A stretch of DNA of 32,501 nt, from the NCBI GenBank assembly GCA_025455785.1, contig JALOLV010000003.1:1-32501 (forward strand), written 5' to 3'. The notes beneath the pieces were generated by a model. It did not search any database. It was given only the letters and a program-made list of their open reading frames with translations, and was not told the origin of the DNA. This DNA is from Spirosomataceae bacterium (lineage in GTDB: Bacteria; Bacteroidota; Bacteroidia; Cytophagales; Spirosomataceae). Shown piece after piece: positions 1 through 32,501 of the stretch (its first letter is position 1; every line of letters begins with the position of its first letter). The position numbers were made by a program, and so were the translations under genes.

Positions 1-234
1 AATAATGATGAGCCAAATAGAGTATCTGATTGCTTTTGTGGTAGTACGTCAAAATATCGAAAATGTCATCGAGAAGCTTTTCGGAAATTAAAAGACTTGA
101 ATAATGTTGCCTTATCTGAAAGCCTGAAAAACATCATTTTTTCAAGATACTTTTACAAATCAAACCCAACAAGTGCTGTCCAATATAGAAGGTTCTTTGA
201 CCCAAATGATACCTGTCAAACCTTTGTAAATTAA
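1..234 (+). CDS. C-terminal part of a SEC-C zinc-binding protein, possible CBASS accessory
   Basis: The reading frame is open from base 1 to a TAA at 232-234, so only the last 77 residues of a gene starting upstream are visible. Residues 11-23 of the fragment carry Cys-x-Cys, then Lys-Tyr-Arg-Lys-Cys-His. This is the SEC-C zinc-binding signature (CxC followed by CC or CH), known from the SecA C-terminus and from many accessory proteins. The gene ends 10 nt before the patatin gene, so it is probably the first or an earlier member of the same operon. Its place next to CapV and a CD-NTase suggests a CBASS accessory subunit, perhaps an E2-like protein of a short type II system. The catalytic part lies outside the window, so that role is inference only. 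Confidence 0.6.
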   Translation, partial: NNDEPNRVSDCFCGSTSKYRKCHREAFRKLKDLNNVALSESLKNIIFSRYFYKSNPTSAVQYRRFFDPNDTCQTFVN

Positions 235-244
235 GAGAAAATTT

Positions 245-1318
245 ATGAATCAAGTAAATAAAGAATTTAAAATACTCAGTATAGATGGAGGCGGGATTAG
301 AGGTATTATACCCTCAAAATTCCTAAGTAATCTTGAAGCTCATGTTTCAAAAGAAAAGGGTGAGGAAGTCAAACTCAATGAATATTTTGATTTAATCTGT
401 GGAACTTCTACTGGTGGGATAATCGCCATTGGATTAGGATTAGGCATGAAAGCAAATGAAATTCATGAACTATATGAAAAAAATGCTACCAAGATATTCG
501 GTTCGCCAATAAAAAAATGGTATTTGACAGGAAAACAAATTTTTCGAGCAAAACATAAAAGAGATAATTTGAGTAACCTTTTAAAAGAAATATTTTCAAA
601 ATATTCGGATGATTCAGATACTCGATTAGGACATTCCAAAACAAGGCTTTGTATTCCTACATTTAATGCTGGTGAAGATAAAACAGTTGTACTAAAAACA
701 TCGCATCATACTGGGCTCTTCAAAGATTACCAAATACCTGCTTATCAAGTAGCATTAGCAACAAGTGCTGCTCCAATATACTTCAAGCCATTTACAATAA
801 ATTATAAGACAAAGAACGACAGTAATACAGAAGTTACTATACCAAATATGTTAGATGGAGGTGTCTTTGCTAATAATCCGACCTTAATTGGTCTATCTGA
901 AGCTTTAGCATTAGGATATAAGTTTGAAGATATCAAAATTCTGTCTATTGGAACTGGCTTATGCAAGTTGACACGTAATACAAAAAAAGTGCCGAATGAA
1001 GGAATATTTAGCTGGTTAAGCCTAACTAAAAAATTACCATTAATTCAAAAAATGATGCGAAGTCAATCAGAGATTATTGAAAATGTCATGAAGTTTATTG
1101 TTGACGGTATTCATAATGATAAAGACGAGAGAATTTTTTATCAAAGGTTACAGACATACTTTATTGATGAAGATATAGAATTGGATGACACTTCGCCCTC
1201 AAAAATAAAAATTTTGAATGATAAAGGTAATAATATGTTTCATGATTCTGATAAAAGATTATTGGAAACTTTTTTTAAAAATAAAGTAGAACAATATAAA
1301 CCATATCATCAAGTTTAA
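245..1318 (+). CDS. capV: CapV-like patatin phospholipase, CBASS effector
   Basis: This 357-residue patatin-like phospholipase has all the catalytic elements. The glycine-rich oxyanion loop DGGGIRG is at 14-20, the nucleophile elbow GTSTGG gives Ser55, and the DGG motif gives Asp204. There is no signal peptide, as expected for a cytosolic enzyme acting on the inner membrane. In CBASS, CapV-type effectors are switched on by a cyclic nucleotide and degrade membrane phospholipids, killing the infected cell. The CD-NTase gene begins 11 nt downstream, which is what identifies this as CapV and not a housekeeping patatin. The first ATG after the upstream stop codon is taken as the start. The residues after about 230 should hold the ligand-response region, but no motif is recognisable there by eye. 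Confidence 0.88.
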   Translation: MNQVNKEFKILSIDGGGIRGIIPSKFLSNLEAHVSKEKGEEVKLNEYFDLICGTSTGGIIAIGLGLGMKANEIHELYEKNATKIFGSPIKKWYLTGKQIFRAKHKRDNLSNLLKEIFSKYSDDSDTRLGHSKTRLCIPTFNAGEDKTVVLKTSHHTGLFKDYQIPAYQVALATSAAPIYFKPFTINYKTKNDSNTEVTIPNMLDGGVFANNPTLIGLSEALALGYKFEDIKILSIGTGLCKLTRNTKKVPNEGIFSWLSLTKKLPLIQKMMRSQSEIIENVMKFIVDGIHNDKDERIFYQRLQTYFIDEDIELDDTSPSKIKILNDKGNNMFHDSDKRLLETFFKNKVEQYKPYHQV

Positions 1319-1329
1319 TTCCACTTACT

Positions 1330-2187
1330 ATGGCTAATCTACATAAAATATTTATTGGATTTAATGAAAAATTGGAGCTTACACCAACAAAACTAAGCTA
1401 CCTTAAAACATCTGAGCAAAACATAAAGAAATATATCAAACAACATTTCAATGAAAAACACCCAGAACTTACGTTCAACTTAGTAAGGCAAGGTTCTTAT
1501 TCGTTAGGCACGATGATAAGAACCTGCAATGATTATTGTGATGTTGATTTTGGTTTAAGGTTCTTTCCATTTCCCAAAAAGCTACAACCAGTTACTTTAC
1601 AAAAATATGTAGCAGAAGCTCTTTACTATGTCAAAAGTAATACACCTATACACAAAAAGAAATGTATTAGGTTGAATTACAGAGGGAACTATCATATTGA
1701 CGTTACATTATATGGATTAGAAAATTTTAGTGGCTCTCCCAAATTAGCGACAAAAGATGGTTGGGAAGACAGCGACCCATCAAAATTTAAAAAATGGTTC
1801 GAGGATTCTGGTGGAAAAAATCTATCTCAAATGAAACGAGTCGTCAAATATCTAAAAGCATGGTCAGATTATAAGGGTAAAGGTATATTGAAGGGTGTTG
1901 TTATCACCGTTTTAGTAGGTCAGCATTTTGTTCCTGACAAGAGAGATGATATATCACTGAAACAAACAACTATTCAAATTCTTAATCATTTGCGAGGTAA
2001 TTGGAGCTGTGAAATGCCAGTTAGTCCTTTTGATGATTTGATTGAAAAAATGTCTCAAACAAGTTCTGTTGAATTAGAATCAAGATTGAATAGTTTAATT
2101 CATGATGCTGAAATTGCAATAGCTAAAAATACCAATGAAGAGAAAGCTATATATTTATGGAAAAAGCATTTAGGTAAATATTTTTAA
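1330..2187 (+). CDS. CD-NTase, CBASS cyclic oligonucleotide synthase
   Basis: This 285-residue nucleotidyltransferase is of the CD-NTase (cGAS/DncV-like) type. The GS motif is GSYSLGT at 55-61, the metal-binding pair Asp71-x-Asp73 lies in the segment YCDVDFG, and the third acidic residue is Asp124 in HIDVTLY. These are the three carboxylates of the polymerase-beta fold. The protein makes the second messenger that activates the adjacent patatin effector. The clade and the product (cGAMP or a pyrimidine-containing dinucleotide) cannot be assigned by eye, although CapV partners have mostly been reported with dinucleotide-producing enzymes. It follows capV by 11 nt and ends the visible CBASS operon. 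No terminator hairpin is visible in the next 190 nt. Confidence 0.88.
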   Translation: MANLHKIFIGFNEKLELTPTKLSYLKTSEQNIKKYIKQHFNEKHPELTFNLVRQGSYSLGTMIRTCNDYCDVDFGLRFFPFPKKLQPVTLQKYVAEALYYVKSNTPIHKKKCIRLNYRGNYHIDVTLYGLENFSGSPKLATKDGWEDSDPSKFKKWFEDSGGKNLSQMKRVVKYLKAWSDYKGKGILKGVVITVLVGQHFVPDKRDDISLKQTTIQILNHLRGNWSCEMPVSPFDDLIEKMSQTSSVELESRLNSLIHDAEIAIAKNTNEEKAIYLWKKHLGKYF

Positions 2188-2239
2188 ATTTGATAGTATT
2201 TTTTCAATTACTTCACTGTCCAAATAAACGTCCGTTTAA

Positions 2240-2355
2240 TTAGACAATTCAATACAAATAAAAATTTTGCTTTCAAGATATGGAACAGTCCATTAAAAGT
2301 ATATTTATGTTGTATATTATTCAAAGTATAATTATCTTTAAATTTAATTGTCTAA
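2240..2355. repeat. 10-bp inverted repeat upstream of the recombinase relic
   Basis: The arms TTAGACAATT (2240-2249) and AATTGTCTAA (2346-2355) are perfect inverted copies 96 nt apart, in the 190-nt gap between the CD-NTase and the serine recombinase. Their position just before a resolvase-family gene suits res-type subsites or an operator for that gene. An AT-rich 10-mer can also recur by chance in this sequence. Nothing else is evident in the gap. Confidence 0.35.
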
Positions 2356-2376
2356 ACATATACAATTATAATAAAA

Positions 2377-2963
2377 ATGAAGATTGGCTACGCAAGGGTT
2401 AGTACCAAAGACCAAGTTTTGGATTTACAACTCGACGCTCTCAATAAAGATGGTTGTGAAATGATTTTTAAAGAAACGGCATCTGGTGTAAAGACCGATA
2501 GACCCGAATTACAAAAATTACTGAACCATCTTCGTAAAGGAGATATTGTTGTAGTTTATAAACTTGACCGTTTGGGGCGTTCGTTGAAGCACTTGCTCGA
2601 AGTCGTTGCTGAATTAAATTCAAAAGACGTTGGAATCAGGAGTATCAATCCACACCTCAAGGAAGATTATTTTTTAATATCTCTGCTTCGTTTGCTGAAT
2701 TTGAAAGAGACTTAATTCGTGAACGAACAAAATCTGGCTTAGAAGCAGCAAGAGCCAGAGGGAGAAAAGGCGGTCGCCGTCAAGGCATGACCAAAGAGGC
2801 AGAACAAAAGGCTATTCTTGCCGAAACCTATTATAAAGAAGGCAAAATGGGTGTCAATCAAATTGCAAAAGAAATAGACGTTTCTAAAATGACACTTTAT
2901 AAGTATTTAAGATATAGAGGTGTGAAAATTAGTGAGTATAATAAATCTAATGATATAAAATGA
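2377..2963 (+). pseudogene. Serine recombinase (resolvase/invertase family), frameshifted
   Basis: The first frame opens with MKIGYARVSTKDQ, the resolvase N-terminus with catalytic Ser9, and continues through YKLDRLGRS to the RSIN segment near 2650. There it leaves the family sequence. From about 2653 another frame carries TPQGRLFFNISASFAEFERD and runs through the hinge helix and a C-terminal helix-turn-helix to TGA at 2961-2963. Intact relatives have about six residues between RSIN and TPQGR (18 nt), but only two bases remain, which points to a deletion of about 16 nt. The first frame therefore ends early at 2715 and lacks the dimerisation helix and DNA-binding domain. The gene is inactive unless the shift is a sequencing error. 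It is probably a relic of the element that brought in the neighbouring defence genes. Confidence 0.85.
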
Positions 2964-3056
2964 TGAATCTGCTAATAATTTGGAAATAATATTGCTTGCT
3001 AATGTTATCCTATATTGGTATAATTGTATTATCTTTTTATGTAAAAATAGAATTCA

Positions 3057-3473
3057 ATGACAGAGCAGTTAGCAGACACAAAATATTATGAAGAATTATT
3101 AAAAATGCCAATTCCTGGCTCTATTGAAGATGATGAAAGACTTCAAAAACAGCTTGACGGTTATGAAATCATTAAAGGATTCTGCTCTAAGGTTTATAAA
3201 GGACATCAAATAAATATTAATATTACGTCCAACAATAATATTCATTTGCGGATGAATGTTCCTCTTGATACAAGGAAATTTAATAAAAAATATGAGCCGA
3301 TTACCCTTGATTTTAACAATTTAGAATCTTTTGTTTTTTTACTTGAAGCGTTAAAACATGCAGTGAGTGAGTTTAACATTAATACTCAGGAAGTTGTCAA
3401 TAGTATTACTGGTGGGAGAGAAGAAAAAAACATTTTATATGATAATAAAATAATCTCTGATGTAACTTACTGA
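3057..3473 (+). CDS. Hypothetical protein, 138 aa
   Basis: I do not recognise this protein. It has 138 residues, starts at ATG 3057, and has no signal peptide, membrane segment or cysteine cluster. It looks like a small soluble alpha/beta protein, with an acidic N-terminal third, a central run of alternating polar and hydrophobic residues (around 60-90) and a C-terminal helix followed by a polar tail. It begins 93 nt after the recombinase relic and lies 29 nt before the YqaE-like gene, with the AlbA_2 gene directly behind. It could therefore be the first gene of a three-gene unit. Codon use and AT content resemble its neighbours. The coding call rests on length, a clean start and tight spacing to the next gene. 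Confidence 0.6.
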   Translation: MTEQLADTKYYEELLKMPIPGSIEDDERLQKQLDGYEIIKGFCSKVYKGHQININITSNNNIHLRMNVPLDTRKFNKKYEPITLDFNNLESFVFLLEALKHAVSEFNINTQEVVNSITGGREEKNILYDNKIISDVTY

Positions 3474-3502
3474 TTAAATTAAATCAAAATATTATATTTC
3501 TC

Positions 3503-3700
3503 ATGCTACTTGCCATCCTTCTACCATTTTTATCTTTTATCTTTCGGGGTAAATTAATTTCTGGAATCGTCTGTCTAATTCTTCAATTTACTCTTATTGG
3601 TTGGTTTCCTGCTGCCATTTGGGCAGTAATGTCTTTAAACAATGAGCGAGCCGAAAAAAGAACTGAGAAACTGATTAGAGCAATTAACAAAAATAAATAA
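3503..3700 (+). CDS. YqaE/Pmp3-like small membrane protein
   Basis: This 65-residue protein is mostly two hydrophobic segments (about 1-14 and 20-43) followed by a charged cytosolic tail rich in Lys, Arg and Glu. The pattern of LLAILLPFLSF, then a small turn, then a second hairpin with a GW-P-x-AIWAV motif, matches the YqaE/Pmp3 family of small inner-membrane proteins. That family is linked to membrane potential and stress, but its bacterial molecular role is poorly known. The stop codon is immediately followed by the ATG of the AlbA_2 gene, so the two are almost certainly cotranscribed and perhaps translationally coupled. The extended charged tail of about 20 residues is longer than in the shortest family members. 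Confidence 0.6.
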   Translation: MLLAILLPFLSFIFRGKLISGIVCLILQFTLIGWFPAAIWAVMSLNNERAEKRTEKLIRAINKNK

Positions 3701-5011
3701 ATGCTACATAAACCTCTTCAACAAATCACATACCATGATTTAGAAGATTTTATCCATAATCAAAAAATAGGGGAGGGTCATAATTTAGATTTTAAAGGCG
3801 AACCTAAAAATATTGATGAATTTGCTAATAAACTTCTAAAGGTCTTCTCATCGTTTGCCAACAGTGGCGGTGGGCATATTATTATTGGAGTTGAAGAAAT
3901 TGATAAACTCAATAAGGGTTTTGAAATTAAAGGTATTAATCCAATTGTCAACTCTAAAAACGTTATAGAATGGATAAATCAGATGATTAATGGCAATATT
4001 GAACCTAAAATTTTCTTTTATGACCCTCATACAATATCTATACCAGATAGTGATAGAATTGTAGTGGTTTACAGGATTCCCGAAAGCCACAAAAAGCCAC
4101 ATTTTAATAATCGAGATTGTAAATATTATATCCGGCAGAATGATAGTTCCGAACCAGCCAAACACCATACAATTAGGGATATGTTTGAATTTTCGAGAAG
4201 AAGAAACGAAGACTTAAATCACTTTTTAGAGTCCAGAAAACTCCTGAAACCCGAATCCGACGATTTCGCCCTCACCAAATTGAGTAATAGTTTAAATTCT
4301 GAGGTGTTTACAAAAGAATTTATTGTTCCTAAACCAGTGTTAGTAATATCTTTTATTCCAGCCTACTTAAATCAGGAAAATAGAAAAATACAAAATCAGA
4401 ATTTTAGAAATTGGATAGAGATTAATTCTAAAGGACATAACCCAAACCCAAATATTTCGCTCTTCTCAACAACTAAGACAGAATATCATTTAGAAGGAAT
4501 AACTTTAAAAAATTATCGAGAAGCATCTTTCAGCGATTTTTTAATAAACGGTTATTTTGAGGTTGGTCTTTGTGATTCTTTATTTTGGTCTTTTGAAGAC
4601 AAATGGAAAAAGCAACCTGTATTTTGCTTACATATCACTTTTACGATAGGTTATTTGATGAGTTTACTTCATTTTTCTAAAAAATATTATGAATATTTTG
4701 GATACGATGAAGAAATACTATTGCAGTTAAGTTTTAGGAGCGTTCTTAATTTCCATATCGAAGGATTCAATCAGACACAAGGAAGAAGAGAGTGGAGGGA
4801 TTACATAAATATTCCTAAAAATAAAAATAATAATAATTTCAAAATCATAGATAGCTTTGTACCCAGTTCTTTAACCGATGATTCAATAACAAATATCTGT
4901 CAAGAAATTTCAGCAAAAATACTTTTGGCTTTTGGAATAAATGACCCTACCGTTTGTTTCATCAATGATAATATTGATAAAAACGTCTATTCAGGTATCA
5001 GACATCTTTAA
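3701..5011 (+). CDS. Schlafen/AlbA_2-domain putative nucleic-acid-binding protein
   Basis: Residues 22-165 form an AlbA_2 (Schlafen AlbA_2-like) domain. The opening GEGHNLDFKG (24-33) has the conserved acidic E/D-F-K pattern, FANSGGGHIIIGVEE lies at 52-66, and KYYIRQNDSSEPA at 141-153 is the typical closing strand. AlbA_2 proteins bind nucleic acid and are common as regulators and in phage-defence loci; Schlafen relatives can be nucleases. The remaining 270 residues (170-436) are soluble and unfamiliar to me. They contain neither the helix-turn-helix/HATPase-like tail of common AlbA_2 regulators nor an obvious catalytic motif. The ATG abuts the stop of the small membrane protein gene. Location beside CBASS and a dead recombinase suggests a defence role, which is inference. 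Confidence 0.75.
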   Translation: MLHKPLQQITYHDLEDFIHNQKIGEGHNLDFKGEPKNIDEFANKLLKVFSSFANSGGGHIIIGVEEIDKLNKGFEIKGINPIVNSKNVIEWINQMINGNIEPKIFFYDPHTISIPDSDRIVVVYRIPESHKKPHFNNRDCKYYIRQNDSSEPAKHHTIRDMFEFSRRRNEDLNHFLESRKLLKPESDDFALTKLSNSLNSEVFTKEFIVPKPVLVISFIPAYLNQENRKIQNQNFRNWIEINSKGHNPNPNISLFSTTKTEYHLEGITLKNYREASFSDFLINGYFEVGLCDSLFWSFEDKWKKQPVFCLHITFTIGYLMSLLHFSKKYYEYFGYDEEILLQLSFRSVLNFHIEGFNQTQGRREWRDYINIPKNKNNNNFKIIDSFVPSSLTDDSITNICQEISAKILLAFGINDPTVCFINDNIDKNVYSGIRHL

Positions 5012-5071
5012 TTCTGAAAATTATATAAACCACTACGAATAATATATAACAATCCATTGTAATAAAATTCG

Positions 5072-5079
5072 GATATTTG
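5072..5079 (+). promoter_or_regulatory. Possible -7 element of the copper operon
   Basis: GATATTTG differs at one base from the Bacteroidota -7 consensus TAnnTTTG and lies 18 nt before the ATG at 5098. A TTG stands 12 nt upstream, shorter than the usual gap, so the assignment is weak. It is the best candidate in the 86-nt gap that opens the long copper operon. Confidence 0.35.
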
Positions 5080-5097
5080 TGAATCATTTAATACGAA

Positions 5098-5526
5098 ATG
5101 AAGAAAAGACTTTCACAAATCGTTTGTTTATTTATGGCATTCCAAGTGCTTTTTGCAAGCATGGGGTTTACTGTAATTGAACATTTGTGTAAAGTAAGAG
5201 GGAAACAAACTTTTGTAGTATCTGCACCTAAATGTTGTTCTGAAAGAAAAGATTTACCAATATCTACTAAGAAGCAACACCTCAAAAAGACTAAATGCTG
5301 CCAAGAACATACTTCTGTTTACAAAATTAGTACAGAATCGCCCAACGGTAATTCTGTTGAATTCCAAAATCCAGTTCTTTCTTGGAGAGATTCAATAAAA
5401 GTTACATTTCCATTCGAAGGATGGGAAAGTGAACCAGTATCTTTTGGTATTTCGCATTTCTACGATACTGCCCCCCCTTTAGCAGGAAGAAGTCTGCTCA
5501 TACATATTCAAACTTTCTTGATTTGA
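5098..5526 (+). CDS. HYC_CC_PP family small secreted protein
   Basis: This 142-residue protein has an N-terminal signal or anchor segment (about 5-24) and the hallmark order of the HYC_CC_PP family. These are a His-x-Cys near the processed N-terminus (His29, Cys31), paired cysteines (Cys46-Cys47, and here also Cys67-Cys68), and a C-terminal Pro-Pro segment, TAPPLAGRSLLIHIQTFLI (124-142). Members are typically encoded next to TonB-dependent receptors or heavy-metal genes in Bacteroidota, and no biochemical function is established that I know of. Here it opens the copper operon, 75 nt before a TonB receptor start. The Cys pairs suggest periplasmic metal binding, which is inference. Confidence 0.8.
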   Translation: MKKRLSQIVCLFMAFQVLFASMGFTVIEHLCKVRGKQTFVVSAPKCCSERKDLPISTKKQHLKKTKCCQEHTSVYKISTESPNGNSVEFQNPVLSWRDSIKVTFPFEGWESEPVSFGISHFYDTAPPLAGRSLLIHIQTFLI

Positions 5527-5550
5527 TTTTTTTGATTATTCATTCTCAGA

Positions 5551-5566
5551 CCAAGTTTCTACTTGG
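5551..5566. other. Short hairpin between the HYC_CC_PP and receptor genes
   Basis: CCAAGT and ACTTGG pair perfectly around a TTCT loop in the 75-nt gap before the receptor ATG at 5602. It has no following T-run, so it is unlikely to be a strong terminator. A role in mRNA processing or differential expression within the operon is possible. Confidence 0.3.
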
Positions 5567-5601
5567 GTGAACTTGTTATTCTCAATCAAAATCAAATCTT
5601 T

Positions 5602-7827
5602 ATGTTATTCTATTTTAGAAATCTTATTTTAGGATTCTTTATCCTATGTTCTTACAGTACATTTTCTCAAACCTTAAATGGTATTGTTTTAGAAAAGAAA
5701 GCCGATGGCAAAACTGAACCAATTATTGGAGCGGTACTTCGTTGGCAAAATGCAAAAAATGGTACTTCCGCCGATATAGATGGTAAATTTTCAATTCTTA
5801 AATCTCCTCAGAATCATCAACTTATTATAAGTTCTATTGGTTTTAAGACCGATACCCTCATGGTTCATTCGAGTGATTTCCTCACGATATACTTACAAAC
5901 CGAATCATCAACTCTTCAAGAAGTAGTTGTCAGAAGTGAAGCTACAGTAATTGATAGGTTAAGCCCTATACAAACGGAAATAATTACAACAAAAGCTCTT
6001 GCTAAAGCAGCTTGCTGTAATCTATCCGAAAGTTTTGAAACAAATGCCAGTGTTTCTGTAAGTTATGCAGATGCTGTTACTGGTTCTAAACAAATTCAGC
6101 TATTAGGTCTAAGTGGTAACTATGTTCAGACGAACTCTGAAAATATCCCAAATATCAGAGGTTTAAACACAACTTTTGGTTTAAACTATGTTCCCGGAAC
6201 TTGGATTAGTTCAATTGATGTGGGCAAGGGTGCGGGTTCGGTCGTCAATGGATATGAATCCATGACGGGTCAAATCAATATAGAATTACAAAAGCCTGAT
6301 TTGGCTGAAAAACTATACCTTAATACTTATGTCAATTCATTTGGGCGTGGAGAAATAAATCTCAATTTAGCTAAAAAGCTCAATAAAAAATGGTCAGTAG
6401 GTTTACTCAGTCATGCTTCTACATTACAAAACAGAATTGACAAGAATGGTGATGGTTTTTTGGATATTCCTCTTTATAATCAATACAATGCAATAAATCG
6501 CTGGAAGTATGCAACGGATAAGTATATGGTACAATTCGGTATCAAAGGATTATATGAAGACCGTTTGGGTGGACAAAGTGGTTTTAGACCAGAGCAAAGA
6601 GGTTCTTCATTAACCTACGGTTTCGGTAGTCAAACCAAACGCATCGAGTTTTTTAGTAAAACGGCTAAATTATACCAAAGTAAACCGTATAAAGGTTTAG
6701 GTTTAATTGTAAATGGGACTGTGCATGATAACCAATCCTTTTTTGGGCTTCGTAGCTATTCTGGTTTACAAAAGACATTTTATGCAAACCTCATTTACCA
6801 AAATATTTTCGGAAACACTAATCATCAATACAAAACGGGGTTAAGTTACCTGCTCGATGACTATAACGAAACTCTTTCGGGTATTGCTCCACGAATTCGT
6901 CAAGAATCAATACCAGGAGCATTCTTTGAATATACCTATACTTTGCCCGAAAAACTAACCGTTGTGGCAGGTGGTAGAGTGGATTTTCACAACTTGTACG
7001 GCACCAGATTTACCCCAAGAATTCACGCAAAATATGACATTAGTAAAGATGTTCATTTGCGAGCAAGTGCTGGAAAAGGTTGGAGAGTAGCTAATCCATT
7101 AGCTGAAAATTACGGATTATTAGTCAGTTCCCGATTTGTTGAATTTGAGAACCAATTAAGACCAGAAGAATCTTGGAATTTTGGTATGAGTCTGAGTAAT
7201 GAATTTCATTTATTTGGAAATAAAGCGTCCTTTATCATTGATGCTTATCGAACCAACTTCCAAAATCAAGTGATTGTAGACATGGAAACCGCAGGATTGC
7301 TACGCTTCTACAATTTACAGGGCCGTTCTTTTTCAAATAGCTTTCAAGCAGAGTTAAATTATATTCCTGCAAAAAGATTTGACATTAAGGTAGCTTATCG
7401 ACTTTTTGACGTTAAAAACGACTTCATTCAAGCTGACGGTAGTCTAAAATTACAAACTAAACAATTCTTGAACCGAGATAGATTTTTATTCAATATTGGA
7501 TATGCTTTGCCTTATGATAAATGGAAATTTGATTTAACATGGCAATGGAATGGAGCAAGAAGAATCCCTACAATGCCACAACATATTGAGGATTACACAG
7601 TGTTGCCTACTTCTGCACCTGCTTACTCAAATATCAATGCCCAACTGACTCGTAGTTTCTTAAAATGGGATATGTATATAGGTGGCGAAAACCTAAATAA
7701 TTTTACCCAAAGAAACCCAATTTTTGCGTCAGATGACCCATTTGGAAGGCATTTTGATGCTGGGATGGCATGGGGACCAGTCATAGGAAGAATGATATAT
7801 GCAGGTATGAGATTCAAACTAAAATAA
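5602..7827 (+). CDS. TonB-dependent receptor, copper-operon type
   Basis: This outer-membrane TonB-dependent receptor has about 741 residues from the ATG at 5602. A TTG at 5563 in the same frame would add 13 polar residues ahead of a normal signal peptide, so the ATG is preferred. The signal peptide (about 1-23) is followed by a carboxypeptidase-regulatory-like beta domain, then a plug with the segment AKAACCNLSESFETN containing adjacent Cys138-Cys139, and then a 22-strand-type barrel ending in an aromatic/charged terminus. The Cys-Cys plug and the AVTGSKQIQLLG segment are typical of receptors found with copper-handling genes in Bacteroidota. The substrate is probably copper or a copper complex. 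It lies between HYC_CC_PP and an HMA-AraC regulator gene 12 nt downstream. Confidence 0.88.
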   Translation: MLFYFRNLILGFFILCSYSTFSQTLNGIVLEKKADGKTEPIIGAVLRWQNAKNGTSADIDGKFSILKSPQNHQLIISSIGFKTDTLMVHSSDFLTIYLQTESSTLQEVVVRSEATVIDRLSPIQTEIITTKALAKAACCNLSESFETNASVSVSYADAVTGSKQIQLLGLSGNYVQTNSENIPNIRGLNTTFGLNYVPGTWISSIDVGKGAGSVVNGYESMTGQINIELQKPDLAEKLYLNTYVNSFGRGEINLNLAKKLNKKWSVGLLSHASTLQNRIDKNGDGFLDIPLYNQYNAINRWKYATDKYMVQFGIKGLYEDRLGGQSGFRPEQRGSSLTYGFGSQTKRIEFFSKTAKLYQSKPYKGLGLIVNGTVHDNQSFFGLRSYSGLQKTFYANLIYQNIFGNTNHQYKTGLSYLLDDYNETLSGIAPRIRQESIPGAFFEYTYTLPEKLTVVAGGRVDFHNLYGTRFTPRIHAKYDISKDVHLRASAGKGWRVANPLAENYGLLVSSRFVEFENQLRPEESWNFGMSLSNEFHLFGNKASFIIDAYRTNFQNQVIVDMETAGLLRFYNLQGRSFSNSFQAELNYIPAKRFDIKVAYRLFDVKNDFIQADGSLKLQTKQFLNRDRFLFNIGYALPYDKWKFDLTWQWNGARRIPTMPQHIEDYTVLPTSAPAYSNINAQLTRSFLKWDMYIGGENLNNFTQRNPIFASDDPFGRHFDAGMAWGPVIGRMIYAGMRFKLK

Positions 7828-7839
7828 ATCGGAAATATC

Positions 7840-8403
7840 ATGATTTTATATATTAAAAATATGGTATGCGACCGATGTAAAATGGTGGTGGCAGACCTTT
7901 TCAAAAAGAATAATATTTTAACAACAAAAATTGATTTAGGAGTGGTTGAAACCAACACTAACTTGGAAGAAAGTCAACTCTTAGCAATTTCAAAAGATTT
8001 GAAATCGTATGGATTTGAAGTATTAGATGATAAACGCAAACAAATAGTTCATATCATCAAAACATCCATTATTGAGTTAGTACAAGTACAACCCGAACAG
8101 TTACAAAGAATAAATCCATCTGCCTACATTGCTGAAAAGTTAGGGAGGGATTATAAGTATCTGACTACCCTTTTTTCAGAAGTTGAAGGAACAACCATTG
8201 AGCAATTTTTGATAAATCAAAAGATTGAAAAAGTTAAAGAACTTTTGGTTTATGACGAATATTCCTTGAGTCAGATAGCAGACTTACTGTATTATAGCAG
8301 TGTACAACACCTTTCGATGCAATTTAAGAAAGTAACAGGATTAACACCAAGTCATTTTAAACAATTAAAGGAGAACAAACGGACATCAATTAATCAAATT
8401 TAA
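7840..8403 (+). CDS. AraC-family regulator with N-terminal HMA-like domain
   Basis: The protein has 187 residues. The first 65 resemble a heavy-metal-associated (HMA) ferredoxin fold: YIKNMVCDRCKMVV supplies the metal-binding CxxC (Cys10, Cys13), followed by a predicted second strand and a GFEVLDD end like other HMA domains. Residues about 95-180 are an AraC/XylS-type double helix-turn-helix, with the closing signature SLSQIADLLYYSS...HLSMQFKKVTGLTPSHFK. The combination suggests a one-component sensor that binds Cu(I) or another soft metal directly and controls this operon. It sits within the copper operon, 12 nt after the receptor and 3 nt before the propeller gene. The direction of response (activator or repressor) cannot be read from sequence. 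Confidence 0.8.
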   Translation: MILYIKNMVCDRCKMVVADLFKKNNILTTKIDLGVVETNTNLEESQLLAISKDLKSYGFEVLDDKRKQIVHIIKTSIIELVQVQPEQLQRINPSAYIAEKLGRDYKYLTTLFSEVEGTTIEQFLINQKIEKVKELLVYDEYSLSQIADLLYYSSVQHLSMQFKKVTGLTPSHFKQLKENKRTSINQI

Positions 8404-8406
8404 GTA

Positions 8407-9468
8407 ATGAAAAAAATTCTTATATCAAGTTTATTTTTAAGTCTCGGTTCATGTATGAACATGAACACGGTACAACCCGAATTGAACATTAACTACCCAG
8501 CAGCTTATGTAGTAAATGGAGAAAGCAGTACGTTGTCTGTCATCAATTTAAATACGAATGAGGTAACCAGCACTATTCAATTAACTGATGGAACAGGTAC
8601 ACCAATGGCAGGAATGAATATGGGGAAATCATTAGCATATCCACACCATATTTATCTCAATCCAAGTAAAACCGAACTTTCAATTGCCGCTCCTGGGATG
8701 GATTTAAGTGCAGGCCATTCCATAAATACTATGGGAATGGTTGGTAAAGTTGCCGTGTTGAATGCAACAAAAGGGGTGAATATTAAAGTTTTTGATTCTA
8801 TAGGGATGAATCATAATGCAATTTACTCACCAGATGGTAAGGAAATTTGGACTTCTCAAATGGACGTTAATGGAAAAGTTTTGGTCTATGATGCAAATAG
8901 TTACGCCTTAAAAAACACCATTTCGGTAGGAAAAGAACCAGCCGAAATTACCTTTTCGATGGACGGAACTGTGGCTTTTGTAGCCAATGGAGAAGATAAT
9001 ACAGTTTCGGCAATTAATCCAACAAGCAAAGCCATTTTAGCAACAATTCCAGTCGGAAAAAATCCAGTTGGAGCATGGGTAGGTGCAGATGGGCGTATGT
9101 ATGTTGATAACGAAGATGGACAGACGGTTTCAATCATTGATGTAAAAACATTAAAAGTTGTAGAAACTGTTGTTCTTGGATTCATGCCGGGCTTTGTAGC
9201 ATACAATGCTGATATGAAAGAAATGTGGGTTACAGACCCCAATGCAGGTAAAGTGCATTGGTGGACAAAAGATGTCTCAGGTAAAATGGTTCATAGTGGA
9301 GCTTTTTCAACAGCGGCAGGGACACATGCCATTGCATTCAAAGAAATGTCAGCATACATAACAAATCAAGAAGCTGCCAGTGTTTCAGTGGTTGATGTTA
9401 TGCAACATAAGGTAGTCAAAAATATTTCGGTGGGTAAAAAACCAAATGGAATTGTCATTAAACTTTAA
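8407..9468 (+). CDS. YncE-like beta-propeller lipoprotein
   Basis: This 353-residue protein begins with a lipoprotein signal peptide; the lipobox LGSC puts the lipidated residue at Cys16. The mature part is built of repeated blades of the YVTN/YncE type, for example STLSVINLNTNEV, NTVSAINPTSKAI, QTVSIIDVKTLKV and ASVSVVDVMQHKV, each followed by GKxPxG or similar loops. This indicates a periplasmic or surface seven-bladed propeller. An inserted Met/His-rich stretch around residues 60-80 (AGMNMGKSLAYPHH) and further GMxL/GMxH loops could touch copper. The start is 3 nt after the AraC gene stop and the next gene is a multicopper oxidase, so it may be a partner or electron or metal shuttle for that oxidase. 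That partnership is inference. Confidence 0.8.
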   Translation: MKKILISSLFLSLGSCMNMNTVQPELNINYPAAYVVNGESSTLSVINLNTNEVTSTIQLTDGTGTPMAGMNMGKSLAYPHHIYLNPSKTELSIAAPGMDLSAGHSINTMGMVGKVAVLNATKGVNIKVFDSIGMNHNAIYSPDGKEIWTSQMDVNGKVLVYDANSYALKNTISVGKEPAEITFSMDGTVAFVANGEDNTVSAINPTSKAILATIPVGKNPVGAWVGADGRMYVDNEDGQTVSIIDVKTLKVVETVVLGFMPGFVAYNADMKEMWVTDPNAGKVHWWTKDVSGKMVHSGAFSTAAGTHAIAFKEMSAYITNQEAASVSVVDVMQHKVVKNISVGKKPNGIVIKL

Positions 9469-9498
9469 CCTATTATCTAAATTAAACAACAAAATCAG

Positions 9499-10956
9499 AT
9501 GAAGAACAAAAAAATTAATAGACGTATTTTTTTTCAAAGGTTGGGAGTCGGGGTCGGCTCAACCTATTTGCTTCAAAACTGTATGAGTAATATGAATCAT
9601 GGAACAAGTGACCCCGTTCCAGTGGCAAGTGATGCTACTTTTAAAAATATCCTAAAAATACCTGAAACACTCTCTAACCCTACAACATTTATTGCTCAAT
9701 CTGTTCAAGATACAATCATGGACGGCAAAACTGTAAAATATTTAGGCTACAGAAATGGGCTTTTAGGTCCGACAATAAGGATGCAAAAAGGTTCTACTTT
9801 CAATGCTAAATTAACTAATCAATTAGCTGAACATACCAATATCCATTGGCATGGTTTGGTTATTCCAGCCGATATGGATGGACATCCTGACCAAATGGTT
9901 ATGGCAAATGAGTCATTCAATTACCGATTTACACTCAACCAACAAGCTGGTACGAATTGGTATCATCCTCATGTACATGGTACAACTGCAAAGCAAGTAA
10001 CACAGGGTTTATCTGGTTTGTTTATTGTAGAAACTCCCGAAGAAAAAGCTCTAAATTTGCCAAGTGGTACTTTTGAAATTCCATTGGTAATTCAAGACAA
10101 ACGGTTCAACACCGATGGAACAATTAAGTATAGCCCAACCATGATGGAGGTTATGAGTGGGTATCTGGGAGATAATATTTTAGTAAACGGTACAGCATCA
10201 CCCTATCTCAATGTATCAACTCGATTTTATCGTTTCAGAATACTAAATGGCTCAACCGCTCGCATCTATAATTTAGCTCTCAGTAACGGTGCTGAATTTT
10301 ATATCATTGGCTCGGATGGTGGAATCTTGGAAAAACCAGAAACGGTAAAAGAAACTTTGTTAGGCTCAGGTGAACGATTAGATATACTAATTGATTTCTC
10401 TAATATTGCTATCAATACTGAAGTCTTTTTGGAAAGTAAAACGTTCTCAGGAATGGGTACAGCACAAGGTACTCAGGCATTCAAGATTTTGAAATTTATT
10501 GTGAATAAGCAAGAATCTAATACTTTCAAGTTACCTGCATCTCTTATTCCACTCCCAAATCTGTCGGGTTCAAACAAAAAACGGAGCTTTAGTTTAACCA
10601 TGACTATGAATATGTCAGGCGGAATGCACCGAATCAACAATAAAGTGTTCAGTAGTCAACGTATAGATGAAACCGTCAATTTAGGCTCAACCGAAACATG
10701 GGAGTTTGATAATTCGACAGGCGACGAACCGCACCCAATGCACATTCATGGCGTACAGTTCCAAGTATTGAGCCGTATTGGTGGGAGAAATACTTTGTTT
10801 CCACACGAAAAAGGTTGGAAAGATACTGTTTTGGTAGCTCCAAAAGAAAAAGTACAAGTAATAATGAAATTTGAACAAAAAGGAAAATTCGTATTTCATT
10901 GCCATAATCTCGAACATGAGGATGATGGTATGATGCTCAATTTTGAAGTAAAATAA
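9499..10956 (+). CDS. Multicopper oxidase with Tat signal, probable periplasmic Cu(I) oxidase
   Basis: This 485-residue three-cupredoxin oxidase has all four copper motifs: HWH (116-118), YHPHVH (His156, His158, His160), HPMHIH (His412, His415, His417) and HCHNLEH with the type 1 Cys468, His473 and axial Met478. The N-terminus NRRIFFQRLG carries twin arginines (8-9) with a weakly hydrophobic core, so export through Tat with copper already loaded is likely. Cys28 in LLQNC could be a lipobox. The family includes CueO, which converts toxic Cu(I) to Cu(II) in the periplasm. It lacks the long Met-rich loop seen in CueO and in the second oxidase at 18873. It lies between the propeller and HMA genes of the same operon. 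Confidence 0.9.
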   Translation: MKNKKINRRIFFQRLGVGVGSTYLLQNCMSNMNHGTSDPVPVASDATFKNILKIPETLSNPTTFIAQSVQDTIMDGKTVKYLGYRNGLLGPTIRMQKGSTFNAKLTNQLAEHTNIHWHGLVIPADMDGHPDQMVMANESFNYRFTLNQQAGTNWYHPHVHGTTAKQVTQGLSGLFIVETPEEKALNLPSGTFEIPLVIQDKRFNTDGTIKYSPTMMEVMSGYLGDNILVNGTASPYLNVSTRFYRFRILNGSTARIYNLALSNGAEFYIIGSDGGILEKPETVKETLLGSGERLDILIDFSNIAINTEVFLESKTFSGMGTAQGTQAFKILKFIVNKQESNTFKLPASLIPLPNLSGSNKKRSFSLTMTMNMSGGMHRINNKVFSSQRIDETVNLGSTETWEFDNSTGDEPHPMHIHGVQFQVLSRIGGRNTLFPHEKGWKDTVLVAPKEKVQVIMKFEQKGKFVFHCHNLEHEDDGMMLNFEVK

Positions 10957-10982
10957 TTGTTAAACTAAATAATCAAAAACCA

Positions 10983-11336
10983 ATGAAATCAACTATTTTT
11001 TCAGTAATCGCAATCTTATTTATTTCAGTTTTTAGTGTAGCTTTTAAGGTTACACCCCCTGCAAAGGTTAAGATTAAAACTTCTGCCATCTGTGAAATGT
11101 GTAAAGAACGCATAGAAAAACAATTAGCATTCACGAAAGGTGTAGAAGATGCTAATCTCGATTTGAAAGATAAAGTTGTAACCATTAGTTATAATGCAAA
11201 AAAAACAGATGTGGCAAAACTAAAAAAGGCTATCAATGATGCAGGTTACGATGCAGATGAGACGGCATCAAACCCAAAAAGTTACGAAAAACTACCATCA
11301 TGTTGTAAAAAAGATGGTGAAGCAATGCACCATTAA
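10983..11336 (+). CDS. Secreted heavy-metal-associated (HMA) domain protein
   Basis: This 117-residue protein has a signal peptide (about 1-21) and one HMA fold at about 26-95. The metal loop is AICEMCKERI with Cys37 and Cys40, and the closing segment AINDAGYDADE is typical of HMA domains. The C-terminal tail adds a Cys-Cys pair and a Met-His-His end, which could form a second metal site. Unlike cytosolic CopZ chaperones it should be periplasmic, so it probably buffers or shuttles copper or mercury outside the cytosol. It is spaced 26 nt from both neighbours inside the operon. The alternative is a MerP-like mercury-binding protein, but the copper context favours copper. Confidence 0.85.
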   Translation: MKSTIFSVIAILFISVFSVAFKVTPPAKVKIKTSAICEMCKERIEKQLAFTKGVEDANLDLKDKVVTISYNAKKTDVAKLKKAINDAGYDADETASNPKSYEKLPSCCKKDGEAMHH

Positions 11337-11362
11337 TTATCCATAATTTCAATAAAATACTT

Positions 11363-12748
11363 ATGAAAAAAATAGCAATTATATTGTTTTGGGGAATGTT
11401 CCAAGCGGCTAATGCCCAAGTTGAACTCAAAACACCACCACCAAGCCCAGAAGCTGAGTGGAAACAGAAAGTTGGTTTTACCGACATCAGTATTAAATAT
11501 GAAAAACCTTTGATGCGTGGTCGTAAAATTTTTGGAGCATTGGTACCATTCGACCAAATTTGGCGTACAGGTGCAGGAGAAAGTACCCGCATTCGTGTAA
11601 GTGATGATATAACTTTTGGTGGTCAATCATTAAAAAAAGGTTACTACTCTCTCTTTACAATTCCAAATCCTAATGAATGGACTATAATATTAAATGCAGA
11701 TACGACCAGCCATGGTGCATTCAGCTATGATGATAAAAAAGACATCTTTCGTATAAAAATCAAGCCAGAAACGACCATTAGGACGTATGAATCGTTTTCA
11801 ATTTCATTGGAAGACATCATGCCAAATCATTCTGCACATTTATATCTAAACTGGGAAAATACGCAAATTAAAATTCCTATTCAAAGTAATGCCGATGCAG
11901 TTGTAATGAATGAAATCAATCAGAAAATAAATATTGAAAAATTGGAAGATGCTAAATTCTTTAACAATGCTGCTCAATATTACTTCTCGAATAAAAAAGA
12001 CTTAAAACAAGCATTGCTTTGGTCAAAAAAATCGGAGGAAATGGTAGAAGATAATTATTATTATGCCAATCTAACGACCAAAATTTTAGAAGAGCAGAAA
12101 GATTATAGTGCAGCTCTTAAATCAGCACAGAAGGCTGTAGAATTGGGGACAAAAAAGAACATGAAAACTGCTGTTGAGAACTGGCAGAAAAAAATAATTG
12201 AATGGCAGAAGATTACAGGTATTTCGTCCCCAAATGTAAATACGCTAACGGCTGATAGTGGTAATGGTCACGAAAATCATACTCATGCTGGACATAACAT
12301 GACACCACCAAAAGAAACACAAACAAAATCAGGCTTACAACCCATTTTAGATGCCTATTATGCTATAAAAGATGCAATGGTTGCATCTGATGCACAAGCA
12401 TCAGCAAAAGCAGCAAACACACTCGTATCAGCAATGAAAGCAGTAGATATGGGTAAAATGGAAATGAAACAACACATGGAGTTTATGAAAGTAAACGCCA
12501 AAATTATCGCCGATGCTCAGAAAATTGCAGACTCAAAAGACTTGAAAAAACAAAGAGAAACCTTTCAGAGTCTTTCTGATAATTTCTACACAATGGCAAA
12601 AGGCGTAAAACTTTCTACCGAGCCTATTTATCAGCAGTACTGTCCGATGAAAAAAGCCGCATGGTTGAGTAATGAATCATCGGTTAAAAACCCTTACTAT
12701 GGCAGTTCAATGCTTACTTGTGGCAAGGTACAAGATACTATAAAGTAA
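11363..12748 (+). CDS. DUF2911-DUF3347 fusion, periplasmic
   Basis: This 461-residue secreted protein has a signal peptide at 1-19 and several modules. Residues about 22-180 are DUF2911, recognisable from SPEAEWKQKVG, GRKIFG and QIWRTGAGESTRI. About 195-280 look like helical TPR-type repeats. A His-rich linker follows near 300-314 (HENHTHAGHN). About 325-435 are DUF3347, an all-helical domain with the DAYYAIKDAMVASD start and the YCPM segment before a terminal MLTCG. DUF3347 often lies beside or inside CusB-like efflux adaptor proteins, and the Cys-Pro-Met and late Cys may bind metal. DUF2911 has no settled function that I know of. It is the last gene of the operon, followed at once by a terminator hairpin. 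Confidence 0.8.
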   Translation: MKKIAIILFWGMFQAANAQVELKTPPPSPEAEWKQKVGFTDISIKYEKPLMRGRKIFGALVPFDQIWRTGAGESTRIRVSDDITFGGQSLKKGYYSLFTIPNPNEWTIILNADTTSHGAFSYDDKKDIFRIKIKPETTIRTYESFSISLEDIMPNHSAHLYLNWENTQIKIPIQSNADAVVMNEINQKINIEKLEDAKFFNNAAQYYFSNKKDLKQALLWSKKSEEMVEDNYYYANLTTKILEEQKDYSAALKSAQKAVELGTKKNMKTAVENWQKKIIEWQKITGISSPNVNTLTADSGNGHENHTHAGHNMTPPKETQTKSGLQPILDAYYAIKDAMVASDAQASAKAANTLVSAMKAVDMGKMEMKQHMEFMKVNAKIIADAQKIADSKDLKKQRETFQSLSDNFYTMAKGVKLSTEPIYQQYCPMKKAAWLSNESSVKNPYYGSSMLTCGKVQDTIK

Positions 12749-12760
12749 ATTTACTCAAAT

Positions 12761-12796
12761 AAAAGAGATTCAATCTATTGAAAGAATCTCTTTTAT
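12761..12796 (+). terminator. Hairpin terminator of the first copper operon
   Basis: AAAAGAGATTC (12761-12771) and GAATCTCTTTT (12784-12794) form a perfect 11-bp stem with a 12-nt loop, 12 nt after the stop at 12748. The terminal T-run belongs to the stem. The position marks the end of the 5098-12748 operon. Confidence 0.75.
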
Positions 12797-12855
12797 CATC
12801 TTCAATTATCTACTCCGATAATTATATAAATCTAATCCAAAAAGGTGTAATCAAA

Positions 12856-12880
12856 TTTGTTCTATCCCCCTATAACTTTG
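12856..12880 (+). promoter_or_regulatory. Bacteroidota-type promoter of copA
   Basis: TAACTTTG at 12873-12880 fits the -7 consensus TAnnTTTG exactly. TTTG at 12856-12859 may be the -33 element, although the 13-nt gap is a little short. It lies between the terminator and the copA ATG at 12903 and supports a separate copA transcript. Confidence 0.5.
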
Positions 12881-12902
12881 TCCTATCAAACTAATCAGAC
12901 AA

Positions 12903-15323
12903 ATGGATATAAACAAAAATAATACTTACGAGATACCGCTTGAAGGAGTGGAAAGCGAACATTGTGCCTTAATAATTGACAAGGGTTTAAGCAAAATTGA
13001 GGGAATCATTAATCATAAAGTTGAACTCAATAATAATAAAGCCATCATAACAACTCTACCCAACAACGAAATACTTGGCAAAGCCATCAAAGAAATTCAA
13101 GACTTAGGTTATGGTGTAAGCTCGATGAAAAAAAACTTATCTGTATCAAATATGACTTGTGCCAGTTGTGCCAGCAGCGTACAGAGTATTCTTGAAAATC
13201 AGGAGGGGGTTATCAAAGCCAATGTTAATTATGCCAATGCCAATGCTCAAATAGAATATATTCCCACAATTACTGATACCAAAAAATTTAAAGTAGCACT
13301 TCAAGCAGTAGGATATGATTTAATGATTGATGAAACGGAAGAAGCCAAAGAAGAATTAGAAAAAGTAAAAGAGCATAAATTCAATCAGCTCAAGCAAAAA
13401 ACAATAAGCTCAATCATCTTATCCATACCAATAGTTATAATCGCCATGTTTTTTATGGATTTACCGTATGGCAATTATATTATGTGGGCATTATCCACAC
13501 CTGTGCTTTTTGTATTTGGCAGACTGTTTTTCATAAACGCATGGAAACAAACCAAACATCGCTCTGCCAATATGGATACCTTAGTAGCTTTAAGTACGGG
13601 CGTTGCTTATATTTTTAGTGTTTTTAATACGCTGTTTCCGTCTTATTGGCACAATAAAGGTTTGCACGCCCATGTCTATTTTGAAGCGGCTGCCGTTGTT
13701 ATAGCCTTTATATTATTAGGAAAATGGTTGGAAGAACGTGCCAAAGGAAATACTTCATCAGCCTTAAAAAAGTTAATGGGCCTACAACCACGAAATGCTA
13801 CGATTGTCCATGAAGGGGGACATCAAATGGAAGTTGCAATAGCTGAAATAAAGATAGGTGATATAATTTTGGTCAAACCAGGTGAGAAGATTCCAGTAGA
13901 TGGAGAAATTATTAGCGGTAATTCATTCATTGATGAAAGTATGCTAAGTGGTGAGCCTATTCCAGTTGAAAAGACCAATTCAGATAAAGTATTTGCTGGT
14001 ACAATCAATCAGAAAGGTAGTTTTCAGTTCAAGGCAACTAAAGTTGGAAGCGACACCATTTTGGCACAAATCATAAAAATGGTGCAGGAAGCACAAGGAA
14101 GTAAAGCTCCGATTCAGAAATTAGTTGATAAAATAGCTGGTATATTCGTTCCTATCGTCATAATTATTGCCATTGTAACACTCATTGCTTGGATAATTTT
14201 TGGAGGAGAAAACGGACTAACACAAGGTTTATTGGCAATGGTTACAGTTTTGGTTATTGCCTGCCCGTGTGCATTAGGGTTAGCCACCCCAACTGCAATC
14301 ATGTCTGGAGTTGGCAAGGGAGCTGAAAATGGCATTCTCATCAAAGATGCCGAAAGCCTCGAATTAGCAAGTAAAATTAATGCAGTAGTCTTGGATAAAA
14401 CAGGAACAATCACTGAAGGCAAGCCAACTGTAACTGATGTTTATTGGAAAAATGAAAATAAAGAGATTCCTTCTGTCTTGGTATCCATTGAAAAGCAATC
14501 CGAACATCCATTAGCAGAAGCAATTCTAAATTATTATAAAGATATTTTAACTGTTCCTGTGCATCACTTTGAAAGCATTACTGGTTTTGGAGCAAAAGCC
14601 ACTATTGGCACAGAAACCTATTTTGTTGGCAATGAAAATCTTTTAACTCATCAACAAATAAGCATTAAATCCGAAATAAAGGAAAAAGCACAACAATGGC
14701 TAAATGAGGCAAAGACAGTAATCTGGTTTGCCAACTCAACAGAGGCTTTAGCCGTGATAGCTATCGAAGACCAAATAAAAGAAACCTCCAAACAAGCAAT
14801 CATGACATTGCAAAATAAAGGGATAGATGTGTATATGCTCACAGGCGATAACCCTAAAACAGCCGCTTTGATAGCTAAGAAAGCTGGAATAAATAATTTT
14901 AAAGCTGAAGTATTACCCGCACAAAAAGCAGAGTTTATCAAAGAGTTACAACAAAAAGGTCATGTAGTGGCGATGGTTGGCGATGGCATTAATGATAGTA
15001 ATGCCTTAGCACAAGCCGATGTGAGTATTGCAATGGGAAAAGGCTCTGATATAGCAATGGATGTGGCAAAAATGACCATTATTTCATCAGATTTAACAAA
15101 AATTTCACAGGCAATTAAGCTATCAAAAATCACAACCACTACTATTCGTCAAAACCTTTTTTGGGCTTTTATTTATAATATCATCGGAATCCCTATTGCT
15201 GCTGGCGTTCTTTACCCAAGCTACGGGTATCTACTCAATCCCATGATTGCAGGTGCAGCAATGGCATTAAGTTCTGTTTCTGTGGTTAGTAACAGCCTTC
15301 GATTAAAAAGAAAATCTTTATAA
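12903..15323 (+). CDS. copA: Copper-exporting P-type ATPase (CopA)
   Basis: This 806-residue P1B-type ATPase pumps Cu(I) from cytosol to periplasm. It has a membrane CPC motif (Cys454-Pro455-Cys456), phosphorylation loop DKTGT (Asp498), the nucleotide-site HP pair in EHPLAEAIL, and hinge GDGIND (693-698). The last transmembrane segments carry the NLFWAFIYN and [15 protein letters not shown] signatures of CopA. There are two N-terminal HMA-like domains. The second (about 77-145) has a normal MTCASC loop (Cys86, Cys89). The first (about 9-75) keeps the fold pattern but has one Cys in place of CxxC (SEHCALII), so it has probably lost normal metal binding. It opens the second copper operon, followed by a CopZ-like gene 32 nt later. 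Confidence 0.96.
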
Positions 15324-15355
15324 AATCAATTAATAAAACAATAAAATATACTCAA

Positions 15356-15568
15356 ATGGAAAATCAAACATTTAAAACAAATATCAACTGTGGCGGTTGT
15401 GTGGCACGAGTTACAAACACACTCAATGAAACAGTAGGAAACGGTAATTGGGAGGTTGAAACTACCAATCCTGACAAGGTTCTGACTATCAAGCAGTCGA
15501 ATATTCAAGCAGATAAAATCATTGAAGCAGTGAAAAAAGTAGGCTTCAATATTGAAGTTTTCAACTAA
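15356..15568 (+). CDS. CopZ-like cytosolic copper chaperone
   Basis: This 70-residue protein is a single HMA domain without a signal peptide. The metal loop is INCGGCVARV (Cys12, Cys15) and the C-terminal segment AVKKVGFNIEVFN closes the ferredoxin-like fold. It probably carries Cu(I) in the cytosol to the adjacent CopA ATPase. The Gly-Gly between the cysteines and the Asn before the first are unusual compared with the common MxCxxC loop. Such short chaperones typically follow copA in Bacteroidota. It is spaced 32 nt after copA and 32 nt before the next gene, which suggests one transcript. The function is assigned from domain and position only. Confidence 0.85.
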   Translation: MENQTFKTNINCGGCVARVTNTLNETVGNGNWEVETTNPDKVLTIKQSNIQADKIIEAVKKVGFNIEVFN

Positions 15569-15600
15569 AATAATTGCTCACTTTAAAATAACCAAGAAAA

Positions 15601-16056
15601 ATGAAAAATGTAATCTTATGTTTGAGTTTCGTACTCATAACAATCGCAAATGTATTTGCTCAAAAAACATTAGATATGATTCCTAAAGTTGATTCCAAAG
15701 GGCATATCTATTATGAAAAAAAACAAATCGGTTCAATAACTTCTAAGGGTGGTTTTGACCAATCAAGCAAGCCAATGACTATGGTTAATGGCAACGGAAA
15801 TATCGTAGATGCCAATGGTAAAGAAATAGGAAAAGCACCAAAGAACGGAACGTTTATTTATTATAACAATGGTGTTGAAGAAAAATATTCAATTGGAAAA
15901 GCATCGCATACGGGTATGTGTGAAGTAAAAAATGCAAAAGGCGAAGTGGTTATGCTGTTACATAATAATTATAAGCAGCAAGCTGCCTGTGCGATTCATT
16001 GTTTGTACGAAAACCACTGCATGCCCTCAGATAAAATGGACGGTCATAAACACTAA
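15601..16056 (+). CDS. Small secreted Cys/His-rich protein of the copper operon
   Basis: I cannot name a family. The 151-residue protein has a clear signal peptide (MKNVILCLSFVLITIANVFA, 1-20). Next come short beta-type repeats with glycine turns, such as DSKGHIYYEKKQIG, GNGNIVDANGKEIG and NAKGEVV, resembling strand-turn-strand repeats of small beta-barrel or clip proteins. The last 50 residues hold four cysteines (GMCEV and AACAIHCLYENHC) and several histidines, ending in GHKH, which suggests a metal site. It is the third gene after copA and CopZ and is followed by a terminator, so it probably has a periplasmic or surface role in copper handling. This is inference from position and residue content. 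Confidence 0.7.
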   Translation: MKNVILCLSFVLITIANVFAQKTLDMIPKVDSKGHIYYEKKQIGSITSKGGFDQSSKPMTMVNGNGNIVDANGKEIGKAPKNGTFIYYNNGVEEKYSIGKASHTGMCEVKNAKGEVVMLLHNNYKQQAACAIHCLYENHCMPSDKMDGHKH

Positions 16057-16071
16057 TTTTATTCATCTATA

Positions 16072-16098
16072 AAAGGTAGTAGTTATACTACTACCTTT
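16072..16098. terminator. Hairpin terminator after the copA operon
   Basis: AAAGGTAGTAG (16072-16082) pairs perfectly with CTACTACCTTT (16088-16098) around a 5-nt loop, 15 nt after the stop at 16056. It is a strong stem that can work on both strands, with only a short T-run. It ends just 13 nt before the methyltransferase ATG, so an operator role for that gene is also possible. Confidence 0.7.
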
Positions 16099-16111
16099 CA
16101 TTTACGTTGTT

Positions 16112-16762
16112 ATGAAAAAGCAAAACTATATACCAGCATTAGGATATGATTTCTTAACTGCTTATTACGATTTAGCCATCAAACTAACTATGCCAGAAAA
16201 GAAGTTTCGAAGCATTTTAATAAAGGAAATAAAACCGAAATCCAATGAGAAAATTTTAGAGTTTGGTTTCGGGACTGCCCAAAATCTACTTTTAGTAAAA
16301 AAAGAATGTCCCGATGTAGATTTATTAGGGGTAGATATTGACCCGAAAGTAAAGGAAATAGCAGCCTATAAGTTAGCAAAGAATGCTATTAATACACCCT
16401 TGGATTTATACGATGGAGAAACCCTACCTTATCCAAATAATCAATTTGATAAAGTGTATAGTTGCTTGGTTTTTCATCAATTAGATGCAGAAACAAAGCT
16501 AAAATGTTTGAAAGAAATTTTCAGGGTTCTAAAACCAAATGGAAAACTGATAATAGCAGATTGGGGCGAAGCTGCTAATCCAATCATGCGATTTAGTTTT
16601 GGTTTAGTTCAAATTTTAGATGGATTCAAAACCACTAACGATAATGTGAGAGGATTAATGCCCAATTTTATTGAAAAGGCTGGTTTTGATAATATTTTCA
16701 TTTCACAATCTATCAATACTATTCTTGGTACTTTTTCATACTTTATTGCACGGAAAAAATGA
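16112..16762 (+). CDS. Class I SAM-dependent methyltransferase
   Basis: This 216-residue soluble protein has a Rossmann-type methyltransferase fold. Motif I is KILEFGFGTAQNLLL (48-61), the adenosyl-binding acidic residue lies in LLGVDIDPK (Asp75), motif IV is FDKVYSCLVFHQL, and the post-motif segment is FRVLKPNGKLIIADWG. This is the Ubie/Methyltransf_11 pattern of small-molecule methylation. It is not a DNA methyltransferase, since there is no DPPY or Pro-Cys motif. Such enzymes occur in metal islands of Bacteroidota with unknown substrates; methylation of a metalloid or thiol is conceivable but not shown. The gene sits between a terminator and the nuclease gene. The start ATG at 16112 fits the N-terminus seen in relatives. 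Confidence 0.8.
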   Translation: MKKQNYIPALGYDFLTAYYDLAIKLTMPEKKFRSILIKEIKPKSNEKILEFGFGTAQNLLLVKKECPDVDLLGVDIDPKVKEIAAYKLAKNAINTPLDLYDGETLPYPNNQFDKVYSCLVFHQLDAETKLKCLKEIFRVLKPNGKLIIADWGEAANPIMRFSFGLVQILDGFKTTNDNVRGLMPNFIEKAGFDNIFISQSINTILGTFSYFIARKK

Positions 16763-16869
16763 AAACATTAAGGTTTGTTTATCAAAAAGTTCATTTTTAC
16801 TATTTCAAGACAAAATGCACTAACAAAGCACGCCATCGAAGAATTTAAAAATTTAGAAAAACTCATCTA

Positions 16870-18117
16870 ATGACTACAAATTTATCTCAAATCATACACC
16901 AATATAAAACAGATTCACAAAGTGTTTATAATACTTGGTTCATTGATAATGACCAACGATTGAAAGCGTTTCGCACTATCCGAAGGGGAGTTTTACAGGT
17001 AATAGAGGACATTAAAAATAAAACTTTCCCAAACGATTTTAAGGGAAGTTCCTTAGAATTTGTCTTGAATTGCATTGCCGAACAAAAACAAGTTTTTGTG
17101 GGGGTTTCTCATCCATTTTATTGGAAACCGAAGCTAAGAATTCCTGACATCTATGAAAATCAAACAAATAAAACTGCTTTTGGACAATTTCTTGAAAACT
17201 GTATCAATGCCAAATCAGAAGAACAAATTATCAAAGAAATTGTAAGATTAGATGCCTTACAAATCAAAGGCTTAGGGCCAGCCGTTGGAAGTATTTTGTA
17301 TTTTTTACACCCAACCTTATTTCCACCGTTCAACACTGCTATTGTAAACGGTTTCAATGCTTTATTTTCTGACAAGAAAAAACTGGGTTCTTGGTCAGAA
17401 TATTTAAAAATAAGAGAAGTTTTGATTGAAACCAATCAAAAACATAAAACAGAATTATCAAACGACTTAGGGGCAATAGCTGGGCTATGTTTTGAAATAG
17501 GCACACAAAAAATGCTTATTGGCAATGATGAATATTTGAGTGAAGAAGAGCGACATAAATTAGAAAAAAGCATTGAAAAACGCCAAAAAGAAATCAGAGA
17601 AGAAAAATTAGAAGAAAATCTACATACTGAAATGCAATTTCATTTATTGAAAATTGGTCAAAGTTTAGGTTATGATGCCTTCGTTGCAATCAATGACCGT
17701 TCGAGGTCTTATGATGGTAAGAGCTTTTCGTTTATGAGTCCCGATAAATTTCCTACCATTGATTGCGAGAAAGATACTGCAAATACCATCAAACTGATAG
17801 ATGTTTTATGGTTTGAGAAGGGTACAAACAATGTAATTTGTGCCTTTGAAGTGGAAAAAAGCACCAGTATTTATTCAGGAATTTTACGCTTGACAGACCT
17901 TTCCTATTCCATCGCTGATGGTGATGAAATCTTTTATTTGGTTGTACCCGAAAGTCGTGAAAAAGATGTAGTCATGCAGCTTTCCCGTCCATCAATTAAG
18001 CAAATCAAAACACCAATCAAATACATATTATTTGGCGAACTACGCCAGAACTGCGATGCACTTTGCAGATTTGGGGATAGTCATCGAATCATGGAGAAAA
18101 TATCAAAAACGATATAA
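16870..18117 (+). CDS. Putative PD-(D/E)XK-type nuclease with helix-hairpin-helix-like segment
   Basis: This 415-residue soluble protein is not a copper gene. A middle segment, LQIKGLGPAVGSILYFLHP (about 132-150), looks like a helix-hairpin-helix or related DNA-binding element. A charged coiled-coil stretch, EERHKLEKSIEKRQKEIREEK, lies near 226-246. The C-terminal third has Asp311 in LIDVLWFE and, 15 residues on, Glu327-Val-Glu329-Lys330 in AFEVEKSTSIYSGILRLTDL. This resembles a PD-(D/E)XK nuclease core in which the ExK position is read as ExE. It looks like a restriction-type or defence nuclease, yet no DNA methyltransferase is adjacent. The start overlaps the stop of a short frame (TAATG). 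PepSY follows 4 nt downstream, so it is inserted within an otherwise metal-related run. Confidence 0.6.
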   Translation: MTTNLSQIIHQYKTDSQSVYNTWFIDNDQRLKAFRTIRRGVLQVIEDIKNKTFPNDFKGSSLEFVLNCIAEQKQVFVGVSHPFYWKPKLRIPDIYENQTNKTAFGQFLENCINAKSEEQIIKEIVRLDALQIKGLGPAVGSILYFLHPTLFPPFNTAIVNGFNALFSDKKKLGSWSEYLKIREVLIETNQKHKTELSNDLGAIAGLCFEIGTQKMLIGNDEYLSEEERHKLEKSIEKRQKEIREEKLEENLHTEMQFHLLKIGQSLGYDAFVAINDRSRSYDGKSFSFMSPDKFPTIDCEKDTANTIKLIDVLWFEKGTNNVICAFEVEKSTSIYSGILRLTDLSYSIADGDEIFYLVVPESREKDVVMQLSRPSIKQIKTPIKYILFGELRQNCDALCRFGDSHRIMEKISKTI

Positions 18118-18121
18118 AAAA

Positions 18122-18862
18122 ATGAAAAAAGCAGAGTTTCAGCGTAAAATCCGTAAAACACACCGTTGGTTAGGTCTTATTTTAGGTATTCAATTTTTAT
18201 TTTGGACAGTTGGCGGGCTATATTTTAGTTGGTCAAATATGGACGAAGTTCATGGCGACCATCAAAAAGCCCATATTCACCCACTTGATGCCAATTTGAG
18301 TTTAGTAAATCCACAAGACATTATTTCTCAAATAAAAGCAAAAGATAGTATCAACTATGTTTTTGAGATACGTTTGATTCAGATTTTGGGCGAACCTCAT
18401 TACCAAATTACGTACTCGAAAGAGCATGATAGAGGAAAAAAAATACAATTAGCCAATGCTCAAACGGGTGTTTTACGAACAACACTCTCCAAAGATGAAG
18501 CCGTTAATGTAGCAAAAGTTAGTTTTTCGGATGATGCCACCGTAAAACAAGTAGAATATTTAACCACAACCAACGGACATCACGAATATCGTGAAAGCCC
18601 ATTGCCAGCGTATGCAGTAACTTTTCAACATCCTTCAAATACCACCGTTTATGTAGCCACAGAGTTAGGAACAGTTCAGAAATTCAGGAATAACAAGTGG
18701 CGTATTTTTGATTTCCTTTGGATGATGCACACAATGGATTATCAAACCCGTGATAATATTTCTAATTGGCTCTTACGAGCTTTCTCAATATTTGGTTTAT
18801 TAACTATATTTTCTGGCTTTACTCTTTTTTTTGTGAGCCAAAAACCCAAAAAGAAACTATAA
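18122..18862 (+). CDS. PepSY-domain membrane protein
   Basis: The protein has 246 residues from the ATG at 18122. The frame stays open back to 18032, but that part overlaps the nuclease end and adds a non-homologous stretch, so the later ATG is chosen. One transmembrane helix lies at about 16-36 (GLILGIQFLFWTVGGLYF) after a basic RKTHRWLG motif, then a periplasmic part with two PepSY-like modules (LANAQTGVLRTTLSKDEAVNVAK at its centre), and a second helix at about 214-236. PepSY-TM proteins of this kind accompany siderophore receptors and copper oxidases, with proposed roles in reduction or protein inhibition. Histidines in EVHGDHQKAHIHP (42-54) could bind metal. It lies 10 nt before the oxidase-barrel gene. 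Confidence 0.8.
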   Translation: MKKAEFQRKIRKTHRWLGLILGIQFLFWTVGGLYFSWSNMDEVHGDHQKAHIHPLDANLSLVNPQDIISQIKAKDSINYVFEIRLIQILGEPHYQITYSKEHDRGKKIQLANAQTGVLRTTLSKDEAVNVAKVSFSDDATVKQVEYLTTTNGHHEYRESPLPAYAVTFQHPSNTTVYVATELGTVQKFRNNKWRIFDFLWMMHTMDYQTRDNISNWLLRAFSIFGLLTIFSGFTLFFVSQKPKKKL

Positions 18863-18872
18863 AATTACTATT

Positions 18873-21176
18873 ATGAAAACACTACCAATAATCCTTTTAC
18901 TATGTCCCTTTGCTATTTTTGCTCAACACGAACATCATCAAACCAATACTTCTCATCAAGAATCAACTTTATCAACAATACAAGTTCAATCATCTATACA
19001 AAACTATGTTTCCAAAACGGTCAGATACGAGTTATTTGTTAGAGATACGTTGGTAAACTACTCTGGTAAAACTAAACGAGCAATCGCAGTAAATGGACAA
19101 ATTCCGATGCCAACCCTCTCTTTTACAGAAGGAGACACCGCTGAAATAGTAGTGCATAATGAATTAAAAGAAAGCACTTCTTTACACTGGCATGGACTGA
19201 TTTTGCCTAATAAAGAGGACGGTGTTCCGTATCTTACTCAGATGCCGATTAAACCCAAAACCACGCATACTTATCGCTTTCCAATTGTCCAGAATGGAAC
19301 GCATTGGTATCATAGTCATAGTGGTTTGCAGGAGCAAATCGGTATGTATGGAAGTTTTGTGATGAATAAAAAAGCCGATAGTCCTACTTTTAGAAAAGGA
19401 ATAGATGACTTACCTACGATTCCTATTATTCTCAGTGAATGGACGGACTTTAATCCAAATAACGTACATCGAATGTTGCATAATGCAACTGATTGGTTTG
19501 CTATAAAGAAAGGTACTACTCAAAGCTATTCCGAAGCAATAAAGCAAGGGTATATGGGAACAAAACTTAAAAATGAATGGAAAAGAATGACAGCGATGGA
19601 TGTTAGTGATGTTTACTACGAAAAATTTTTAATCAATGGAAAACCCGAATATAATCTTTCTCAATTTAAAGCAGGTGATAAAGTACGGCTAAGGATTTCA
19701 AACGGAGGTGCTTCTACCTATTTTTGGTTAAATTATGCAGGTGGTAAAATCACCGTAGTTGCCAGCGACGGAAACGATGTAGAACCAGTGGATGTTGATA
19801 GAATGATAATTGCAGTCTCAGAAACCTATGATGTAGTTGTTACAATTCCAGATAATATGAGTTATGAGTTCTTAGCAACCGCCGAAGACCGTACTAAATC
19901 AACTTCTCTGTGGTTGGGTGAAGGTATGAAAATGAAAGCTACTTCGATGCCCAAACTCAAATATTTTGAAGGAATGAAAATGATGAACGATATGATGAAT
20001 TTGGATGGGAGTATGGATGATATGGGAATGAGCATGAGCCTCCAACAAATGGATATGAATACAGTGATGTATCCAGAAATTACGGGAAGTACCGAAAAAA
20101 AGTCAGATAATATGGTTGGAATGAACATGAGTCACTCCAACCATTCTACTTCACCTGAAAGCATAACAACTTTAAATTATGCCATGTTGAAATCACCTAT
20201 CACTACATCTTTGCCAGCACTAGCACCTGAGAAGTTATTGAAATTTGAGTTAACAGGCAACATGAATCGATATGTCTGGAGTATGGATAATAAAGTTGTC
20301 TCTGAAACTGATAAGATTTTAATTAAAAAAGGAGAAAATGTAAAGATTATCCTCTATAATGGCTCAATGATGCGACACCCCATGCACTTGCATGGACACG
20401 ATTTTAGGCTTTTAAACGGTCAGGGTGCTTACTCCCCACTTAAAAATATTATTGACATCATGCCAATGGAAACAGATACTCTCGAATTCAATGCGAATAT
20501 TGAGGGAGATTGGTTCTTTCATTGTCATATCCTTTACCACATGATGAGTGGTATGGGTCGGGTTTTTACTTATGAAAACCAAGCGGCAAATCCTTATATA
20601 CCTAATCCTAAATATGCTTGGAGAAAATTAGGAGCAGAAGATAAAAAACTTCATTTTATGGCAGAAAATGATATTGCAACCAACGGAAATGATGGACAGT
20701 TGATGCTTCAAAATACCCGCTGGAGCATTGGTACAGAGTGGCGGCTGGGATACAATGCGATGCACGGCTACGAGACCGAGACTCATATTGGGCGGTATAT
20801 TGGTAAAATGCAATGGTTCATGCCATTTATAGGCTTTGATTGGCGATACCGAGTAAATGGAATGGATATGGTTGAAAAAAACCTTTTTGGACAGACCAGT
20901 ACAAAGGATAATCGAGGTTTATTTAGTGTAGGATTCAATTATACATTACCTTTTTTAGTACGTTTCCAATCGGAGGTTTTTACAGATGGTAATTTTCGTA
21001 TGCAGTTAGCAAGAGAGGATATTCCACTAAGTAAGCGTTTAAGAGGAATGTTTATGGTCAATACCGATAAAGAATACATGGGTGGAATTGACTATATTTT
21101 TGGTAAAAATATTCGTGGCAGAGTTCATTATGACAGTGATATGGGTTGGGGCGTGGGAATTGGATTGAATTACTAA
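18873..21176 (+). CDS. Multicopper oxidase fused to CopB/PcoB-like outer-membrane barrel
   Basis: This 767-residue two-part protein has a Sec signal peptide ending near residue 17 and no twin arginine. Residues about 45-575 are a CopA/PcoA-type multicopper oxidase with HWH (105-107), HWYHSH (144-149), HPMHLHGH (502-509), and the type 1 site HCHILYH with Cys551, His556 and Met561. A Met- and Asp-rich loop (about 350-425, with many DMxM and MxM units) is a probable Cu(I) reservoir as in PcoA/CueO. Residues about 580-767 are a short beta-barrel of the CopB/PcoB type, rich in aromatic and alternating residues (TEWRLGYNAMHGYETETHIG) and ending in VGIGLNY. PcoA and PcoB are normally separate proteins, so this fusion would tether the oxidase to the outer membrane. 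Confidence 0.88.
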   Translation: MKTLPIILLLCPFAIFAQHEHHQTNTSHQESTLSTIQVQSSIQNYVSKTVRYELFVRDTLVNYSGKTKRAIAVNGQIPMPTLSFTEGDTAEIVVHNELKESTSLHWHGLILPNKEDGVPYLTQMPIKPKTTHTYRFPIVQNGTHWYHSHSGLQEQIGMYGSFVMNKKADSPTFRKGIDDLPTIPIILSEWTDFNPNNVHRMLHNATDWFAIKKGTTQSYSEAIKQGYMGTKLKNEWKRMTAMDVSDVYYEKFLINGKPEYNLSQFKAGDKVRLRISNGGASTYFWLNYAGGKITVVASDGNDVEPVDVDRMIIAVSETYDVVVTIPDNMSYEFLATAEDRTKSTSLWLGEGMKMKATSMPKLKYFEGMKMMNDMMNLDGSMDDMGMSMSLQQMDMNTVMYPEITGSTEKKSDNMVGMNMSHSNHSTSPESITTLNYAMLKSPITTSLPALAPEKLLKFELTGNMNRYVWSMDNKVVSETDKILIKKGENVKIILYNGSMMRHPMHLHGHDFRLLNGQGAYSPLKNIIDIMPMETDTLEFNANIEGDWFFHCHILYHMMSGMGRVFTYENQAANPYIPNPKYAWRKLGAEDKKLHFMAENDIATNGNDGQLMLQNTRWSIGTEWRLGYNAMHGYETETHIGRYIGKMQWFMPFIGFDWRYRVNGMDMVEKNLFGQTSTKDNRGLFSVGFNYTLPFLVRFQSEVFTDGNFRMQLAREDIPLSKRLRGMFMVNTDKEYMGGIDYIFGKNIRGRVHYDSDMGWGVGIGLNY

Positions 21177-21228
21177 ACTTCAAATGGCATGAAAATTGTG
21201 TTTTCATAATTATTCTTACGTGAATCTT

Positions 21229-22587
21229 ATGAAAAAAGCAATATTTACTTTCGCAATCGCATTTTTAGTAATCTCGTGTACATCAAAGGAAGATAGTGCA
21301 GCACCTACCACTCTCGATACCGAACTTGAAAAGATTTTATTAGCAACTTCAAACGGAAAGGGTAAATCTTTTTACATCTTACCGAAAAGTAATGATTTTG
21401 ATAAAATCCCACAAGACCCCAAAAATCCGATAACTGCTGAAAAAGTAGCACTTGGAAAATTACTTTTCCATGAAACTGCTTTGGGACGAAACCCAGTTGT
21501 AGAATCGAGTAATAGCACATATTCCTGTGCAAGCTGCCACCATGTAAAAGCGGGTTTTCAAGCATGTGTACCTCAAGGCATTGGTGATGGTGGCGTAGGA
21601 TTTGGAGTTCAGGGCGAAAAACGAGCAAAAAATCCACTATACAAAGACAGCGAAATAGACGTTCAGCCAATTCGTACACCCTCAGCTTTGAATATAGCGT
21701 ATCAAACAAATATTTTATGGAATGGCCAATTTGGAGCGACAAACTTAAATGTAGGAACAGAAGCGAGCTGGACGAAAGGAACACCTAAAGAAAAAAACAA
21801 TTTAGGATTTGAAGGTACAGAAATCCAAGCAATTGCAGGTCAAGATGTTCATCGCTTATTTATTACCAAATCTTTTGTAGAATCAAATAGCATCTATAAC
21901 GATTTATTCAAGAAGGCTTTCCCGAAAATGAACACCAATGATAACCTTGAATATAAAATCAATGCTGGTTTGGCAATCGCTGCCTATGAACGTACACTGC
22001 TTTCAACCGAAGCCCCCTTTCAACAATGGCTCAATGGAAATTATGGTGCTTTGAGTGAGGTAGAGAAAAAAGGAGCAACCCTCTTTTTTGGAAAGGCCAG
22101 TTGTGTTACTTGTCATAATAGTCCTTCTTTGGCTTCAATGAAATTCTATGCTTTGGGAGTAAACGATTTACAGAATGGTAATTATGGCATTAACACCGTA
22201 TTTGCTGTCACAGAAGCAAAAGCCGAACACAAAGGCCGTGGTGGATTTACTGGAAAAGCAGAAGATATGTATAAATTTAAAGTTCCCCAATTATATAATC
22301 TGAAAGACTCACCTTTTTACTTTCATGGCTCATCTTTTACTAAAATTGAAGATGTAATTATTTACAAGAATATTGCAAAACCCCAAAACACAAAAGTACC
22401 ATTGACACAAATTGCACCAGAGTTTAAACCTTTAAATCTGACAAATGAAGAAATAGTACAGCTTACAGAGTTTATTAAAAATGGATTATATGACAGAAAT
22501 CTTCAAAGATTTGCCCCACAAAAGCTACCTTCAGGTTTAGCATTTCCGAATAATGACCTACAATCAAGAAAAGATTTAGGATTTTAA
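21229..22587 (+). CDS. Di-heme cytochrome c peroxidase lipoprotein
   Basis: The protein has 452 residues from the ATG at 21229; the frame extends 11 codons upstream to a TTG, but the signal peptide fits the ATG. It has a lipoprotein signal with lipobox LVISC. Two CxxCH heme motifs are present: CASCH (Cys100, Cys103, His104) and CVTCH (Cys292, Cys295, His296), the spacing typical of bacterial CcpA/MauG peroxidases. The fold reads well through GKLLFHETALG, TPSALNIAYQTNILWNG and KVPQLYNL. It reduces peroxide in the periplasm using cytochrome c, or acts as a MauG-like modifier. It follows the oxidase-barrel gene by about 50 nt, so removal of peroxide made near copper is a possible role. Confidence 0.9.
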   Translation: MKKAIFTFAIAFLVISCTSKEDSAAPTTLDTELEKILLATSNGKGKSFYILPKSNDFDKIPQDPKNPITAEKVALGKLLFHETALGRNPVVESSNSTYSCASCHHVKAGFQACVPQGIGDGGVGFGVQGEKRAKNPLYKDSEIDVQPIRTPSALNIAYQTNILWNGQFGATNLNVGTEASWTKGTPKEKNNLGFEGTEIQAIAGQDVHRLFITKSFVESNSIYNDLFKKAFPKMNTNDNLEYKINAGLAIAAYERTLLSTEAPFQQWLNGNYGALSEVEKKGATLFFGKASCVTCHNSPSLASMKFYALGVNDLQNGNYGINTVFAVTEAKAEHKGRGGFTGKAEDMYKFKVPQLYNLKDSPFYFHGSSFTKIEDVIIYKNIAKPQNTKVPLTQIAPEFKPLNLTNEEIVQLTEFIKNGLYDRNLQRFAPQKLPSGLAFPNNDLQSRKDLGF

Positions 22588-22654
22588 TAGTTAGTTAAAA
22601 TCATTCAGTTATTATTGAAAAGAGTATATTTGTGTAATATTTAGATGGTAACCA

Positions 22655-23206
22655 TTGAAAAGATTCTCCTCAATACTGTTTTTAAGCCTTTTGTTTTGTA
22701 ATACACTGGGCTTTACACTCGTTACTTTTTGGAACGAATGGCAGGAGAATCATCGTGTAAAACCAAGTAGTTTTGTTGAAGTGAGGGGTAATGAATTAAT
22801 TTTCAAAATGCAATTGACACTACCCTATCAATCTGAATTTCGTACCGATATTATGAATGGCAATACAGCTATTTATGAGGGTAAATTCTATCAATCCTAT
22901 GTACAGGTTTATCAAAAAGACACCCTTTATACCCATTACCATCTACTCAATGTTAGTCGAGATAATGTTTTAGCATTACTAAATGAAGTTCACGAAAACT
23001 TAAACTCATTCTCAAAAGAACATAAAACACCCAGTCAAAAAGCCTTAGATTTTTTAAAAAACTTCTCAAAAGATTATGTCGAACTTCATTCAAAGATGAT
23101 TACATGGTTTTGGATTGAAGATTTGGGATTTGAAAACTACAATTATTTAACATTACATCCTAATTTCATTCTATCGGTCAATGCTCCGCCACCGATGCTT
23201 TCATAG
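22655..23206 (+). CDS. Small secreted protein before TonB receptor, unknown family
   Basis: I do not recognise this 183-residue protein. The frame begins at a TTG (22655) with MKRFSSILFLSLLFCNTLGF, a plausible signal peptide, and there is no nearby in-frame ATG. The mature part is polar with a mixed strand/helix character and includes HYHLLN (about 90) and a C-terminal segment LTLHPNFILSVNAPPPMLS. The pair of secreted N-terminus and proline-rich end directly before a TonB receptor recalls the HYC_CC_PP gene at 5098 and the DUF6660 gene at 31849, although the sequences are not obviously related. It is preceded by TATATTTG (22625-22632), a -7-like element, and lies 87 nt before the receptor start. 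Confidence 0.6.
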   Translation: MKRFSSILFLSLLFCNTLGFTLVTFWNEWQENHRVKPSSFVEVRGNELIFKMQLTLPYQSEFRTDIMNGNTAIYEGKFYQSYVQVYQKDTLYTHYHLLNVSRDNVLALLNEVHENLNSFSKEHKTPSQKALDFLKNFSKDYVELHSKMITWFWIEDLGFENYNYLTLHPNFILSVNAPPPMLS

Positions 23207-23293
23207 TAATTGACGATTTATTTTTACTCATTGGTATTCCTTTTGAGTGACTTTACTATGTCTTTTAATATCTTACAATAATGAAATTATCTA

Positions 23294-25471
23294 ATGAAAA
23301 ATATACCTCTATTAATTCTTCTGTTTATCTCTTCGGTTGTTTTTGCACAGCAAAAAGAAGATTCCTCTAAAGTCTTGAAACTCAATGAAGTACAGATAAG
23401 GGAGCAACAATTCAAATTTAATATCCAGAGTATTCCAAACACCAAGGGTACATATCTATATGCAGGTAAAAAAACTGAGGTAATCAATGTGTTAGGCTTG
23501 AATGCCAATATTGCCGAAAAAACGGCACGACAGATTTTTGCTAAAGTCCCTGGCATTTTTGTTTATGATATGGATGGAACTGGAAATCAATTAAATATCT
23601 CAACTCGGGGACTTGACCCACATCGTGGTTGGGAATTCAATGTCAGAAAAGATGCTGTAATAACTAATACTGATATGTACGGTTATCCTGCAAGCCACTA
23701 CTCTATGCCGATGGAAGCAATTCAAAATATAGAACTGGTTCGTGGTACAGGTTCGTTACAATATGGGGCCCAATTCGGTGGGATGCTTAATTACGTTTCA
23801 AAACAAGGTGATTCGACAAAAACCTTTGATTTTGAAACCACCAACAGTATTGGCTCTTATGGTTTATTTAGTACCTATAACGCCATTGGTGGACAGGTCG
23901 GAAAAGTAAATTACTATGCTTATTATAGCAAACGGGTTTCTGACGGTTATCGTAGTAATAGCAGAAGTGATTATGAAGCTCAATCAGCTCAAATTACTTA
24001 TAGGCCTACATCAAAACTATCATTGAAAGCTGACTTTTCTCGCTCAAAATATGTTATTCAGTTAGCTGGTCAACAAACTGATGCTATGTTTAATGCAGAC
24101 CCAAGAGCATCTACTCGTTCGAGAAATTATTATAGTCCAGATATTTATGTACCTTCTGTATCATTGAATTGGGCATTAAATAATCGCACCAAATTCTCGT
24201 GGGTCACATCTGCTGTCTTGGGAAGCCGAAATAGTGTAATGTTTGATAAAACGGCAGACGTTATTGATAAAATCGACACTCAAACATTACAATATGCCAA
24301 TCGTCAAGTTGATATTGACAACTATCACAGCTACACCTCAGAATTACGTATATTACACGAGTATAATATTGGAAAAGCAGCATCAATATTGGTGGGTGGT
24401 GTGCAACTGATGAACAATGATTTGCACCGCCGCCAGCAAGGAAAAGGGACTACAGGTAGTGATTTTGATTTAACAATAACAGGCGATTGGGGTAGAGATT
24501 TACATTTAAAAACTCAAAATATTGCTATTTTTATTGAAAATCGAATTAATCTAAGCTCAAAACTGGCAATATCACCAGGTCTTAGACTTGAATCTGGTGA
24601 GTCAAAAATGTCAGGTTTTATTAGCTATTATGACCCTGCAAAGTTACCAAATGTAATTGCACATCGTTTTCCATTATTTGGTATCAATACCGATTATCAA
24701 TTATCTGAAAATCAAAATTTGTATGCTGGATTTTCACAGGCATATCGACCTGTTATATTTAAAGATATTATACCCGCATCAATTTATGAAAAATCATCTG
24801 ATAATTTAAAAGATGCAAGTGGATACAATTTTGAAATGGGCTATAAAGGGAACTTTGAAAAATTAAGAATTGAACTCACCTATTTTCAACTACTTTATAA
24901 AAATAGACTCGGTACATTGGCACAAACAGATGCTAACGGGGATTTTCAAATTTTGAGAACAAATATTGGAGATTCATTTACAAAAGGGCTTGAAATATTT
25001 ATTGAATATTACGCACGAATTAATGCAAAAACTAATTTCTCTATTTTTAGTTCAACATCATTGATGGAAGCTAAATATTTAAAAGCTGAGATTCGTTCAG
25101 GTGAAAAAAACATCAGTATCGAAGGGAGTTTTGTAGAAAGTACCCCTCAAATAATTAGCAGAAATGGGGCTACATTTAGGTATAGAAAATTAAGTTTTAC
25201 AAGCCTATTTAGCTATACTGCTAAAAGTTATGCCGATGCACTCAATACATTACAACCATCGGCAAATGGTAGCGTAGGACTTGTACCTGCGTATGGTATT
25301 TTAGATTTTAATGCTACATATAGAATTTCAAGTAAATTGCAATTCAAACTCAACCTAAATAATGCAACAGACAGACAATATTTTACCAAACGTCCACAAT
25401 TCTATCCAGGCCCAGGTATTTGGGCTTCTGATGGACGCAGTGTAAATCTAACTGTTTCTTCTCATTTTTAG
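23294..25471 (+). CDS. TonB-dependent receptor, FecA-like
   Basis: This 725-residue outer-membrane receptor has a signal peptide at about 1-19, a short N-terminal region with LNEVQIREQQ, and then a plug. The plug includes IFAKVPGIFVYDMDGTGNQLNISTRGLDP (about 78-106), the pattern of FecA-type receptors, and IELVRGTGSLQYGAQFGGMLNYV. A long barrel follows, ending with VNLTVSSHF. It lacks the carboxypeptidase-like domain of the receptor at 5602, so the two have different histories. Relatives transport iron citrate, but with a peroxidase and copper oxidase-barrel gene upstream, the substrate here could be a metal complex other than iron. It is the last gene before a terminator-like hairpin. Confidence 0.88.
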   Translation: MKNIPLLILLFISSVVFAQQKEDSSKVLKLNEVQIREQQFKFNIQSIPNTKGTYLYAGKKTEVINVLGLNANIAEKTARQIFAKVPGIFVYDMDGTGNQLNISTRGLDPHRGWEFNVRKDAVITNTDMYGYPASHYSMPMEAIQNIELVRGTGSLQYGAQFGGMLNYVSKQGDSTKTFDFETTNSIGSYGLFSTYNAIGGQVGKVNYYAYYSKRVSDGYRSNSRSDYEAQSAQITYRPTSKLSLKADFSRSKYVIQLAGQQTDAMFNADPRASTRSRNYYSPDIYVPSVSLNWALNNRTKFSWVTSAVLGSRNSVMFDKTADVIDKIDTQTLQYANRQVDIDNYHSYTSELRILHEYNIGKAASILVGGVQLMNNDLHRRQQGKGTTGSDFDLTITGDWGRDLHLKTQNIAIFIENRINLSSKLAISPGLRLESGESKMSGFISYYDPAKLPNVIAHRFPLFGINTDYQLSENQNLYAGFSQAYRPVIFKDIIPASIYEKSSDNLKDASGYNFEMGYKGNFEKLRIELTYFQLLYKNRLGTLAQTDANGDFQILRTNIGDSFTKGLEIFIEYYARINAKTNFSIFSSTSLMEAKYLKAEIRSGEKNISIEGSFVESTPQIISRNGATFRYRKLSFTSLFSYTAKSYADALNTLQPSANGSVGLVPAYGILDFNATYRISSKLQFKLNLNNATDRQYFTKRPQFYPGPGIWASDGRSVNLTVSSHF

Positions 25472-25502
25472 AAAGTAAAGACATCAACCTACTTTATAAA
25501 AA

Positions 25503-25542
25503 TACAACAACGGATTGAAATTCTGTTCGAGCCGTTGTTGTA
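25503..25542 (+). terminator. Hairpin after the FecA-like receptor
   Basis: TACAACAACGG (25503-25513) pairs with CCGTTGTTGTA (25532-25542), an 11-bp perfect stem with an 18-nt loop, 31 nt after the receptor stop. A short T-rich tail follows. It probably ends the transcript that includes the PepSY, oxidase and receptor genes. Confidence 0.6.
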
Positions 25543-25609
25543 TCTATTTACCTTTTATGAACATAAATCTAACAGCAAATGTTAACATTGAGCAAACAAT
25601 TTACTAAAC

Positions 25610-26173
25610 TTGAATGAACTAATCACATACTTTAACAAATACAATACGCTCTCTGAAAATGCCATCAAAGCAATTTCGGAGATATGTAAGCCTGTGAATA
25701 TCAAGAAAAATCAAGATTTACAGTCAATTGGGCATACTTGCCGAACCATTTATTTCATCAAAAAAGGTGTAGCTCGTATTTATTATTTCAAAGACGACAT
25801 TGAAATAACAGAATGCTTTGCTTTTGAGAATGCTATCATTGCCAGAGTTGAAAGTTTATTTACAGGCAAACCTTCACGAAAAGCGATTCAAATGGTTGAA
25901 AACTCGGAGTTAATAGCAATAAATTCTACCAAACTATTTGACCTTTATGATACTTTTCCTGAAATAGAAAGGCTTTTCAGAAAAATATTTGAAGCAGCTT
26001 ACGTGGATACTGTCAATCGGGTTGAGAGTATCCAATTTCATTCTGCTGAAGAACGTTACAACACCCTGCTAAAAGAAAACTCAAACGTACTACAAAGAGT
26101 GCCTCTAAAATATGTCGCCTCCTATTTAGGTATTACACAGGTAAGTCTTAGCCGCATCAGGGGCATACGCTGA
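25610..26173 (+). CDS. Crp/Fnr family transcriptional regulator
   Basis: This 187-residue regulator has an N-terminal cyclic-nucleotide-binding-like domain (about 20-120), with VNIKKNQDLQSIGHTCRTIYFIKKGVARIYY at its start. A helix-turn-helix closes the C-terminus, VPLKYVASYLGITQVSLSRIRGI (about 163-187). It lacks the cysteine cluster of Fnr and the conserved arginine-serine pair of true cAMP binders is not evident, so the signal is unknown. The start is a TTG at 25610, because no ATG occurs in frame nearby. It lies 66 nt before the rhodanese-hydrolase gene on the same strand and is likely to regulate it together with the MFS gene. Confidence 0.85.
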   Translation: MNELITYFNKYNTLSENAIKAISEICKPVNIKKNQDLQSIGHTCRTIYFIKKGVARIYYFKDDIEITECFAFENAIIARVESLFTGKPSRKAIQMVENSELIAINSTKLFDLYDTFPEIERLFRKIFEAAYVDTVNRVESIQFHSAEERYNTLLKENSNVLQRVPLKYVASYLGITQVSLSRIRGIR

Positions 26174-26213
26174 TTATTTATCTTATGTTAAATTTTACTA
26201 AAATTGAGGTATC

Positions 26214-26221
26214 TACCTTTG
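26214..26221 (+). promoter_or_regulatory. -7 element before the persulfide dioxygenase gene
   Basis: TACCTTTG matches the consensus TAnnTTTG and lies 18 nt before the ATG at 26240. A convincing TTG at the right distance is missing, so a separate promoter for this gene is possible but not secure. Confidence 0.4.
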
Positions 26222-26239
26222 CATAAAATATCATGCAAA

Positions 26240-27343
26240 ATGGAAGAAATCAAAACGCTCAATGCCAATACCTTGCGTAATTGGTTGGAAATTGGACAAC
26301 CAGTTTCAATTCTTGATATACGCCCCATCGCCGAAAGAGCCGAATGGCACATTCCCAACAGTATCCATTTTAATGCTTACGAAAAGCTAAAAAACAATAA
26401 TTTTGAGGCATTTTGTGGTTTACACCTTGACAGAAGTGTACCTGTTGTAACTTACTGTGCAGGTGGAAAAATGAGTTTAGTCGCTGCCAAAATACTACAA
26501 ATGCAAGGCTATGATACTTATTCTTTAGAAGGTGGTTTGAAAGCATGGAGTTTGGCTTGGAATACAGCAACGATTAATTTCCCCAATTTTGATGTCATAC
26601 AATTTCGACGAACTGGTAAAGGTTGTTTGTCTTACATGATAATTGCTAATAATGAAGCCATTATAGTAGATGCTTCATTAGATACAACAGTGTATGAACA
26701 ATATTTGAAAGCCAATAATTCGGTTTTAAAGTATGTCATTGAAACCCACATTCACGCTGACCATCTTTCAAGGTCAAAAGAATTAGCTGAGAAAAACAAT
26801 GCAACCTTATTTTTACCTCCTAACATTAATTTAAGTTTCGAGTATAAACCTATCAAGGATGCTACTATTTTCAAACTTGGAGATATTTCTGTTTCAGCAA
26901 TGCCAACAGCAGGGCATACATTGGAAAGTATGAGTTTTAATATCGAAAATAAAGTATTACTCACAGGTGATACCCTATTTACAAATGGTGTTGGGCGACC
27001 AGACTTAAAAGCCGATAGCGAAGGAATGAAAGCAAAAGCGAAGCTTTTATACCAATCGCTTCAAAAATTATTAAGTCTAAATAACGACGTAATTATACTG
27101 CCAGCTCATACAAGTCAGCCTATTGAGTTTGATAATCTACTGATTCATAGCACTTTAGAAAAAGTAAAGTCTATTACTCTCTTGCAATTAGGTGAGGAAG
27201 ATTTTATAGAAACCATCATCGGTCGAATTCCTGCCACGCCAGCCAATTATCTTAGCATTGTTGAGAAAAACCTACAAGGAGATTTTAGCGATATTAACCC
27301 CATTGATTTAGAAGCTGGAGCAAACAGATGTGCCATTTCTTAA
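26240..27343 (+). CDS. Rhodanese-MBL fold protein, persulfide dioxygenase-like
   Basis: The protein has 367 residues from the ATG at 26240; the frame upstream to 26204 adds only 12 codons beginning with TTG. Residues about 1-110 are a rhodanese domain with an active-site loop TYCAGGKMS (Cys73). Residues about 125-340 are a metallo-beta-lactamase fold with HIHADH (170-175), AGHTLESM, LTGDTLF and LPAHTSQP, the ligand set of persulfide dioxygenases. The enzyme would oxidise glutathione or other persulfide to sulfite, with rhodanese handling sulfane sulfur. The rhodanese-first order is the reverse of the more common fusion, in which the hydrolase comes first. It stands between the Crp/Fnr and MFS genes in a probable sulfur-stress cassette. 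Confidence 0.85.
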   Translation: MEEIKTLNANTLRNWLEIGQPVSILDIRPIAERAEWHIPNSIHFNAYEKLKNNNFEAFCGLHLDRSVPVVTYCAGGKMSLVAAKILQMQGYDTYSLEGGLKAWSLAWNTATINFPNFDVIQFRRTGKGCLSYMIIANNEAIIVDASLDTTVYEQYLKANNSVLKYVIETHIHADHLSRSKELAEKNNATLFLPPNINLSFEYKPIKDATIFKLGDISVSAMPTAGHTLESMSFNIENKVLLTGDTLFTNGVGRPDLKADSEGMKAKAKLLYQSLQKLLSLNNDVIILPAHTSQPIEFDNLLIHSTLEKVKSITLLQLGEEDFIETIIGRIPATPANYLSIVEKNLQGDFSDINPIDLEAGANRCAIS

Positions 27344-27352
27344 TAAATACTT

Positions 27353-28555
27353 ATGGAAACAAAATTAGGACTCAAAGAAAATTGGCAACAGTTTAGTTTA
27401 CTGGTCATTGTCAATGCCTTCGTGGGCGGAATGGTAGGTTTGGAGCGTTCAATTATTCCACAATTAGCTGAAACTGAATTTGGTTTATCATCAAAATCAG
27501 CAATCCTTTCGTTTATTGTTGTATTTGGTATCACAAAGGCAATTACCAATTATTTTACAGGTAGATTAGCTAACAAAATCGGTAGACGAAACCTCTTGAT
27601 ATTCGGTTGGATATTGGCTCTACCAATCTCCCTTATAATTATTTATGCTAATAGTTGGGCATGGATTATTATAGCAAATTTGCTTTTAGGCATTAGTCAG
27701 GGACTTACTTGGAGCAGTACGGTTGTGATGAAAATGGATTTAGTCGGTGAAAAACAGCGAGGTTTAGCAATGGGAATCAACGAATTTGCTGGCTACTTGG
27801 CAGTTGGCATAGTTGCGTTTTTGACGGGGTATATTGCTGAGAAATATGGTGTTCGGCCCTACCCATTTTATATCGGAATCGTCTTATCTATTTTAGGATT
27901 TTTATTAACCGTCATTTGGGTGAAAGATACCAAAAGTCATGTTTCGCAAGAAGCAAAAAGTTCTAAGATTACGACTACTGATAATGTCTTTCTGAATACC
28001 ACTTTTAAGGATAAAACATTGAGTTCTGTAACTCAAGCGGGGCTTGTCAATAACCTCAATGATGGTATGATTTGGGGACTTTTACCTATTTTACTGATAC
28101 AATTAAAGCTAAACAATCAAAACATTGGCATAATCGCAGCCATTTATCCAACTTTTTGGGGAATTGGACAACTATTCACTGGAAAAATGTCGGATATATA
28201 TTCTAAGAAGAAAATGCTTTTTGTAGGAATGTTTGTGCAAGGAATTGCTATTGTTTTACTGGTTTTTGCAACGGATTTCTATATTTTAGCTCTTTTGTCT
28301 GCAATTTTAGGCGTTGGTACAGCCTTAGTTTATCCAACTTTTTTATCAACAATTGCTCAAGTTACCAACCCCACTCAACGAGCAGAAAGTGTTGGTACGT
28401 TTAGACTTTGGCGAGATTTAGGCTATGCTTTTGGGGCTATTATTTCAGGAATAACTGCTGATATTTTCGGCATACAATACGCTATTATTCTAATAGGATT
28501 AATCACTATCCTTTCATCAGTAATAATTCAAATACGAATGCCGAATTTGAAATAA
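27353..28555 (+). CDS. MFS transporter
   Basis: This 400-residue integral inner-membrane protein is of the major facilitator superfamily, with about twelve hydrophobic segments and a cytosolic loop between the halves (about 198-225). The loop between helices 2 and 3 carries TGRLANKIGRRNLL (about 69-82), the MFS signature G-x-L-[ad]-[dn]-x-x-G-R-R. An equivalent, TGKMSDIYSKKKM, appears in the second half. The substrate is unknown. It starts 9 nt after the rhodanese-hydrolase gene, so the two share a transcript. A role in exporting a sulfur-oxidation product such as sulfite or a related anion is plausible from position only. Confidence 0.85.
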   Translation: METKLGLKENWQQFSLLVIVNAFVGGMVGLERSIIPQLAETEFGLSSKSAILSFIVVFGITKAITNYFTGRLANKIGRRNLLIFGWILALPISLIIIYANSWAWIIIANLLLGISQGLTWSSTVVMKMDLVGEKQRGLAMGINEFAGYLAVGIVAFLTGYIAEKYGVRPYPFYIGIVLSILGFLLTVIWVKDTKSHVSQEAKSSKITTTDNVFLNTTFKDKTLSSVTQAGLVNNLNDGMIWGLLPILLIQLKLNNQNIGIIAAIYPTFWGIGQLFTGKMSDIYSKKKMLFVGMFVQGIAIVLLVFATDFYILALLSAILGVGTALVYPTFLSTIAQVTNPTQRAESVGTFRLWRDLGYAFGAIISGITADIFGIQYAIILIGLITILSSVIIQIRMPNLK

Positions 28556-28604
28556 AAAAATTAATCTCCATATTATTAAGGGTTTTATAAAATCTCTTAT
28601 TGAA

Positions 28605-28646
28605 AATAAATATTTAAGAATTTGCTTAAATAAGAAAATATTTATT
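28605..28646. promoter_or_regulatory. Nested inverted repeats upstream of arsR, probable operator
   Basis: The outer arms AATAAATATTT (28605-28615) and AAATATTTATT (28636-28646) are perfect inverted copies. Inside lies a second dyad, TATTTAAG (28611-28618) and CTTAAATA (28625-28632), with a 6-bp centre. Both sit 34-75 nt before the ArsR start at 28680. ArsR/SmtB operators typically are AT-rich imperfect 12-2-12 dyads, so this fits an autoregulatory site, although AT-rich sequence forms chance palindromes easily. Confidence 0.5.
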
Positions 28647-28679
28647 AATTTTACAGTACAAATGAAAATCAATATTTAA

Positions 28680-29051
28680 ATGAATAATCAAGAAATTAGT
28701 TGCATTAGGGTCTTTGCCGACCAAGTTCAAATTCAAACTTGTAAAAAACAGATAAAAAGTGTCGAAACCTCACTTACAAATCTTGCACAGGTTTTAAATT
28801 TGGCAGGAAATGAGGTTCGCTTAAAAATTTTGTATCTACTCGACCAAGAGAAAGAGCTTTGTCCATGTGATATTTCTGATATTTTGGGAATGAGCATTCC
28901 AGCAATTTCTCAACATCTTCGTAAACTTAAAGATGCAAACATTATTCAATTTCGTAAAGTTGGGCAAACCATTTTTTATTCTTTAAAATCTAATCACTTT
29001 GTGATTATTAAACCATTATTTCAACATATTCAACAACCAGAATTAGTTTGA
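28680..29051 (+). CDS. ArsR/SmtB metal-sensing repressor of the mercury cassette
   Basis: This 123-residue winged-helix repressor has the ArsR signature LNLAGNEVRLKILYLLDQEKELCPCDISDILGMSIPAISQHLRKLKDANII (about 39-90). The sequence ELCPCD supplies Cys61 and Cys63, at the position of the ELCVCD metal site of ArsR/CadC, and the N-terminus adds Cys8 and Cys21 as in CadC. It therefore probably binds Hg(II), Cd(II) or Pb(II) with a thiolate site. The gene stop TGA overlaps the MerTP start by one base (TGATG), so they are one operon. Nested inverted repeats lie upstream. The ligand is inferred from the neighbouring MerTP gene; arsenic or cadmium cannot be ruled out. Confidence 0.9.
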   Translation: MNNQEISCIRVFADQVQIQTCKKQIKSVETSLTNLAQVLNLAGNEVRLKILYLLDQEKELCPCDISDILGMSIPAISQHLRKLKDANIIQFRKVGQTIFYSLKSNHFVIIKPLFQHIQQPELV

Positions 29052-29668
29052 TGAAAAACATCGTTTCACTTCCGAATTTAAGTATTGTTACGGCTTTGGC
29101 ATCTTCACTCTGTTGTATCATGCCGATTGTTGCAGTTTTAGCAGGTACAACGGGTATCGCTTCTACTTTTTCTTGGCTCGACTCCGCAAGACCTTTTTTG
29201 GTCGGTTCATCTACTTTTATTTTAGGATTTGCTTGGTATCAAAAATTTAAAACACAAAAGCAAAGAGCAAATGAACCGCTTAATTGCAATTGTGAATCAG
29301 AAAATAAGAAGTCATTTTGGCAATCTAAAACATTTTTAACAATGGTAACTATTTTATCAATTTCACTTTTATCATTTCCGAACTACTCTCATTTTATTTT
29401 TCAAAAACCCGATAATCAGTCTATACTAAGTCAAACAGATTCAACTAACAAATTTATGATTTCAATTAGTGGAATGACTTGTACTGGTTGTGAAGTTCAT
29501 GTAAAATCTGAAATCAGTAAACTAAAAGGGATTATAACGACGCAGGTTTCTTATGAAAAAGCAAATGCAATCGTGAAATTTGATAACAAGAAGACAAACA
29601 TTAAAGAAATTACAAAAGCAATTAACTCAACTGGTTATAAGGTTGTAAACTATAAAATCATATTATAA
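29051..29668 (+). CDS. merTP: MerTP fusion mercuric transporter
   Basis: The protein has 205 residues from the ATG at 29051; a TTG three bases earlier would add one residue. The MerT part has its first transmembrane helix with the Cys21-Cys22 pair (SSLCCIMPIVAVLAGTTGIAS), a second helix at about 46-62, a cytosolic loop with Cys79 and Cys81, and a third helix at about 95-110. The C-terminal part (135-205) is a MerP-like HMA domain with GMTCTGCEVHV (Cys144, Cys147). This fusion carries Hg(II) through the inner membrane. The gene overlaps arsR by one base and the next gene by one base (TAATG). Uptake makes sense only with a cytosolic detoxifier such as MerA, which is not seen in this window. Confidence 0.9.
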   Translation: MKNIVSLPNLSIVTALASSLCCIMPIVAVLAGTTGIASTFSWLDSARPFLVGSSTFILGFAWYQKFKTQKQRANEPLNCNCESENKKSFWQSKTFLTMVTILSISLLSFPNYSHFIFQKPDNQSILSQTDSTNKFMISISGMTCTGCEVHVKSEISKLKGIITTQVSYEKANAIVKFDNKKTNIKEITKAINSTGYKVVNYKIIL

Positions 29669-29883
29669 TGGCAAACATCATTTTAGAATCTGAAATCACT
29701 TGTCCAAATTGTGGACACAAAAAAATAGAAGCCATGCCAACAGATGCTTGTCAATTCTTTTATGAATGTGAAAATTGTAAACAAGTTTTAAAACCTATTA
29801 ATGGCGATTGTTGCGTATTTTGCAGTTATGGAACTCTACCATGTCCGCCGATTCAACAAAATCCCAAATCTTGTTGCACGTAG
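29668..29883 (+). CDS. GDCCxxC domain protein
   Basis: This 71-residue cysteine-rich cytosolic protein has zinc-ribbon-like pairs Cys12-Cys15 and Cys34-Cys37, an extra Cys28, then the family signature GDCCVFC (46-52) with Cys48, Cys49 and Cys52, followed by Cys59 and a terminal Cys69-Cys70. GDCCxxC proteins are short and accompany mercury genes in many Bacteroidota and other phyla. I know of no firm biochemical function; the many thiols suggest a mercury sink or a carrier for MerTP. Its ATG overlaps the MerTP stop by one base, which supports a shared role. It is the last gene of the mercury cassette. Confidence 0.85.
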   Translation: MANIILESEITCPNCGHKKIEAMPTDACQFFYECENCKQVLKPINGDCCVFCSYGTLPCPPIQQNPKSCCT

Positions 29884-29948
29884 TAATAAAGATAAAAACT
29901 TGTTAATGTAATTTCTCCAAAAATCAAATATTTCCTTTTGACTCCCTG

Positions 29949-29974
29949 TTGCACTTCTATTTTACATACTTTTG
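29949..29974 (+). promoter_or_regulatory. Promoter of the DUF6660 relic
   Basis: TTG (29949-29951) and TACTTTTG (29967-29974, consensus TAnnTTTG) are 15 nt apart. The same CCTGTTGCACT context and spacing recur at 31819-31844. Only 4 nt separate the -7 element from the relic ATG at 29979, so any transcript would be nearly leaderless. Confidence 0.6.
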
Positions 29975-29978
29975 CTTT

Positions 29979-30173
29979 ATGAAAATATTTTCGGCTATAC
30001 TTGCCCTATAAATATATATACTTTCATATTTGCCTTGCGGTAATGTGGATATTGATATGTTAACGGAAATATACTTAATCATCTTCCATTCAAAACACGT
30101 ACAAATACATCTTTTTTTCATTTTAGGTACTACCGAAAACAAGCTACGTCATATTTTTAACATTATTTATTGA
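29979..30173 (+). pseudogene. DUF6660 family relic, nonsense codon 11
   Basis: The frame reads MKIFSAILAL, then TAA at 30009-30011, then IYILSYLPCGNVD, and runs open to TGA at 30171. Compared with the intact DUF6660 protein at 31849 (MKLINTILALYVLVLSCIPCSDE), the alignment is clear through the Pro-Cys, and the stop replaces the Tyr at position 11. Past about residue 25 the His/Cys-rich and Trp-Gln-Pro-Pro parts of the family are absent, so the 3' half has decayed or been replaced. The upstream promoter is preserved. The rest of the 398-nt gap between 29883 and 30282 (30174-30281) is AT-rich and I see nothing in it. The relic may mark an old RND-efflux operon start. Confidence 0.6.
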
Positions 30174-30281
30174 TTGAACTATTAATTCATTTTATTCAAA
30201 TTTTATGGCGGTATCCAACTAAATTTAAGAATCTGATTGCTTAAAAAAACAAATATAAGAGATTGTTAAAAGTACTTATCC

Positions 30282-31799
30282 ATGAAAAACGAAATTCACA
30301 CCTTACTCATAAGAATAGTAGCCATTATCCTTGGTATAGCTCCAAACATATATTCTCAGAAACCAACAATTACTTGGCAAACAACAATTGGAGGAAGTAA
30401 TCAAGATAAAGTAGAGAAAATAATCACAACTCAAGATGGTGGATATGCCTTAATTGGTCAATCTTATTCAAGTGATTTCAGTATTCCAGTAAATTATGGA
30501 GATTCTGATATTTTGGTAAGTAAAATTTCTTCAAATGGCACAGTAGAATGGAGCAAGGTTTTAGGTGGATTTGGACAAGAAATTGGCTATGCAATTCAAG
30601 AATTAGATAATGGTGATTTCATCATTTGTGGGACGAGTATTGGTACTGACTCTGATTTTCTAACAAACTATGGACATACTGACATTGTTTTAATAAAAAT
30701 CAACCAAAGCGGCACGTTACTTTTTAAAAAAAACTTAGGAGGTAGCGACAATGATTTTTGTAGAGATTTAATAAAAACTAATGATGGAAATTTAATTTTA
30801 GCAGCAAGTTCGGAGTCATCAGACGTTGACATTACAGAAAATTTTGGAAATAGTGATTTTTGGATAGTCAAAATTGATACTTCTGGAACTATTCTATGGC
30901 AAAAAACTTTAGGCGGTTCAAGTAACGAAACTTGTTATTCGATTTTGCAAACTAATGATTTAGGGTATATCATATGCGGTGAATCTATGTCAAATATTGT
31001 TGGCAATTATGGTAGTTCTGATGCTTTCATCGTAAAAATAAATTCGGCTGGTGTAATAGAGTGGCAAAATCATTTTGGTGGTTCAGCAGCAGATAAGTTT
31101 CGTTCAGTTATCCAATTATCTGACAATAGTTTTTTGGCAGTTGGAGATACTTATTCAAATGATTATGATTCTATCGAAAACAATGGAATGCTTTCACGAG
31201 ATAGTTTTATTGTCAAGGTTTCTGCTTTAGGCCAAAAGGAATGGGTGCGATGCTTTGGCGGTAACTCAGAAGACGACGCCCGATGTGTTACCCAAACTTC
31301 TGATGGGAACCTCGTGATTTTAAATCAAATACATTCTCAATCAGGTAATGGAGATATAAATACGATGTATGGTGAAGCTGATTTTTGGTTAATAAAAGTA
31401 GATAATTTTGGCAATATCATTTGGCAGCAAAATTTTGGAAGTTCTGGACATGAAGAGCCTACTTACATGATAAACACCCCTGATGATGGCTTTATATTGG
31501 TAGGAATCTCATATTCATACATTGATTTTGATATTACACAACATTTTGGAGGCGATGATATTTGGGTTGTAAAACTACAAAACCAAGAAAATTGCAGATA
31601 CAACCTCAATTTATCAAAAACAATTTATCATAATACCGCTATTTTTCAAGCTCAAAATACTATTGAATCTACTGTTAAAATCCTAAATCACAATTCGACT
31701 ATTCAATACAAGGCGGGCGGAAGTATCACATTAAAACCTGGATTTGAAGTAAAAACTGGTAATGTATGGAAAGCAATTATTGAAACTTGTCAAAATTAA
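30282..31799 (+). CDS. Seven-repeat beta-propeller surface protein with 3-coathanger-stack end
   Basis: This 505-residue secreted protein has a signal peptide (about 1-25). It then has seven repeats of about 55-60 residues, each with W/F-x-x-x-(L/F)-G-G-S or G-N, an Asp, a DGG/DNG-type turn, and a strand such as YALIGQSYSSD or FWIVKIDTSG. These form a likely seven-bladed propeller. The last 75 residues (about 430-505) resemble the 3-coathanger-stack C-terminal domain, with NSTIQYKAGGSITLKPGFEVKTGN, found on Bacteroidota surface proteins and thought to be a sorting or anchoring end. It has no clear tie to metals and lies between the dead and the intact DUF6660 genes, so it looks inserted. The substrate or ligand is unknown. 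Confidence 0.8.
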   Translation: MKNEIHTLLIRIVAIILGIAPNIYSQKPTITWQTTIGGSNQDKVEKIITTQDGGYALIGQSYSSDFSIPVNYGDSDILVSKISSNGTVEWSKVLGGFGQEIGYAIQELDNGDFIICGTSIGTDSDFLTNYGHTDIVLIKINQSGTLLFKKNLGGSDNDFCRDLIKTNDGNLILAASSESSDVDITENFGNSDFWIVKIDTSGTILWQKTLGGSSNETCYSILQTNDLGYIICGESMSNIVGNYGSSDAFIVKINSAGVIEWQNHFGGSAADKFRSVIQLSDNSFLAVGDTYSNDYDSIENNGMLSRDSFIVKVSALGQKEWVRCFGGNSEDDARCVTQTSDGNLVILNQIHSQSGNGDINTMYGEADFWLIKVDNFGNIIWQQNFGSSGHEEPTYMINTPDDGFILVGISYSYIDFDITQHFGGDDIWVVKLQNQENCRYNLNLSKTIYHNTAIFQAQNTIESTVKILNHNSTIQYKAGGSITLKPGFEVKTGNVWKAIIETCQN

Positions 31800-31818
31800 T
31801 TCCCCTTTTGAAACCCTG

Positions 31819-31844
31819 TTGCACTATTTTTTTCAATACATTTG
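31819..31844 (+). promoter_or_regulatory. Promoter of the intact DUF6660 gene
   Basis: TTG (31819-31821) and TACATTTG (31837-31844) are 15 nt apart, matching the Bacteroidota TTG / TAnnTTTG pattern. The -7 element ends 4 nt before the ATG at 31849, suggesting a nearly leaderless mRNA. The layout equals that at 29949. Confidence 0.65.
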
Positions 31845-31848
31845 TCTT

Positions 31849-32184
31849 ATGAAGTTGATAAATACCATACTGGCACTTTATGTATTGGTTTTGTCGTGCA
31901 TTCCATGCTCTGATGAAACTGAACAAATATTGCCTGCCAATTCTTCTTCATATATTCACACTTCTAATACCCACTCAGGCCATAATCACCATAACGAGTC
32001 TTGTGATTTATGCTCTCCTTTTTGTATCTGTGCTTGTTGTGGAGGTTTTGGTTTTGAACCCAAACAGACTATTCTGAAAGAATTATTATTAGCAGATTTC
32101 CCGTCTGACCGTAATTATTTTACTTTCTACGATTCGTTTTCTTCCAATTTCTACGGCAATATTTGGCAACCACCTAAAATCTAA
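31849..32184 (+). CDS. DUF6660 family small secreted Cys/His-rich protein
   Basis: The protein has 111 residues from the ATG at 31849. The frame extends upstream to 31762, but that part overlaps the propeller gene and its promoter lies inside, so the ATG is preferred. It has an N-terminal hydrophobic segment with LSCIPC (Cys17, Cys20), a His-rich stretch HTSNTHSGHNHHNE (37-50), and a Cys cluster (52, 55, 59, 61, 63, 64). The C-terminal end is NIWQPPKI. This order is typical of DUF6660, which precedes CusA/CzcA-type RND efflux genes in Bacteroidota. A periplasmic metal-binding role is likely from the residues, but the exact role is unknown. The RND gene begins 89 nt downstream. Confidence 0.8.
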   Translation: MKLINTILALYVLVLSCIPCSDETEQILPANSSSYIHTSNTHSGHNHHNESCDLCSPFCICACCGGFGFEPKQTILKELLLADFPSDRNYFTFYDSFSSNFYGNIWQPPKI

Positions 32185-32212
32185 TTTGCAAAATTCATAT
32201 TGTGTTTAAATG

Positions 32213-32230
32213 CTGTTAGTTTACTGACAG
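32213..32230. other. Imperfect palindrome before the RND pump
   Basis: CTGTTAGT and ACTGACAG are inverted copies with one mismatch around a TT centre, in the 89-nt gap between DUF6660 and the RND gene. It could be an operator or a small hairpin. I cannot tie it to a known regulator. Confidence 0.3.
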
Positions 32231-32273
32231 TCAAATACTTATATCTATTTCTCAAAAATTAGATTTTAAAATA

Positions 32274-32501
32274 ATGTTAGATAAAATCATACAGTTTTCG
32301 ATAAAAAACAAATTTATCGTTGGCTTACTCACGGCTGCCTTAGTATTGGTAGGCATATACAATTTGAGTAGGCTTCCTATTGATGCCCTACCCGATATTA
32401 CTAATAATCAGGTACAAGTCATTACCACCGCTCCCACTTTGGCAACCCAAGAAGTAGAGCAATTTATTACCTATCCCATCGAACAAACGATGAAAACGAT
32501 T
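32274..32501 (+). CDS. N-terminal part of a CusA/CzcA family RND efflux pump
   Basis: The frame opens at ATG 32274 and runs past the window end, giving 76 residues of a protein usually over 1000 long. The start MLDKIIQFSIKNKFIVG and the first transmembrane segment with the RLPIDALPDITNNQVQV motif are the signature of heavy-metal RND pumps (CusA, CzcA). The family exports Cu(I), Ag(I), Zn(II), Co(II) or Cd(II) through a tripartite complex. The metal cannot be told from this part. With the copper genes upstream, copper or silver is the likeliest, but the neighbouring mercury and DUF6660 genes leave room for others. No frameshift is visible in the part seen. Confidence 0.9.
   Translation, partial: MLDKIIQFSIKNKFIVGLLTAALVLVGIYNLSRLPIDALPDITNNQVQVITTAPTLATQEVEQFITYPIEQTMKTI

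Follow-up and report, generated by a model that had tools for sequence, protein, structure and literature searches.

A putative Cu(I)-responsive HMA-AraC regulator of Bacteroidota and the direct-repeat operator linked to its gene

We analyzed a 32,501-nucleotide stretch of DNA from a Spirosomataceae bacterium (the whole of this stretch is the window referred to below) and found that a gene within its copper operon encodes a protein in which an AraC-type DNA-binding domain is preceded by an HMA-fold domain whose MxCxRC loop is invariant. Sequence comparisons also tie this gene, by position and by co-occurrence, to a direct-repeat operator, for which there are no binding data. The protein is likely a cytosolic one-component activator that responds to Cu(I); its metal binding and the sign of its regulation are inferred, since no metal-binding, DNA-binding, or expression data are available.

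Architecture and distribution of the regulator

The regulator ORF at positions 7840-8403 of the + strand is real, beginning with ATG and encoding 187 amino acids, and is divided as follows.

7840..8403, + strand: HMA-AraC regulator gene, 187 aa
7840..8028, + strand: N-terminal HMA-like (ferredoxin-fold) domain, residues 1-63 (family profile against PDB, Pfam of relatives, AF2, VIA-align)
7861..7878, + strand: metal-loop motif M-V-C-D-R-C, residues 8-13 (invariant cysteines)
8032..8379, + strand: AraC-type double helix-turn-helix domain, residues 65-180 (PF12833, VIA-align)

The AraC-type helix-turn-helix (HTH) was matched by both PF12833 (E 7.7e-16, residues 97-175) and PF00165 (E 3.6e-10), and this part of the protein aligned by VIA-align with Z scores of 14.9 to 6swi and 13.2 to MarA-DNA (1bl0). 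No MerR-type HTH was matched in Pfam or NCBIfam, and the protein gave no match to the CsoR domain, PF02583. The first-pass annotation had proposed a CxxC at Cys10/Cys13 in an HMA-like N terminus ahead of an AraC HTH and had suggested an HMA profile search of the N terminus. Searched as a single sequence, the window regulator gave no Pfam HMA match, and the question was decided by a family profile instead. Positions 3-62 of a 69-sequence profile matched the solved HMA domains of copper ATPases and CopZ (ATP7B 7xuk, E 1.1e-6; Bacillus subtilis CopA 1p6t, E 4.7e-6; CopZ 6ff2, E 1.3e-3), and 33 of the 69 relatives matched PF00403 individually (E<=1; best E 6.8e-5). The AlphaFold model, with a mean pLDDT of 92, showed a beta-alpha-beta-beta-alpha-beta domain at residues 2-62 followed by helices at 65-180. 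Fold similarity alone was rejected as proof of an HMA domain: the first domain aligned with CopZ, Atx1, GolB, and HAH1 at Z scores of 7.3-7.9, and values of 7.2-8.2 were common to unrelated ACT-type ferredoxin folds. Because of this tie, the HMA assignment rests on the profile and the motif. The proposed domain arrangement thus held (family profile, Pfam matches of relatives, and AlphaFold), as did the placement of the two cysteines at residues 10 and 13 (M8-V9-C10-D11-R12-C13).

Residues M8, V9, C10, R12, and C13 were invariant in all 85 database relatives compared, while the rest of the N-terminal domain was mostly variable, so that conservation was concentrated in the metal loop. Because the seed of the database search itself contained the motif, a further 23 copies were examined, 20 of them divergent ones from a genome survey (41-48% identical) and 3 from plasmids, and MxCxxC was kept in every one. 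These two counts (85/85 and 23/23) demonstrate that the conservation of the CxxC is not due to chance. When 395 Bacteroidota genomes were sampled with a membership cutoff of E <= 1e-20, the family was present in 181, and it also occurred in 30 plasmid records, all from Bacteroidota genera, in which it was mostly named "AraC family transcriptional regulator" or "helix-turn-helix domain-containing protein." The regulator had initially been framed in its local setting only, but the family is in fact phylum-wide. The genome from which the window comes encodes the regulator twice, and the other copy (62% identical) is in a parallel operon on contig C224. Three loci (L038, L056, and L073) hold an additional, divergent HMA-AraC copy, 33-43% identical, whose metal loop reads GMVC rather than NMVC, and a different metal or target is possible for these copies.

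The copper operon and its neighbors

The genes surrounding the regulator in the window are the following.

5098..5526, + strand: HYC_CC_PP family protein, first gene of the operon (NF047658)
5563..7827, + strand: TonB-dependent receptor (PF00593)
8407..9468, + strand: YncE-like beta-propeller gene
9499..10956, + strand: CueO-like multicopper oxidase
10983..11336, + strand: HMA (CopZ/MerP-like) protein, probably periplasmic (PF00403; signal-like N terminus judged by eye)
11363..12748, + strand: DUF2911/DUF3347 protein
12903..15323, + strand: CopA, Cu(I) P1B-1 ATPase (TIGR01511)

The order in the window is therefore HYC_CC_PP, TonB receptor, regulator, beta-propeller, multicopper oxidase, HMA protein, DUF2911, and copA, and much of it is retained in Emticicia and Arcicella relatives. 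The first-pass annotation had placed the regulator inside a copper operon with all other local regulators outside it. Both statements held, the first by the presence of the multicopper oxidase, the HMA protein, and then CopA, and the second by the positions of a Crp/Fnr-like ORF (25610) and an ArsR-like ORF (28680), both identified by eye from their translations. An inverted repeat resembling an intrinsic terminator, AAAAGAGATTC...GAATCTCTTTT, is found at 12763-12796 between the DUF2911 gene and copA, which makes copA probably a separate transcription unit, consistent with its having its own operator.

Copper genes also accompany the regulator elsewhere. Of 82 loci, 44 had a CopA homologue within 5 kb of the HMA-AraC gene, and 43 of 49 neighboring ATPases carried the complete set of P1B-1 Cu(I) transmembrane motifs. 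Multicopper oxidases recurred both in the loci of relatives and on plasmids, and HMA chaperone genes adjoined many copies. The neighbors of the three plasmid copies examined were multicopper oxidases, P-type ATPases, or efflux pumps. Some neighbors, identified by eye, were not strictly copper genes (an SO_0444-like Cu/Zn permease, a CDF transporter, and MerT-like proteins), and the metal may thus differ among subfamilies.

Three other features of these regions were observed. The TonB receptor at 5563-7827 has an AACCNLSESFE motif near its plug, and a receptor lying directly behind an operator in another family (L113) shares ACCNL with it; the two possibly represent a copper-related receptor type. 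A 767-aa multicopper-oxidase-like ORF at 18873-21176 seemingly runs into a CopB-like C-terminal region and, judged by eye, may be a CopA-CopB fusion; no operator was found nearby. At 28680-29668, the ArsR-like gene precedes one for a MerT-like membrane protein that has an HMA-like domain at its C terminus; the two form a further metal module, which lacks the HMA-AraC operator.

A direct-repeat operator in the window and in other clades

Promoters had been guessed in the first-pass annotation at 5012-5097 and 12797-12902. Both regions carry a conserved direct repeat with the consensus AAATntTAtAAatC-atttCcAaAATnnTgtAAca and half-sites 21 bp apart, and in both the repeat is at an equal distance from the -7 element.

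5016..5051, + strand: operator 1, GAAAATTATATAAACC-ACTAC-GAATAATATATAACA, two direct half-sites with 21-bp spacing, ahead of the 5098 operon (footprinting, rarity, matrix)
5076..5079, + strand: TTTG of the -7 element, 26 bp after operator 1
12817..12853, + strand: operator 2, GATAATTATATAAATCTAATCCAAAAAGGTGTAATCA, upstream of copA (footprinting, held-out matrix 19.7)
12873..12880, + strand: -7 element of the copA promoter, TAACTTTG, its TTTG beginning 26 bp past operator 2

Phylogenetic footprinting by DNA alignment of 11 loci left a single conserved block, GAAAATTATATAAA, upstream of the 5098 operon, and copA was preceded by the same block at each of the three loci compared. It occurs four times in the 4-Mb genome, twice at the two window promoters. 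The two-half-site form also has four occurrences: the two window promoters, the parallel operon on C224, and a fourth location. The short box GAWAATTATATAAA was rejected as an operator by itself: one of its four genome matches is intragenic, within coding sequence, and another is upstream of an unrelated hydrolase gene. Both the pair of half-sites and their spacing are required. A held-out matrix made from 24 sites of other clades was used to scan both strands of the window and ranked 12821 (score, 19.7) and 5020 (19.6) as its top two positions, with the next at 8.0. An enrichment p value was also obtained in a held-out matrix test, but shared ancestry inflates it, and no weight is placed on it.

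As a guard against circularity, motifs were searched for de novo in 50 nonredundant regions from other clades that lie just downstream of the regulator gene. A direct repeat of two half-sites, tTAtAAaTCntttCCAaAATnnTgTAAcA, was recovered in 31 of the 50, with a log-likelihood of 414 versus 80-95 for shuffled sets, and approximately 40% of the regions lacked the motif. Measured from the second half-site, the -7 element's TTTG lay 25 or 26 bp away in 23 of 28 loci with the operator pattern, compared to a mean of 0.4 and a maximum of 4 loci when flanks were shuffled; at both window promoters, the distance is 26 bp.

A strict pattern derived from other clades, TRYAAMTCNNNNCCAWAATNNTRYAA, matched 14 of the 395 Bacteroidota genomes, and its reversed control gave 1 match. 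All 14 genomes carry the regulator, versus 181 of 395 overall (p 1.4e-5, a value that ignores shared ancestry, about ten of the 14 genomes coming from one family). For 13 of the 14 sites, an HMA-AraC gene lies no more than approximately 0.7 kb upstream. The first ORF after each of these sites starts 74-88 bp from the start of the site, and its product is CopA, a MerT-like HMA protein, some other HMA-bearing protein, or a TonB receptor, the site usually being just ahead of a P-type ATPase or HMA gene. Plasmids showed a like arrangement, with the site before an HYC_CC_PP gene in Runella (82 bp) and before an ATPase in Mucilaginibacter. A loose two-half pattern was also tried on 19 relatives and discarded, as its matches were about as frequent as those of the reversed control, making it too permissive beyond the genus.

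Two sites away from the usual setting were noted. The only strict operator of the 14 not near a regulator gene, at position 1501 of locus L116 (genome G206), is followed by a 96-aa ORF and is either an extra regulon member or a chance match. In Emticicia sp. BO119 (locus L008), tandem near-perfect half-sites, GATAATTATATAAA...GGAAAATTATATAAGG, are present near 2498 on the - strand. A two-component regulator/kinase pair, divergent from the copper operon, follows approximately 350 bp downstream of them.

Proposed mechanism, alternatives, and known copper sensors

In the mechanism we propose, two HMA-AraC subunits would bind the half-sites spaced 21 bp apart, the downstream half-site sitting in place of a -33 element. 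Cu(I) would load the Cys10/Cys13 site, either directly or via an HMA chaperone, and the loaded protein would recruit RNA polymerase and turn on efflux and detoxification genes. Its predicted targets include its own operon (5098-12748) and copA (12903). We further speculate that Cu(I) shared between two HMA domains may stabilize the DNA-binding dimer. The operator ends at about -33 and a half-site fills the -33 position, a geometry that favors an activator over a repressor; activation is inferred solely from this geometry. The inference that copper is the ligand draws on the fold of the HMA domain, its invariant CxxC, and the nature of the target genes. The one-component copper sensor envisaged in the first-pass annotation is therefore supported, while Cu(I) binding by the HMA domain and the switching of transcription remain inferences. 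A bolder reading, which we judge less likely than not, is that the HMA-AraC family constitutes a new class of metalloregulator, the Bacteroidota-wide cytosolic Cu(I) sensor. In it, a metallochaperone fold would serve as the sensor, and dimerization, driven by Cu(I) shared by two HMA domains, would take place on a 21-bp direct repeat standing in for the -33 element.

The alternative that survives best is that the ligand is another soft metal or several of them (Zn, Cd, Ag, or Hg) rather than Cu(I) specifically, and this remains possible. CxxC HMA domains are also found in Zn and Hg proteins, and some relatives adjoin Cu/Zn permeases or CDF or MerT-like genes. Against it, the solved HMA domains best matched by the profile are mainly those of copper ATPases and CopZ, 43 of 49 neighboring ATPases have the P1B-1 signature, and multicopper oxidases recur in the neighborhoods. 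We consider it unlikely that the protein is a repressor whose apo form occupies the direct repeat until released by Cu(I), as with CsoR or CopY. The operator does touch the -33 position, where RNA polymerase could also be blocked, but it is upstream of the -7/start region and not over it, keeps a spacing from the -7 box that is constant to within 1 bp, and places one of its own half-sites at the -33 position. AraC-family proteins mostly activate, which also counts against a repressor. It is similarly improbable that the HMA domain is a docking module through which the regulator responds, by protein contact, to a metal-loaded CopZ or CopA HMA domain. Chaperone and ATPase HMA domains do exchange copper by docking, and HMA chaperone genes adjoin many copies of the regulator, but conservation is centered on the metal loop, suggesting that metal is held there at least transiently. 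That the operator is read by another regulator, with HMA-AraC an unrelated neighbor, can be all but dismissed even though no DNA-binding experiment exists, given that the regulator is present in every one of the 14 strict-site genomes, with 13 of the 14 sites within approximately 0.7 kb of its gene, and that two direct half-sites spaced 21 bp apart are typical of AraC-family proteins.

The Cu(I)-responsive activator that we favor can be compared to several known systems. CueR is likewise a one-component Cu(I) activator of copA and a multicopper oxidase and holds its metal on two cysteines, features that are inferred for the regulator described here. However, CueR has a MerR fold, acts by DNA distortion, and has its operator between -35 and -10, whereas the regulator has an AraC HTH, a putative HMA sensor, and, as its inferred operator, a direct repeat upstream of -7. 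None of 148 Bacteroidota genomes reached the curated CueR cutoff. With E. coli AraC and the AraC/XylS family, the regulator shares the C-terminal double HTH and, in its inferred operator, two direct half-sites approximately 21 bp apart beside the promoter, but AraC senses arabinose with a cupin domain, in place of which the regulator has a 63-residue HMA domain. That domain has the ferredoxin fold and MxCxxC loop of the CopZ/Atx1 chaperones and the CopA/ATP7B HMA domains. Those proteins carry or export copper, whereas the regulator's domain is fused to a DNA-binding domain, and the residue preceding the M of the loop is G in them and N in the regulator.

CsoR is also a cytosolic Cu(I) sensor that controls copA in other bacteria, but it is an all-helical repressor. 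CsoR-family proteins were present in 43 of the 148 Bacteroidota genomes, mostly in a single family (f18) in which HMA-AraC is largely missing, and none (PF02583) was found in the window's own genome, the assembly of which is only 66% complete. Mutual exclusion of CsoR and HMA-AraC is not claimed: only 5 genomes had both versus approximately 21 expected (p 6e-9), but nearly all of the effect came from one family, without which p = 0.13. Finally, CusRS/CopRS systems, homologues of which are reported in Bacteroidota (PMC10141476), also control copper-resistance genes but sense periplasmic copper through a kinase.

In a survey of copper signaling, the few marine Bacteroidota included yielded two-component and ECF homologues only (PMC10141476). 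A study of copper genes in the genome of the flavobacterium Bizionia listed MerR, CopY, and ArsR candidates, the MerR and CopY ones without a copper site, and did not mention the HMA-AraC family (PMC11213822). No description of this AraC/HMA family as a metal regulator was found in the literature searched, which did not cover subscription papers. The parts are of known kinds; their combination, the operator, and the spread of the family appear to be undescribed. Known one-component copper sensors are scarce in Bacteroidota, and HMA-AraC appears to fill their place. It would do so by using a metallochaperone fold as a DNA-bound sensor, an inference for which there are no binding data. With a regulator, a defined operator, a rule-like spacing, and a set of targets now identified, copper sensing in this major phylum becomes directly testable.
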